From positions 1 to 57,840 of the forward strand of contig NZ_JAIZVX010000006.1 in the NCBI RefSeq assembly GCF_021768455.1: a stretch of 57,840 bases of DNA, given 5' to 3'. A model generated the notes under the pieces. That model was not told the origin of the DNA, did no database searches, and saw only the letters and a program-made list of their open reading frames with translations. Position numbers and translations under genes: made by a program. The stretch comes from Aquabacterium sp. Its GTDB lineage: Bacteria; Pseudomonadota; Gammaproteobacteria; Burkholderiales; Burkholderiaceae_C. Positions 1 to 57,840 of the stretch are shown here, piece by piece. The first letter of the stretch is position 1. Each line of letters begins with the position of its first letter.

Positions 1-123
1 CTGCGGGTAGTGCACGCGCACGCCTTCGCGCTCCAGCAGGGTGACCGCGTCCATGCCGGCGTCGGGCAGGAAGAGGTCGACCAGGCAGGTGGCGAAGAAA
101 TAGACATCGGAAGAAGCAGACAT
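1..123 (-). CDS. lutA: LutA/YkgE-type (Fe-S)-binding lactate utilisation protein, 3' end outside window
   Basis: Only the first 41 codons are present; the gene continues past the left edge. The N-terminus reads MSASSDVYFFATCLVDLFLP, followed by an AGMDAVTLLEREGV stretch. This is the characteristic start of the CCG-domain subunit LutA/LldE/YkgE, which with LutB and LutC oxidises L-lactate to pyruvate. It begins 20 bp after the stop of the rhamnulokinase gene on the same strand, so it is probably the last segment of the rhamnose operon. That makes sense chemically: the rhamnose pathway yields L-lactaldehyde and then L-lactate, which this complex would oxidise. No clear Shine-Dalgarno sequence precedes the ATG, suggesting translational coupling. 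The family is recognised from the N-terminus only. Confidence 0.8.
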   Translation of the reverse strand, partial: MSASSDVYFFATCLVDLFLPDAGMDAVTLLEREGVRVHYPQ

Positions 124-143
124 GGGCAGGAGCGTACGACGGA

Positions 144-1703
144 TCAGGCCTCGGCGGCTGCGGTCGGCAGGGCCTGTGTCCAGTTGGTGTGCAGGGAGCG
201 CAGGCGCTCCAGGGCCATGCCGCGCAAGGGCGCCACGACCTCGACAAAGGCCTCGCCCTGGGCCGCACGGCTGGCCAGGGCCTGCCCTGGCTTGCGCACC
301 ACGCGCGGTGCCTGCGCAAGCCGCCAGGCGCCACGGGCCGTGCCTTCCATCGGGTCGATGGAGCGCAGCACCTGCTGGGGGCCCAGCAAGGTGGCCAGCA
401 CGGCCAGGATCACCGGGTTGTCGGCCTGCGGTCCCTCCACGATGAGGGGGCCACGCCCCCCTACTTCCTTGGCCAGCCAGGCCGTGACCTGGCCCACGTA
501 GAGCGAGGCCAGCGTCGCGCGGATGGCCGGCGCGACCTCGTGCCAGGCGCGGGCGCTGACCACGGTCGCCGGGTCCCAGCCACGCCAGACCTGGCCGGTT
601 TCGCGCGCGAACGGCCCACCCGCCGCGGCAAAACCCGGGGTGGCCCACCACTCCTGGGCCAGCACGTCTTCCAGCACCGCCAGGGAGGCGAGACCGGGCG
701 CCGCCCCATCGCACAACTGGGCGAACTCGCGACCGGCCATGAAGCGCGCCGTGGGCACGGGCTGGCCGGCCACCGAAACGTTGACCAGTTGGTCGTGTTC
801 GGCGTGCAGCGAGGCCACGTCCCCACCGGGGGACATCAGCACCGTCCAGGTGCCCGTGGACACCAGCGTCAGGTCGCGGCCCATGTGGCGGTAACGGGCC
901 AGGCAGGCATTGCTGTCGTGCACGCCACACAGCACCTGCACATTGGCCGGCAGCCCGGTGCGGGCGGCCAGGGCGGCGCGCAGGCCGCCGAGCACCTCAT
1001 CGGCCTGGCGCACCGGTGCCAGGCGGTCGGTCAGGCCATGGCGACGCGCCCAGGGACTGGGGCCATCGGCGCGCACCGACCACAGGTGGGTGTGACAGCC
1101 CAGCGAACTGCGCTCGCTGGCTCGCACGCCGCACAACCACCAGGCCCAGTACTGGGGGTAAGGCAGCCAGTGTTCGGTGCGTGCCCAGGCCTCCGGCAGG
1201 CGGGTCTGCAGCCAGCGCAGCTGCCAGCCGGCATTGAGGCCCAGAGGCAGGTCGGGCGAACCGGTTTCGTCGAAAGGGTCGATGGCGTCGGCCTCGGCAC
1301 GGCGCAGGGCTGCGTGGCCATCCCACTCGTAGTCCATCGGCGCCATGGCCAGACCGCCCTGCAGCCAGGCCTCGTCGGCCGGTGGTGCGCCGTCTTCGGA
1401 AGGGCCCAGGGCGCAGAAGGCGGCGCCATGGGTGCTCACGACGATGCGTGCCACGCGTTCGCGCAAGGCCTCAGGCCAGGCCTGCACGCTGTCCAGCCAC
1501 CATTGGCGCAAGCGGTCCACGCCCAGGGCCAGGTAGCCCTGGGGTGCCGTGACGGCCGCGTTGTCGCTGTGAGCCTGGGTCTGCACCAGGCCCTCGGCGT
1601 CGATCAGGAGCAGCTTGGCGTGGGTCTTGCCAATGTCCACGACCATGGTCAGGTCCTGGTGGGCCGCCAGCGGCTGGATGGCGGGTGGTGTGGTCGTGGT
1701 CAT
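144..1703 (-). CDS. rhaK: FGGY-family carbohydrate kinase, probable rhamnulokinase
   Basis: A 519-residue sugar kinase of the FGGY fold, predicted to phosphorylate L-rhamnulose to L-rhamnulose 1-phosphate with ATP in the cytoplasm. The ATP-binding start is visible as a DIGKTHAK motif near residues 23-30. Further in come a substrate-side GVHDSN motif (about residue 260) and the phosphate-loop region STGTW. The open frame extends 28 codons further upstream, but the ATG at 1703 is preferred because it overlaps the mutarotase stop codon as ATGA, the usual coupling arrangement. It is closer to the alphaproteobacterial RhaK type than to enterobacterial RhaB. The operon context (rhaU, rhaQ, rhaP, rhaT, rhaS, rhaI, aldolase) supports rhamnulose as substrate. 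Confidence 0.88.
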
Positions 1704-2059
1704 GGCAGGTGGAAAAGGCAAGGCAGGGGCTCGCTCACCGGCGAGCCATCGGGGTGGGTGCGCATCAGGTCGGCCATGTGGCCCCACCAGCGGCGCATGA
1801 CCGGGTGCTGGGGCAAGGCGGCCAGCCCATGCACTTCAGGGTGGCGCAGCACGGCGAAGAGCACGCTGTGTTCTTCGTCCAGGAAGATGCTGTAGTCCCG
1901 CACACCGGCGCTGCGCAGCAGCTCGACCAGCTCGGGCCAGATGGCATCGTGGCGGCGGCGGTACTCGGCCACCTGCCCCGGGTTCAGGAACATGCGGAAG
2001 GCGATCTGGTGAGAGCCTTCCTGGGGGCCCGCAGGCTGCCAAGTCGAGGGGGAGGACAT
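1700..2059 (-). CDS. rhaM: L-rhamnose mutarotase
   Basis: A 119-residue member of the small RhaM/RhaU family that interconverts alpha- and beta-L-rhamnopyranose, matching the family's usual size of about 105-115 residues plus a short N-terminal tail. Family hallmarks are visible: [12 protein letters not shown] (about 22-33), [11 protein letters not shown] (34-44) with the catalytic His, DYSIFLDEE (about 56-64), and WWGHMADLM near residue 91-99. The chosen ATG at 2059 is preceded by a G-rich Shine-Dalgarno stretch. An upstream in-frame extension was ignored because it overlaps the permease gene. It lies 14 bp downstream of the permease stop and overlaps the kinase start by 4 bp. Confidence 0.93.
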
Positions 2060-2073
2060 GGGTGCGTCCCCCC

Positions 2074-3042
2074 TCAGGCGGCCTGCAGGCGCTGGCCAGG
2101 GCGGCGCAGTCGCGGCAGCACCATTGCCCCGATCAGCAAGGCGCCAATCACCATCGACATCACGATGCCCGACACATTGAGCATGCCCAGGGCAAAGGTG
2201 AAGCCCCCCAGCAGCACCGCGGCCAGCACGGTGCCGGCGATGCTCCCGCGCCCGCCTTCGATGGCCACGCCACCCAGGATCACCATGGTGACGGCATCCA
2301 GCTCCCAGCCCATGGCCAGGTTGGGGCGCGTGCTGCCGATGCGCCCCGTGAGGAGCACCGCTGCCAGGGCTGCCATGAGCCCCGCGAAGACGAACAAGCC
2401 CATGCGATAACGCTGCACGGCGATGCCCGAGAAGCGCGAGGCCACCGGGTTCAGGCCGATCGCATACAGGCGCCGCCCGTAGATGGTGGCATGCAGCCAC
2501 ACGCCCACACCCAGGGCTGCCACCACCCAGATCAGGAACTCGATGGGCACGATCAGGCTGTCGATGCCGGTGAGGTCGGCCAGGGTGCCATTGCCCAGGA
2601 AGCTCAGGGCCTCGGGGTAACCGGTGATGGCCTGGTCACCCAGCACCACCATGGCCAGGCCACGGTAGAGCGAGAGCGTGCCGATGGTGACCACGATGGA
2701 CGGCAGGCCCAGGCGCGTGACCAGCCAGCCATTGAGCGCACCGCAGGCGGCCCCGGTGGCGATGGCAGCGGCCATCATGGCGGGCACCGAAGCGCCTTGC
2801 TGCTGCACCAGGCCCATGACCAGGGAAGCCAGGGCCATGGTGGCCGCCACCGAGAGGTCGATCTCACCGGCAATGACCAACAGGGCCATGGCCAGGGCCA
2901 GCAGGCCTTTTTCAGAGAAGTTGGTCGTGCTGTCTGCCAGGGCATAGGGCGAGAGGAAGCCCTCGATGCCCAGACCAAAGCCGGCGTAGACCGCCACCAC
3001 CAGCAAGAGGAGCACCCGCTCCCAGGGGCCGAACGCGCTCAT
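2074..3042 (-). CDS. rhaQ: Rhamnose ABC transporter permease RhaQ
   Basis: A 322-residue inner-membrane permease of the ribose/rhamnose (RbsC-like) class, with about eight to ten hydrophobic segments and the conserved [16 protein letters not shown] and [19 protein letters not shown] regions. With RhaP it should form the membrane channel for L-rhamnose uptake. The start at 3042 ([14 protein letters not shown]) overlaps the stop of rhaP as ATGA. A longer upstream reading frame runs through rhaP in the wrong phase and is spurious. Two distinct permeases side by side is the arrangement known for the rhaSTPQ transporter of Rhizobium. Confidence 0.9.
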
Positions 3043-4088
3043 GCTTTTGCTCCTTCCGTGACCATCTGTGTGGCCAGTTCGGGGCGTACACCCGCGCCCC
3101 CTTTGTCGGTTCGTTCCAGGATCTGGCGGCCACCCAGGCGACCGGCCCGCGCGTTCAGCGCCACCGAAGCCAGGATCACGGCGCCTGCAATCGCCTGCTG
3201 CCAGAAGGGCGAGACCTGGATCACCGGCAAGGCCCCATTGATCACGCCGATGAACAGCACACCCAGCAGCGCCCCGGTGACGGATCCCACGCCCCCGCCG
3301 ATGCTCACGCCGCCGATCACACAGGCCGCGATCACGGTCAGCTCGTAGCCACTGGCCAGCTCGGTGAAGGCGATGGCGTAACGCCCCACCCACAGCAGCC
3401 CACCGATCCCGGCCAGCAGGCCAGACAGGGTGTAGACCATCATCAGGCGGCGGTCGACCGGGATGCCGATCACCGCGGCCGCATGCGGGTTCCCGCCATA
3501 GGCATAGAGATCGCGCCCTTCACGGCGCCAGTGCAGCAGCCAATAGGCGGCCAGCGCAGCCAGCACCGCACAGCCCACCAGGGCCGGCACGCCCAGCCAC
3601 TCGAGGCGGGGCAGCCCCTTGATGGCGGGGTGGATGTCCTGCTCCGACATCCAGGCCCCACCGCTCACCACGAAGATGGCGCCGCGGTAGGCCGACATGG
3701 TGCCCAGGGTCACGACGATGGAGGGCAGCTTGAAGCGCGTGATCAACCAGCCATTGACCGCACCCAGCAGCGCGCCCAGCACCGCTGCCATCAGCAGCAG
3801 GCCAGGCAGGCCCAGCCAGGGGGCGGCACGGCCCGCCAGGGCGCACAACATGCCGGTCAGGGCCAGGTTGGATGCCACCGAGAGGTCCACCCCCCGCGTG
3901 AGCAGCACCAGCATCTGGCCCATCACCAGCAGCACCAGGATGGACGAGTCGTTCGCCACATCCAGCACCGTGCGCCAGCTCAGGAAGACGGGAGCGCGCC
4001 AGCCCACGGCCAGCGCGATCACCACAACGATGGCCAGCAGCGCGGTCTCGCGCCGCGTGGCCCAGTGTTTCAGGGTTTGCGCGTTCAT
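3039..4088 (-). CDS. rhaP: Rhamnose ABC transporter permease RhaP
   Basis: A 349-residue RbsC-like permease, the partner of RhaQ. It has a long hydrophobic core with GQMLVLLTRGVDLSVASNLA (about 56-75) and PSIVVTLGTMSAYRGAIFVV, typical of sugar permeases of the CUT2 class. The C-terminal 35 residues are charged and probably cytoplasmic. It overlaps the ATPase gene upstream and rhaQ downstream by 4 bp each (ATGA), so transporter subunits are translationally coupled. Confidence 0.9.
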   Translation of the reverse strand: MNAQTLKHWATRRETALLAIVVVIALAVGWRAPVFLSWRTVLDVANDSSILVLLVMGQMLVLLTRGVDLSVASNLALTGMLCALAGRAAPWLGLPGLLLMAAVLGALLGAVNGWLITRFKLPSIVVTLGTMSAYRGAIFVVSGGAWMSEQDIHPAIKGLPRLEWLGVPALVGCAVLAALAAYWLLHWRREGRDLYAYGGNPHAAAVIGIPVDRRLMMVYTLSGLLAGIGGLLWVGRYAIAFTELASGYELTVIAACVIGGVSIGGGVGSVTGALLGVLFIGVINGALPVIQVSPFWQQAIAGAVILASVALNARAGRLGGRQILERTDKGGAGVRPELATQMVTEGAKA

Positions 4089-5749
4089 GCCGCGTACTCC
4101 TCACCTGGCTCGGCGGTCAGGCCGAGCACATCCTTGTCACCCGGCAGCGGCGTGGCCGCCACCTCTTTCAGGTCCATGCCGTGCAGGTGGCCAGCCTTGG
4201 CCGCATGCAGACCCGATGCCGCGGCCACGATGGTCTCGGCATCCATGTCGGGGCGGGCGTAGGCCTCGACCACACGCCCCCGCTTCATCACCAGCACGCG
4301 GTGCGCCAGGTTCATCACCTCCGGCAGTTCCGACGAGACCAGGATGACCGACAGGCCCTCCTTCACCATCTCGGCGATCAGCTCGTAGACGGCCTGCTTG
4401 GCCCCCACGTCGATGCCCTTGGTCGGCTCGTCGAGGATGACGATGCGCGGGTTCAGGCCCAGCCACTTGCCGATGATCACCTTCTGCTGGTTGCCACCCG
4501 AGAGGCCGGACAACAGCGTGTCCTGCGACGCGGTCTTCACCTTGAGCCGGGCCGTCAGGGCCTGAGCAAAGCGGGTCTCGCGGGCATGGCTCAACCAAGG
4601 TCCCCGCGCCAGACCGGCCAGGCCCGCCAGCGTGAAGTTGTGCAGCACCGACATGCCCAGGATGCCACCCTGGCGCTGGCGCTCTTCGGGCACGTAGGCG
4701 ATGCCGGCCTGGATGGCATCGGTGGGACGGCGAACGTGGAGCTTCTGCCCGGCCAGCGTGACCTCGCCCCGGGCCTGCGGATTCAGGCCCATCAGGGCCA
4801 GCATGGCCTCGCTGCGCCCCGATCCCACCAGGCCATAAAAGCCCAGGATCTCGCCACGGCGCAGGTCGAAGTTCACGTCGGCGAACTCGCTGGGGTGGCT
4901 CAGCCCCCGCACCGACAGCAGCACGTCGCCCACCGTGTCGGGCACCGCCGGGTAGATCTGTTCAATGGCCCGGCCCGCCATCATGTGAACCAGATCGGGC
5001 TCGGTGGCCTCCCCCACCTTGCCCTGCCCCACCGTGGCACCGTCACGCAGCACCACATAGCGGTCGCACACGGCAAAGATCTCGTCGAACTTGTGCGTGA
5101 TGAACAGCACCGCCACGCCCTGGGCCTTGAGCCCGCGCACGATGCCGTAGAAATCACGGATCTCCTGTTGAGACAGGGCCGCCGTGGGCTCGTCCAGGAT
5201 CACCACACGAGCCTGTTGCGACAGCGCACGGGCGATCTCGATCAGGTGGCGCTGCGCCAGGCTGAGCTCGGAGACCGGCGTGGTCGCCACAAAGCCTGCG
5301 CCCACCTGGTCCAGCACCTGCTGGGCCTCACGGTTCATGCGCCGCCAGTCCACCAGCCCACCGGGGCCAGTGGGCTGGCGCCCCACGAAGATGTTTTCGG
5401 CCGCACTCAGGGCCTCGAACATCACCGTTTCCTGGTGCACGGCCACGATGCCCGCAGCCTGCGAGGCCTGTGCCTGGTGGAAACGCAGGGGCTGCCCACC
5501 CAGGGTCAGGCTGCCCTCATCGGGGGCGTGCACCCCCGTGAGCGTCTTGACCAGGGTGGACTTGCCCGCCCCGTTTTCGCCAATCAGGGCCAGCACCTCG
5601 CCAGCGTGCAGGTCAAGGTCGACCCCGCGCAGGGCATGGGTCGGGCCAAAGCGCTTGTGCACACCACGCAGTTGCAACAAAGGCTGCGAGGGCTGCGGGA
5701 TGGGCGAGGCAGCAGGCTGCACCGCAGCCAGGAAGTCAGGGGCGTTCAT
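4085..5749 (-). CDS. rhaT: Rhamnose ABC transporter ATP-binding protein RhaT (two nucleotide-binding domains)
   Basis: A 554-residue CUT2-type ATPase with two tandem nucleotide-binding domains. The first has Walker A GENGAGKST at residues 58-66, a degenerate signature beginning LSLAQR and Walker B VVILDEP. The second has a degenerate P-loop (GLVGSGRSE), a good LSGGNQQK signature and Walker B IVILDEP. This asymmetry is usual for RbsA/RhaT-like proteins. A 25-residue proline-rich N-terminal extension and roughly 40 extra C-terminal residues are longer than common homologues. It should energise rhamnose import with RhaP, RhaQ and RhaS. It starts 21 bp after the rhaS stop and overlaps rhaP by 4 bp. 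Confidence 0.92.
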   Translation of the reverse strand: MNAPDFLAAVQPAASPIPQPSQPLLQLRGVHKRFGPTHALRGVDLDLHAGEVLALIGENGAGKSTLVKTLTGVHAPDEGSLTLGGQPLRFHQAQASQAAGIVAVHQETVMFEALSAAENIFVGRQPTGPGGLVDWRRMNREAQQVLDQVGAGFVATTPVSELSLAQRHLIEIARALSQQARVVILDEPTAALSQQEIRDFYGIVRGLKAQGVAVLFITHKFDEIFAVCDRYVVLRDGATVGQGKVGEATEPDLVHMMAGRAIEQIYPAVPDTVGDVLLSVRGLSHPSEFADVNFDLRRGEILGFYGLVGSGRSEAMLALMGLNPQARGEVTLAGQKLHVRRPTDAIQAGIAYVPEERQRQGGILGMSVLHNFTLAGLAGLARGPWLSHARETRFAQALTARLKVKTASQDTLLSGLSGGNQQKVIIGKWLGLNPRIVILDEPTKGIDVGAKQAVYELIAEMVKEGLSVILVSSELPEVMNLAHRVLVMKRGRVVEAYARPDMDAETIVAAASGLHAAKAGHLHGMDLKEVAATPLPGDKDVLGLTAEPGEEYAA

Positions 5750-5770
5750 GGGCGCAAGACCTCGGGGTCG

Positions 5771-6766
5771 TCAGAAGATCTTGGCGAAGCGTTCGACGTT
5801 GCTGGCGTCGTAGGTGAAGGGCTCGGACATGGCCGCTTCCTTCTGTGCGTCCAGCTTGACCTTGCCCACGCGGCCCAGCGACACGGTCTCACCCGCCACG
5901 CCCTTGACCGTGCCCTTGACGAACTGGTGTGCGACATACACGGCCGAGTAGCCCAGGTCGATGGGGTTCCAGATGGCAAAGTTCTTCACCGCACCGTTCT
6001 TGACGTGGCCAGCCATCTCGGAGGGCAGGCCCAGACCGGTCACGAACACGCTGCCGACCTTCTTGTCGTCCTGCACGGCCTTGGCCGCTGCGGCCACGCC
6101 CACCGTGGTCGGGGCCACCACGGCCTTCAGGTTGGGAAAGCTCTTGAACAGACCCTGGGCTTCGCGGTAGCTCTTGTCGGTCTGGTCATCGCCATAGACC
6201 ACGCTGACCAGCTTGATGTTGGCGTAGGCCGGGGTGGCCAGCACCTTCTTCATCTCGCCAATCCAGATGTTCTGGTTGGTGGCCTGGGCCGTGGCCGACA
6301 GCACGGCGATCTCGCCACCCTGCGGTGCGACGTCACGCGCCATGCGCACCAGCTTCTCGCCGATCAGGGCGTTGGACGAAGGGGCCAGGTGCATCAGGCG
6401 GCCATCGGGGCGGATGGCCGAGTCGAAGGTGATGACCTTGATGCCGCGCTTCATGGCCTTTTGCGTCACAGGCACCAGGGCATCCGGGTCGTTGGCCGAG
6501 ATGATGATGGCCTTGACGTTCTGGGCGATCAGCGAGTTGATCACCTCGATCTGACCTTCGGCCGTGGCCTTGGCCGGGCCGGTGTAGATGATCTCGACGT
6601 CCTTGAGTTCCTTGGCTGCGTCGAGCGCCCCCTGGTGGGCCGCATCGAAGAAGCCGCTGCCCAGGCTCTTGACCACCAGGGCGATCTTGTCGGCCGCGAA
6701 AGCGGGGCTGACGGCGGTGACGGCCAGGCTCATGCCCAGCAGGATGTGACGTGCTGTGTGCTTCAT
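5771..6766 (-). CDS. rhaS: Rhamnose-binding periplasmic protein RhaS
   Basis: A 331-residue type I periplasmic binding protein. The first 24 residues form a clear Sec signal peptide with an Ala-x-Ala cleavage site (SPAFA, then ADKIALVVKSLG). The mature part carries the sugar-binding family signatures VKSLGSGFFDAAHQG, IIISANDPDALVP and VITFDSAIRPDGR. It delivers L-rhamnose to RhaPQT. It is separated from rhaI by about 150 bp containing two perfect stem-loops, which may adjust the amount of this protein relative to the enzymes. The name denotes the transport protein of the rhizobial system, not the AraC regulator RhaS of E. coli. Confidence 0.93.
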   Translation of the reverse strand: MKHTARHILLGMSLAVTAVSPAFAADKIALVVKSLGSGFFDAAHQGALDAAKELKDVEIIYTGPAKATAEGQIEVINSLIAQNVKAIIISANDPDALVPVTQKAMKRGIKVITFDSAIRPDGRLMHLAPSSNALIGEKLVRMARDVAPQGGEIAVLSATAQATNQNIWIGEMKKVLATPAYANIKLVSVVYGDDQTDKSYREAQGLFKSFPNLKAVVAPTTVGVAAAAKAVQDDKKVGSVFVTGLGLPSEMAGHVKNGAVKNFAIWNPIDLGYSAVYVAHQFVKGTVKGVAGETVSLGRVGKVKLDAQKEAAMSEPFTYDASNVERFAKIF

Positions 6767-6798
6767 GGTCTCTTGTCTCCTCTACGGGGGGGGTCGGC

Positions 6799-6817
6799 GC
6801 CGGACACCACGTCCGGC
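6799..6817 (-). promoter_or_regulatory. Intercistronic stem-loop between rhaI and rhaS
   Basis: GCCGGAC (6799-6805) and GTCCGGC (6811-6817) form a perfect 7-bp stem with a 5-nt loop, 33 bp upstream of the rhaS start. No U-run follows on the minus strand, so it is not a typical intrinsic terminator. An mRNA-stability or partial-attenuation role is inference. Confidence 0.45.
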
Positions 6818-6870
6818 CCTGACCGACAGCCTCATCGGCCGCGATGGCACCAGGGCTGGGGCTTCACACG

Positions 6871-6886
6871 CCCGGCTCAAGCCGGG
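6871..6886 (-). promoter_or_regulatory. Second intercistronic stem-loop, just after rhaI
   Basis: CCCGGC (6871-6876) and GCCGGG (6881-6886) form a 6-bp GC stem with a TCAA loop, 30 bp past the rhaI stop codon. There is no U-tract. Together with the stem at 6799 it gives two hairpins in an intergenic space of 150 bp, the longest gap in an otherwise overlapping operon. Confidence 0.45.
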
Positions 6887-6916
6887 TCGGGAATGGGTTG
6901 CGGGAAAGGCCGGCGA

Positions 6917-8206
6917 TCAGACGATGCCGCCGCCACCGCCGCGCACGGCCGGGCGCTCCGCCGCCACGCGGGTGCGGTAGCCACTGGCACGGTAGAGCGA
7001 CAGCGGGTCGATGGCCGCGCCCACATCCAGGCGGGCACGCTGCAGGATGGGGGTCACATCGGTCTGGAAAGCCGCCTTGAGCAGCTGCGAGCAAGCCAGG
7101 GCGTCGTTGCCGTCCTGCGCCGCGTCCAGGGCCACGCGGTCGACCAGCAGGGCCTGGGCGTAGCTGCGCTGCACCTGGATGGCGCTGGTCATCAGGCTCT
7201 CGATCGGGTCGGTCACGTTGTGGCTCTGGTCCAGCATGTAGGCGGGCTCGAAGCCAGGCACCTGCTCGTGGGCCGCGGCCACCAGCTCGTTGAACACCAG
7301 GAAGAGGCGGTAGGGCGACACGCTGCCGGCGTCCAGATCGTCGTCGCCGTACTTGCTGTCGTTGAAGTGGAAACCGGCCAGCTTGCCCGAAGCAATCAGG
7401 CGCGCCACGATCAGCTCGATGTTGACGTTGGGGGCATGGTGGCCCAGGTCGACCAGGCTTTGCGCCTTGGGGCCCAGCGCCACGGCGGCCATGTAGCTGC
7501 TGCCCCAGTCCTGAATGACGGTGCTGTAGAAGGCCGGCTCGCAGATCTTGTGTTCCAGGAACATGCGCCAGTCACCGGGCAGCGCGGCGTAGATCTCGCG
7601 GCTGCTTTCCAGGTAGCGCTCGAAGGCGCGACGGAAGTGCTGTTGGCCGGGGAAGTTGCTGCCGTCACCGATCCACACCGTCAGGGCCTTGGAGCCGATG
7701 GCCTGGCCGATCTCGATGCACTCGATGTTGTGGGCCACGGCCTGGGCGCGCACGGCCGCATCGGTGTGGGTCAGGCTGCCGAACTTGTAGCTGCCGGCCT
7801 GGCCGGGCTGGTCGGAGAAGGTGTTGGAGTTGATGGCATCGAAGCCCAGGCCCATGCTGGCAGCCACCTGGCGCAGCTCGCCCCAGTCATTGGTCTTGTC
7901 CCATGGGATGTGCAGGGACACGGTGGGCGTGGCGCGCGTCAGCTGGTGGATCACGCCGCAGTCCTGCAGCTTGTCGAACACATGGCGCGGTTCGCCCTGG
8001 CCGGGGAAGCGCGCAAAGCGCGTGCCGCCGGTGCCGACGCCCCAGCTGGGCACCGCCACCCCGAAGGTGGCCACCTTGGCGCGCACGGCCTCGATGTCGA
8101 TGCCACGGCGGGCCAGCTGGTCCCCCAGGTGTTCGTAGTCGTACTGCACCTCGCGCTGCAGCTTGTCGTTGTGGGCCGCAATGAGGCCGGTGTCGATGGT
8201 GTTCAT
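6917..8206 (-). CDS. rhaI: L-rhamnose isomerase
   Basis: A 429-residue TIM-barrel isomerase converting L-rhamnose to L-rhamnulose, of the rhizobial/pseudomonad RhaI type rather than E. coli RhaA. Metal-binding and catalytic stretches are visible: VSLHIPWDKTNDWGELR (about residue 100), LGHHAPNVNIE (about 253-263), GFHFNDSKYGDDDLDAGS (about 280-297) and MLDQSHNVTDPIESLM (about 325-340). The ATG at 8206 lies 7 bp after the aldolase/dehydrogenase stop. It ends in a short glycine-rich tail. The length is normal for the family. Confidence 0.93.
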   Translation of the reverse strand: MNTIDTGLIAAHNDKLQREVQYDYEHLGDQLARRGIDIEAVRAKVATFGVAVPSWGVGTGGTRFARFPGQGEPRHVFDKLQDCGVIHQLTRATPTVSLHIPWDKTNDWGELRQVAASMGLGFDAINSNTFSDQPGQAGSYKFGSLTHTDAAVRAQAVAHNIECIEIGQAIGSKALTVWIGDGSNFPGQQHFRRAFERYLESSREIYAALPGDWRMFLEHKICEPAFYSTVIQDWGSSYMAAVALGPKAQSLVDLGHHAPNVNIELIVARLIASGKLAGFHFNDSKYGDDDLDAGSVSPYRLFLVFNELVAAAHEQVPGFEPAYMLDQSHNVTDPIESLMTSAIQVQRSYAQALLVDRVALDAAQDGNDALACSQLLKAAFQTDVTPILQRARLDVGAAIDPLSLYRASGYRTRVAAERPAVRGGGGGIV

Positions 8207-8213
8207 GGTGGTC

Positions 8214-10322
8214 TCAGCGGGTGAATGCGGCCAGGTTGCCGGCGTCGACGTTGAGGATGTTGCCGGTGCTCTTGCCGCTCAGCGGGTCGGCGGCAAAGAA
8301 GTAGGTGGCTTCGGCGATGTCTTCCGGGAAGACGCTGCGCTTGAGCATCGAGCGATCGCGGTAGAACGCCTCGAGGTCGCCCTCGTCGATCTTGTTGGCG
8401 GCGGCGCGCTCTTCGCTCCACTTGCCTGTCCAGATCTTGGAGCCACGGATCACGGCGTCCGGGTTGACCACGTTGGAGCGGATGCCCAGCGGTGCGCCTT
8501 CCAGCGCAAAGCTGCGGCTGAGCTGGATCTCGGCGGCCTTGGCGGCGCAGTAGGCCGTGGCCTGGTTGCTGGCCACCATGCCGTTCTTGCTGGCGATCAT
8601 CACGATGGAGCCGCCCGTGCCCTGGGCCTTCATCTGCTTGAAGGCTTCACGGCCCACCAGGAAGTAGCCCGTGGCCAGGATGCTCTGGTTCTTGTTCCAC
8701 AGCGCCAGGGTGGTGTCTTCAATGGGCGCGGCCGAGGCAATGCCTGCGTTGCTCACCAGGATGTCCACGCCACCGAATTCGATCGCAGCCCGGCCATAGG
8801 CAGCGATCACGCTGGCCTCGTCGGTCACGTCGCAGCGCACGCCGCGCACATGGTCCTTGCCATGGGCCTTGGCCAGGTCGGCGCTCACCGAGTCCAGGGC
8901 CTCCTGGTCGATGTCGGCCAGCACCACGCAGGCGCCTTCGCTCAGCATGCGGCGGGCAATCGCCTGGCCGATGCCACCGGCGCCACCGGTCACCAGGGCC
9001 ACCTTGCCCACCAGGGGCTTGGGGCGGGGCATGCGCTGCAGCTTGGCTTCTTCCAGCAGCCAGTATTCGATGTCGAAGGCTTCCTGCTCGGGCAGGCCCA
9101 CGTACTGGTCCACCGCATTGGCCTCGCGCATCACGTTGATGGCGTTGACGTAGAACTCGCCGGCGATGCGGGCCGTGGCCTTGTCCTTCGCGATGGTGAC
9201 CATGCCGATGCGCGGCAGCAGGATGACGACCGGATTGGGGTCACGCAAGGCCGGGCTGGTCGGGCGCTTGCAACGCTCGTAGTAGGCGCTGTAGTCGGCG
9301 CGGTAGCCGGCCAGCAGCTCGCCCAGAGACGCCTTCAGCGCGGCGCCATCGAGGTTGTAGACCGACTCGGGCACGATCAGCGGGCGGATCTTGGTGCGCA
9401 GGAAGTGGTCGGGGCAGGAGGTGCCCAGCGCCGCCAAGGGCGCCAGCTCCACGGAGTTGACGAACTCCAGCACCTCGGGGGAGGTGTTCAGGTGCAGCAG
9501 CTTGGGCGAGCCTTCGGCGGCCAGGCCCCGCAGCACCGGCAGCACGCGGGCCAGGGTCTGGTCGCGCTCGGCATCGGCCAGGCTGCTCACGGCGGGGCCA
9601 CCAAAGGCCTTGATCTGGCGGGCGGTGCGCTCCTGCTGCAGCCACTGCTGGGCGCGGGCAATCAGGTCCACCGTGTTCTCGTAGCAGGACTTGGCCGTGT
9701 CGCCCCAGCTGAAGAGGCCGTGGCCGCCCAGCACGATGCCGCGCAGGCCAGGGTGGGCCGCGTTGTAGGCCGCCAGTTGCTGGCCCAGCTCGTAACCCGG
9801 GCGCAACCAGGGCATCCAGCCCACGGTGCCTTCAAAGACCTGCTCGGTGATGGCCTGCGAGTTGGCCATGGCCGCGATGGCGATCACGGCGTCAGGGTGC
9901 ATGTGGTCGACGTGTGCGTAAGGCAGCGACGAGTGCAGCGGGGTGTCGATGGAGGCGGCACGCGGGTTCAGGTTGAAGGTGCAGTGCGGCAGGTAAGCCA
10001 CCATCTCGTCTTCGTGCTCAAGACCGCGGTACAGGCCCTTCAGGGCGCGCAGCTTGTCCATGTAGAGGGTGGAGAAGCCATCGAGCTTCATCGAGCCGAC
10101 GTCGCCACCCGAGCCCTTGACCCACAGCACCTCGGTCTGCTCGCCCGTGAGCGGGTCCTTCTGCCAGATCTTGGCCGAGGTGTTGCCACCGCCGTAGTTG
10201 GTGATGCGCAGGTCGGAGCCCAGCAGGTTCGAGCGATACAGCAGCAGGCCGGGTTCGTCCAGCTTGGCGGCATGGGCATCGTCCCAGGTCGGGAAAGGCA
10301 AGGAGGCGTTGGGTGCGGTCAT
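8214..10322 (-). CDS. rhaD: Bifunctional rhamnulose-1-phosphate aldolase / lactaldehyde dehydrogenase
   Basis: A 702-residue fusion. The N-terminal half (about 1-420) is a class II aldolase: GGGNTSAK near residue 40, a YAHVDHMHPDAVIAI metal-site region and GGHGLFSWGDTAKS. The C-terminal half (about 432-702) is a short-chain dehydrogenase with cofactor motif TGGAGGIG, an NAG motif and the catalytic Y-x3-K in AYCAAKAAE. Rhamnulose 1-phosphate would be split to dihydroxyacetone phosphate and L-lactaldehyde, which the second domain should oxidise to L-lactate. This matches the RhaE-W fusion described in comparative studies of rhamnose regulons. It is the first gene of the operon. The ATG at 10322 starts the conserved sequence; 27 codons of upstream open frame run into the promoter region. 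No strong Shine-Dalgarno is visible. Confidence 0.92.
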   Translation of the reverse strand: MTAPNASLPFPTWDDAHAAKLDEPGLLLYRSNLLGSDLRITNYGGGNTSAKIWQKDPLTGEQTEVLWVKGSGGDVGSMKLDGFSTLYMDKLRALKGLYRGLEHEDEMVAYLPHCTFNLNPRAASIDTPLHSSLPYAHVDHMHPDAVIAIAAMANSQAITEQVFEGTVGWMPWLRPGYELGQQLAAYNAAHPGLRGIVLGGHGLFSWGDTAKSCYENTVDLIARAQQWLQQERTARQIKAFGGPAVSSLADAERDQTLARVLPVLRGLAAEGSPKLLHLNTSPEVLEFVNSVELAPLAALGTSCPDHFLRTKIRPLIVPESVYNLDGAALKASLGELLAGYRADYSAYYERCKRPTSPALRDPNPVVILLPRIGMVTIAKDKATARIAGEFYVNAINVMREANAVDQYVGLPEQEAFDIEYWLLEEAKLQRMPRPKPLVGKVALVTGGAGGIGQAIARRMLSEGACVVLADIDQEALDSVSADLAKAHGKDHVRGVRCDVTDEASVIAAYGRAAIEFGGVDILVSNAGIASAAPIEDTTLALWNKNQSILATGYFLVGREAFKQMKAQGTGGSIVMIASKNGMVASNQATAYCAAKAAEIQLSRSFALEGAPLGIRSNVVNPDAVIRGSKIWTGKWSEERAAANKIDEGDLEAFYRDRSMLKRSVFPEDIAEATYFFAADPLSGKSTGNILNVDAGNLAAFTR

Positions 10323-10422
10323 GGAGGTGTTCGGCTTGAGCGGTTGAGGCGCCGTTGGCATGCGCCGGGATCGGTGTGTGGGACGGACTGTAGGTCGCCA
10401 CAAAGTTCAGCTCAATCCAATG

Positions 10423-10457
10423 TCTCTTATCGATTTCATCAGATCATCTTATGATTT
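10423..10457. promoter_or_regulatory. Candidate operator between the rhamnose operon and the divergent lysR gene
   Basis: This is an unusually AT-rich patch in the 267-bp divergent gap. CTTATCGATTT at 10426-10436 is followed 22 bp later by CTTATGATTT at 10448-10457, about two helical turns apart. The second copy also contains the inverted repeat ATCAT-CTT-ATGAT (10443-10455). Repeats on one helical face suit a LysR tetramer. Assignment to the adjacent regulator is inference. Confidence 0.35.
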
Positions 10458-10589
10458 GGGGTATGACGGACCGCACACCTGAGGAAGGCCGTGCGGCTTG
10501 CGCACAAACCCGTCCGAACACCCCAGCCAACCCAGGGAAAGTCCCTGAGAAACGGCCGATGCCCGCACACGGCGTCGCCATCCCTGCTC

Positions 10590-11519
10590 ATGAAAAACCT
10601 GACCCTGCGCCAGCTTGAAGTCTTCTCGGTGCTGGCCGATGCCGGCAGCCACTCGGCCGCCGCCGAAGCCTTGGGCATCAGCCAGCCCGCGGTGTCGATG
10701 CTGATGCGGCAGCTGGAACAGGACGTGGGGCAGCCCCTGTGGGAGGGACGCGGTCGCAAGCAGGTGCCCAGCACGGCGGGTCACCTCCTGCTGGGCCACG
10801 CGCGGGGCGTGCTCGACCAGCTGCGCCGCTTGCAGGAAGGCCTGGCCCAGCTGCAATCGGGGCAAGGCGGGCACCTGCACCTGGGCGTGGTGCCCACGGC
10901 CAACTACTGGGCACCGCAGTTGCTGATGGCCTTCCAGAAACGCCACCCGGGCAGCAGCTTCAAGCTCTCGGTGGGGCCGCGCTCGCAGGTGCTGGGCTGG
11001 CTGAAGGAACACCAGATCGACGTGGCCATCGGCGGCCACCCGCCCGGCGAGGCCGACGTGGACGCCCAGGCCTTTGCCCGCCACCCGCACTGCATCGTGG
11101 CCCCCTTCGGGCATCCTTTGGCAGGGCAGAAACGCGTGTCCTGGTCGGCCCTCAAAGACGAGCCCTTCATCTTTCGCGAAGAGGGCTCGGCCACACGCAG
11201 CTTCCTCGAGCACCTGCTGCAAGGCCAATCGCTGCAGGTGAACGCCCGCATCGAGCTCTCGGGTAACGAGACGGTCAAGCAGGCCGTGATGGCCGGCATG
11301 GGCATCAGCTTCATGTCGGCGCACGCCGTGCAGGTGGAACTGGCCGCTCGGCGCATGGCCATCCTCGACGTGAGCGGCATGCCCAAGTGGCTGGACTGGT
11401 GCCTGCTGGCGCGGCGCGATGGCCAGGCCAGCCCCCTGGTCGCCTCGTTCAAGGAGTTTGTGCTGAGCGAAGGCGCTCGGGTGGCCGCGGTGGTGAGCGA
11501 TGGGCAAAGCACCCTCTGA
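10590..11519 (+). CDS. LysR-family transcriptional regulator, probable regulator of the rhamnose operon
   Basis: A 309-residue LysR-type protein. The winged helix-turn-helix occupies residues 1-60 (NLTLRQLEVFSVLADAG, then AAAEALGISQPAVSMLMRQL), followed by a linker helix and a periplasmic-binding-like effector domain. The ATG at 10590 was chosen because it begins the conserved N-terminus; the open frame extends 33 codons upstream without similarity to the family. It is divergent from the rhamnose operon with a 267-bp gap holding candidate operator repeats, which suggests local control. This differs from the DeoR-type RhaR of Rhizobium and the AraC-type RhaSR of enterics, so the effector (rhamnose, rhamnulose or lactate) is unknown. 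Confidence 0.85.
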   Translation: MKNLTLRQLEVFSVLADAGSHSAAAEALGISQPAVSMLMRQLEQDVGQPLWEGRGRKQVPSTAGHLLLGHARGVLDQLRRLQEGLAQLQSGQGGHLHLGVVPTANYWAPQLLMAFQKRHPGSSFKLSVGPRSQVLGWLKEHQIDVAIGGHPPGEADVDAQAFARHPHCIVAPFGHPLAGQKRVSWSALKDEPFIFREEGSATRSFLEHLLQGQSLQVNARIELSGNETVKQAVMAGMGISFMSAHAVQVELAARRMAILDVSGMPKWLDWCLLARRDGQASPLVASFKEFVLSEGARVAAVVSDGQSTL

Positions 11520-11581
11520 GCGCCATGCCCTCGCGCTACCATCGCCCCTTGTCCCCTCCCCACGCATGAGCGCATCCCACC

Positions 11582-12544
11582 GTGAGCACTGGTCTTTTCA
11601 CATCCCTGCCTGGCCTGGCCGTCACCCCTGATCGCCAGGATCCCCGCCCCCTGGTGCTCTACCACGCGCATTGCCCAGACGGCTTCGGCGCCGCCCTGGC
11701 CGCCTGGCTCTTCTTCGAGGGCGAAGGCGAGTACGTCGGCGTGAGCCATGGCAAGGTCGCCTCGCTGGCCGACCTGCCCGAGGTCGCCGGACGCGCCGTC
11801 TACATCCTCGACTTCTCGTTTGACGTGGCCATCATGTCGGCCCTCGACGAGCAGGCCGCCAAACTCGTGGTGCTCGACCACCACCAGAGTGCCGCCGACA
11901 AGATCGGCCAGTTCCAGTGCCGCTGTGGCGCGGTGCACTTCGACATGAGCCAGTCCGGCGCGATGCTGGCCTGGCGCTTCTTCCAGCCCGATCGCCCGGT
12001 GCCCGCCCTGATCCGCTACGTGCAGGACCGCGACCTCTGGACCTGGGCCTACCCCGAAAGCGCCAGCTTCCTCTCCGCGCTCGACCTCGAGCCCAACGAG
12101 TTCCCGCGCTGGGCCGAGATCGCCGCCTTCGACGACGCCCAGGTGGCCGCCTTCTGCCAGCGCGGCACGGCCATGAACGAGAAGTTCCTGCACCTGTGCC
12201 AGGACATCGCACGCGGCGCCGCCCCGCTGGTGTTCAACGGTCAGACCGGTGTGATGGTCAACTGCCCCGGCGCCTTCAGCAGCGAGGTGGGCAACATGCT
12301 CTCGGCCGAATGCGGCAGCTTCGCCTTCCTGTGGAGCGTGTCGAAAGACGGCAAGGTCAAGGTGGGTCTGCGCGCCGTGGCCGGCTACAACGCCATCCCC
12401 CTGGCCGAGGCCATGGGCGGTGGCGGTCACCCTCAGGCCTGCGGCTTCCGCATGGGGCCGGAGCGCCTGGCCGAGTTGCTCACCGGCGTGTTCTGGTCGT
12501 CGGACGAGGCCCGGGCTGCGGCAGAGACGGGCACCGGCAGCTGA
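11582..12544 (+). CDS. DHH-family phosphoesterase-like protein
   Basis: A 320-residue DHH/DHHA1-type phosphoesterase homologue. Visible motifs are YHAHCPDGFGAALAAW (about 24-39, metal-binding Asp and His), a central Asp in VYILDFSFD, the DHH signature VVLDHHQSA (about 97-105) and a C-terminal GGGGHPQACGFR (about 280-291) that binds substrate phosphate in DHHA1 domains. Members act on oligoribonucleotides, cyclic dinucleotide products or pAp; this subgroup has no assigned substrate that I can name. The start is a GTG at 11582 because no ATG lies upstream of the first conserved motif. It stands 62 bp after the lysR stop and may be its own transcription unit. Confidence 0.82.
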   Translation: MSTGLFTSLPGLAVTPDRQDPRPLVLYHAHCPDGFGAALAAWLFFEGEGEYVGVSHGKVASLADLPEVAGRAVYILDFSFDVAIMSALDEQAAKLVVLDHHQSAADKIGQFQCRCGAVHFDMSQSGAMLAWRFFQPDRPVPALIRYVQDRDLWTWAYPESASFLSALDLEPNEFPRWAEIAAFDDAQVAAFCQRGTAMNEKFLHLCQDIARGAAPLVFNGQTGVMVNCPGAFSSEVGNMLSAECGSFAFLWSVSKDGKVKVGLRAVAGYNAIPLAEAMGGGGHPQACGFRMGPERLAELLTGVFWSSDEARAAAETGTGS

Positions 12545-12626
12545 CCTGCGCCCACGCCACCACAGGGTCAGCCTCCCGTCGGAGGCGTGGCTACACTGGG
12601 CCCCAACAACACAGGGAGAAGACCTC

Positions 12627-14357
12627 GTGCCCAGGCCTCCATTGCCCAGCCGGATCAAGGCGATCAACCTGATTCGCCCTGTCTCCGCGTGGCAGGGACT
12701 CCGGACGCTGGCGCTGCTGTGGTGGCTTGTCATCGCCCCGCTGGCATGGGGACAAAGCTTGTCCGACCTGGCCGGCAGCGGTGGCGAGGCGCCCACCCCG
12801 CTCACCACCATGGCCCAGGCCTACCTGCACAACCGTGCGGTGGTGACCTTCCGTGACGACGAACTCAACGGCGCCGCCTCCGAGCGGGCGGCGCTCGCGC
12901 AGCAGGCCATGCGCGAGGCCCTGGCGGCCGGAGGCCCGGGCCTGGTCACCCGCACGGACGCGGCCAACGCGGTGCGTTTCGACATCGACGGGCGCCCTGT
13001 GTTCTTCGTCACCACGGGCGACGTGGGCGCGGCGCGCGGCACCGGCACCCTCTCTGCCGTGGCCCATCAGGTGCAGCAACGCCTTCAGCTGGCCGTGGCC
13101 GAGCACCGCGAGATGCGAGACCCTCGCCAATGGGGCACCGGGCTGGCTTATGCCATGGCGGCATCGGTCGTGGCCTGGGGCCTGCTGTGGCTGCTGCGCA
13201 AGGCTCACCGCTGGCTCGCGCAGACCCTGCAGGGTGCGGTGAAGGGGCAGCAAGGCGCATGGGGGCATTGGCTTCACCAGGCCCACACAGGCCTGAGCTG
13301 GCTCGGCACCGCGATGGCATGGGGTCTGGGCCTTCTGCTGTTCGACCTCTGGCTCACCTTCGTGCTGCGCCAGTTCGCCTACACCCGCCCCTGGGGCGAG
13401 CGCGCCACAGCCTGGCTGCTGGACACCGCCAGCCAGCTCTTCGGCGCCATCGCCAGCGCCATGCCGGGGCTGACCATTGCCTTGCTCATCTTCGCGCTGG
13501 CGCGCATGGCCACACGGGCCATCGCCCTGTACCTTGAAAAAGTGGCACGCGGGGAAGCCCTCCTTGGCTGGCTGGACGCTGACACCGCCATGCCCACGAG
13601 GAGGCTGGTCAACGTGCTGGTCTGGTTGTTCGCCCTCGCCATGGCCTACCCCTACCTGCCGGGCGCCCACAGCGATGCCTTCAAGGGTGTGAGCGTGCTC
13701 GCAGGCCTGATGCTCTCGCTGGGCGCGTCCGGTGTGGTGGGGCAGGCGATGTCCGGCTTCTCGCTGATGTACTCACGCTCGCTGCGTGTGGGCGAATACG
13801 TGAAGATCGGCGAGACCGAGGGCACCGTGGCCGAACTCGGCCTTTTCGCCACCCGCATCCACACCGGTCTGGGCGAAGAGGTCAGCCTGCCCAACACCGT
13901 GATCTTCAGCCAGCCGGTGCGCAACTTCTCGCGCCTGGTCCAGGGTGGGCGATTCGTGCTGCACACCGCCGTCACCATCGGCTACAGCACCCCCTGGCGG
14001 CAGGTGCACGCGATGTTGCTGGAAGCCGCCCGCCGCACACCCGGTGTGGCCCAGGAACCACCGCCCTCGGTCGTGCAAACGGCCCTCTCCGACTTTTATG
14101 TGGAGTACAAGCTCTTCGCACAAGGCAACCAGGCGGCCGCCCAGCGCCGCATCGAGGCCATGAGCGCACTGCATGCCAACGTGCTGGACGTGTTCAACGA
14201 AAATGGCGTGCAGATCATGTCGCCGCACTACCGCAGCGACCCGCCAGAAGCCCAGGTGGTGCGACCTGGCGAAGCATGGGCCGCGCCCCATCCGCATGAG
14301 CCGCTGAAGCCCGATGCCAGAAAAGAAGGCAGCGCTGACAGGCCAGGCGTGATATAA
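12627..14357 (+). CDS. MscS-family mechanosensitive channel protein
   Basis: A 576-residue membrane protein. A GTG start at 12627 is chosen because AGGGAG lies 8 nt upstream. It gives a signal-like hydrophobic stretch (LALLWWLVIAPLAWGQ) and a periplasmic domain of roughly 110 residues before the first of about five membrane segments. The MscS core is clear near residues 360-400 (VLAGLMLSLGASGVVGQAMS and LRVGEYVKIGETEGTVAELG), followed by the vestibule domain with VSLPNTVIFSQPVRNFSR. It is larger than E. coli MscS (286 residues), as in the YbdG/YnaI-like expanded members. The role is protection against hypo-osmotic shock, by family. Confidence 0.88.
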   Translation: MPRPPLPSRIKAINLIRPVSAWQGLRTLALLWWLVIAPLAWGQSLSDLAGSGGEAPTPLTTMAQAYLHNRAVVTFRDDELNGAASERAALAQQAMREALAAGGPGLVTRTDAANAVRFDIDGRPVFFVTTGDVGAARGTGTLSAVAHQVQQRLQLAVAEHREMRDPRQWGTGLAYAMAASVVAWGLLWLLRKAHRWLAQTLQGAVKGQQGAWGHWLHQAHTGLSWLGTAMAWGLGLLLFDLWLTFVLRQFAYTRPWGERATAWLLDTASQLFGAIASAMPGLTIALLIFALARMATRAIALYLEKVARGEALLGWLDADTAMPTRRLVNVLVWLFALAMAYPYLPGAHSDAFKGVSVLAGLMLSLGASGVVGQAMSGFSLMYSRSLRVGEYVKIGETEGTVAELGLFATRIHTGLGEEVSLPNTVIFSQPVRNFSRLVQGGRFVLHTAVTIGYSTPWRQVHAMLLEAARRTPGVAQEPPPSVVQTALSDFYVEYKLFAQGNQAAAQRRIEAMSALHANVLDVFNENGVQIMSPHYRSDPPEAQVVRPGEAWAAPHPHEPLKPDARKEGSADRPGVI

Positions 14358-14515
14358 ACTGCCCACTGGCATGCACCCGGCCGCGCTGTCCCAACCAGCC
14401 ACCCACGCCGTGCACGGATCGCGCCCTGCGACCCCATCGCCCTTTTGGTCTGCCGAGCAGCAGCCAACCGAGCCTTCTGACGCTCCCGCAGGTGCTTTCA
14501 CCCTCGCGGTTCTGA

Positions 14516-14755
14516 TTGACCCCCATCTCCCATTCAGCCATTTCCATCGGCAAGTTCGTCGTCTCGCCTGCGACACACCAGACTGACAGCGGCCGCTTCC
14601 GCGCCTCTTTTTCAGTCCGACGCGCCCAGGGCAACGGCAGCTACTGCCGGGTGTTCCGCTTCGACAAGACCTTTGCCTCGCAAGACGCGGCCAGGCTCTT
14701 TGCCGTCACACAGGGCTGGCTGCAAACCTGCATGCCTCATCCGCCCGCGTGCTGA
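14516..14755 (+). CDS. Small uncharacterised protein upstream of the RNA-binding protein
   Basis: A 79-codon frame with a protein-like core: GKFVVSPATHQTDSGRFRAS, then SVRRAQGNG, RVFRFDKTFASQDAARLFAV and TQGWLQT. The alternation of short beta-like stretches and an end helix, and my recollection of similar 60-80-residue proteins beside cold-shock-type genes in Burkholderiales, suggest it is real. The TTG at 14516 is only the first in-frame start; translation could begin closer to GKFVV using another non-ATG codon. It ends 64 bp before the RRM gene. No function is assigned. Confidence 0.5.
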   Translation: MTPISHSAISIGKFVVSPATHQTDSGRFRASFSVRRAQGNGSYCRVFRFDKTFASQDAARLFAVTQGWLQTCMPHPPAC

Positions 14756-14819
14756 GCCAAGGCGCCAGACCGGCGCCCTCCCCCGGCTCTTTTCTCTCCC
14801 CATTCCTGAAAGACTCACC

Positions 14820-15170
14820 ATGAGCAGCAAACTTTATGTGGGCAACCTGCCCTATTCCGTGACCGACGCCAGCCTGCGCAGCAATTTCGCCGAGTTCGGC
14901 GAGGTGTCTTCTGCCAAGGTCATGATGGACCGCGACACCGGCACCTCCAAGGGTTTCGGCTTCGTGGAAATGGCCTCGGCCGACGTGGCCCAGGCCGCCA
15001 TCACCGGGCTGCACGGCGTGTCGGTCGACGGCCGCTCGATCGTGGTCAGCCTGGCCCGCCCTCGCGAAGCGACCACCAACCGTTCGGGTGGCTATGCCGC
15101 CGACGGCTACCGCGGCCAGCGTGCCGATGTGGGCTATGGCAACGGTGGGCATGGGGGTGGGCGTTACTGA
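14820..15170 (+). CDS. RRM-domain RNA-binding protein
   Basis: A 116-residue protein consisting of one RNA recognition motif plus a glycine-rich tail. RNP2 is LYVGNL at residues 4-9 and RNP1 is KGFGFVEM at about 42-49. The tail (from residue 85) is rich in Gly, Tyr and Arg and ends GGHGGGRY. This is the layout of bacterial and plant glycine-rich RNA-binding proteins, often cold-induced, that act on single-stranded RNA. The ATG at 14820 begins MSSKLYVGNLPY, the family's standard start. The upstream 62 bp carry no obvious terminator, so co-transcription with the preceding small gene is possible. Confidence 0.93.
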   Translation: MSSKLYVGNLPYSVTDASLRSNFAEFGEVSSAKVMMDRDTGTSKGFGFVEMASADVAQAAITGLHGVSVDGRSIVVSLARPREATTNRSGGYAADGYRGQRADVGYGNGGHGGGRY

Positions 15171-15201
15171 GACGCAGCGGAGGCCGACTGCCAGCCGACC
15201 T

Positions 15202-16233
15202 TCAAACCGCTTCAGCCTGGCCCGACATGAATGACCGCGTGAGGGCTTGCGCGATGCGGGTGGCCTCGGTGGCGTCGTGCAGGGTGGCGGGCAACTCGCC
15301 CTGGCCCAGGCAGGCGCGCACAAAGGCCTGCATTTCGCGCTGAAACGCGGGCTCAAAGCGCGCATAGAAGTCGGGCAAGGCGCGATGCTGAACGCCACGC
15401 GCTGAGCGGTACACGCTGGCGTCTGCATGGGCGCCCACGCCCACCTGCATCGTGCCTTCGGTGCCGATCACCTCCAGCGTGGTCTCATGGCCGTGCGGCA
15501 TGGTTCGGCTGGCGTAAAGCATGGCCCTCGCACCGCCTTCAAACTCGACGATGGCCATCGCGTTGTCGACGTCATGGTGCTCGGCCAGGCCGGGGTGCAG
15601 CGCGATGGTGCCGCTGGCATAGACCTTGGTCGCTTTCGGGTTGCCCAGCATCCAGCGCGCCAGGTCGATGTCGTGCACACAGCAGTCATTGAAGATGCCG
15701 CCCGAGGTGGGCGAGAAGCGCACGAAAAAGCCATTCGGATCGTTCATGTCGCAGGTCTGCGAGCGCACCAGGAAGGGCCGCCCCAGGTCGCCACGGGTGA
15801 TGGCCTCACGTACACGCTCGAAGTCGGGATCGAATCGGCGCTCAAAGCCCACCATGGCGACCTGTTGCGGGCGCGTGGCAGCCAGGGCCGTCAGGGCCTC
15901 GCAGGTGACCACGTCCAACGACAAGGGCTTTTCGACAAACACGTGCTTGCCCGCTCGCAACGCGGCCTCGAACTGCGCCGGGTGCGCGGTCGTGGGGCTG
16001 GCCAGCACCACCGCGTCCAGCCCCGGGTGCCGCAGCAACTCGGCCAGATCGGTGTAGGTCGCGTCCACGCCCAGTTCACGCTGGGCCCATTGCAAGGCTT
16101 CTGCGCTGGGGTTGCACGCGGCCACCAGACGCGCATGCGGGGTGTGACGCGCCAAGGCCAGCGCATGGCGTCGACCCAGCCTGCCCAGGCCGACGATGCC
16201 CACGTTCAACGGAGCTTGTGTACGGCTCATCAT
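15202..16233 (-). CDS. Gfo/Idh/MocA-family NAD(P)-dependent oxidoreductase
   Basis: A 343-residue sugar/polyol dehydrogenase-type protein. The Rossmann motif VGIVGLGRLGRRHA (about 11-24) is followed by the family's EKPLS motif near residue 100 (catalytic Lys), and by NDCCVHDIDLARWMLG (about 185-200) with the conserved Asp and His. It resembles inositol 2-dehydrogenases most, but substrates in this family cannot be read from sequence. The start overlaps the stop of the upstream dioxygenase-like gene (ATGA), so the two are co-translated. The ATG at 16230 is an equally good alternative start. It is expected to be under the divergent LacI-type regulator. Confidence 0.87.
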   Translation of the reverse strand: MMSRTQAPLNVGIVGLGRLGRRHALALARHTPHARLVAACNPSAEALQWAQRELGVDATYTDLAELLRHPGLDAVVLASPTTAHPAQFEAALRAGKHVFVEKPLSLDVVTCEALTALAATRPQQVAMVGFERRFDPDFERVREAITRGDLGRPFLVRSQTCDMNDPNGFFVRFSPTSGGIFNDCCVHDIDLARWMLGNPKATKVYASGTIALHPGLAEHHDVDNAMAIVEFEGGARAMLYASRTMPHGHETTLEVIGTEGTMQVGVGAHADASVYRSARGVQHRALPDFYARFEPAFQREMQAFVRACLGQGELPATLHDATEATRIAQALTRSFMSGQAEAV

Positions 16234-17429
16234 TCGGCTCCTTGGGGCGTGGTGTGGCGGCGCGAGGCCAGGGTGTTCAGGTGGGTGTTCAGGCGCTCAG
16301 CGGGCCACTGCTCGTCCAGGGCTCGGTGCACCCAGTGCTGGACGCTCATCGGCGCCAGGCCGCCCAGGGGCGGGTCGCGATCGAGGTTGGTGGGGAAGGC
16401 ATAGCCTTCGGCCGACGCGGCCAGTACCCGATCGACATCGGCGCGGCTCAAGGCGCCGGACTGCCGCAAGGACAGCAACTCGGGGTAAAGCGCTTGCACC
16501 ATGCGCTGGCGATCGACCGACTCCATCGCCCGGCCAAAGGCGGACGAGACCTGCAGCAGGTTGGCAATGCGCTGGATGCCTGCAGATTGGTTGGCGCCGG
16601 CGGCATGCAGCAGTGCCGGGTTGAAGAACACCGCATCACCCTTGAGCAAAGGCAGTTGCACACGGCGCTCGGCAAAGCAGGCGCGGAAGTCTTCACGCTC
16701 GGCCACGAGGTAACCGTGGCTGAACTTTTGCGAGTGGGGCAGGTAGAGCGTCGGGCCGCTTACCAGAGGCATGTCGACATGGGCCACCGCGCCCTGCAAG
16801 GTCAGCATGGGCGAGAGGCGGTGCACATGGGCTGGATAGGCCTCGGCCTGTGCCGGGGTGCAAAAGCCCAGGTGGTAATCGCGGTGGGCCACTTGGGCGG
16901 CACCGCCGGGGCGCACGTTGTTCACCTGCGAGGTGACCTGGTAGGCCGGGCCCAACCAGGCCTCGCTGGCCAGCGCGATCATGTCGTTGGCGTAGTAGCG
17001 CGCAAACAAGGCCGGGTCCAGCACGCACAACTTCTCCAGCGCATTCCACACACGGTCGTTGGCACCGGCCTTGGCAAAGTGGTCTCCGCCGCTGTCACCG
17101 TTGCAGCGCTCTTGCGCAATGAGTTCGAAGAAGCGCGCGGTCACCGCGTCGACCAGCTGCGCCGACGCCACCGCGCCTTGCAGCACCAGGATGCCGGGCC
17201 CCGATTCCCACACCCACGCCCATTCGGCCATCAGCGCCGCACGTTGTGGCCCGCCCCCCTCGCGCAGCGACGTGCGCAAGGCAGCACAGTCATAGACCGG
17301 CACCCCTCGCAGGATGTGGCTGGCGCTCGGGCAATCGGCGGGCGCGGTTTCCTGCTGCAGCAGTGCCTGCAGATCGGGCAATCGCGCTTCTTCGGCACGC
17401 AGCCAGCGCGCCGTATTGGGGTGGGTCAT
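16230..17429 (-). CDS. Phytanoyl-CoA dioxygenase (PhyH)-like protein
   Basis: A 399-residue protein of the PhyH/Fe(II)-2-oxoglutarate oxygenase fold. The His-x-Asp pair is in AHRDYHLGF (about residue 220), the distal His in NPALLHAAGANQS (about 296) and the 2-oxoglutarate-binding Arg in IQRIANLL. The ATG at 17429 has GGAG at good spacing; the preceding GTG codon is not needed. It forms a two-gene unit with the Gfo/Idh/MocA oxidoreductase and is divergent from a LacI-type gene. The substrate is unknown; PhyH proteins hydroxylate CoA esters, osmolytes or small metabolites. Confidence 0.82.
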   Translation of the reverse strand: MTHPNTARWLRAEEARLPDLQALLQQETAPADCPSASHILRGVPVYDCAALRTSLREGGGPQRAALMAEWAWVWESGPGILVLQGAVASAQLVDAVTARFFELIAQERCNGDSGGDHFAKAGANDRVWNALEKLCVLDPALFARYYANDMIALASEAWLGPAYQVTSQVNNVRPGGAAQVAHRDYHLGFCTPAQAEAYPAHVHRLSPMLTLQGAVAHVDMPLVSGPTLYLPHSQKFSHGYLVAEREDFRACFAERRVQLPLLKGDAVFFNPALLHAAGANQSAGIQRIANLLQVSSAFGRAMESVDRQRMVQALYPELLSLRQSGALSRADVDRVLAASAEGYAFPTNLDRDPPLGGLAPMSVQHWVHRALDEQWPAERLNTHLNTLASRRHTTPQGAE

Positions 17430-17558
17430 CACCGTCTCCGGATCTCGTTTTGATGGCGCCAGTTTAGAAATCCGGCTGCGGTTCTCACAGGCCCAAACAC
17501 CTCAAAAAGACCTCAGAATGGTGCGACCCTCGCCCCCCTTCCGAACCCGAGACATGCC

Positions 17559-18608
17559 ATGGCCCACCCCATTGCGATGAAGGAAATCGCCCTCCAGGCA
17601 GGCGTCAGCCTGGCCACGGTGGACCGTGTGCTGCATCAGCGTGAAGGTGTGCGTGCCACCACCCGGCGGCGCGTGGAACAGGCCTGCGCAGAGTTGGCCC
17701 GGCAGCAACAGCAGATCGGTCTCACAGGCCGACGCGTCATGATCGACCTGGTGATGGAGGCGCCTGAGCGCTTCAGCCGCATCGTGCGCGAGACCCTGGG
17801 CTCGGCCATGCGGCAGGCGCGGCCGGCCGTCTTCCGTGCCCGGGAACATCTGGCCGAGACCCTGAGCGTGGCCGACCTGGTGGCGGTGCTGGACGGCATC
17901 GCCCGACGCGGCAGCCACGGGGTCTTGCTCAAAGCGCCCGATGTGCCCGAGGTGAACGAGGCGGTGCTGCGCTTGATGAAGCGGGGTATCCCTGTGGTTA
18001 CCCTGGTGACGGATTTGAAGGGCGTACCCGCCCATGCCTACGTGGGCCTGGACAACCAGCGTGCGGGTGAAACCGCCGCCTACCTGATGGCGCAGTGGAT
18101 GCCCTCAGCCAAGGCCAGGGCCGAGGTGCTGGTGTCCAGCAGCGGGCAGCGCTTTCAGGGGGAGGATGAACGCATCCAGGCCTTCACGCGCACCCTCGCC
18201 ACCATGCGGCCCGCTTGCAAGGTGCATGTGCTGGACAAGGGGCGCGGCCTGCCTGGACCCACGGCCGCTTCTGTGCGCCACTTGCTGGCCTCACGGCCGG
18301 GCGTGTCGGCTGTGTATTCGGTGGGTGGGGCCAACCAGGCCATCCTGGCGGCTTTCGACAAGGCCGGGCGCGCATGCCGGCCATTCATTGGCCACGACCT
18401 CGATGCGGACAACCTCGCGCTGTTGCGCGCAGGTCGGTTGAGCGCGGTGCTGCACCACGACCTGCACCATGACTTGCACATGGCATGTTTGCATTTCATG
18501 CAGGCACAAGGCTTGTCGGCAGTTGGCAGCCAACTCATGCGATCTGACATCGAGGTCATCACGCCGTTCAATTTGCCTCATGTTGCTAGCATCCCCTTGC
18601 ATCCATGA
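17559..18608 (+). CDS. LacI-family transcriptional regulator
   Basis: A 349-residue LacI/GalR regulator. The N-terminal helix-turn-helix (MKEIALQAGVSLATVDRVLH, residues 7-26) and hinge region are intact, followed by a two-lobe sugar-binding domain (VDRVLHQREGV; GVLLKAPDVPEV; HAYVGLDNQRAGETAAYLMA). This subgroup resembles regulators of inositol and sugar uptake that carry GLDN in the effector domain. The gene is divergent from the PhyH/oxidoreductase pair with a 126-bp shared promoter region. The effector is unknown. Confidence 0.9.
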   Translation: MAHPIAMKEIALQAGVSLATVDRVLHQREGVRATTRRRVEQACAELARQQQQIGLTGRRVMIDLVMEAPERFSRIVRETLGSAMRQARPAVFRAREHLAETLSVADLVAVLDGIARRGSHGVLLKAPDVPEVNEAVLRLMKRGIPVVTLVTDLKGVPAHAYVGLDNQRAGETAAYLMAQWMPSAKARAEVLVSSSGQRFQGEDERIQAFTRTLATMRPACKVHVLDKGRGLPGPTAASVRHLLASRPGVSAVYSVGGANQAILAAFDKAGRACRPFIGHDLDADNLALLRAGRLSAVLHHDLHHDLHMACLHFMQAQGLSAVGSQLMRSDIEVITPFNLPHVASIPLHP

Positions 18609-18793
18609 GGGCAAAGCGCAAGTGACCAGCCTGACAGGCGGTGCCCCGCGGCTGCGACACACGAGGCCCCCTCACCTGCCTCGCAGCGAGTGGGCACGCA
18701 GGCAGCATCATGTTGTGGGTCACAGGCAAGGACTGGCTTGATATGGGACAGCGCAGAAAACCCAGCCCGCTTCAACAGCCCATTCTCCAACTC

Positions 18794-18808
18794 CGACAGA
18801 CCTTATTC
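18794..18808 (+). repeat. Copy 1 of a 15-bp dispersed repeat CGACAGACCTTATTC
   Basis: Identical 15-mers occur at 51243-51257 and 51345-51359, all in the same orientation. This copy is 66 bp past the stop of the atypical hypothetical gene; a GTCG at 18819-18822 pairs with its CGAC. The family is not recognised. Confidence 0.6.
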
Positions 18809-18874
18809 AGTCAGATCAGTCGATGTTCATTGCCAACAAAGCCGCAGATAGCACTCCCTCGAAAGCCCCGAGAA

Positions 18875-19219
18875 TCACCGCGGCTCAATACAGAGCAAAG
18901 TCATAGACATCACCTCAAAAACTTCAATTGAACACCCTCCCTTGGCGGCAAAGTCATAGACGGGGCCGTTATCAGCTCCCCGGTACACCTCGCCGAGCAG
19001 CTTCAAGGACTCTGGTTGGCGAAGAACGGGGGGAACTTCCGCAGCACTTTGCACAGCCGCCATGTCCACCAAGATGGCCGTGAAATTTGCAATGTCTTCT
19101 GGGTTTTGCACTAACACCGCATCGATTTGATCTAACGGTAGTGCAATTCGGTCCCCAGTGTTTCGCTTCTTTCCAAAGAAGACATGTGCCCCTGCGATGC
19201 GCCACTCAGCTTCCGCCAT
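18875..19219 (-). CDS. Hypothetical protein, atypical composition
   Basis: A 114-codon frame starting MAEAEWRIAGAHVFFGKK and ending MTLLCIEPR. The sequence has a normal amino-acid mix, with alternating hydrophobic stretches such as IALPLDQIDAVLV and NFTAILVDMAAV. AGGGCGAG precedes the ATG, and an in-frame stop lies 12 codons upstream. Its base composition is visibly less GC-rich than its neighbours. A dispersed repeat seen elsewhere only next to the second IS element lies just beyond its stop. Transfer is therefore likely. I do not recognise a family, and the gene could be a fragment. Confidence 0.55.
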   Translation of the reverse strand: MAEAEWRIAGAHVFFGKKRNTGDRIALPLDQIDAVLVQNPEDIANFTAILVDMAAVQSAAEVPPVLRQPESLKLLGEVYRGADNGPVYDFAAKGGCSIEVFEVMSMTLLCIEPR

Positions 19220-19343
19220 CTGATCTCGCCCTTGGACTGGCCTGCTACCAGTTCAGTGGCCACCTGCCGCATCCATGTTCAGGGCATGCGGTCAGGCACG
19301 CTGGTGCGCATTTCACCGGCGAGTGCGCCCACACGCATGTTCA

Positions 19344-19994
19344 TCAACCGTTCACCGCTACGTCAAGGAAAGCGATCTGTGCACCGGTTTTGGCACGCAC
19401 CTCGTCTTCGCTCACGCCCGGGGCCAGTTCCACGCACACAAAGCCCTTTGGGGTCACGTCCATCACGCACAGCTCGGTGATGACGCGGTCGACCACGCCC
19501 ACCCCTGTGAGTGGCAGCGCGCACTGCTGCAGCAGCTTGTGCTCGCCGCTCTTGGCAGCGTGCTCCATCAGCACCACCACACGGGCCACGCCGGCCACCA
19601 GGTCCATGGCACCGCCCATGCCCTTGACCATCTTGCCCGGGATCATCCAGTTGGCCAGATCCCCCTTGTCGGACACCTGCATGGCCCCCAGGATGGACAA
19701 ATTGATCTTGCCGCCGCGGATCATGGCAAAGCTCTCGTGGCTGCCAAAGATCGAGCTGCCCGGCAAGGTGGTCACGGTCTGTTTGCCGGCGTTGATCAGG
19801 TCGGCATCGACCTCGTCCTCGTTCGGAAAGGGGCCAATGCCCAGCATGCCGTTTTCAGACTGCAGCCACACGTCGATGCCCGGGGCCACGTGGTTGGCCA
19901 CCAGGGTGGGCAGGCCGATGCCCAGGTTCACGTAGAAGCCGTCCTGCAGTTCCTGGGCGGCGCGGGCCGCCATCTGGTCGTGGGTCCATGCCAT
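19344..19994 (-). CDS. scoB: 3-oxoacid CoA-transferase subunit B
   Basis: A 216-residue beta subunit of succinyl-CoA:3-oxoacid CoA-transferase. It contains the family's SENGMLG motif (about residues 46-52) with the catalytic Glu that forms the enzyme-CoA thioester, and the [19 protein letters not shown] stretch. With ScoA it should convert acetoacetate plus succinyl-CoA to acetoacetyl-CoA plus succinate. It begins 3 bp after the scoA stop. It is the last gene of the minus-strand catabolic set, and its product fits the acetoacetate expected from the BKACE enzyme encoded upstream. Confidence 0.93.
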
Positions 19995-19997
19995 GGC

Positions 19998-20708
19998 TCA
20001 GGCTCCCTTCGGGTTCTGTTGGGTGGTGCGCTTTTCGATGCGCTTCTCGGGCGAGGCGTTCAGCACGATGCGGTGCACATAGATGCCGGGCAGGTGCACG
20101 GCATCGGGGTCGATGGCACCGGTCTCGACGATCTCTTCCACTTCCACCACGGTGAGCTTGCCAGCCATGGCCGCCGCCGGGTTGAAGTTGCGCGCCGTGC
20201 GGCGGAACACCAGGTTGCCCGACTTGTCGGCCTTCCAGGCCTTGACCAGGGCCACATCGGGCACCAGGCCACGCTCCATGACGTAGAGCTCGCCATCGAA
20301 CTCGCGCGTCTCCTTGCCTTCGGCCACCAGGGTGCCCACGCCCGTCTTGGTGAAGAAGGCGGGGATGCCTGCGCCACCGGCACGCAGCTTCTCGGCCAGC
20401 GTGCCCTGGGGCGTGAATTCCAGCTCCAGTTCACCCGAGAGGTACTGGCGCTCGAACTCCTTGTTCTCTCCCACATAGCTGGAGATCATCTTTTTGATCT
20501 GGCGCGTGTTGAGCAGCTTGCCCAGGCCGAAACCATCGACCCCGGCGTTATTGGAGATCACCGTCAAGTCCTTGACGCCGGTGGCTTGCAGCGCGTCGAT
20601 CAACGCTTCCGGGATGCCGCAGAGGCCGAAGCCCCCCACGGCCATCAGTTGTCCGTCTTGGACGATGCCGGCCAAAGCGCTGGCCGCATCGGGATAGGTC
20701 TTGTTCAT
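19998..20708 (-). CDS. scoA: 3-oxoacid CoA-transferase subunit A
   Basis: A 236-residue alpha subunit. The diagnostic [16 protein letters not shown] motif (about 25-40) is present, with [13 protein letters not shown] and [14 protein letters not shown] typical of bacterial ScoA/PcaI-like subunits. It forms a heterotetramer with ScoB in the cytoplasm. About 100 bp separate it from the fused transporter ATPase gene; that gap contains a small hairpin, so it may be expressed from the long operon or from a local promoter. Confidence 0.93.
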
Positions 20709-20764
20709 GTTGTCTGGGCCTTACCAGGCCAAAAAATTGTGAGACCGCCATGTCGGTACGGGAC

Positions 20765-20778
20765 ATCACGCTTGTGAT
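20765..20778 (-). promoter_or_regulatory. Small hairpin in the livGF-scoA gap
   Basis: ATCAC (20765-20769) and GTGAT (20774-20778) form a perfect 5-bp stem with a GCTT loop between the transporter ATPase stop and scoA. It is too short for a convincing terminator. It might mark a processing site or an operator. Confidence 0.25.
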
Positions 20779-20812
20779 CGGCTTGAGTGGACACAAGTCA
20801 CCAGCGAGACCA

Positions 20813-22384
20813 TCAATCGGCCGTGCCGATATAGAGGTGCCGCAGCATCGGGTCATGGCGGATGCTGGATGCCGGCCCCGACAACGCAAAACGCCCATGC
20901 TCCATCACGTGCACGGCGTCGGCCAGGTCCAACGCCCGCTCCACGTCCTGCTCGACGATCAGCATCGTCAGACCCAATTCACGCAGGGCTGACAAGGCCT
21001 GGTAGAGCCGGTCCATCATCACCGGAGCCAGCCCCAAGCTGATCTCGTCAAACAGCACCAGGCGAGGCCGGGACATCAAGGCACGGCCGATGGCCAGCAT
21101 CTGCTGTTGCCCGCCGGACATCGAGGTGCCACTCTGGCGGCGACGCTCCTTGAGGTCCGGGAACAGGGCGTAGACTTGATCCAGCCGCACCCGCATGTCG
21201 GCCGGGGCCACTGAACGTGCCGCCAGCATGAGGTTTTCTTCCACGGTCAGCGGCGAGAAGATGCGACGGCCCTCCATGCATTGGGCAATGCCCTTGTGTG
21301 TGATCACATGGGCAGGCAAGCCGGTCACGTTTTTGCCATCGATCAGGTACTGACCTGACGTGGGCCGAATGGCCCCGCTCAGGACATGGGCCAGCGTGGT
21401 TTTGCCTGCGCCATTGGTGCCGAGGATGGCCATCACCTGCCCCGGGTGCACCGAAAGGTCAATGCCATTGAGCACACGCGCCTGGCCGTACCCGGCGTGG
21501 ACGCCCTGGAGCTGCAGCAGTGGTTGCTGGCTTTGCTTGGCTTGCTTCAGCCCTTGTGCATCCCACAAGGCGTTCAGGCTGCCCTGGAACAGAGGCACAG
21601 CAGGCGTGCCCGGCGCATCGGGTGCAGGAGCCTGTCCGTGCGCGGTGCCCAAGTAGACGGCGGACACCTCCTCACTGGCCAGCACCTCGCTGGTCGGACC
21701 CTCGGCAATTTTCTTGCCGAAATTGATCACCACAAGACGCTCGCAACACTCACGAACCACGCGCAGCACGTGCTCGATGATGACGATGCCGGCCACCTCG
21801 GAGCGCAGGGACTGGATCAGCTCGATCAACTCGCTGACCTCCGCGTCCACCAGACCGGCACCCACCTCATCGAGCAGCAGCAGCTTGGGGTCGAGCGCCA
21901 GCGCACGGGCCACCTCCAGGCGCTTGCGTCGCAACAGCGGCAGGCCTCGGGCGGGCAGGTCAGCCGCGTCCAGCATGCCAGTGCGCTGCAGGATGTGGTC
22001 GCAGGCGGCTTGCACTTCTTGAGCCGACGCGAATGGGTGCAGGGAATAACGTGCCGCCAGCAGGTTTTCGCGCACCGTCATGTCCATGAACGGCCGGGGG
22101 ATCTGGTAGGTGCGACCTATGCCCAGGCGGGCACGCTCGCTGGCCGCCAGCGTGGTCACGTCCTGGCCCAGGAACACGATGCGGCCTTCGCTGGCTTGCA
22201 GGGCTCCACCCAGCAAGCCGATCAGCGTGGACTTGCCCGCACCATTGGGGCCGATGATGCCCAACACTTCACCGGGCTGGATGCTCAGCGACACGTGGTC
22301 GGTGGCGGTGAGGCCACCGTAGCGCTTGACCACATCCTTCATGACCAGCAATGGGCCTTCTTGGCTTGTTTGGATCGTGTTCAT
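20813..22384 (-). CDS. Fused branched-chain-type ABC transporter ATPase (LivG-LivF in one chain)
   Basis: A 523-residue protein holding two complete ATPase domains normally encoded by separate livG and livF genes. Domain 1 (about 10-255) has Walker A GPNGAGKST, Walker B LLLLDEVGAGL and, in place of LSGGQ, the LPLLRRKRLEVARAL sequence seen in one LivG subgroup. Domain 2 (about 290-520) has Walker A GTNGAGKTT, a canonical MSGGQQQMLAIGRAL signature and Walker B LVLFDEISLGL. A linker of about 35 residues rich in Ala, Pro and Gln joins them. The start overlaps livM by 4 bp. It should power uptake with LivH, LivM and the binding protein encoded upstream. Confidence 0.92.
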   Translation of the reverse strand: MNTIQTSQEGPLLVMKDVVKRYGGLTATDHVSLSIQPGEVLGIIGPNGAGKSTLIGLLGGALQASEGRIVFLGQDVTTLAASERARLGIGRTYQIPRPFMDMTVRENLLAARYSLHPFASAQEVQAACDHILQRTGMLDAADLPARGLPLLRRKRLEVARALALDPKLLLLDEVGAGLVDAEVSELIELIQSLRSEVAGIVIIEHVLRVVRECCERLVVINFGKKIAEGPTSEVLASEEVSAVYLGTAHGQAPAPDAPGTPAVPLFQGSLNALWDAQGLKQAKQSQQPLLQLQGVHAGYGQARVLNGIDLSVHPGQVMAILGTNGAGKTTLAHVLSGAIRPTSGQYLIDGKNVTGLPAHVITHKGIAQCMEGRRIFSPLTVEENLMLAARSVAPADMRVRLDQVYALFPDLKERRRQSGTSMSGGQQQMLAIGRALMSRPRLVLFDEISLGLAPVMMDRLYQALSALRELGLTMLIVEQDVERALDLADAVHVMEHGRFALSGPASSIRHDPMLRHLYIGTAD

Positions 22385-23379
22385 GCGGCTTGCTCCTTGT
22401 TGCTCCAGCGGGCGACCGCTGCCCTGCCCTTCCCCATCAGCCCCACCAGGCCCTTGGGCGCGAAACGGATCACCAGGATCAGGATCAGCCCAGTGAGCAA
22501 CAGGTGCACGGCGGGGTAATCGGCCAGCAGCTCACCCAGGGCCACCACGAAGATGGCACCCACCAACGGCCCGGCGCGCAGGCCCTGTCCGCCGATGATC
22601 ACGATGGACAGCACGTTGACCGTCCACTGCAGGCCAAAGGTGCCATAGGGTTCGACCGCGCCCAGCTTCAGGCCCTGCAGCGCCCCGCCCAGCCCCATCA
22701 GGAAGCTGGCGATCAGGAAGGCGAGCAGCTTGATGCGGAATGGGCGGACCCCCATTTGCTGCGCGGCGTCTTCGTCATCACGCACGGCACGCAGCAGGAT
22801 GGACAGACGCGATCCAGTGATGCATGACATCAGCAGCGTGGTCAGCGCCGCCAGGCCCACAGCCAGCAGGAACAAGGCACGCAGGCCGGGTGGGTCACTT
22901 TGCAGGAAAATGCCTGTGGCGCCGCCAAAGCCGTTGTGGTTGACCATGAACAGGCGAGCCGACTCGGCCATGGCCAGCGTGCCCACAGTGAAGTACAGCC
23001 CTCTCAGGCGGAACACCGCACGCGACAACAGCAAGGCCAGCAGGGCCGCGCCACTGCCCGCCAGCAGCCAGGCACTGGCGATGCCGAATCCGGCATTGAG
23101 CAGGCTCACCATCGCATAGGCGCCCACACCGAAGAATGCGGCCGTGCCCAATGACACCAGCCCGCCGTAACCGGCCAGCAGGTTCCAGGCTTCGGCCAGC
23201 GTCAGCATCAACATCAGGCGAAAGCCGATTTCCAGGCCGTAATCGGACAGGCCGCCGCTGCCCATGGCCGCGGCCAGCAACAGCAAAGCGATCAGGGCAG
23301 AGCCCGAATGACGCACGAAGCGATGACGGATCACAGGCACATTGGCCTCTCTTGCAATCAAGGAAGTGGAGGTGTTCAT
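22381..23379 (-). CDS. livM: Branched-chain-type ABC transporter permease (LivM-like)
   Basis: A 332-residue permease with about nine hydrophobic segments and the LivM landmarks AEAWNLLAGYGGLVSLGTAAFFGVGAYAM (about 66-95) and LLRAVRDDEDAAQQMGV (cytoplasmic EAA-like loop). The ATG at 23379 overlaps the livH stop as TGATG and starts MNTSTSLIARE; the longer frame upstream is inside livH. Substrates of this transporter class include amino acids, amides, urea and aromatic or short-chain acids. Confidence 0.9.
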   Translation of the reverse strand: MNTSTSLIAREANVPVIRHRFVRHSGSALIALLLLAAAMGSGGLSDYGLEIGFRLMLMLTLAEAWNLLAGYGGLVSLGTAAFFGVGAYAMVSLLNAGFGIASAWLLAGSGAALLALLLSRAVFRLRGLYFTVGTLAMAESARLFMVNHNGFGGATGIFLQSDPPGLRALFLLAVGLAALTTLLMSCITGSRLSILLRAVRDDEDAAQQMGVRPFRIKLLAFLIASFLMGLGGALQGLKLGAVEPYGTFGLQWTVNVLSIVIIGGQGLRAGPLVGAIFVVALGELLADYPAVHLLLTGLILILVIRFAPKGLVGLMGKGRAAVARWSNKEQAA

Positions 23380-24254
23380 CAGCGGACTCCTTGGGAAACC
23401 ATGCCCGTGGGGCGCAAAGCCAGGGCCAGCAGGAAAACCAGCAGGCCGATGAGGTCTCGGTAACCATCGCCCAGCCACATGGCGCCCAGGCTCTGGATGA
23501 CACCCAGGGCGACACCAGCCAGCAAGGTGCCGTGGATGTTGCCAATGCCGCCCAGCACCACCACCGCGAAGCTGATGAGCAAGTAGGTCGCACCGGTGCT
23601 GGGTGTGAAGGAAAACGCAGTGCCGATGAGCACTCCGCCCATGGCCGCACAGGCGGCGCCCAGACCGAAGGTCAGGGCATGCACGCGGCGCACGTCCACG
23701 CCGAGCACCGCTGCGGCTGTGGGGTCGGCGGCGCTGGCACGCAAGGCCCGGCCAAAGCCCGTCTTGCTCACCAGGATGTGCACGCCCAACACCACCACCA
23801 CCGAGACGGCAAAGCCGATCAAGTAGATCTCGGGCACGGTGACAGGCCCCACCGTCAGCGGGCGGGCCGCATAAGGCGTGTCGATGGTGCGGGTGTCGGC
23901 GTGAAAGCCCAACAGGTAGAGGTTCTGCAAGATGATGGACGCACCGAACATGGTCATCATCGGTGCCTCCATGCCCTTGCCAGCCAGCGGGGCGATCAGC
24001 AGGCGTTGCAAGGGCATGCTGATCAACGCCATGGCGACCCCGATGAGAGGCAGGCCCAGCAGCGGGTCCAGCCCCAGCCAGCTCAGCATGAACAGCCCCA
24101 GGTAGGCCCCGCCCACCAGGAACTCCCCATGGGCCAGGTTCACAAGCTTCATCACCCCCAGGGAAATTGAAAGGCCCAGCGCGGTGAGCGCCAGCATGCC
24201 GCCCAGCAGCACGCCCGAAGCGATGCTGCTGGACACCATTGACACATCAAGCAT
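23379..24254 (-). CDS. livH: Branched-chain-type ABC transporter permease (LivH-like)
   Basis: A 291-residue permease with the LivH signatures ALTALGLSISLGVMKLVNLAHGEFLVGGAY (about 20-50) and a RALRASAADPTAAAVLGVDV loop (about 168-188). It pairs with LivM to form the channel. It follows the binding-protein gene by 24 bp. Confidence 0.91.
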   Translation of the reverse strand: MLDVSMVSSSIASGVLLGGMLALTALGLSISLGVMKLVNLAHGEFLVGGAYLGLFMLSWLGLDPLLGLPLIGVAMALISMPLQRLLIAPLAGKGMEAPMMTMFGASIILQNLYLLGFHADTRTIDTPYAARPLTVGPVTVPEIYLIGFAVSVVVVLGVHILVSKTGFGRALRASAADPTAAAVLGVDVRRVHALTFGLGAACAAMGGVLIGTAFSFTPSTGATYLLISFAVVVLGGIGNIHGTLLAGVALGVIQSLGAMWLGDGYRDLIGLLVFLLALALRPTGMVSQGVR

Positions 24255-24278
24255 GGCTTGCTCCTTTGGCCCAGCGGC

Positions 24279-25475
24279 TCAGTTGGCTGCAGGCAGCGGG
24301 AAGACCAGCTTGCCGTTGGCGCGGTTGGCAGGCCACACCACCACAGACTTGCCGTTCTGCCATTGCATGACGGTGATGGGGATGCGGGACACGTTGGAGG
24401 CGTCAAACTTCACCTGGCCGACCACGGTCTGCTTGTCGGTCTTGGCCAGGGCGGCATTGATCTTGTCGCGCTCCAGCGAGCCCGCTCGGGCGATGGCGTC
24501 CAGCAATACCACGGCAGCGGCGTGAGAATCCGCGATGTGCTGACTTTGTGACTGACGCGTCTCGGTCTCGAAGCGCTTGGCCAGGTCGGCCGCACCAGGG
24601 TACGGGAAGCTCGGGTCCCAGTAGCCGCCCACAAGCACGCCATGGGCCAGCTTGCCCAGACCTTGCGAGAACATCTCCGGCTCGGCGCCCTTTTCCACCA
24701 CCAGCAGCTTGGGCTGCAGGCCGGCCGAGGCCATCTGCTTTCGGATCGCCATGCCCTGCGGCGGGATCGCGTCCACCAGCACGATGTCCACGCTGGCAGC
24801 CTTCGCCTGGGAGATCATCGAGGTGAACTGCTGCGCATCCACGGGGAAGGAAGCGTTGTTCACCACCTCGAAGCCACCTTCCTTGGCCAGTTGGGGCCAC
24901 AACTGCCCGCCCACCACGCGGCCATCGGGCCCGTTGTCGGCCAGCACGGCAATGCGCTTGTTGGTGACAAGGTTGTAGTCCGCCATCATCTTGAACGGTG
25001 CGGCGGCCAGGTCGGCCTCGTCAAAGAAAATGGTCCATGCGTACTGCCACTTGCGCACCGCCAGGAAGGCCTTGATGGGGTTACAGCCCGTCACGAGCGG
25101 CACCTTGCGGCGTTCGGCCACCAGCGCACCGGCGTTGACCAGGGCTGGCGTGCACGAACCCAGCATGGCGGTGACCTGGTCGCGCGAGATCAGGGTCTCG
25201 GTGTTGCCTGCGGTGGCGTTGGGGTCGGTCTTGTCGTCGCGCACCACCAGGCGCACGGGCAGCTTCTTGCCGTCCACGGTCAGGCCACCGGCCTTGTTGA
25301 TGTCGTTGATGGCGGTCTCATACCCCCACTTCTGGTACATGCCGAAGCCGGCCAGCGTGCCAGACAAGGGCAGGGAAGCGCCAATGACGATCTCATCGGC
25401 AGCGTGGGCCGGCTGGAACGCGGGCAATACCACCAGGGCAGCAGACAGGGCGATCAAACGTGTGTGAAAACTCAT
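24279..25475 (-). CDS. Branched-chain-type ABC transporter substrate-binding protein
   Basis: A 398-residue periplasmic binding protein of the LivJ/HAAT type. A signal peptide ends at AHA near residue 25, followed by ADEIVIGASLPLSGTLAGFG. A second landmark is GSCTPALVNAGALVAE, which corresponds to the ligand-binding Ser/Thr region. The ATG at 25475 is preceded by an AGGAAC-type ribosome-binding site; the longer frame upstream overlaps the porin gene and was rejected. Ligand identity cannot be read from sequence; the neighbours suggest a hydroxy acid or an ester or lactone of one. Confidence 0.9.
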   Translation of the reverse strand: MSFHTRLIALSAALVVLPAFQPAHAADEIVIGASLPLSGTLAGFGMYQKWGYETAINDINKAGGLTVDGKKLPVRLVVRDDKTDPNATAGNTETLISRDQVTAMLGSCTPALVNAGALVAERRKVPLVTGCNPIKAFLAVRKWQYAWTIFFDEADLAAAPFKMMADYNLVTNKRIAVLADNGPDGRVVGGQLWPQLAKEGGFEVVNNASFPVDAQQFTSMISQAKAASVDIVLVDAIPPQGMAIRKQMASAGLQPKLLVVEKGAEPEMFSQGLGKLAHGVLVGGYWDPSFPYPGAADLAKRFETETRQSQSQHIADSHAAAVVLLDAIARAGSLERDKINAALAKTDKQTVVGQVKFDASNVSRIPITVMQWQNGKSVVVWPANRANGKLVFPLPAAN

Positions 25476-25488
25476 GGTGTGTTCCTGC

Positions 25489-26853
25489 TCAGAAATAGAA
25501 GACCAGGTCAGCGGACAAGGTGGTCTGGTTGCTGGCGCTGCCGCCGCCAAAGGCCTTCACGCCCTGGTTGTGGCTTTGCCAGTCGTAGCGCAGTTCGGGG
25601 CGCAACAAGACATTGCGCGTCAGGTCGATGCGGGCACCGAGGGTCAAGGCATTGAAGTCGCCCGGCACGGCGGTGACGGGGAACAGCGCGATGCCCTTGC
25701 GGTCCTGGAAGGTCTCGGCGCGCACCGCGTACTGCAGCGTGTCGCGGGCACGCCAGCTGACCTGGGCATTCAAGCCGCGGTAGCGCCCACCGGTGAAGCC
25801 GGGCCCCGTGAGGATGTCGATGGTGTCGGCCTGACCATCACCTTTTTGCTCGCCCATCAGGGCTTCGGCATGCACCTCCACGCGGTCCATGGGGTGAGCC
25901 ACGATGCTCAGCGAATGGTGCGAGCGGCGCTGGCCACGCGGCGAGATCAGCCGGGAGGTGGGCATCTGCGGCGTCACATCCGGATCGCTTTGCTCATTGC
26001 CGCTCATGAAGCTGTAGTCCACCCAGGTGGCCATGTCGCTGCTGCGCCAGCGCACCGCGCCAATCAGGCTCTTGTCGCCGTTGTTGTCACGCCAGTTCTG
26101 TCGACCGTTGACCAAGCCCATCTCGGTGGCCACCAGACCCAGCTCGCTGCGCAGCACGTTCACCGAGGCCAGCACGCCGGCCACCTGGTCAGGCTGGGCC
26201 ACGAATGCATAGGTGCGTGAATAGAAGAAGTCCGGCCCCGGGCGGAACGAGGGCGGGATTTCGTAACCCACCCCGGCGCCGAAACGCCCCGCCATCACCG
26301 CCACGCCCTGCCACCAGGGCAGATAGGCTTCGGCATACACCTGCGGCGTGGCCCAGTAGTTCTGTCGGTTCGAGCCCGGCGCCACGCCACTGGGGCTCTG
26401 GTTCACCCGCCAGTCGGCGTCCAGGCCATGCATGCTGGCGGGCAGGCCATTGCGGCCGTAAAGCAGCTCTGCGTTGAAGCCCCAGGAATAGTCCCAAGGC
26501 ACAGGGCCTGGCAGGGGCGTGATGCGGGGCAACAGGTTGCCTCGCATGGCCTGGCTCATCACCACGTGCAACTCGTTGAGCTGCAGACCCTCGTCGCTGG
26601 GGCCGACCACGGGGAAGTTGCTGTGGCCGCCAGTGGCCTGGGCGTGGGTGGAGCGGTTGTTCACCGCGTAGCCGGCCTGCAGGTAGCCCTGCAGCTTGAT
26701 GCCTGTAGCCTGCTCGAATCCGTCGAACAAGGCATACGGTGCGGTGTCCGCCACGGGCGGGGAATCGGGGTCGGACTGGGCCAGCGCGGCCGGGCCAGAC
26801 ATCGTCAGCGCCCAGGCCGCAGCCAGGGCAACAGGGGTGAGGGTGCGCTTCAC
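25489..26853 (-). CDS. Outer-membrane beta-barrel porin-like protein
   Basis: A 454-residue exported protein. The GTG at 26853 is chosen as start because AGGAGA lies 7 nt upstream. It gives a Sec signal peptide (VKRTLTPVALAAAWALTMSG, then PAALAQ). The mature protein is rich in alternating aromatic and polar strands (YAEAYLPWWQGVAVMAGRF; LRPELRYDWQSHNQGVKAF) and ends LVFYF, a C-terminal Phe as in BAM-inserted barrels. Its position between the BKACE and the ABC binding-protein genes suggests that it admits the operon's substrate through the outer membrane. Confidence 0.8.
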   Translation of the reverse strand: MKRTLTPVALAAAWALTMSGPAALAQSDPDSPPVADTAPYALFDGFEQATGIKLQGYLQAGYAVNNRSTHAQATGGHSNFPVVGPSDEGLQLNELHVVMSQAMRGNLLPRITPLPGPVPWDYSWGFNAELLYGRNGLPASMHGLDADWRVNQSPSGVAPGSNRQNYWATPQVYAEAYLPWWQGVAVMAGRFGAGVGYEIPPSFRPGPDFFYSRTYAFVAQPDQVAGVLASVNVLRSELGLVATEMGLVNGRQNWRDNNGDKSLIGAVRWRSSDMATWVDYSFMSGNEQSDPDVTPQMPTSRLISPRGQRRSHHSLSIVAHPMDRVEVHAEALMGEQKGDGQADTIDILTGPGFTGGRYRGLNAQVSWRARDTLQYAVRAETFQDRKGIALFPVTAVPGDFNALTLGARIDLTRNVLLRPELRYDWQSHNQGVKAFGGGSASNQTTLSADLVFYF

Positions 26854-26881
26854 GTGGGTGTCTCCTGTTGGTGTCGTCTGA

Positions 26882-27817
26882 TCAGAAACTGACCTGGTCA
26901 CCGCCCTTGAGCGCCAGCATGGCGCGGGCCTCGGCCGGGGTGGCCACTTCCAGCCCCAGCTCTTCCAGCAGGGTGCGGATCTTGCGAACCTGTGAGGCGT
27001 TGCTGGGGGCGAGCTGGCCACGCCCTAAATAGAGGCTGTCCTCCAGCCCCACCCGCACGTTGGCTCCGCGGATGGCTGCATACGTGAGCAGCGAAATCTG
27101 GTGGCGACCGGCGCCCAGCACCGACCAGTGGTAATCGTTGCCAAACAGGCGGTTGGCCGTCTGGCGCATGAAGTCGACGTTCTCCGGGTCCGGCCCGATG
27201 CCGCCCAGGATGCCGAAGATGGTCTGGATGAAGAACGGTGGTTTGATCAGGCCGGCGTCCACAAAGTGCGCCAGGTTGTAGAGGTGGCCCACGTCGTAGC
27301 ACTCGAACTCGAAGCGCGTGCCGCAGCCCTCACCCAGGTCCTGGAGGATGTGGCGGATGTCCCTAAAGGTGTTGCGGAAGATGATGTCTTCGGTGCCTTC
27401 CACGTAAGGCTTTTCCCAGTCGTACTTCCAGTTCTTGATCTTGCTGGCCGCCGGGTGGATGGAAAAGTTCATCGAACCCATGTTCAAGGAGGCCATCTCG
27501 GGCTTGAAGCGCAGCGGCGGCGCCAGGCGCTCGGCCAGCGTCATCTTGGTGGAGCCTCCGCTGGTGATGTTGATCACCGCATCGGTGGCCTCCTTGATGG
27601 CCGGCAGGAATTGTTCAAACACCTCCGGGTCGGCCGAGGGGCGGCCATCATGCGGATCACGCGCATGCAGGTGCAGGATGGCAGCACCAGCCTTGGCCGC
27701 GTCGATCGCCTCCTTGGCGATTTCCTCTGGCGTGATCGGCAGGTGCGGCGACATGGCCGGCGTGTGGATGGCGCCGGTCACTGCGCAGGTGATGATGACC
27801 TTGTTGGGTTTGGCCAT
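26882..27817 (-). CDS. BKACE family (DUF849) beta-keto acid cleavage enzyme
   Basis: A 311-residue TIM-barrel protein of the beta-keto acid cleavage enzyme family. The N-terminal VIITCAVTGAIHTP, the metal-site LHLHARDPHDGRPS (about 46-60, His-x-His), and the C-terminal GLEDSLYLGRGQLAPSNA are standard. Family chemistry is beta-keto acid plus acetyl-CoA to acetoacetate plus an acyl-CoA, with a divalent metal. Substrate specificity is set by pocket residues I cannot interpret reliably here. The scoAB genes at the end of the same set would consume the acetoacetate. It starts 12 bp after the dehydrogenase stop. Confidence 0.93.
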   Translation of the reverse strand: MAKPNKVIITCAVTGAIHTPAMSPHLPITPEEIAKEAIDAAKAGAAILHLHARDPHDGRPSADPEVFEQFLPAIKEATDAVINITSGGSTKMTLAERLAPPLRFKPEMASLNMGSMNFSIHPAASKIKNWKYDWEKPYVEGTEDIIFRNTFRDIRHILQDLGEGCGTRFEFECYDVGHLYNLAHFVDAGLIKPPFFIQTIFGILGGIGPDPENVDFMRQTANRLFGNDYHWSVLGAGRHQISLLTYAAIRGANVRVGLEDSLYLGRGQLAPSNASQVRKIRTLLEELGLEVATPAEARAMLALKGGDQVSF

Positions 27818-27829
27818 GGTGTGGCTCCT

Positions 27830-28744
27830 TCATCGTGATTCGGCTTGGTTCATGGCGACAAGGTGGGCACGCACCTTGTCCTTGAGGTCTTGCTGGGCCT
27901 GTTTGCTCCAGCTGCGAAAGCCCTGGCCGGTCTTCATGCCCAGCCTCCCTTGGGCGACGAGCTGGCTCAGGTAGGGCGATGGGCCCGCCGTGTGATCGAT
28001 GTGTGGCAACACGGTCTCGTGGATGGCCAGCGTCAGGTCCACGCCCACCAGGTCGGCGTTCTCCAATGGGCCCAGCACCGGCAGGCGTCGACCAAAGCTG
28101 GCCTTGACCACGGTGTCCACGGTCTCGGCGTCGCACACGCCCTCGGCCACCAGCGCGATGGCCTCGCGCCACAAGGCGTGCTGCATGCGGTTGCCAATGA
28201 AGCCTGGCACATCCTTGTGCACCATCGCAGGCGTCTTGCCGGTGCGGGCCAGCAGGTCGAACATCTGCTGTGCCTCGGCGTCTCCGGTCTCGGGTGTCTT
28301 GATCACCTCCACCAGGGGCACCAGGTAAGGCGGGTTCCACCAGTGGGTGCCCAGGGCGCGGCGGCCGGTGCGCAGGCCCGACATGATCTGCGTGATAGGG
28401 ATCACGGAGGTGTTGCTGGCCAGCAGTGCATGGGCCGGAGCCAGGGTTTCCAGCTCAGCAAACAGCTGCTGTTTCCACGCCAGGTTTTCCGGGCCAGCCT
28501 CGATGACCACGTCGGCGTCACGCACGGCAGCGGGCAGCTGGGCGTGGGCTTTGACGCGCTGGGCAATCTCAGGCGACAACCCCAGGCTGCTCAGGTTGTC
28601 GGCGATGCGCGCGTTCAAGGAGACCAGTGCATCGGTGGACACGTCGAACACGCTGACCGGGTGACCGGCCACCGCGAAGACCTGCGCGATGCCATGGCCC
28701 ATGAGGCCGGCGCCAATGATGGCGATGCGTTCAGGGTGGGCCAT
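27830..28744 (-). CDS. 3-hydroxyacid/3-hydroxyacyl-CoA dehydrogenase family protein
   Basis: A 304-residue NAD-dependent dehydrogenase of the HADH superfamily. Rossmann motif IAIIGAGLMGHGIAQVFA is at residues 7-24; SNTSVIPITQI (about 109-119) and THWWNPPYLVPLVEVIKTPE (about 133-152) follow, then a C-terminal domain with VPGFIGNRMQHAL. The HWWNPPYLVPLVEV version, rather than HFFNP, is seen in members acting on free hydroxy acids (for example carnitine or gulonate dehydrogenases). Beside BKACE it probably makes the beta-keto acid that BKACE cleaves. No thioesterase domain is fused, unlike many carnitine dehydrogenases. Confidence 0.88.
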   Translation of the reverse strand: MAHPERIAIIGAGLMGHGIAQVFAVAGHPVSVFDVSTDALVSLNARIADNLSSLGLSPEIAQRVKAHAQLPAAVRDADVVIEAGPENLAWKQQLFAELETLAPAHALLASNTSVIPITQIMSGLRTGRRALGTHWWNPPYLVPLVEVIKTPETGDAEAQQMFDLLARTGKTPAMVHKDVPGFIGNRMQHALWREAIALVAEGVCDAETVDTVVKASFGRRLPVLGPLENADLVGVDLTLAIHETVLPHIDHTAGPSPYLSQLVAQGRLGMKTGQGFRSWSKQAQQDLKDKVRAHLVAMNQAESR

Positions 28745-28747
28745 GCG

Positions 28748-29548
28748 TCACCCCGCCGTGTAGCCGCCATCGGCGTACACCGTGTGGCCGGTGTGGAAGT
28801 CCGAGGCTTTGGAGCACAGGAACAGCAAGGGGCCGGCCAGGTCTTCCGGCTCACCCAGGCGGCCCAGCGGCACGCGTTGCAGGAAGCCGCCACGCACCTC
28901 GCGAGCCTTGTCGGTGTCTTCGAACATCCAGGCCGTCAGTGGCGATCGGAACACGGTGGGCGCGATGGCGTTGACGGTGATGCCGTGCTTGCCCCATTCG
29001 CAGCCCAGCGCGCGGGTCAGGCCGTCGGTGGCCGCCTTGGAAGCACAGTAGGCGCTGTAGCCCGCCGGGTGCCCCAGCTTGCCGCGAGCCGACGACACCA
29101 GCACCACCTTGCCGCCGCGCCCATGGGGAATGACTCGCTCGCCAAAGGCCTTGCACAAGAGCCAGGCGCTGGTGACGTTGCCATCCATCACCGATTCGAA
29201 CCGCGCCAGCGGCATCTCGGTGATGGGACACGGGTCGTTGAGGCCCGAGCCCACCACCAGGATGTCCAGCGCATCCCAAGCCTGCAAGCCGACATCAAGG
29301 ATGTCCGCGCAGGCCGCTTCGGTCGACGGCCGGCGTGCCACGGTGCGCACTTCGGCGCCTAGCTCACGGCAAGCCTGGGCCGTGTCGGCCAAGGCCTCTT
29401 CGTTGCCTGCGGCCAGCACCAACCGGGCGCCGGCCGCCGCCAGCACACGTGCCGCCAGCGACCCAAACGCCCCGGAAGCACCGGTGACCACGGCCACCTT
29501 GCCCCGCACCTCAAACAGGGACAGCGGGTTCTTCAACCAATCGCTCAT
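28748..29548 (-). CDS. SDR-family NAD(P)-dependent oxidoreductase
   Basis: A 266-residue classical short-chain dehydrogenase. It has cofactor motif VVTGASGAFGSLAA (about 20-33) and catalytic Ser in VLVSSARGKLG, then Tyr and Lys in YSAYCASK. The usual NNAG is replaced by VGSGLND, an oddity within the second cofactor motif. It overlaps the cupin gene stop by 4 bp and lies 3 bp before the next dehydrogenase gene. A role as second oxidation step in the operon's pathway is inference. Confidence 0.88.
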   Translation of the reverse strand: MSDWLKNPLSLFEVRGKVAVVTGASGAFGSLAARVLAAAGARLVLAAGNEEALADTAQACRELGAEVRTVARRPSTEAACADILDVGLQAWDALDILVVGSGLNDPCPITEMPLARFESVMDGNVTSAWLLCKAFGERVIPHGRGGKVVLVSSARGKLGHPAGYSAYCASKAATDGLTRALGCEWGKHGITVNAIAPTVFRSPLTAWMFEDTDKAREVRGGFLQRVPLGRLGEPEDLAGPLLFLCSKASDFHTGHTVYADGGYTAG

Positions 29549-29892
29549 GGCGTCTTCTCCGGATACGGCATGGCGACCAGCATCGTGGCCACCTCATTGC
29601 CGTGGTTCTTCACTTCACGCACCTCACCAGGCGGGATGCAGCAGCTGTCCAGGGGGCCCAGCACCACTTCCGTGGCGGCCGTCTTGAGGGTGATGGCGCC
29701 TTGCAGCACCACGTACACCTTCTCCAACGGCGAGCTGTCTGGCCCCGCCCCGCCACCCGGCAGGAAGTGGGACAGTCCGATCCACAGCCTTTCGGGGCCG
29801 CCCTGCTCGAAGCCGAGCAGCCGCAGCGAGCGCATGTCGTAGTGGTTCGGGGCCTCGTAAGGCTGGGCCTCGCCGAAGCGTTTGACCAACAT
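29545..29892 (-). CDS. Small cupin-domain protein
   Basis: A 115-residue single cupin. Barrel strands include LSHFLPGGGAGPDSSPLEKVYVVLQG (about 41-66) and PLDSCCIPPGEVREVKNHG (about 80-98). The metal-binding histidines of cupin motif 1 are largely missing (no HxH in the first motif), so a structural, isomerase or sensing role is as likely as oxygenase activity. It is placed between the cyclase and SDR genes with 3-4 bp spacing, firmly inside the operon. Confidence 0.8.
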   Translation of the reverse strand: MLVKRFGEAQPYEAPNHYDMRSLRLLGFEQGGPERLWIGLSHFLPGGGAGPDSSPLEKVYVVLQGAITLKTAATEVVLGPLDSCCIPPGEVREVKNHGNEVATMLVAMPYPEKTP

Positions 29893-29895
29893 GGC

Positions 29896-30738
29896 TCAGT
29901 CCTTGCCGTTGGCAATGCGGTAGCTGCCCTTGCGGTCCACGATGGCCACCAGGCGCACGATGCAACCGTCACCCTTGGTCCAGCGCCATGGGAAGGCGGC
30001 GAAGGTGACGCGCATGCCGGTGACCTTGTCGATCTCGCCGCCCACGTTCTCGATGCCGCAGATGCCAGCCTTCAGGATGGCCTGGTGGCAGGGCTCCCAT
30101 TCGGGGAAGTCTTCGATCACCTTGCGGCCGGTTTCGCGTTCGTACTCGCGATTCACATCGGGCAGCAGACCGTTGGGCCAACCCGGGCCGTGCGGGCCAA
30201 TGGCCGTGCCCAGGGGGTGGTCCAGGGCCTGGGTGTCGGTGCCGATCATCTTCACCTTCTTCTTGGCGAACCACTCACCGGCGTCCTTGTAGAAGCCGGG
30301 CGAGTAGGCGTAGTACTGGCGGTTGTCGCCGTAGGTTTTGTGCCATCCGGTGTTGACGATGACGATGTCGCCCTCTCGGATCTGGGGCGAGGCCTTCTCC
30401 AGGTCCTCGGCGGTGATCACCTCCCACTTGCCCTTGGGGATGGACACCACCACGCCGGTGCCGAAGAAGTGCGGCAGGGGCACCTCGTCCATGAAGGCCG
30501 TGCCCTCCACGACGTGAGCCGGCGCATCGATGTGCGTGCCCGAATGCATCACGGTGGTGATCTTCTGGGTCAGCACACCTGACTTGGCCATGCTGTGCAG
30601 ACGTTCGATCTTCACGTCTTCGAAATACGGCCAGCAGGGCTGCCCCAGGCCCCAGGGGTGGCTCAGGTCATAGAACTCCAGGCCCATGTCGTTGTTGAGG
30701 TTCTCCTGGTACTCCGTACCGCGGATCGTCGTGGTCAT
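29896..30738 (-). CDS. Cyclase-family (kynurenine formamidase-like) metal-dependent hydrolase
   Basis: A 280-residue member of the cyclase family (PF04199), which includes kynurenine formamidase and isatin hydrolase. The metal-binding signature HSGTHIDAPAHVVEG is at about residues 64-78, and IVNTGWHKTYGD at about 125-136. The ATG at 30738 has AGGAG 6 nt upstream; the longer frame upstream crosses the promoter and was rejected. It is the first gene of the catabolic set and probably opens an amide, ester or lactone bond of the imported compound. The 134-bp region to the divergent iclR gene carries a 16-bp palindrome. Confidence 0.87.
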   Translation of the reverse strand: MTTTIRGTEYQENLNNDMGLEFYDLSHPWGLGQPCWPYFEDVKIERLHSMAKSGVLTQKITTVMHSGTHIDAPAHVVEGTAFMDEVPLPHFFGTGVVVSIPKGKWEVITAEDLEKASPQIREGDIVIVNTGWHKTYGDNRQYYAYSPGFYKDAGEWFAKKKVKMIGTDTQALDHPLGTAIGPHGPGWPNGLLPDVNREYERETGRKVIEDFPEWEPCHQAILKAGICGIENVGGEIDKVTGMRVTFAAFPWRWTKGDGCIVRLVAIVDRKGSYRIANGKD

Positions 30739-30807
30739 GCTTGACTCCTGATGGCGCCACACCCCGGTTGGGTGCGGGCAGGTTGAGATCTTTATCCAAC
30801 CACTATC

Positions 30808-30823
30808 CGGTACAGCTGTACCG
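30808..30823. promoter_or_regulatory. Perfect 16-bp palindrome, probable IclR-type operator
   Basis: CGGTACAGCTGTACCG is a perfect palindrome located between the cyclase gene and the divergent iclR gene. A looser inverted repeat GGTTG (30781-30785) / CAACC (30797-30801) lies next to it. IclR-family dimers bind palindromes of about this length. Control of both transcription units is inferred from the divergent layout. Confidence 0.65.
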
Positions 30824-30872
30824 CAATGCGATTCGATGAAGGCATAGTCGTTCAGGAACTCACCCCTCGCCA

Positions 30873-31745
30873 ATGGGACAATCCCTGACAGCAGAAACCC
30901 GATCCAGCGCGGCTGGCACACTGGGCACCAGCGCGAAGACACACACCGTTCGAAAGCAAAAAAACGTGAACTCGGAGCAATCAGGCAAGGAAGCCGGCGC
31001 ATCTGCCGACAAAAGCGGGATCCAGGTGATCGCGCGTGCAGCCGCGGTGCTGCGGGCATTGAAAGACCACCCTCAGGGCTTGTCCTTGGGTGAGTTGGCC
31101 AAGTTGTTGGGGCTGGCCCGCTCGACCGTGCAGCGCATCGTGGAAGCGCTGGACCGGGAGAACCTGGTCATCGCGGCCTCACCCACGCGGGGTGTCCGGC
31201 TGGGCCCAGCTCTGTTGGCCTTGGCTGCGGCCACACGCTTCGAAGTGGCCGAGATCGCGCGCCCCATCCTTCAGGAAATCTCTCTGGAGTGCGGCGAGAC
31301 GGTCGACTTGTCCATCCTCGACGGCGACAAGCTGGTTTTCGTGGAGCAGATCGTGGGTGTGCACCGCCTGCGCGCCGAATCCGCCATCGGGGTGTCTTTC
31401 CCATTGCACTCCACCGCGCCAGGCAAGGCCATGCTGGCCCTGATGACCGACGAGGAGCGGGCCAACCTCAAACCCAAGCTCAAACTCACACGCATCACGC
31501 GGCATACCGTGTCATCGTGGCCCGTGCTGATGGCCGAGTTGGACAAGGCCAGGGAGACCGGCCTGAGCCATGACCTGGAAGAAAACTCGATGGGCATTTC
31601 TGCTGTGGCCACGGCCTTGCGCGTGTCCACCGGCGAGATGATTGCGATCTCCATTCCCGTGCCAACGCAGCGCTTTGATGGCATGCGCAAGCAGTTGGAG
31701 AAGACGCTGATGTTGAACTCTGCCCGCCTGCACGGCCTGTTGTGA
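30873..31745 (+). CDS. IclR-family transcriptional regulator
   Basis: Up to 290 residues. The winged helix-turn-helix is clear (GLSLGELAKLLGLARSTVQR, about 68-87), followed by the IclR effector domain with DLSILDGDKLVFVEQIVG, FPLHSTAPGKAMLA and the C-terminal GISAVATALR. The ATG at 30873 gives a 30-residue longer N-terminus than is usual; the GTG at 30966 (VNSEQSGKEAG) would give 259 residues, nearer the family norm. Neither start has a strong ribosome-binding site. It is divergent from the cyclase-BKACE gene set and likely regulates it through the palindrome in between. Confidence 0.9.
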   Translation: MGQSLTAETRSSAAGTLGTSAKTHTVRKQKNVNSEQSGKEAGASADKSGIQVIARAAAVLRALKDHPQGLSLGELAKLLGLARSTVQRIVEALDRENLVIAASPTRGVRLGPALLALAAATRFEVAEIARPILQEISLECGETVDLSILDGDKLVFVEQIVGVHRLRAESAIGVSFPLHSTAPGKAMLALMTDEERANLKPKLKLTRITRHTVSSWPVLMAELDKARETGLSHDLEENSMGISAVATALRVSTGEMIAISIPVPTQRFDGMRKQLEKTLMLNSARLHGLL

Positions 31746-31829
31746 GATCTCAGACCTCGTTGACAAGCCACACGGCGCTGGGGCCAGCCTCTCAGTGCCA
31801 CGACAAGTGAACCAGCCTGGGAATTGTGG
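31746..31829. other. Non-coding stretch after iclR
   Basis: No gene is supported here. A 10-bp palindrome TGAGATCTCA straddles the iclR stop (31743-31752). No clear U-rich terminator hairpin is visible for iclR. Confidence 0.4.
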
Positions 31830-32064
31830 AAGTGGGCTGCTGCCCAATGGTGACCACCTGCCCTCGAAACCCCTGTGCAGGGGCTACACAACACGAGGCG
31901 CCATCGCTTGCAACCAGCAAAGCTGTTTGGCAAACTAGCAACGCGTTCAACCGGGAGGTTGAACCCGCTGTCAGGACAACCTGCAGCACCGTCGGTAAGG
32001 CGCGATGCCCCGATGCCTGTACAGAGGCTTAGCCATCGCGGGGACTTTCCATATCGGAGTCCCC
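31830..32064 (+). ncRNA. Candidate structured RNA leader: consecutive hairpins ending on the HNH gene start
   Basis: At least six helices can be drawn in order: GGGC/GCCC (31834-31845); CCTCG (31862-31866) with CGAGG (31894-31898) enclosing CCCCTG/CAGGGG (31870-31883); GCTGTTT with AAAC-T-AGC (31922-31939); GTTCAACC-GGGA-GGTTGAAC (31945-31964, perfect, GNRA-type loop); GCTG-T-CAGG with CCTG-CAGC around ACAA (31967-31987); CGCGATG (32001-32007) with CATCGCG (32034-32040) enclosing GCCT/AGGC; and finally GGGGACT (32040-32046) with AGTCCCC (32058-32064), which holds the GGAG ribosome-binding site and ends at the ATG. The last two helices share base 32040 and may alternate. This density is unlike the rest of the window. 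Identity is unknown. Position next to an HNH gene recalls HEARO/omega RNAs, but the protein is not IscB-like. Confidence 0.4.
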
Positions 32065-32165
32065 ATGACCAGCCAAATCCAACGCTCAAGAAGAACTGCT
32101 TTCGATCGCCAATGCGGCAAGTGGTACTACTGCGGCCTGCGCATGTGGCTAGATGGTCCTGCTGG
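32065..32165 (+). pseudogene. N-terminal remnant of a small HNH-endonuclease-like protein, cut by an IS element
   Basis: About 34 codons remain, from the ATG at 32065. The remnant reads MTSQIQRSRRTAFDRQCGKW followed by YYCGLRMWLDGPAG. The AFDRQ-x4-YYCG-x2-MW pattern is the zinc-knuckle start of small HNH endonucleases of roughly 110-130 residues, in which a CxxC-type pair is common; here the expected first Cys is Trp (GKWYYCG), a possible inactivating change. The HNH core itself is absent because the IS3-family element begins at 32166-32171. No C-terminal half is found on the far side of the element. Recognition rests on a short stretch. Confidence 0.5.
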
Positions 32166-32244
32166 TGATCTGAGCTCAGAAAGTCGAGCCATCTGAAGCG
32201 ATAGTTTTCCGGCACATTGGCCCCAGCAGGGGCTAGCGGAGGAC

Positions 32245-32526
32245 ATGATGAAGAAGAGTCGGTTTTCGGTCGAGCAAATCGTCGCAGCGCTCAAGCAGGC
32301 GGAGATGGGAATGCCAGTGGCGGACTTATGCCGCAAGCTTGGGATCAGTGAGCCCACGTACTACCGCTGGAAGAAGCAATACGGCAGCCTGGAGCCCGAC
32401 CAGGCCCGCGAACTCAAGCAGCTACAGGAAGAGAACGCTCGGCTCAAGAGGCTGGTGGCCGATCTGAGTCTGGATAAGGCAATCTTGCAGGACGTAGCCG
32501 CAAAAAAATGGGGCGGCCCGCGCTGA
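32245..32526 (+). CDS. IS3-family transposase OrfA (element 1)
   Basis: A 93-residue DNA-binding protein. The helix-turn-helix is in SVEQIVAALKQAEMGMPVAD and CRKLGISEPTYYRWKKQYG, followed by a leucine-zipper helix (QEENARLKRLVADLSLDKAI). ATGs at 32245 and 32248 are both possible; GGAGG lies just upstream. A run of seven A at 32502-32508 lies in the overlap with orfB, as expected for a programmed -1 frameshift making the OrfAB transposase. Confidence 0.88.
   Translation: MMKKSRFSVEQIVAALKQAEMGMPVADLCRKLGISEPTYYRWKKQYGSLEPDQARELKQLQEENARLKRLVADLSLDKAILQDVAAKKWGGPR
32502..32508 (+). promoter_or_regulatory. A7 slippery site for programmed -1 frameshifting in element 1
   Basis: Seven consecutive A within GCAAAAAAATGG lie just after the OrfA leucine zipper. 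The OrfA frame before it and the OrfB frame after it differ by -1. This is the standard arrangement for IS3-family OrfAB expression. Confidence 0.6.
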
Positions 32527-33347
32527 GGAAGCAAGCTGTGGCCTATGTCATGGGCCACTACTGCATCAGTCAACGTCGGGCCTGCACGCTCATCAAACTG
32601 TCGCGCAGCACGCTGTACTACCAGCCTGTTCGCGACCCTAGGCCAGAACTGCGACTTCGCATGAAGGAGCTGGCACAAACCCGAATCCGCTACGGGTATC
32701 GGCGTCTTCATGTTTTGCTCAAACGCGAAGGCTGGCAACTGGGGCGCAAGCAGTGTTACCGCATCTACCGTGAGGAAGAGCTGCAACTGCGCTCCAAGCT
32801 GCCCAAGCGTCGCAAGATGGTCATACAACGTCGACAGCGCTTTGCAGCTACGAGACCCGGTGAGGTCTGGTCAATGGATTTCGTGGCCGATCAGTTCGGC
32901 AATGGGGGCAAGTTCAGAATTTTGACGGTGGTCGATGTCTTCAGTCGGCAAGCGCTGGCAGTCGACGCGGGCTTGAGACTCCGAGGTGAACATGTGGTTG
33001 AGACGCTCAACCGCTTGGTGCGATGGCATGGCGCACCCAAAGTTGTCTTCGCCGACAACGGCAGCGAGTTCACTGGCCGTCTGATGGACATGTGGGCCTA
33101 CCACCATGGGGTGCGATTGGACTTCAGCAGACCCGGCAAACCAACGGACAACAGCTTTGTAGATACCTTCAACGGCAGCCATCAGGGATGAGTGCCTGAA
33201 CGTGAACTGGTTTGCCTTGTTGGACGAGGCTCAACGGCTTTTAGAGGCTTGGCGAAGGGACTACAACGAGAGCCGACCTCACAGTGCTCTCGACTACCTG
33301 ACGCCCGCTGAATACGCCCGTAAGATCAAGGAGTTGGAGCCTGCCTA
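32508..33347 (+). pseudogene. IS3-family transposase OrfB (element 1), frameshifted
   Basis: The integrase core is recognisable: the first Asp in WSMDFVADQF, the second in FADNGSEF. At the position exactly 35 residues after the second Asp, where the DDE Glu should stand (normally E before TFNG or SFNG), the sequence has Asp (FVDTFNG). Five codons later one extra A at about 33181 shifts the frame, giving a stop at 33189-33191. The original frame resumes as RDECLNVNWF and continues to NESRPHSALDYLTPAEYARK and a stop at 33345-33347. Translated as it stands, the protein lacks its C-terminus, so this copy should not transpose on its own. Confidence 0.87.
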
Positions 33348-33457
33348 GTGGCTCCTTGAACAGCCCGGACTATCGGTACGGCTGGCTCGGCAAATGGGAT
33401 CGGATCAACCCTTGGGCCTCTCTCCAACTGATTGGAATGGCTGGAGGGGGCAGGTCA

Positions 33458-33702
33458 AGGGCACGATCCAGGGTGGCAAGCGCAGGCCGGGTCGTTTCCA
33501 GGAATCGTTGCCCCTCATCCGTCAGCGACAGGCTGCGCGTGGTCCGGTTCAGCAGCCGCACCCCGAGGTGCTCTTCCAACTGCAGCAAGGCCTGGCTCGC
33601 CGCCTGAGCCGTCACGCCTTGCGACAGCGCAGCCTTGCGGATACTGCCCAACTCGACGGCCCTCGCCAACGTGGCGATGGCCCTTAACTCATTGATGGCC
33701 AT
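33458..33702 (-). pseudogene. LysR-family regulator, 3' two-thirds lost at the IS junction
   Basis: About 82 codons remain: MAINELRAIATLARAVELGS, then IRKAALSQGVTAQAASQALLQ and LEEHLGVRLLNRTTRSLSLT, a complete winged helix-turn-helix, ending near ATLDRALDLP where element 1 begins. In the present sequence the frame runs 29 codons into the IS and stops at 33370. The effector-binding domain is gone and is not found on the other side of the element. It is divergent from the MFS gene across a 105-bp gap with a perfect LysR-type operator, so it was presumably the regulator of the operon to its right. Confidence 0.8.
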
Positions 33703-33742
33703 AACTATTTTCAAGAAGATGAAGGTGTTAATTTAAACATCT

Positions 33743-33761
33743 GCTTGAATATGGTTCAAGC
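33743..33761. promoter_or_regulatory. LysR-type operator (T-N11-A palindrome) upstream of the MFS operon
   Basis: GCTTGAATATGGTTCAAGC has perfect 7-bp arms around a 5-nt centre and contains T-N11-A, the LysR-box signature. It lies between the truncated lysR gene and the MFS start, in an AT-rich promoter region (TTAATTTAAAC at 33728-33738). Confidence 0.7.
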
Positions 33762-33807
33762 ATTTGTCATCTAGTTGATTGAAAGAGGTGTGCCTAAAGT
33801 TCCGGAC

Positions 33808-36247
<2,440 letters not shown>

Positions 36248-36279
36248 AACCTAGAACCACCTTTCTGGAACATTCCCCC

Positions 36280-37344
36280 ATGAGCTATCCCGTCAAGAGC
36301 TACGCAGCCCAATCCCCGACTGGCCCCCTCGGCCTGTTCCAATTCGACCGCCGCAGCCCGCGCGCTGACGACGTGGTCATCGATATCCTGTATTGCGGCG
36401 TCTGCCACTCGGATGTGCACAACGTGCGCAACGACTGGGGCAATGCGAAGTACCCGATGGTGCCGGGCCATGAAATCGTCGGACGCGTGTTGGAGGTTGG
36501 TCCCGAAGTCACCCGCTTCAAGGCGGGTGACCGCGTCGGTGTGGGTTGCATGGTCGAGTCCTGCCGCCACTGCGGCGCCTGCGGCAAGGGCTGGGAGCAG
36601 TATTGCGAGAACGGGGCGACCTACACCTACAACGGCACGGACCCAGTCGACGGCACGCGCACGCAAGGTGGCTACAGCGAAAAGGTCGTGGTGGCCGAGC
36701 ATTTCGTGCTGAAGGTGCCGGACGCGCTGGACCTGGCCGGTGCCGCGCCGCTGCTGTGCGCCGGCATCACCACGTACTCGCCGCTGCGCCATTGGAACGT
36801 CGTTCCCGGCAGCAAGGTGGGCATTGTCGGCCTGGGCGGTCTCGGCCACATGGGCCTCAAGCTTGCCAAAGCCATGGGCGCGGAGGTCACCCTCTTCAGC
36901 CGCTCACCGGGCAAAGAGGCCGATGCGCGCCGTCTGGGTGCGGACCACATCGTCATCTCTACCGACCCGGCCCAAATGGCCGCCGTGGCCGGCCGATTCG
37001 ACCTCATCATCGACACGGTGCCCTACAAGCACGATGTGAACCCCTATGTGCCTACGCTGGCCTCAGGCGGCACCATCGTCATGGTCGGCTACCTTGGCCC
37101 CCTGGAAGACTTCAACACCGGCCCGCTGGTCTTCAGCCGCAAGGGGCTGGCCGGCTCGCTGATTGGCGGCATCGCTGAAACCCAGGAGATGCTGGACTTC
37201 TGCGGCCAGCACGGCATCCACTCGGACATTGAAGTCATCCGCATCCAGGACATCAACGAGTCCTACGAGCGCATGCTCCGGTCGGACGTGAAGTACCGCT
37301 TCGTGATCGACATGGCTTCGCTCAGGCAAGAGGTGGCGGCATGA
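36280..37344 (+). CDS. Zinc-dependent alcohol dehydrogenase (YahK/cinnamyl-alcohol type)
   Basis: A 354-residue medium-chain dehydrogenase. Catalytic zinc ligands: Cys in CGVCHSDVHNVRNDWG (about 40-55), His-Glu in PGHEIVGRV, and a later Cys in LLCAGIT. Structural zinc Cys cluster CRHCGACGKGWEQYC is at about 94-108. The cofactor motif is GIVGLGGLGHMGLKLAKAMG. It is NADPH-dependent by family and acts on aldehydes. It starts 32 bp after the aldo/keto reductase and overlaps the next gene by 4 bp. Confidence 0.93.
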   Translation: MSYPVKSYAAQSPTGPLGLFQFDRRSPRADDVVIDILYCGVCHSDVHNVRNDWGNAKYPMVPGHEIVGRVLEVGPEVTRFKAGDRVGVGCMVESCRHCGACGKGWEQYCENGATYTYNGTDPVDGTRTQGGYSEKVVVAEHFVLKVPDALDLAGAAPLLCAGITTYSPLRHWNVVPGSKVGIVGLGGLGHMGLKLAKAMGAEVTLFSRSPGKEADARRLGADHIVISTDPAQMAAVAGRFDLIIDTVPYKHDVNPYVPTLASGGTIVMVGYLGPLEDFNTGPLVFSRKGLAGSLIGGIAETQEMLDFCGQHGIHSDIEVIRIQDINESYERMLRSDVKYRFVIDMASLRQEVAA

Positions 37345-38141
37345 CCGAAGCAGCCACGACGCCGGTGCTGAAGGTCCTGGTCGTGGGCGCCACCGGCAGC
37401 ATCGGGCGGCTCGTGGTCGAGCAGGCGCTGGGTCGCGGCCACACGGTACGTGCGCTGGTCCGGGACGCGGCGCGCGCTCGATCACTGCCTGCCGCCGCGC
37501 TGCGTGTGGTCGCGGACCTGACCAAGGCGGACACGCTTGTGTCCGCAGTCGCGGACATCGACGCCATCGTTTTCACGCATGGCTCCGACGGCGGTGGAAA
37601 GCAGGGGGCCGAGCAGGTGGATTACGGCGCGGTCCGCAACGTCTTGCAGGCCCTGGGCGGCCGCCCTGTGCGCATAGCCCTGATGACATCCATCGGCACC
37701 ACCAACCGCACCGGTGCCTACAACCGGTCGACGCAAGCGCATGACTGGAAGCGCCGAGGCGAACGCCTGGTGCGAGCCAGCGGCATGCCCTACACCATCG
37801 TTCGCCCAGGGTGGTTCGACTACAACGCCGCGGATCAGCATCGCCTGGTTTTCCTGCAGGGCGACAAGCGCCATGCCGGCGACCCCAGCGACGGTGTCGT
37901 CGCACGGCTGCAGATCGCGCAGGTCCTGGTGCACAGCCTGACATCCGCGCCAGCCACGGGCAAGACCCTGGAACTGGTGGCCGAGCGCGGTTCGGCCCAA
38001 GAGGACCTGGACAGATTGTTTGGCGCGCTGCTGGCCGACCGTCCCAGGGCGCTCGACGCCATCCTCGACGAGGCCAACATGCCGTTGGAGTCTGAGCCTG
38101 CACGTGTTCGTGAGGACTACGGCCAAGTGGCCACCGCCTGA
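37341..38141 (+). CDS. NAD(P)H-binding NmrA/SDR-a5-like protein
   Basis: A 266-residue atypical SDR. N-terminal cofactor motif VLVVGATGSIGRLVVEQALG is at about 12-31; ALVRD (Arg suggests NADPH) follows. The canonical catalytic Tyr-x3-Lys is not clearly present; the corresponding region reads TRPGWFDYN-like (VRPGWFDYN), as in NmrA-type proteins. It overlaps the alcohol dehydrogenase stop as ATGA. Confidence 0.86.
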   Translation: MTEAATTPVLKVLVVGATGSIGRLVVEQALGRGHTVRALVRDAARARSLPAAALRVVADLTKADTLVSAVADIDAIVFTHGSDGGGKQGAEQVDYGAVRNVLQALGGRPVRIALMTSIGTTNRTGAYNRSTQAHDWKRRGERLVRASGMPYTIVRPGWFDYNAADQHRLVFLQGDKRHAGDPSDGVVARLQIAQVLVHSLTSAPATGKTLELVAERGSAQEDLDRLFGALLADRPRALDAILDEANMPLESEPARVREDYGQVATA

Positions 38142-38203
38142 TCTCATCGGTGGCGCTGGCCCAGCTGGCGCGACCGGACAGCCAAGCAACAAGGAACTAC
38201 CTT

Positions 38204-39019
38204 ATGAAATCCATCGTCACAGCCGCTGCCATGGCCCTGTCCGTGCTCGACCCGGCGGTTGCCGCCGGCACTGAACTGCAAATCAGCCGTGCAGGCAGCC
38301 GGGCCGCCTACATCGCCCCTGAACAGAATTTCACCGGCAAGGTCAGCGTCGAGATGCTGCAGACCCCCAGCGGCGAGGAACGCGCCTCTGCCGGCTCGGT
38401 GAGCTTCACGCCCGGGGCGCGCACGGCCTGGCACAGTCATCCGCTCGGTCAGACCCTCATCGTTACCGCAGGCATCGGCCGCATTCAGCGGTGGGGCGGG
38501 CCGGTGGAGGAAATTCGCGTCGGCGATGTGGTTCACATTCCTCCCCACGTCAAGCATTGGCATGGCGCCGCGCCGGACAGCGCGATGACCCATATCGCCA
38601 TCACCGAGATGCTCAATGGCAGCGCTGCCGATTGGATGGAGCAAGTGCCCGAGGAGCAGTATCGCGTCGCGCCGGCCACCGTGGTCAAGGCGGCGGGCGC
38701 TCAGCCCAGTCAGGGGCAGACGCTGTTCGGCGACATCGCACCGAAGTTCGCCCAGCTCACCGACGAGGTGCTGTTCGGCGATGTCTGGGCCCGTCCCGGG
38801 CTGTCCCGGCGGGATCGCAGCCTGGCGACGGTGAGCGCACTGACCGCCATGTACCGCCCGGAACAGTTGAAGGGGCACCTGGCCCTGGCGCGCCAGAACG
38901 GGCTGTCGGAAGCTGAGTTGGTCGAGGTGCTGACGCACCTGGCCTTTTACGCGGGCTGGCCCAACACGGTGACCGCCATCGGTGTGGCGCGCGACGTCTT
39001 CTCCCAGCCCAAGCCCTGA
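38204..39019 (+). CDS. Exported cupin plus carboxymuconolactone-decarboxylase-like fusion
   Basis: A 271-residue protein. A short signal peptide (to about residue 21, PAVAAG) precedes a cupin domain with metal-binding motif 1 GARTAWHSHPLGQTLIVTAG (about 68-87) and motif 2 GDVVHIPPHVKHWHG (about 105-119). The C-terminal part (about 185-265) is a CMD-like helical domain with QLKGHLALARQNGLSEAELV and HLAFYAGWPN; the peroxidatic Cys pair of AhpD-like members is absent. ATG 38204 has AAGGA upstream. Similar fusions are common beside aldo/keto reductase genes in proteobacteria. Confidence 0.87.
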   Translation: MKSIVTAAAMALSVLDPAVAAGTELQISRAGSRAAYIAPEQNFTGKVSVEMLQTPSGEERASAGSVSFTPGARTAWHSHPLGQTLIVTAGIGRIQRWGGPVEEIRVGDVVHIPPHVKHWHGAAPDSAMTHIAITEMLNGSAADWMEQVPEEQYRVAPATVVKAAGAQPSQGQTLFGDIAPKFAQLTDEVLFGDVWARPGLSRRDRSLATVSALTAMYRPEQLKGHLALARQNGLSEAELVEVLTHLAFYAGWPNTVTAIGVARDVFSQPKP

Positions 39020-39046
39020 CACCCATCTGCAACTCGGGAACGCATC

Positions 39047-39520
39047 ATGAGCACGCTCAACGTCAACGGCAAAGTCCACCAGGTCGATATCGACCCCGGC
39101 ACGCCCATTCTCTGGGTCTTGCGGGACAGCCTGGGCATGACCGGCACCAAGTTCGGCTGCGGTGCGGCCCTGTGTGGCGCCTGCACCGTGCACCTGGACG
39201 GCCAGGCGATTCGCGCCTGCGTCACGCCGGTTTCGGCCGTCGCAGGCCGGCGCATCACGACGGTCGAAGCCGTGACTGACGGTCGGGACCGCGTGGGCGC
39301 GGCGGTGCATGCGGCCTGGGTGAAGCATGACGTGGCGCAGTGCGGCTATTGCCAGAGTGGTCAGATCATGACGGCCACGGCCTTCCTGGCTTCGCTGCCC
39401 AAGGGGCGTTTGCCCACAGCCGAAGAAATTGACTCGGCGATGTCCGGGAACATCTGCCGTTGTGGCACCTATGACCGCATCCGTGCCGCAGTTGCCGATG
39501 CCGCCAGGGCCATGGCCTGA
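39047..39520 (+). CDS. iorA: (2Fe-2S)-binding subunit of an isoquinoline-1-oxidoreductase-type dehydrogenase (IorA-like)
   Basis: A 157-residue small subunit of the xanthine-oxidase superfamily. The N-terminal plant-ferredoxin cluster is GCGAALCGACTVHLDG (about 39-54), with a further Cys in IRAC. The C-terminal cluster is in QCGYCQSGQIM (about 98-108) and NICRCGTYDRI (about 135-145). It passes electrons from the molybdenum subunit encoded 10 bp downstream. Confidence 0.93.
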   Translation: MSTLNVNGKVHQVDIDPGTPILWVLRDSLGMTGTKFGCGAALCGACTVHLDGQAIRACVTPVSAVAGRRITTVEAVTDGRDRVGAAVHAAWVKHDVAQCGYCQSGQIMTATAFLASLPKGRLPTAEEIDSAMSGNICRCGTYDRIRAAVADAARAMA

Positions 39521-39530
39521 AGGAGCCCTC

Positions 39531-41762
39531 ATGCAACCCGAAACCTTCATCGGCGAGCTGCCGCCCGCCTTGCGACAGCTGATCGAGCGCGAAGTCCCCG
39601 AGGGTCCGATGCCCAGACGCCAGTTTCTGAAGTTGTCCGGCGCCACCGGTCTGGCACTTGGCGCGTTCCCGGTGCTCGCCACGGCGCAGACAGCCGGTGC
39701 TGCGCCCGCGCTGAAGCCGACGCAGCAACCCTCGGCCTTTGTCGAGATTGCACCGGACGGTGGGGTGACCGTGGTGGTCAATCGCCTGGAATTCGGCCAG
39801 GGCGTGCAGACCGCGCTGCCGCTGATCCTGGCCGAGGAGCTCGACGCCGACTGGTCGCGCGTGCATAGCCGGCTGGGTGACAGCGCACCGGCCTACGTCG
39901 ATCCCATCTCGGGACTGCACCTGACCGGCGGCTCTTCGAGCATCCGCAACAGCTACACCCAGTACCGCGAGCTGGGAGCCCGTGCGCGGGCCATGCTCGT
40001 GGCTGCAGCGTCCGCCCGCTGGCAGGTGCCGGCGGCGCAGCTGCGCACGCAAGCGGGTCGCGTGCTCGGGCCTGGTGGCCGCAGCGCAGGCTACGGCGAA
40101 CTGGCTGCGGCCGCGATGACCCAGCCGGTGCCAACCGAGGTGCGTCTGAAGAACCCAGAGGACTTCCGCCTCATCGGGCATGCCACCACGCGCCTGGATG
40201 CCCAGGCCAAGAGCAGTGGACGTCAGAGCTTCGGCATTGACGTGCGCCTGCCCGGCATGCTCACGGCGGTCGTGGCCCGGCCGCCTGTTTTCGGCGCGAA
40301 GCTTCGCTCGGTGGACGATGCTGCGACAAAGGCCATCAAGGGGGTGAAGGGGGTGTTCCGAATTGCGCTGGACCGGGGTGCAGAGGGCGTGGCGGTGCTT
40401 GCCGACGGCTACTGGCCGGCCAAGCAGGGCCGCGATGCGCTGAAACTGGACTGGGACACGACCGGGCCTGAGAAGGTGGACAGCGCGCGCCAGCTCGCGC
40501 TGTACCGTGAACTGGCCCGGCAGCCCGGTGCCCGCCACTTCGACGCCGATATGGCGCCGCTGGCCGCTGCGCCCCAGACCCTCGAAGCCGAGTTTGCCTT
40601 TCCCTACCTCGCTCATGCGGCCATGGAGCCACTGAACTGCACCGTGCAACTCGCCGATGCCGGTGCCGAGCTGTGGACCGGCTCGCAAATGCCAGGCCTG
40701 GACGCCAGCACCGCGGCCCAGGTGCTGGGGCTCAAGCCCGAGCAGGTGCGTATTCATGTGCAGTCCTCGGGCGGCGGGTTCGGCCGGCGCGCCATGGGCA
40801 ATCGCGACTATGTGGTCGACGCGTGCCGCATCGCCCAAGCTGCGCGCCAGGCAGGGCATGCAGCGCCGATCCGGCTGGTCTGGAGCCGCGAGGACGACAT
40901 GAAAGGTGGGTTTTACCGGCCGATGCACCTGCACCGCGCGCGCATCGGTTTCGATGAGCGGGGCAGGGTGCTGGCTTGGGATCACGTGATCGTCGCCCAA
41001 TCCATCACCGACGGCACGATGTTCGGCAACTTCATGATCAAGGGCGGCATCGATCGAACGGCTGTCGAAGGCATGCGCGATCCCTATCCGTTGCCCATGC
41101 GGCTGACGGTGCATCACCCGAAGCTCAATGTGCCCGTGCACTGGTGGCGCAGCGTCGGCAGCACGCATACCGCCTTCGTGATGGAGACCCTGATCGACGA
41201 GATTGCCCGTCGAACGAAGCAGGACCCCGTGGCCTACCGACTGACCCTGTGGGGTGAGCAGAACGCCCGACACCGCGCTGCCCTGCAGCTGGCTGTGGAC
41301 AAGAGCGGCTATGGCAAGCGAGCCTTGCCCGAGGGGCGGGCTTGGGGCGTGGCGGTTCACCAGGCCTTCGGCTCGGTGGTGGCCTATGTCGTCGAGGCCT
41401 CTGTCGCTGAGGGAGGTCCGGTGCTGCACCGGGTGACCGCGGGGGTGCACTGCAACCTCGCGGTGAATCCGCGCACCGTTGAAGCCCAGGTTCAGGGGGC
41501 GGCCATGATGGGCCTGTCCATGTGCCTGCCGGGCTCGGCCATCACGCTCAAGGACGGCGTCGTCGAGCAAAGCAATTTTGGCGACTACACGGTCGCGCGC
41601 ATGACCGACGCCCCGTCGTTCGACGTGCACATCGTCCCCAGCGCCGACGCGCCGACCGGCATGGGCGAACCCGGCCTGCCGCCCCTGGCGCCAGCCTTTG
41701 CGAACGCCATCGCACGCCTGACCGGCCAGCCCTTGAGAGAACTTCCGTTCCGCCTGGCCTAA
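39531..41762 (+). CDS. iorB: Molybdopterin-binding aldehyde/isoquinoline dehydrogenase large subunit (IorB-like)
   Basis: A 743-residue large subunit. A twin-arginine signal PRRQFLKLSGATGLALGAF (about 24-42) indicates export of the folded complex to the periplasm. Cofactor-domain motifs include RLEFGQGVQTALPLILAEEL (about 84-103), TGGSSSIRNSY, SSGGGFGRRAMGNRDYVVDA and the late GMGEPGLPPLAPAFANAIAR with the active-site Glu. ATG 39531 follows AAGGAG. It oxidises aldehydes or N-heterocycles by family. No membrane-bound cytochrome c subunit is encoded nearby, so the electron acceptor must come from elsewhere. Confidence 0.92.
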   Translation: MQPETFIGELPPALRQLIEREVPEGPMPRRQFLKLSGATGLALGAFPVLATAQTAGAAPALKPTQQPSAFVEIAPDGGVTVVVNRLEFGQGVQTALPLILAEELDADWSRVHSRLGDSAPAYVDPISGLHLTGGSSSIRNSYTQYRELGARARAMLVAAASARWQVPAAQLRTQAGRVLGPGGRSAGYGELAAAAMTQPVPTEVRLKNPEDFRLIGHATTRLDAQAKSSGRQSFGIDVRLPGMLTAVVARPPVFGAKLRSVDDAATKAIKGVKGVFRIALDRGAEGVAVLADGYWPAKQGRDALKLDWDTTGPEKVDSARQLALYRELARQPGARHFDADMAPLAAAPQTLEAEFAFPYLAHAAMEPLNCTVQLADAGAELWTGSQMPGLDASTAAQVLGLKPEQVRIHVQSSGGGFGRRAMGNRDYVVDACRIAQAARQAGHAAPIRLVWSREDDMKGGFYRPMHLHRARIGFDERGRVLAWDHVIVAQSITDGTMFGNFMIKGGIDRTAVEGMRDPYPLPMRLTVHHPKLNVPVHWWRSVGSTHTAFVMETLIDEIARRTKQDPVAYRLTLWGEQNARHRAALQLAVDKSGYGKRALPEGRAWGVAVHQAFGSVVAYVVEASVAEGGPVLHRVTAGVHCNLAVNPRTVEAQVQGAAMMGLSMCLPGSAITLKDGVVEQSNFGDYTVARMTDAPSFDVHIVPSADAPTGMGEPGLPPLAPAFANAIARLTGQPLRELPFRLA

Positions 41763-41804
41763 GCGCCCAGCATCCCTCAGCCCATTGACATTCAGAAGGA
41801 GCAA

Positions 41805-42653
41805 ATGATGAACAAGGACATCGTGGTCGTGATTGGAGCCGGCTACATCGGCCAGGCTATCGCCCGCCGGGTCGGTGCCGGCAAGCATCTGCTGGTGGCC
41901 AACCATACGCAAGCGGCCTCTGATGCTGCGGCAGAGGTGCTGGCCGACGCCGGCTTCGACGTCAGCACCAGCGTGGTCGACATCTCTCAGCGTGCTTCTG
42001 TAGAAGCCCTGGTCGCGAAGGCCCAGGAACTGGGGCCGATTACCGGCCTCATCCAGGCGGCAGGTCTGTCGCCGTCCCAGGCACCCATTGAGGCCATCCT
42101 GAAAGTCGACCTGTACGGCAACGCTGTGGTGCTGGAGTGCTTCGGCGCAGTGATGGCGCGTGGCGGTTCGGGCGTTGTGATTGCTTCGCAGTCCGGCCAC
42201 CGGTTGCCTGCGCTGAGTCCCGAGCAAGACCATCAACTGGCCATGACGCCGACCGAAGAGCTGCTGCAACTTCCCATGCTGCAACCGGGACAAGTCAAGG
42301 ACACCCTGCATGCCTATCAGCTCTCCAAGCGCGGCAACTCCTTGCGCGTGATGGCCGAGGCCGTGCGGTGGGGCCAGCGCGGCGCCCGCATCAACACCAT
42401 CAGCCCCGGCATCGTGATGACCCCGCTGGCACGCGACGAACTGACCGGCCCGCGTGGCGCCGGCTACCGTCGCATGATCGAGGCGTGCGCGGTCGGACGG
42501 GCGGGAACGCCTGACGAAATCGGCAATGTGGCCGCCCTGCTGATGGGGCCGGACGGGGGCTTCATCACCGGCAGCGACATCTTGATGGATGGCGGCGTGA
42601 CGGCGGCCTACAAGTTCGGCTCGCTCGCGCCAGTAGCTGGCGACCGGACCTGA
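41805..42653 (+). CDS. SDR-family oxidoreductase
   Basis: A 282-residue short-chain dehydrogenase. The cofactor motif is unusual, VVVIGAGYIGQAIARRV (GxGxxG rather than TGxxxGxG). Catalytic residues appear as SQSGHRLP (Ser) and YQLSKRGN (Tyr-x3-Lys), with PGIVMTPLA and ILMDGGVTAAYK at the C-terminus. A stretch of about 30 residues between Ser and Tyr is longer than usual. ATG 41808 is an equally good start relative to AAGGAG. It lies 5 bp before the next gene. Confidence 0.87.
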   Translation: MMNKDIVVVIGAGYIGQAIARRVGAGKHLLVANHTQAASDAAAEVLADAGFDVSTSVVDISQRASVEALVAKAQELGPITGLIQAAGLSPSQAPIEAILKVDLYGNAVVLECFGAVMARGGSGVVIASQSGHRLPALSPEQDHQLAMTPTEELLQLPMLQPGQVKDTLHAYQLSKRGNSLRVMAEAVRWGQRGARINTISPGIVMTPLARDELTGPRGAGYRRMIEACAVGRAGTPDEIGNVAALLMGPDGGFITGSDILMDGGVTAAYKFGSLAPVAGDRT

Positions 42654-42658
42654 TCCCG

Positions 42659-43504
42659 ATGTTCACGATCACGGCCAATAGGTGCGCCACAGCGGCCGGG
42701 ACAATGCTGCTGTCCGTTGCGATGGCCTCTGCTGCCTCTCTCGACTCGGTGCCGCGCGAACACGTCAATAGCATCGGAATGCGCTTCATACGTATCCCAG
42801 CCGGCAGCTTCGAAATGGGCGCCGCCAACGATGACCACGAAGCGGGAGCCAACGAGAAGCCACGGCACTCTGTCACCATCAGCCAGGACTTCTATCTCGG
42901 CCAATTCGAGGTGACGCAAGCCCAATGGGAGGCGGTTATGGGCAGCAGCTCATTCGCGCAGGATCGCTCCAATCCGTTCTATGACCTTCCGGGGATGGCG
43001 GCTCGTTTGAATCACCCGCAGAACCCTGCCACGGTGTCCTGGAACGACGCCCAGCAATTCATCCAGCGACTGAACCAGCGAGAAAGCCACGCCCGTTACC
43101 GTCTGCCCACGGAAGCCGAATGGGAGTACGCGGCGCGAGCCGGCACCAGCTCTGCTTATTCGTTCGGCGACGATCCGCGCCAGCTCTGGCGCCATGCGTG
43201 GTACGGCGAGAACTTCGCCACCGGCTCCACGCACGCCGTGGGTCAGAAGCTGCCCAACCCATGGGGTCTCTACGACGTCCACGGCAACGTGTGGGAGTGG
43301 GTTCAGGACTGGTATGCCGAGCGCTATTCCGCCGCCGCAGTGACCGATCCTGGCGGCCCGACCTCAGGCAGCAGCAAGGTGGTACGTGGAGGTAGTTGGC
43401 ACGAAACCTCTGGTAGCTGGCGCACCTCGTTTCGCAAGCCCTACGCGCCTACCTACCGCGGCATCAGCATCGGCTTTCGCCTGGCAATGAACTTGGAACG
43501 ATGA
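42659..43504 (+). CDS. Exported FGE/SUMF1-fold protein lacking the catalytic cysteines
   Basis: A 281-residue protein with a signal peptide (about 1-26) and the complete formylglycine-generating-enzyme fold: FIRIPAGSFEMGAANDDHEA (about 43-62), FEVTQAQWEAVM, YRLPTEAEWEYAARAG (about 147-162), GNVWEWVQDWY and VVRGGSWHETSGSW, ending YRGISIGFRLAM. The only Cys is in the signal region (residue 9), so the copper-binding Cys pair needed to oxidise sulfatase cysteines is missing. No sulfatase gene is in the window. A binding or structural role in the periplasm is more likely, perhaps linked to the exported molybdenum enzyme. Confidence 0.87.
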   Translation: MFTITANRCATAAGTMLLSVAMASAASLDSVPREHVNSIGMRFIRIPAGSFEMGAANDDHEAGANEKPRHSVTISQDFYLGQFEVTQAQWEAVMGSSSFAQDRSNPFYDLPGMAARLNHPQNPATVSWNDAQQFIQRLNQRESHARYRLPTEAEWEYAARAGTSSAYSFGDDPRQLWRHAWYGENFATGSTHAVGQKLPNPWGLYDVHGNVWEWVQDWYAERYSAAAVTDPGGPTSGSSKVVRGGSWHETSGSWRTSFRKPYAPTYRGISIGFRLAMNLER

Positions 43505-43573
43505 CCCGCGCCGTTGTACCCGTGCAGTCCTCTTCGTTGACAAGCCTGAACCACTCACCCGAGACCACACCCC

Positions 43574-46500
43574 ATGTTAATTGGTGCCGTCCGCGTCGCA
43601 CTCAGACGCCCCTACACCTTCGCCGTGATGGCGCTGTTGCTGCTCATCATCGGCCCGCTGGTGGCCCTGCGTACGCCGACCGACATCTTCCCGGAGATTC
43701 GGATTCCGGTGATTGCGGTGGCCTGGCAATACACAGGCCTGTCGCCCGACCAGATGTCGGGGCGCGTCTCGGCGCCGTTCCAGCGCATTCTGACCACCTC
43801 GGTGAATGACATCGAGCACATCGAGGCCAGCACTTACCAGGGCGTTGGCGTCGTCAAGATCTTCTTCCAACCGGGGGTCAACATTGCCACCGCCAACGCG
43901 CAGGTGACGGCGGCTTCCCAGGTCGCGCTGCGCTTGATGCCTGCGGGCATCCAGCCGCCCGTCATCCTGAACTACAACGCGGCCACGGTGCCCATCCTCC
44001 AGGTGGCGCTGTCTGGTGAGGGCTTGTCGGAGCAGCAACTGTTCGATCTGGGCATGAACACGGTGCGAACGCCCCTGGTCACGGTACCCGGCGCAGCCAT
44101 TCCCCTGCCTTATGGCGGTAAGCAGCGCCAAGTCCAGATCGACGTGGACCCGGCTGCGCTTCAGGCACGAGGACTGTCTGCACAGGATATTGCAGCCGCG
44201 CTGGCTGCCCAGAACGTGCTGACGCCCATCGGCACGCAGAAAATTGGCAGCCTGGAATACCCCATCCAGCTCAACAGTGCGCCATCGGCCATTGCCGACA
44301 TCGGGCGCATTCCGGTGAAGGTCGTCAACGGGACGACCATCCTGCTGAGTGATGTCGCCCAGGTTCGTGACGGCAATGCGCCGCAAACCAACATCGTTCA
44401 TGTGGATGGCGGTCGCTCGGTGCTGATGTCGGTGCTCAAGAACGGATCGACCTCTACGCTGGCCATCGTTGACGGCGTGCGAGAGAAGCTGGATCAGATG
44501 CGTGCTGCGCTGCCGGAGGCACTCAAGGTGCTGCCCATCAATGACCAGTCCATCTTTGTTCGCGCCGCCGTCAAGGGCGTCGCGCTGGAAGGTGCAATTG
44601 CGGCCGTCCTCACGAGCGTGATGATCCTGCTTTTCCTGGGGAGCTGGCGCCCCACGCTCATCATCGCGGTGTCCATTCCTCTGTCCATCCTGGGCGCCAT
44701 CATCGCCTTGTCAGTGTTGGGGCAGACACTCAACCTCATGACCTTGGGCGGTCTGGCGCTGGCCGTGGGCATCCTGGTGGACGACGCCACGGTGACCATC
44801 GAGAACATCAGCTGGCATCTGGAGCAAGGCAAGGATGTCGAGACGGCCATCCTGGACGGCGCGCGGCAGATCGTGGTGCCGGCACTCGTCTCGCTGCTGT
44901 GCATCTGTATCGTGCTGGTGCCGATGTTCTTCCTGGATGGCGTTTCTCGCTTCCTTTTCGTCCCGATGGCCATGGCCGTGATGTTGGCCATGGTGTGTTC
45001 GTTCATCCTGTCGCGCACCCTGGTGCCGACCCTGGCCAAGTACCTGCTGCGCCCGCACGAGGCGCACGCGAGCAACGGTACGTCGCGCAACCCCTTGGTC
45101 CGCTTCCAGAAGAAGTTCGAAGCCGGGTTCGAAGGCGTTCGAGGCCGCTACCGTGTCCTGCTGGAAGCGGCCATGGCTCGCCGCGGCCGCTTCCTGCTCG
45201 GCTTCTCAGCAACCGTCCTGGCCTCGTTTGGCTTGCTGCCTTTCATTGGAAGCAACTTCTTCCCTTCGGTGGATTCCGGCCAAATCCTGATGCACGCCCG
45301 GGTTCCGGTTGGCACACGCATCGAGGAGACCGCCACCCGATTCGCAGAGATTGAGCGCGCCATCCGCAAGGTGATTCCGGCCGCAGAGATTGAGACCTTG
45401 GTGGACAACATCGGTCTTCCACCCAGCAATATCAACCTGACCTACAACAGCACGGGTGTCTCCGGATCGCATGATGGCGACTTTCAGATTGCCCTGCGCG
45501 AGGGCCACAAGCCCACGGCGGACTACGTCAGAGAACTGCGAAAAGTGCTGCCGGATGCATTCCCGGACAGCCAGTTCTGGTTCCCGCCGGCAGACATCGT
45601 CAGCCAGATTCTGAACTTTGGCGCCCCGGCGCCCATCGACATCCAGGTTCGCGGTCGTGACCTGGATGCCAACTTCCAGTTCGCGCAGCGTCTGGCGGCT
45701 CGCCTGCGCAGTGTCTCCGGCGTCGTGGATGTGCGTATCCAGCAGTCCAACACGGCCCCGGTGTTCAACGTGGCGCTGGATCGCGCACAGGCCCAGCAAC
45801 TCGGCTTGACGGCGCGAGACGTCACCAACAGTCTCGTGGTCAACCTGGCCGGTAGCAGCCAGGTTGCACCCACGTTCTGGCTCAACCCTGCCAACGGCAT
45901 CAGTTATCCCATCGTGATGCAGACGCCCCAGCACGAACTCGACTCGTTGGCAGCCTTGCAGAATCTGCCGGTCGGCAACGGCAGTGCCACGGGCTCGGCA
46001 ACCTTGGGGGGTGTCGCAAGTTTCGAGCGAGGCATGGGAAGCACAGTCATCAGCCACCATGACGTTCAGCCCATGGTCCAGGTCCATGCCGCGGCGCAGG
46101 GACGCGACCTGGGCGCGGTGGCGGCAGACATCCGCGCCGTGCTGACCGAGTTGCACGGTGATCTGCCCAAGGGAGCCACGGTTCAGCTGATGGGCCAGGT
46201 GCAAACCATGGACCGTGCCTTCACCGGGCTTTTTGTCGGCATTGCTGGGGCCGTACTGCTGATCTACCTGCTGGTGGTGGTGAACTTCCAGTCTTGGCGG
46301 GACCCCGCAGTCATCATCTCCGCATTGCCCGCCGCACTGGCTGGCATTGTCTGGATGCTGTTTGCCAGCCAGACGACCCTGTCGGTTCCCGCGCTGACCG
46401 GCGCCATCATGTGCATGGGCGTGGCAACGGCCAACAGCGTGTTGGTGGTGAGCTTTGCGCGTGAGCGCCTGACCGAACTTGGAGACGCCACTGCCGCCGC

Positions 46501-46780
46501 GCTTGAGGCGGGCTCTATGCGTTTCCGCCCCGTGCTGATGACGGCGCTGGCCATGGTCATCGGCATGCTTCCCATGGCCCTGGGCCTGGGTGAGGGCGGC
46601 GAGCAGAACGCGCCCCTCGGCCGGGCGGTCGTGGGGGGGCTGATCACCGCGACGGTGGCCACCCTGGTCTTCGTCCCCGTGCTCTTCAGTCTCGTGCATG
46701 CCCGTGACAAACGCGCGGCCAATGAATCTTCGTCTGCCGATCCCTTCAACGCATCTACGGAGCAAAGCGCTCATGCCTAA
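43574..46780 (+). CDS. RND-family efflux pump, inner-membrane permease
   Basis: A 1068-residue RND permease of full family length with 12 predicted membrane helices in two halves. Landmarks are RRPYTFAVMALLLLIIGPLV (TM1, about 11-30), the periplasmic start TPTDIFPEIRIPVIAV, and the proton-relay helix AVGILVDDATVTIENISWHL with two adjacent Asp (about 396-415). The mirrored second half has AIMCMGVATANSVLVVSFAR. It forms a tripartite pump with the adaptor and outer-membrane genes that follow with overlapping starts. A cluster ending in MFS and RND exporters points to export of toxic aldehydes, aromatics or drugs; the substrate is not readable. Confidence 0.93.
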   Translation: MLIGAVRVALRRPYTFAVMALLLLIIGPLVALRTPTDIFPEIRIPVIAVAWQYTGLSPDQMSGRVSAPFQRILTTSVNDIEHIEASTYQGVGVVKIFFQPGVNIATANAQVTAASQVALRLMPAGIQPPVILNYNAATVPILQVALSGEGLSEQQLFDLGMNTVRTPLVTVPGAAIPLPYGGKQRQVQIDVDPAALQARGLSAQDIAAALAAQNVLTPIGTQKIGSLEYPIQLNSAPSAIADIGRIPVKVVNGTTILLSDVAQVRDGNAPQTNIVHVDGGRSVLMSVLKNGSTSTLAIVDGVREKLDQMRAALPEALKVLPINDQSIFVRAAVKGVALEGAIAAVLTSVMILLFLGSWRPTLIIAVSIPLSILGAIIALSVLGQTLNLMTLGGLALAVGILVDDATVTIENISWHLEQGKDVETAILDGARQIVVPALVSLLCICIVLVPMFFLDGVSRFLFVPMAMAVMLAMVCSFILSRTLVPTLAKYLLRPHEAHASNGTSRNPLVRFQKKFEAGFEGVRGRYRVLLEAAMARRGRFLLGFSATVLASFGLLPFIGSNFFPSVDSGQILMHARVPVGTRIEETATRFAEIERAIRKVIPAAEIETLVDNIGLPPSNINLTYNSTGVSGSHDGDFQIALREGHKPTADYVRELRKVLPDAFPDSQFWFPPADIVSQILNFGAPAPIDIQVRGRDLDANFQFAQRLAARLRSVSGVVDVRIQQSNTAPVFNVALDRAQAQQLGLTARDVTNSLVVNLAGSSQVAPTFWLNPANGISYPIVMQTPQHELDSLAALQNLPVGNGSATGSATLGGVASFERGMGSTVISHHDVQPMVQVHAAAQGRDLGAVAADIRAVLTELHGDLPKGATVQLMGQVQTMDRAFTGLFVGIAGAVLLIYLLVVVNFQSWRDPAVIISALPAALAGIVWMLFASQTTLSVPALTGAIMCMGVATANSVLVVSFARERLTELGDATAAALEAGSMRFRPVLMTALAMVIGMLPMALGLGEGGEQNAPLGRAVVGGLITATVATLVFVPVLFSLVHARDKRAANESSSADPFNASTEQSAHA

Positions 46781-47933
46781 TTCGATGAAATCCCTCCGGG
46801 CTCGAGCTCGGGCCCGGGCTCCGGTCCTGGTGGTCGTACTCGCTGCTGCTGGCGTCATCGCCGTCGGGCTCATCTCCCGACGCACGCAGGCCCAGGAACT
46901 ACAGGCCCTGGCCGTGGCCCAGGCCGTTCCGGCCGTAAAGACTGTGGCCCCAACGTCGCTGGCTGCTGCCGAAATGGAATTGCCTGCGCGCATTGAGGCA
47001 TGGGCGCGTGCTCCGCTCAACGCAAGAGTCAGTGGCTATCTGAAGGCCTGGCACGCCGACATCGGAGCCAAGGTCAAGGCCGGGCAACTGTTGGGTGAGA
47101 TCGAGACGCCGGAACTGGACCAGCAACTCTCGCAAGCGCGCTCGGAACTGACCACCGCGCGCAGCAACGCTGCCCTGGCCGCAAGTACCGCCCAGCGCTG
47201 GCAGGCATTGCTGGGCAGTGATTCGGTCTCGCGCCAGGAGGTCGACGAGAAGGTGAGCGACCTCGCGGCCAAGGAGTCCCTGGCCAAAGGTCTGCAGGCC
47301 AACGTGGACCGCGTCCAGGCGACAAAGCAGTACGCTCGACTGGTCGCGCCATTCGACGGCGTCGTGACGGCGCGCAACACCGACATTGGCGCGCTGGTGA
47401 CCGCGGGATCGGCACCCGGACAGGAACTCTTCGTCGTCTCCGACATCCGTCGCCTGCGCATCTATGTGACCGTGCCGCAGCGGCAAGTCCCTCGCATCCG
47501 GCTTGGCAGCGAGGCGATTCTCGCGGTGCCCGAACGCCCAGGCCAGCTCTTCAAGGCGCGTGTGGAATCGCGAGCCCAGGCCATTCAGGCAGGAACGGGA
47601 GGCATGCTGGTGCAACTGGTGGTGGACAACGCCGCCGGCGAACTGCTGCCGGGCTCCTTCGCGACCGTCAAATTCCCGCAGGCAGGCAATGCAGGCCGCC
47701 TCGGCGTTCCACCCGGCGCTCTGATCTACGGCAAGGATGGGGTTCGCGTCGCGCTCCTGCAAGGTGACAGGGCCGTCATCAAGCCGGTGAGCATCTCCAG
47801 AGACCTCGGCTCCGTGGTCGAACTGGGTGGAGGCATCGCGCCATCGGACCGCGTCATCGACAGTCCGCCCGATGGGCTGAGAAGCGGTGATCGGGTACGC
47901 GTCACCAGCGATACGAGCAAGGCATCGTCATGA
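46773..47933 (+). CDS. RND efflux periplasmic adaptor (membrane fusion protein)
   Basis: A 386-residue adaptor. An N-terminal membrane anchor (VLVVVLAAAGVIAVGLI, about 18-34) follows an Arg-rich stretch. Then come the lipoyl halves (ARVSGYLKAWHADIGAKVKA, about 85-104, and YARLVAPFDGVVTARNTDIG, about 188-207) around a coiled-coil hairpin, and beta-barrel and membrane-proximal domains (FVVSDIRRLRIYVTVPQ). The ATG at 46773 lies inside the last codons of the permease gene (8-bp overlap). Codons 7-15 alternate Ala and Arg. Confidence 0.92.
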   Translation: MPNSMKSLRARARARAPVLVVVLAAAGVIAVGLISRRTQAQELQALAVAQAVPAVKTVAPTSLAAAEMELPARIEAWARAPLNARVSGYLKAWHADIGAKVKAGQLLGEIETPELDQQLSQARSELTTARSNAALAASTAQRWQALLGSDSVSRQEVDEKVSDLAAKESLAKGLQANVDRVQATKQYARLVAPFDGVVTARNTDIGALVTAGSAPGQELFVVSDIRRLRIYVTVPQRQVPRIRLGSEAILAVPERPGQLFKARVESRAQAIQAGTGGMLVQLVVDNAAGELLPGSFATVKFPQAGNAGRLGVPPGALIYGKDGVRVALLQGDRAVIKPVSISRDLGSVVELGGGIAPSDRVIDSPPDGLRSGDRVRVTSDTSKASS

Positions 47934-49363
47934 GCCTCGTCAAGAATCGAGGGGCGCGAGCCTGGCTGCTTTCCCCCATCGCCCTGGCGCTGATCGCGTG
48001 CGCGCAAGTTGCGCCGGTCGCGCCACCCAGGGTCGAGGTGCCGCCGGCTTACAAGGGAGCGGCGACACCGGCTTCGCGTGACGAGTCGAGGATTTCCCTG
48101 AACTGGTGGGAACTCTACGGTGACGAGGAGCTGAATCGGCACCAGGCGGAGCTGCTTGAGCGCAGCCCGGACCTTGCCAGCGCGCTGGCACGCCATGAGC
48201 AAGCGCAAGCAGCGATGAGTGCCGTTCGTTCGACCCAAGCGCCGACGGTAGGTGTTGGCCTGGGGGCGCAGCGACTGCGGCAAAGCGAACTCAGGCCCCT
48301 GCGTGTACTGGGGCCGAACTCGCCGGATCGGTACAACAGCGCCACGGCGGAGCTGGACCTTTCCTATGAAGTCGACCTCTGGGGGCGGGTCAGGCAGCGT
48401 GTGGCCGCCGGAGAGGCCGAACTGCGCGCAGCCGATGCCGATCTTCAGGGGGCACGCCTCTCACTTCAGGCGCAGTTGGCTGACAGCTGGCTGGCACTTC
48501 GTGGAGCCGACGCCGAGCTAAGCCTGCTGCGCGAGACTTTGACGAGTTACGAGCGCGCTGTCGAACTGCTCGACGCCCGCCATCGCCAAGGAATTTCATC
48601 GGGGCTTGACCTAGCGCGCGCGCAAGGCCAGGCGGACGCAACGCGTTCACAGTTGAAGCAGGCGCAGGCGCGTCGAGCGGTGCTGGAGCATTCCGTGGCT
48701 GCCCTGATCGGTGCCAACGCCTCGACCTTCAGTGTTGCGCCGCGCGTCGTGAAGTTCACTACCCCTGCCATCCCGGTGGGCTTGCCATCGGAACTGCTGG
48801 AGCGGCGCCCCGACATTCGAGCCGCAAAAGAGCGCGTCAGTGCAGCGGCCGCGTCTGTGGGAGTGGCCAAGGCGGCCTTCTTCCCGGCCCTGACGCTGGG
48901 GGCCCAGGGCGGCTTCCAAAGCAGCGATTTCAGTCGCTTCATCGAAGCGCCCAACTTGTTCTGGGCCATTGGTCCGAGCTTGGCGGTGACCTTGTTCGAT
49001 GGTGGCCGACGCAAGGCCGAGCAAGCGCGCACCGAGGCCGTCTTGGACGAAGCGGGCCAGCGCTACCGGGGCGTGGTGCTGGGCGCATTCCAGCAGGTTG
49101 AAGACCAACTCGCCTTATTGAACAACTACGCCGACGCCGCCGCCAGCGAACAAGCCGCAGCGGCGAGTGCGAACCGAGCTTTGGAAATGGCGGAGAGCCG
49201 CTACCGCGGTGGTGCCGCCAACTATCTTGACGTGCTGACTGCGCAGACTGCCCAGCTCCTCGCGCGGCGAGCCGAGTTGGACTTGCTCACCCGCCAGCGC
49301 CGCGCATCTGTGCAGCTCATTCGGGCTTTGGGGGGCGGGTGGTCTCCGGGCGCCGAGGCGTAA
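47930..49363 (+). CDS. NodT-family outer-membrane efflux lipoprotein
   Basis: A 477-residue TolC-superfamily channel. The N-terminus has a lipobox (LALIACAQ, Cys near residue 24). Two repeated helical-hairpin halves follow, with typical TolC-like stretches: LSYEVDLWGRVRQRVAAGEA (about 144-163), LLERRPDIRAAKERVSAA (about 287-304) and LDVLTAQTAQLLARRAE. It overlaps the adaptor gene as ATGA and completes the tripartite pump. It is the last gene of the operon; the IS element begins about 170 bp later. Confidence 0.92.
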   Translation: MSLVKNRGARAWLLSPIALALIACAQVAPVAPPRVEVPPAYKGAATPASRDESRISLNWWELYGDEELNRHQAELLERSPDLASALARHEQAQAAMSAVRSTQAPTVGVGLGAQRLRQSELRPLRVLGPNSPDRYNSATAELDLSYEVDLWGRVRQRVAAGEAELRAADADLQGARLSLQAQLADSWLALRGADAELSLLRETLTSYERAVELLDARHRQGISSGLDLARAQGQADATRSQLKQAQARRAVLEHSVAALIGANASTFSVAPRVVKFTTPAIPVGLPSELLERRPDIRAAKERVSAAAASVGVAKAAFFPALTLGAQGGFQSSDFSRFIEAPNLFWAIGPSLAVTLFDGGRRKAEQARTEAVLDEAGQRYRGVVLGAFQQVEDQLALLNNYADAAASEQAAAASANRALEMAESRYRGGAANYLDVLTAQTAQLLARRAELDLLTRQRRASVQLIRALGGGWSPGAEA

Positions 49364-49536
49364 CGACAACTTCGTCGTTGAGCTGAAATCTGGTGCTTGA
49401 GGCTAATAGGTGCTCGCCCTCGCTTGCGTCATTAGCCAGACGCCATCACGCAGTTCGAGGTCGATGTCCAGCTGCAGCGGCCAAGTTCCTCGCGCCCCCC
49501 AAATTGTTGAATCACGAGCAAAACTGAGCCACTGAA

Positions 49537-51143
49537 GGGCGGGGGTGCGGACGAATTCTTGGACTACCTTCAGGTAGTAGTTCATGTATTCATACGAGGA
49601 TCGGCTGCGAGCCGTGCAGCTCTACATCAAGTTGGGCAAACGTATTGGGTTGACCATTCGCCAGCTCGGCTATCCAACGAAGAACGCGCTCAGGAACTGG
49701 TACCGCGAATTCGAGACGAGCCAAGACTTGCGCGCAGGTTACGCACGTCGGCCCAGGTACTCCGAGGCGGACAAACGCCGGGCAGTGGAGCATTACCTTG
49801 AGCACGGCCGCTGCATCGCGCTGACGATCAAGGCGCTCGGCTATTCCTCAAGGGCAATGTTGTCTGCGTGGCTTCAAGAGCTCCATCCGCAGGATGGCGT
49901 GCGTGTCGTTAGCCGATCCCCGGAGCTGCCCCCCGAAGCCAAGCAGTCTGCGGTGATTGCCTTGTGCACACGCCACTCCAGCGCGCAGACTGTCGCCAAC
50001 GAGGTTGGCGTGTGTCGTGGCTCGCTGTAAAGTGGAAGAATCAACTGCTCGGCCGCGACGTATCCGCATCGATGAAGCGCAAGCAAGACGCCCCCGCAAG
50101 CTCCGATCAAGCAGCCTTGGAACAACAGCTAGAAGCGCTGCGACAGGACGTCAGGCGGTTGCAGCTCGAGAAGGACCTGCTGAAGAAGGCGAACGAACTC
50201 CTAAAAAAAGAACTGGGCATCGACCAGCAGGACCTGACGAATCGGGAGAAGACACTGTTGGTTGATGCCCTGAAGGCCACTTACTCGGTGACGGACCTGC
50301 TCTGCGAGCTCAAGCTGCCACGCAGTTCCTATTTCTACCATCGGGCCCGACTTCAAGTGGCCGAGAAGTATGCCGACGTGCGCAAGGCCATGACCGACAT
50401 CTTTGAGCGCAACTACAGGTGCTACGGCTCCCGGCGGATACACGCCTCGCTGGCCGACCGGTCGATGACCGTGTCTGAGAAGGTTGTGCGGCGCCTGATG
50501 AAGGAAGAATGCCTGGTTGCCGCAACAAGTAAGCGTCGTCGGTACGGCTCGTACATGGGTGAGATCAGCCCCGCGCCGGACAATCTCCTCAACCGAGATT
50601 TCAGCGCCAGTGCACCGAACGAGAAGTGGCTCACCGACATTACGGAATTCCATATCCCGGCCGGCAAGGTCTACTTGTCGCCCATGATCGATTGCTTCGA
50701 TGGCATGGTCGTGAGCTGGTCAATCGGCACTCGACCAAATGCCGAGCTGGTCAACACGATGCTGGATTCGGCCATCGACAAGATTGCTACCAGCAGCTCC
50801 AGGCCCGTGGTGCATTCGGACCGCGGTGCCCACTATCGCTGGCCGGGCTGGCTATCGCGGATTACCGACGCCAAGATGATTCGATCCATGTCGCGCAAAG
50901 GGTGTTCGCCTGACAACGCTGCATGTGAGGGCTTCTTCGGCCGCTTGAAGATCGAGATGTTCTTCTCTCGCGACTGGCTGCACACGACCATCGACGAGTT
51001 CATCGCCTGCTTGGACACATACATCCGGTGGTACAACGAGGCGCGGATCAAAGTCTCCCTTGGTGCTCGCAGCCCTGTCGAGCATCGCCAAAGCCTGGGA
51101 ATCGCCGTTTAACCAGTCCAAGTTTTCTGCCGCACCCCCCACA
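49537..51143 (+). mobile_element. Frameshifted IS3-family insertion sequence (element 2)
   Basis: An element of about 1.6 kb of a type unrelated to element 1. Terminal inverted repeats are visible: left GGTGCGGACGAATTCTTGGA (starting 49544) against the right end read inward, GGTGCGGCAGAAAACTTGGA (51136 down to 51117), with a G-run outside. The outer ends are placed at about 49537 and 51143 (TGTGGGGGG read inward). No target duplication is obvious. It sits between the end of the efflux operon and the glmS region. Confidence 0.72.
49584..51112 (+). pseudogene. IS3-family transposase with 1-nt frameshift (element 2)
   Basis: The N-terminal part (49584-50030) carries two helix-turn-helix modules (YEDRLRAVQLYIKLGKRIGL, LGYPTKNALRNWYREFE; ADKRRAVEHYLEHGRC, LGYSSRAMLSAWLQEL). 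It ends at a TAA where related transposases continue with Tyr-Lys-Trp-Lys-Asn. The next frame resumes at once as KWKNQLLGRD. Loss of one base from a TACAAGTGG-like sequence near 50029 explains the break. The second part (start at ATG 50072 if translated separately, 346 codons) has the leucine zipper (LEALRQDVRRLQLEKDLLKK) and an intact DDE set: WLTDITEF, VVHSDRGAHY and NAACEGFFGRLK. The catalytic half could still be made alone, but without its DNA-binding half. Confidence 0.82.
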
Positions 51144-51242
51144 TCGAGCGAGGACTGCGCTCGGTCGGCCTCTGACATCCTGATCCTCGGACGGCGCGAA
51201 AAACACCAGTGCGCCGAGCACACCCGCGGCTGTTACAGGTTT

Positions 51243-51257
51243 CGACAGACCTTATTC
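51243..51257 (+). repeat. Copy 2 of the 15-bp dispersed repeat, within a 58-nt inverted structure
   Basis: CGACAGACCTTATTC again. Here AGACCT (51247-51252) pairs with AGGTCT (51299-51304) and CGCTG (51261-51265) with CAGCG (51286-51290), separated by 8 nt on both sides, giving a symmetric imperfect hairpin. A related CGACAGGTCTTG begins at 51295. Confidence 0.55.
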
Positions 51258-51344
51258 AAACGCTGCATGTCGGGCGGGCAAAAATCAGCGCATTCGACAG
51301 GTCTTGAGGCCTTCAAAACTGTTGCGCCTTACCTGGGAAGAGTC

Positions 51345-51359
51345 CGACAGACCTTATTC
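51345..51359 (+). repeat. Copy 3 of the 15-bp dispersed repeat, just after glmS
   Basis: An identical CGACAGACCTTATTC 32 bp past the glmS stop and 102 bp from copy 2. With the divergent copy at 51295, repeat starts are spaced 52 and 50 bp. Confidence 0.55.
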
Positions 51360-51391
51360 CAACCGATCACCAGTCAAAAGCCCCCAGCACC

Positions 51392-53275
51392 TCACTCCAC
51401 CGTGACGCTCTTGGCCAGGTTGCGGGGCTTGTCGACGTCGGTGCCCTTGGCGCAGGCCGTGTGATACGCCAGCAACTGCAGCGGCACAACGTGCAAGATC
51501 GCTGACAAGGCACCGTAGTGCTCGGGCAGGCGGATCACGTGGATGCCGGGCTCGGCCTGGATCTGCGTGTCGGCGTCGGCGCACACATAGAGCTCACCGC
51601 CGCGGGCCTTCACTTCCTGCATGTTGCTCTTGAGCTTTTCCAGCAGGGCGTCGTGGGGGGCCACCACCACCACGGGCATCTCGGCGGTCACCAGGGCCAG
51701 GGGGCCGTGCTTGAGTTCACCGGCCGGGTAGGCCTCGGCGTGGATGTAGCTGATCTCTTTCAGCTTCAGCGCGCCTTCGAGGGCGATGGGGTAATGCAGG
51801 CCGCGGCCCAGGAACAGGGCGTTGTCCTTGCGGGCAAAGGACTCGGCCCAGGCGATCACCTGGGGCTCCAGCGCCAGCACGCTTTGCAGCGCGGCGGGCA
51901 GGTGGCGCATGGCCTTGAGGTGGCCAGCTTCGGCCTCGGCGCTCAGGTGGCCGCGCAGCTTGGCCAGGGTCAGCGTGAGCAGGAACAGCGCCGCCAGCTG
52001 GGTGGTGAAAGCCTTGGTCGAGGCCACGCCAATTTCCACACCGGCGCGGGTCACGTAGGCCAGCTTGCACTCGCGCACCATGGCACTGGTGCTGACGTTG
52101 CAGATGGTCAGCGTCTGCTCCATGCCCAGGCTGCGAGCGTGCTTGAGTGCGGCGATGGTGTCGGCCGTTTCGCCCGACTGGCTGATGGTCACGATCAGGG
52201 TGCGCGCATCGGGCACGCTGTCGCGGTAGCGGTACTCGCTGGCGATCTCCACCTGCGTGGGGATCTTCGCGATGGACTCCAGCCAGTACTTCGCGGCCGA
52301 GCCCGAGTAGTAGCTGGTGCCGCAGGCCAGGATCAGCACGCGGTCGATCTGGCCGAACACGGCCTCGGCCTGCTCGCCAAACAGCGTGGGCGTGATGGCC
52401 TCGACGCCTTCCAGCGTGTCGGCAATGGCGCGCGGCTGCTCGAAGATTTCCTTCTGCATGTAGTGGCGATAGGGGCCCAGCTCGACGGCGCCGCTGTGCG
52501 CGGTCACGGTGCGCACGGGGCGCTCTTCAGGGCTCACGCGCTGGTGGACTTCGCTGCCGGCGGCCTTGTGCTCGATCCAGTGGCGGCCCGGCTGCAGGTC
52601 GACCACGTCGCCCTCTTCCAGGTAGACGATCTGGTCGGTCACACCGGCCAGGGCCATGGCATCGGAGGCCAGGAAGCGCTCGCTGGCGTCCACGCCGCCC
52701 ACGCCCATGATCAGGGGCGAGCCCTGGCGTGCGCCGATCACGCGCTGGGGTTCATCGCGGTGGAACACGGCAATGGCGTAGGCGCCCGTGAGGCGCGAGG
52801 TGGCGGCCTTGACGGCGGCAAACAGGTCGCCGTCGTAGAGGTGGTCGACCAGGTGGGCGATCACCTCGGTGTCGGTCTGGCTCAGGAACACGTAGCCCTT
52901 GGCCTGCAGTTCGGCGCGCAGTTGCTCGTGGTTCTCGATGATGCCGTTGTGGACCAGGGCGACGCGGCCCGGCTTGGCCGTGGCGGCATCGGCACCCGGG
53001 CCGTGGGAGAAGTGCGGGTGGGCGTTGTGCACGGCGGGCGCGCCGTGGGTGGCCCAGCGGGTGTGGGCGATGCCCAGGGTGCTGGCAATGCCTTCTTCGG
53101 CGGCCTGGCCGTTGAGCTCGGCAACGCGCTGGGTGCTGCGCGAACGGCGCAGGGCCCCGTCTTGCAGCACGGCCACGCCGCAGGAGTCGTAACCGCGGTA
53201 TTCCAGGCGCTTGAGGCCTTCAACGAGGACGGGAACGATGTTGCGCGAACCGACCGCGCCGACGATGCCACACAT
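51392..53275 (-). CDS. glmS: Glutamine--fructose-6-phosphate aminotransferase (isomerizing)
   Basis: A 627-residue GlmS making glucosamine 6-phosphate from fructose 6-phosphate and glutamine, the first step to UDP-GlcNAc. The catalytic Cys is residue 2 (MCGIVGAVG). The glutaminase domain covers about 1-240 ([27 protein letters not shown]), followed by two SIS sugar-isomerase domains ([40 protein letters not shown]). The C-terminus [13 protein letters not shown] is diagnostic. It is about 15-20 residues longer than E. coli GlmS. glmU lies nearby, as in related Burkholderiales. Confidence 0.97.
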
Positions 53276-53344
53276 GCTGCTTCTCCTGAAACCTTGAGCG
53301 ATGGCAGGATGCTAGCCACGTCAGCGAGAAATGTTCATCCTTTA

Positions 53345-53404
53345 TTGGGTGACTTTTGCACGATTCACCCAACACCACCCATACATGGGTGACTTTCATC
53401 ACCA
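53345..53404. promoter_or_regulatory. Inverted and direct repeats in the glmS / lrp-like divergent promoter
   Basis: TTGGGTGA (53345-53352) and TCACCCAA (53365-53372) form a perfect inverted repeat with 12 bp between. TGGGTGACTTT is repeated at 53386-53396, and TCACCA at 53399-53404 gives a second, looser inverted pair. Multiple half-sites spaced this way suit an Lrp/AsnC octamer acting on its own gene and perhaps on glmS. Confidence 0.55.
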
Positions 53405-53434
53405 ATCCCATTCATTTGAATTATTCTTCCACGC

Positions 53435-53944
53435 ATGAGCACCCTGGAACTCGACGACATCGACCTGCGCCTGCTGGACCTGTTGCAGGCAGACGCCAGC
53501 CTGTCCAACCAGGCGCTGTCGGAGCGCGCCGGCCTCTCGGCCGCGACCTGTCACCGGCGCGTCAAGCGCCTGCGCGACACGGGGGTGATCGAGTCCGTGG
53601 TGGCCATCGTCTCACCGCAGAAACTGGCCGAGGCCTGCGGCTGGGGCTTGAGCGCCCTGGTCGAGGTCAGCCTCGATGTGCAGACCAGCGAGGCGCTCGA
53701 CGCCTTCGAAGCCCGCGCCGCGGCCGAGCCCGCGGTGCAGCAGTGCTGGCGGGTGTCGCCCGGCCCGGATTTCGTGATCGTGGCCCAGGTGGCCGACATG
53801 CCCGCCTACCTCGAACTGGCCAGGCGCCTCTTCAACCAGGACGGCCAGGTGCGCAATGTGCGCGCCTTCTTCGCCACCAAACGCGCCAAGTTCGGCACGC
53901 AGTTGCCACTGCCAACGGCCAGCGCGAAGCGCACGCCCACCTGA
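53435..53944 (+). CDS. Lrp/AsnC-family transcriptional regulator
   Basis: A 169-residue Lrp-type regulator. The helix-turn-helix is within LLDLLQADASLSNQALSERA and GLSAATCHRRVKRLRDTGVI (about 12-50). The RAM/AsnC effector domain follows (LVEVSLDVQTSEALDAFEAR; WRVSPGPDFVIVAQVADMPA). It is divergent from glmS with repeated operator-like half-sites between. An Lrp-type gene beside glmS/glmU recurs in Burkholderiales. The effector is probably an amino acid, but is unknown. Confidence 0.92.
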   Translation: MSTLELDDIDLRLLDLLQADASLSNQALSERAGLSAATCHRRVKRLRDTGVIESVVAIVSPQKLAEACGWGLSALVEVSLDVQTSEALDAFEARAAAEPAVQQCWRVSPGPDFVIVAQVADMPAYLELARRLFNQDGQVRNVRAFFATKRAKFGTQLPLPTASAKRTPT

Positions 53945-53947
53945 GCG

Positions 53948-54766
53948 TCACCGCTGAGGGGCGGGCTCGGGTGCAAGCGGGTCGACCAGGCGGGTTTCTG
54001 TGCGCAGGTTCAGCGGCTTGCCGTCCAGCAGATGCTGGCGGACCTGTTCTGCCGCACGGGCCAGTTGCTGGGCTCGGGCCGTGTCGACCGGGCGCCCACC
54101 CAGAGGGCCTTCTTTGTCCAGCGCGGGCAGGGCCTTGAGCAACTCTTCGTCCGACATGCGGGCGAGTTCGTCCACCGTGGGCTTGTGGTCGGCCGCTGTG
54201 CGAGCCGGTGCACGCGCCAAGGCTTCGGTCTGGGGTGGCTGGCGGGCCGCGGCATCGGCCGCAACATCGGCCGCGCCAGGGCGGCCGGCGTCCGGCAGAG
54301 CGGCGTACTGGTCGGACAAGGCCTGATCGATCTGGTTCTGAGCGGCCAGGTGCGCGGCCAGAAAGCCGACCACGCCAACCACCACCACCGAGGCCACGCC
54401 CCCCACCACCATCACCCGGCGCGGCAGCTGCCACCAACGGGTTTCGGGCATCACGCGGGGGGTGAGCCAGTCCATGTCGACGCGGGTGTTGGGGCCGGTA
54501 TCGGGCTCGTCGTCCACCGCGTTGTCGAAGCGGGGCTGCGGGCGCGAAGGGGTCAGGCTGGCGTCGTAGTGGCTGCGCAGAACGGGATCGATCAGGATCT
54601 CGTAGGCCGCATTCAGGGCGGCCATGTCGGAGTGGGCCGCGTCGTCCGGACCGGTGCTGCCACCCAGGCGATCGGGGTGCAGCTTGGCGGCCAATGCACG
54701 GTAAGCCGCCCGGATCACCTCCGCGGGGGCATCGTTCGACACCTTCAGTCGTTGGTAGTGGTTCAC
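53948..54766 (-). CDS. J-domain protein with one membrane segment
   Basis: A 272-residue protein. The J domain is residues 1-68 (YQRLKVSNDAPAEVIRAAYR; the HPD tripeptide in KLHPDRLGG at about 30; AALNAAYEILIDPVLRSHYD). A hydrophobic segment (VMVVGGVASVVVVGVVGFLA, about 118-137) follows, then an Ala/Pro-rich C-terminal region probably in the periplasm, with a helix KPTVDELARMSDEELLKAL. It should stimulate a DnaK-type ATPase at the membrane surface. The C-terminal part is family-specific and unassigned. It ends 3 bp from the stop of the convergent lrp-like gene. Confidence 0.88.
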   Translation of the reverse strand: MNHYQRLKVSNDAPAEVIRAAYRALAAKLHPDRLGGSTGPDDAAHSDMAALNAAYEILIDPVLRSHYDASLTPSRPQPRFDNAVDDEPDTGPNTRVDMDWLTPRVMPETRWWQLPRRVMVVGGVASVVVVGVVGFLAAHLAAQNQIDQALSDQYAALPDAGRPGAADVAADAAARQPPQTEALARAPARTAADHKPTVDELARMSDEELLKALPALDKEGPLGGRPVDTARAQQLARAAEQVRQHLLDGKPLNLRTETRLVDPLAPEPAPQR

Positions 54767-54849
54767 GGGTCGAGGGATCCTGCGTTTTTTTGACGGCCGA
54801 TGCCTGTCATGTTAGCGGTTCGCCCCGGCCCGGCCACCCGGAGCGGCCC

Positions 54850-56244
54850 TCAGCGCTTGGCTTTCTGGGGGCGATTCCAGCCCGCCAGGCTGACCTGCTT
54901 GGCACGCGCCACGGTGAGCTGACCTGCCGGAGCGTCCTTCGCAATGGTGCTGCCACCGCCAATGGTGGCGCCATCCCCCAGCTGGATGGGCGCGATCAGC
55001 ACGCAGTTGGAGCCCACGTGCACGTCGTTGCCGATCACGGTGCGGTGCTTGTTGGCACCGTCGTAGTTGGCCGTGATGCTGCCGGCGCCGTAGTTGACGC
55101 GCTCGCCCACGGTGGCATCACCCAGGTAGGCCAGGTGGTTGGCCTTGGCTCCCTTGGCCAGCGTGCTGTTCTTCACCTCGACAAAGTTGCCGATGTGGAC
55201 CTCGTCGCCCAACTCGGCGCCGGGGCGCAGGCGGGCAAAGGGGCCGATCAGCGCGCCCGCACCCACGGTCGCACCCTGGGTGTCGCCATCGATGTGGGTG
55301 AAGGGGTGGATGACGGTGCCCGCGCCGATGGTGGCGTTGCGGATCACGCAGTTGGCGCCGATCTGCACGCCATCGGCCAGGGTCACCTTGCCTTCGAAGA
55401 CGCAGTTGACGTCGATGTCGACGTCGGCGCCGCACTGCAGGCTGCCGCGCAGATCGAAGCGGGCCGGATCGGCCAGGCGCACGCCCTGCTCCATCAGGCG
55501 ATTCGCCTGGGCACGCTGGTGGCGGCGCTCCAGTTCGGCCAGCTGAGCGGGGCTGTTGACGCCCAGCACCTCGACCTCGTCCTTGGGTTGGGCGGCCACG
55601 ACCTTCACGCCATCGGCCTGGGCCATGGCGACCACGTCGGTCAGGTAGTACTCGCCTTGGGCGTTGCGGTTGTCCAGGCGGGCCAGCCACTGCTTGAGGC
55701 GGGCCGTGGGCGCGGCCATCATGCCGGTGTAGACCTCGCGGATGTCGCGCTGCGCGGGCGAGGCATCCTTGTGCTCGACGATGGCCAGCACCTGCTCGCC
55801 CGAGGCGTCGCGCACGATGCGGCCGTAGCCGGTGGCGTCGGCCAGGGTGATGGTCAGCAGGGCCAGGTGCTCGCCCGCACAGGCGTCGACCAGAGCCTGG
55901 GCGGTGCTGGCTTCGATCAGGGGCGTGTCGCCATTGAGGATGAGGGTGGTGCCGCCTTCGGGCAGCACGGGCACGGCCTGCTGCACGGCGTGGCCCGTGC
56001 CCAGTTGGGGCTCCTGGCGCACGAAACGCAGCGGTGCCTGGGCAAAGGCCGCTGTCATGCTGCTTTCCACCAGTTCGGCGCCGTGGCCGGTGACCACGAC
56101 CTGCTGATCCGCCTGCAGGCTGGCGGTGGTGCCGATCACATGCGCCAGCATCGGACGCCCGGCCAGCTTGTGCAGCACCTTGGGGCGCGAAGACTTCATG
56201 CGGGTGCCTTTGCCCGCGGCCATGATGACGATGGAAAGCGACAT
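54850..56244 (-). CDS. glmU: Bifunctional GlcNAc-1-P uridyltransferase / GlcN-1-P acetyltransferase
   Basis: A 464-residue GlmU. The N-terminal nucleotidyltransferase starts [20 protein letters not shown] (residues 3-22). The C-terminal left-handed beta-helix acetyltransferase shows hexapeptide repeats ([42 protein letters not shown]-like region with NYDGANKH). It produces UDP-GlcNAc for peptidoglycan and LPS. ATG 56244 begins [11 protein letters not shown]; an upstream 23-codon extension was rejected. It lies 7 bp from the upstream lipoprotein gene and is probably co-transcribed with it. Confidence 0.96.
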
Positions 56245-56251
56245 GGTGTGT

Positions 56252-56986
56252 TTATCGTTGGGATTCGGGAAGTGTGGCGGGCGCGACCGGCTCGGGGGCA
56301 TCGGCCTCGGCACCGTCGAGCGAGACGGTCACGGTGCGGCGGCTGCCCGGCGCCTGAGGGAAGCCCTGCAGGGCCGCACGGAACAGGGGGGCCCACAGGG
56401 CCGGATCGGCGGCGCCCATGCGATCGGCGCTCGCGCGGCTTTCATAGAGCAGCTGCTTGCTGCGCGCATCGCGGACCAGCACGCTGGCCTGCATCTGCAC
56501 CCAGGGGGGCTCGGCGCTCATGGCCAGGCCCATGCCGCCCATGCCCCACCAGCCGCCCTGAATGGCGTAGGCCGGGTAGACCCAGCGTGGGGGCTCGCCC
56601 TTCTTGCGCGAGGGCACCAGCACCGGCGCGGCCGCATAGGGCTGGAAGAAGGGGTCGGGCCGCACGCGACGGTCCACCTGCACCTGCAGGCCCAGCTGCA
56701 CCGTGTAGGCCGCCTGCTCGGGTGAAGCCGCGAGGCTGAAACCTTCGGCGGCCAGCGCCGGTTGCGCGGCGGCTTCCAGTTCGGCCTGGCGTGCGGGCTC
56801 GCTGTCCTGCGAGGGCAGGCGTTCGAACACATAGGGTCCGGCCTGCCGCCCCGCCGGCCATTCGCCAAAGGTCGCGACCTCGGTGCGCACATCGCGCAGG
56901 CTGGCGCAACCGCTCAGCCCCACCCCGCACAGCGTCAGCCAGCAGACCATCCACAGGCCACGGCGCACGGCAGGGTGCAGGCTCAT
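56252..56986 (-). CDS. DUF4136-like outer-membrane lipoprotein
   Basis: A 244-residue lipoprotein. The lipobox is LSGC with Cys near residue 27; the mature part begins [20 protein letters not shown]. The body matches the DUF4136 layout ([56 protein letters not shown]) with a Gly/Met/Trp-rich insert [13 protein letters not shown]. Function is unknown. It starts 3 bp after the ttcA stop, so it is in the ttcA-glmU transcription unit. Confidence 0.87.
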
Positions 56987-56989
56987 GGC

Positions 56990-57840
56990 TCAGGCCTCCT
57001 GGCCAGCCTTGCGGATGGGGATCACCGACAGCGGCACCCCGATCTCGGCGGGCAGGCCATCGGTGGGGGTGCCGCAGCCCTCGTCCTCGTCAAAGGCGAT
57101 GTCGCCCCCAGGCACCGGGGCCCCGGTGGCGCGGACCGTCTCGAAGGGGTAGAGCTGGCGGTCCATCAAATGCGAAGGCACCACATTCGCCAGGGCGGTG
57201 AACATGTTGTCGACCCGACCGGGGAATTTGCGGTCCCAGCCCTGGATCATCTCCTTCATGGCCTGGCGCTGCAGGCCGTCCTGGCTGCCGCAGAGGTTGC
57301 AGGGGATGATGGGGAACTCGCGGTGGGCGGCGAAGCGCTCGATGTCCTGCTCACGGCAATAGGCCATGGGGCGGATCACGGTGTGCTCGCCGTTGTCGGT
57401 GACCATCTTGGCCGGCATGCCCTTCAAGCGCGAGTTGAAGAACATGTTCATCAACAAGGTCTCCAGGATGTCGTCGCGGTGGTGGCCCAGGGCGATCTTG
57501 GTGCAGCCCAGCTCCTTGGCCACGCGGTAGAGGATGCCGCGGCGCAGGCGCGAGCACAGGCTGCAGGTGGTCTTGCCCTCGGGGATGACCTTCTTGACCA
57601 CGCTGTAGGTGTCCTGTTCCTCGATGCGGAAGGGCACGCCCACCTTGGTGAGGTACTCGGGCAGCACGTGCTCGGGGAAGCCGGGCTGCTTCTGATCGAG
57701 GTTGACGGCCACCAGCTCGAACTTGATCGGCGCGCGGCGCTGCAGGTTCATCAGGATGTCGAGCATGGCGTAGCTGTCCTTGCCGCCCGACATGCAGACC
57801 ATGACCTTGTCGCCCTCTTCGATCATGTTGAAGTCGGCGA
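56990..57840 (-). CDS. ttcA: tRNA 2-thiocytidine biosynthesis protein TtcA, 5' end outside window
   Basis: At least 283 codons; the frame is open to the right edge and the sequence before the internal Met reads ADFN, as in TtcA, so the true start lies outside. The PP-loop is [12 protein letters not shown]. The two CxxC pairs holding the Fe-S cluster are in [12 protein letters not shown] and [30 protein letters not shown] is also typical. It thiolates C32 of some tRNAs with ATP. The C-terminus is longer than E. coli TtcA by a Gly/Asp-rich tail. Confidence 0.95.

What the first reader, a model, noticed from the sequence alone, without database searches (positions are those of the whole stretch)
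31830..32165. Hairpin-rich leader fused to a small HNH-endonuclease gene: possible RNA-plus-nuclease mobile unit
Seen: seven or more helices lie back to back in about 235 bp, including one perfect 8-bp stem with a GNRA-type loop (31945-31964) and a bulged 8-bp stem with an ACAA loop (31967-31987). A final 7-bp stem encloses the ribosome-binding site and ends exactly at the ATG of an HNH-like reading frame. No other stretch of this length in the window folds so densely. Known: HEARO/omega RNAs precede HNH-containing IscB genes. The protein start here (RRTAFDRQ, then YYCGLRMW) is not IscB but a much smaller HNH type. Inference: a structured RNA tied to a compact HNH gene, either translational control or a mobile element of a type I cannot name.
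Basis: partly seen in the sequence, partly recalled or inferred. Interest (0 to 1): 0.75.

Follow-up and report, generated by a model that had tools for sequence, protein, structure and literature searches.

The report
Structured RNA leader of HNH gene
Upstream of a now-broken small DNA-cutting (HNH) gene lies a conserved, folded RNA leader, apparently undescribed, that hides the gene's ribosome-binding site, and the same RNA-plus-gene pair recurs in other bacteria and prophages.

Summary
The hairpins are real, but the conserved signal is the last ~122 nt (31943-32064), not the whole 235 bp. A covariance model of this leader finds the same RNA directly before small HNH genes in other Burkholderiales and in a few phage contigs. 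27 of 34 pairs show changes on both sides (24 sequences, 0 of 500 shuffles). In the scan of 399 family genomes, 11 of 11 RNA matches abut an HNH start (the window's is truncated, one is frameshifted); 13 of 19 HNH places carry the leader. A sigma-70-like promoter ends 4-7 nt before the RNA in 24 of 24, so a 5' guide is unlikely. The ribosome-binding site is predicted paired in 24 of 24. Rfam has no match to it.

Best reading: a self-contained HNH gene whose translation is held off in cis by a new structured RNA, perhaps through autoregulation. Flanks differ between genomes, so mobility is likely, but no empty site was found. The window copy is dead: an insertion sequence truncates it at 32166, and a zinc cysteine is tryptophan. 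It is not a HEARO/omega RNA as far as tested.

The parts
31875..31942 (+). 5' part of the unit: left edge of homology to the nearest relatives, containing the promoter
   Evidence: homology to G007 and G061 starts at 31875
31908..31913 (+). -35 element TTGCAA
   Evidence: 17 nt before the -10; a -35 beginning TTG in 18 of 24 leaders (weight matrix recalled)
31931..31936 (+). -10 element CAAACT, ending 6 nt before the RNA model
   Evidence: nAnAnT in 24 of 24 leaders; probable transcription start about 31943 (inferred)
31943..32064 (+). structured 5' leader RNA (P1-P5)
   Evidence: covariance models R1/R2; no Rfam match
31945..31964 (+). hairpin P1, loop GGGA; all 7 modelled pairs show changes on both sides
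31967..31987 (+). hairpin P2, bulged, loop ACAA; all 7 modelled pairs show changes on both sides
31990..32015 (+). hairpin P3 (CGTCGG/CCGATG with an inner stem)
   Evidence: largely present in the 153-nt minimum-energy fold, absent from the 125-nt one
32016..32042 (+). stem P4' (CCTG 32016-32019 with CGGG 32039-32042) enclosing P4 (GGC/GCC)
   Evidence: 96.9% of P4' cells and 79.7% of P4 cells paired in 24 sequences
32040..32064 (+). hairpin P5 that hides the ribosome-binding site; its outer pairs compete with P4' for G32041-G32042
32056..32059 (+). Shine-Dalgarno GGAG, 5 nt before the ATG, predicted paired
   Evidence: P unpaired 0.03
32065..32165 (+). remnant of the HNH gene (first 33 codons and part of the next); the frame runs on into the insertion sequence to a stop ending at 32196
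   Evidence: 84% identity to the intact protein over its residues 1-37
32166..33407 (+). insertion sequence that truncates the HNH gene (transposase-like frames; IS3-type assignment from recall)
   Evidence: 84% identity to a copy in L121 over 1242 bp; the same left edge in two other genomes

Best explanation
The feature is the 5' part of a compact self-contained gene unit: a sigma-70-type promoter, a ~122-nt folded 5' leader RNA of a class not in Rfam, and a small single-domain HNH nuclease (111 aa in the nearest intact relative). SHOWN by comparison: the RNA structure is conserved by compensatory change, it sits directly before the HNH start, and the ribosome-binding site lies in its last hairpin. 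INFERRED: the leader works in cis as a translational gate. P1-P4 form a binding domain and P5 is the expression platform; the G's at 32041-32042 can pair either upstream (P4') or downstream (outer P5), so the gate can shift. GUESSED: the trigger is the HNH protein itself (autoregulation, about 0.4 within this explanation), because genome scans found the RNA only before HNH genes and a unit that changes hosts needs a signal it carries along. The unit has probably moved between sites and prophages. In this genome it is a relic, truncated by an insertion sequence.
For: Covariation: 14 of 34 pairs in the MAFFT alignment of 9, 27 of 34 in 24 sequences with 0 of 500 shuffles and the slid controls far lower. 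Association: genus scan 6 of 42 genomes, one place each, all before HNH, the window's truncated; family scan 11 places in 10 of 399 genomes, all before HNH, one frameshifted (L085) and the window's truncated. R1, built without them, finds 5 of 80 viral loci at E < 0.02, each ending at the HNH start; R2 adds L200 (E 0.0004) and, weaker, L205 (E 0.057). Promoter ending 4-7 nt before the RNA in 24 of 24, L038 being the weakest. Ribosome-binding site predicted paired in 24 of 24, mean P(unpaired) 0.13 against 0.36 for the leader (site chosen by pattern). Alternative pairing possible in 24 of 24 at two positions. In L126 and L055 the fold predicts that the 3' strand of P3 pairs with the ribosome-binding region instead.
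Against: No expression or binding data. The 24-row alignment is fitted to the model and its rows were chosen because they match; the structure tested on the MAFFT alignment was itself derived from those 9 sequences, and one of its five measures was reached by 52 of 500 shuffles. P3 of the window depends on the stretch folded. 6 of 19 HNH places in the family have no R1 match at E < 0.002 (with R2, L088 reaches E 0.003 and L091 only 0.43). 75 of the 80 kept viral relatives are not matched by R1 at E < 0.02. In a MAFFT alignment of gamma-type leaders only P3 came out. R2 found only the own genome among 399 of the order (8 candidates scored per genome, strict filters). One R1 match of similar score to the weakest accepted ones (L043, 22.7 bits, E 0.0022) and its counterpart in L044 lie about 1.5 kb past the HNH gene, overlapping the end of another frame; I take them as chance. 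P4' competes with only 2-3 pairs of P5, so the shift may be too small to open the site. Autoregulation itself is untested.
Confidence: 0.7

Rival explanations
1. The leader is processed from the mRNA and works in trans as the RNA partner of the HNH nuclease, a minimal ribonucleoprotein used for target choice or for spreading the unit.
For: Linkage of RNA and HNH in genome scans; the HNH domain has weak similarity to IscB and Cas9d HNH domains, far below their cut-offs; a structured RNA before an HNH gene is the HEARO layout; the unit occurs at several loci in one other genus.
Against: The promoter abuts P1 in 24 of 24, leaving no room for a 5' guide (start not mapped). No stretch of the leader matches its own flanks better than those of others (8.7 against 8.6 nt in 19 loci). 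The last helix is built around the ribosome-binding site. Only HNH families were matched in 20 relatives.
Confidence: 0.12
2. The leader is a switch for a host signal (metabolite, ion, temperature, translation state) rather than for its own protein.
For: Binding-domain-plus-platform anatomy with exchangeable pairing; conserved letters at junctions.
Against: In the genome scans all matches precede one gene family, whereas metabolite riboswitches usually precede several (recalled).
Confidence: 0.3
3. The structure acts at the DNA level (hairpins as a nuclease or recombination site), not as RNA.
For: The opposite strand folds equally well (z -4.09); G-U cells exceed A-C cells only 42 to 18, and 25 to 15 in the 15 rows outside the first alignment, in an RNA-fitted alignment.
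Against: The structure begins at the promoter's probable start point and ends at the ATG, and it includes the ribosome-binding site.
Confidence: 0.05
4. Chance folding of GC-rich DNA upstream of a decayed gene.
For: The 243-nt region is not unusual for this window.
Against: Covariation and retrieval of relatives at the predicted place.
Confidence: 0.01

Closest known systems
Hairpin-controlled phage homing endonucleases (mobE HNH of phage Aeh1, T4 segB, I-TevI), PMC2988022 (search listings, passages and section 12 read)
   Same: A stable RNA hairpin hides the ribosome-binding site of an endonuclease gene, HNH type in mobE.
   Different: There the inhibitory structure forms on transcripts from upstream promoters, and a late promoter next to the gene leaves it out (described for I-TevI, similar for the others). 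Here the nearest promoter precedes the whole leader, and further conserved helices (P1-P4) lie upstream of the hairpin. No sequence relation to mobE was tested.
HEARO / omega RNA with IscB, PMC9755519 (search listing and passages read)
   Same: Structured RNA linked to an HNH-bearing gene; weak HNH-domain similarity.
   Different: No Rfam match, no RuvC match, no room for the 5' spacer, 111 aa.
Gmet_0936 HNH nicking endonuclease, PDB 4h9d, PMC3765158 (search listing, abstract and outline read)
   Same: Small Cys4 zinc HNH protein; best hit by sequence (E 0.0012) and by fold (E 0.002).
   Different: Weak similarity; whether a leader RNA precedes it was not checked.

Membership tests
HEARO / omega RNA-IscB | match to the Rfam model | tested here: not met
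   no match in the window at gathering score, none in 31740-32250 up to E = 5; in 45 relative loci the Rfam matches (tRNA, CRISPR repeats, C4, isrK) lie elsewhere, none at a leader
HEARO / omega RNA-IscB | protein with RuvC and HNH domains | tested here: not met
   20 of 20 relatives match Pfam HNH; the only other family matched is HNH_5
HEARO / omega RNA-IscB | 5' spacer (guide) in the RNA | tested here: not met
   -10 box ends 4-7 nt before the RNA in 24 of 24; no flank match; start site not mapped
Group I intron with HNH gene | match to an Rfam intron model | tested here: not met
T4-type hairpin control of homing endonucleases | ribosome-binding site inside a stable hairpin | tested here: met
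   24 of 24; prediction only
T4-type hairpin control of homing endonucleases | hairpin absent from transcripts of the promoter next to the gene | tested here: not met
   the predicted promoter lies upstream of the whole leader
Free-standing homing endonuclease | HNH catalytic motif | tested here: met
   H44, N58 and H71 (L034 numbering) invariant in 20 relatives; the window copy lacks this part
Free-standing homing endonuclease | precise insertion with empty sites in relatives | tested here: inconclusive
   different flanks but no clean empty site
Riboswitch | ligand-dependent change of structure | not testable with these tools
   only the competing pairings are seen

The most novel reading that the evidence does not exclude
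The leader is not just a gate but the RNA subunit of its own HNH nuclease: a ~500-bp autonomous RNA-protein unit, smaller than any IscB system known to me, in which one RNA both folds with the nuclease and controls its translation.
Probability: 0.12. Interest if true: 0.9.

Novelty: new variant of a known kind. Interest (0 to 1): 0.62.

Why it matters
It adds an apparently undescribed structured RNA class, closely linked to a patchily spread HNH nuclease family of bacteria and prophages, and it gives a clear system for asking how selfish nucleases are kept silent. It also poses a testable question: does a bare HNH domain bind an RNA encoded right before it, a plausible step on the way to RNA-assisted nucleases?

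Tried and rejected
HEARO/omega RNA, group I introns and other Rfam families: no match at the leader (window; chosen relatives). Guide idea: longest exact match of leader to own flanks 8.7 nt against 8.6 for others' flanks, 19 loci. Empty sites: the G061/G007 locus, the window's left side, the L009 locus, the L127 locus in G730's genus; none clean. Known defence families: only weak PADLOC matches for 3 proteins, best E 1.5e-4. Leader in PLSDB plasmids: no match; HNH relatives in 11 plasmid and 9 phage records, all below 60% identity. Strand test by G-U against A-C counts: weak and biased. Leader core in viral relatives: strict pattern in 11 of 67 distinct upstreams against 1.2% of control stretches, loose pattern 19 of 67 against 9.8% (67 of the 80 loci had a distinct 150-nt upstream); most lack this core. 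Literature: the searches listed no description of this RNA (capped listings and starts of abstracts); the 2017 paper on 224 candidate RNAs (known from recall) is not held, so absence from print is not established.

Names given from recall, without a call: glmS, Fic, LysR, IclR and IS3-type for neighbouring frames.

Full report
WHAT IS THERE. The reading frame is HNH-like but stops being so at 32165. Sequence found elsewhere in two genomes of the genus starts exactly at 32166, and alignment to one of these copies gives an insertion sequence at 32166-33407 (84% over 1242 bp). The window gene also has Trp at the position (residue 20) where all 20 aligned relatives have Cys (compare), the first of four cysteines that should bind zinc by analogy with Gmet_0936 (abstract). 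It is a dead copy. No other copy of the stretch was found in its genome, which is about 90% complete.

DENSITY CLAIM. The claim that no other stretch of the window folds so densely is not correct: 734 of 952 other 243-nt stretches fold at least as well, 221 of 952 after G+C correction. The 125-nt stretch 31943-32067 is more unusual (z -3.46, 0 of 200 shuffles; 27 of 1916 after G+C correction).

RELATIVES. A DNA search of 60 other genomes found the leader in two of the same genus, G007 and G001; a protein search added G061 with the same protein as G007. G007 and G061 encode an intact 111-aa HNH protein, G001 a 113-aa one, 55% identical. A scan of genome contigs returned 25 relatives; contig lengths identify G061 and G007 with Aquabacterium records (inference). 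Nine leaders aligned by MAFFT show compensatory changes: 14 of 34 pairs, 0 of 500 shuffles on four of five measures and 52 of 500 on the fifth. The model R1 then found 6 of 42 genomes in the genus, one place each, all before the HNH gene, and 11 places in 10 of 399 genomes of the family (two of these genomes are also in the genus scan). All 11 abut an HNH start; the one in G301 leads into a frameshifted gene and the window's own gene is truncated. In the other direction, of 19 HNH places at E <= 1e-12 in those 399 genomes, 13 carry the leader at E < 0.002 (and the same places under other locus numbers); with R2, L088 reaches E 0.003; L082, L084, L087 and L090 have none and L091 only a weak match. 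Among all loci searched, 25 R1 matches at E < 0.02 precede an HNH gene and one (L043, E 0.0022) does not; it overlaps the end of another frame. These loci were mostly fetched for their HNH gene, so the genome scans are the fairer test.

PHAGES. A scan of viral contigs gave 383 relatives of the HNH protein, of which 80 were kept. R1, built without them, matched 5 of the 80 at E < 0.02, each ending at the HNH start; R2 adds L200 and, weakly, L205. With the five, 24 leaders show 27 of 34 pairs with changes on both sides, 91.4% of cells paired, and 0 of 500 shuffles on all measures. That alignment is fitted to the model and its rows were chosen because they match, so the slid controls (29-39% paired) and matter more. 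Most of the other viral relatives lack the core. One group, of which 15 loci were aligned, has a different, very conserved leader, in which only 3 of 34 predicted pairs show double changes.

PROMOTER AND EXPRESSION. Transcription therefore probably starts at the first letters of P1. The ribosome-binding site, chosen by pattern, is predicted paired in 24 of 24. The G's of the CGGG strand pair upstream in P4' and could instead pair downstream in an extended P5; both options exist in 24 of 24 at two positions. In L126 and L055 a larger exchange is predicted, with z = -4.9 and -6.2.

PROTEIN. AlphaFold2 gives a confident model of the L034 protein (mean pLDDT 88.9). The nearest solved structures are GmeHNH (4h9d), McrA and Cas9/IscB HNH domains, none at Foldseek E <= 0.001. 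H44, N58 and H71 (L034 numbering) are invariant among 20 relatives.

MOBILITY. In pairwise comparison of nine loci the shared block runs from the promoter or leader into the HNH gene, while flanks differ (exceptions: L051 and L052 share a 3.4-kb region, and L040 and L056 share further blocks upstream). In one other genus similar units lie at several loci, some of which may be the same locus in different species. Distribution is patchy: HNH at E <= 1e-12 in 18 of 399 family genomes and at E <= 1e-15 in 2 of 369 class genomes; R2 in the own genome only among 399 of the order (reduced sensitivity). No clean empty site was found, so movement is inferred.

INTERPRETATION. The evidence for a conserved RNA leader linked to HNH genes is strong, for translational control in cis good but indirect, and for autoregulation a guess. 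A trans-acting RNA partner is not excluded but has no positive evidence beyond linkage. The nearest known kind is hairpin control of phage homing endonucleases (PMC2988022, section 12), from which it differs in its promoter lying upstream of the whole leader and in the further helices P1-P4.

Noticed in passing
window 32166-33407 and 33370-33714: The insertion sequence joins an HNH remnant to a truncated LysR-type frame (name from recall) without a visible target duplication, suggesting a deletion next to the element; its second frame breaks near 33191.
   Followed up: partly
window 32122-32124 (HNH codon 20): The window HNH copy has Trp in place of a cysteine that is invariant in 20 aligned relatives.
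   Followed up: yes
L132, L140, L150, L189, L141, L133 and others, ~150 nt before the HNH start: A second, very conserved leader type before the same HNH family in phage contigs, hosts probably alphaproteobacterial (a guess, no call); no Rfam match at it in the members scanned.
   Followed up: partly
L126 1365-1488, L055 2870-2982: Leaders in which the 3' strand of P3 is complementary to the ribosome-binding region, a switch-like layout.
   Followed up: partly
G730 genus, loci L125, L127, L128, L238-L246: Several HNH units per genome at different loci in one other genus of the class.
   Followed up: partly
L043 and L044, 4895-4997: Weak RNA-model matches about 1.5 kb past, not before, the HNH gene; they overlap the end of another frame and are probably chance.
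   Followed up: partly
L046 2053-2741: A run of CRISPR-DR4 repeats a short way upstream of an HNH leader.
   Followed up: no
L004 1850-1935 (G061; also G007): The intact unit lies just downstream of a glmS-like gene (name from recall), beside a short sequence that recurs in G032.
   Followed up: no
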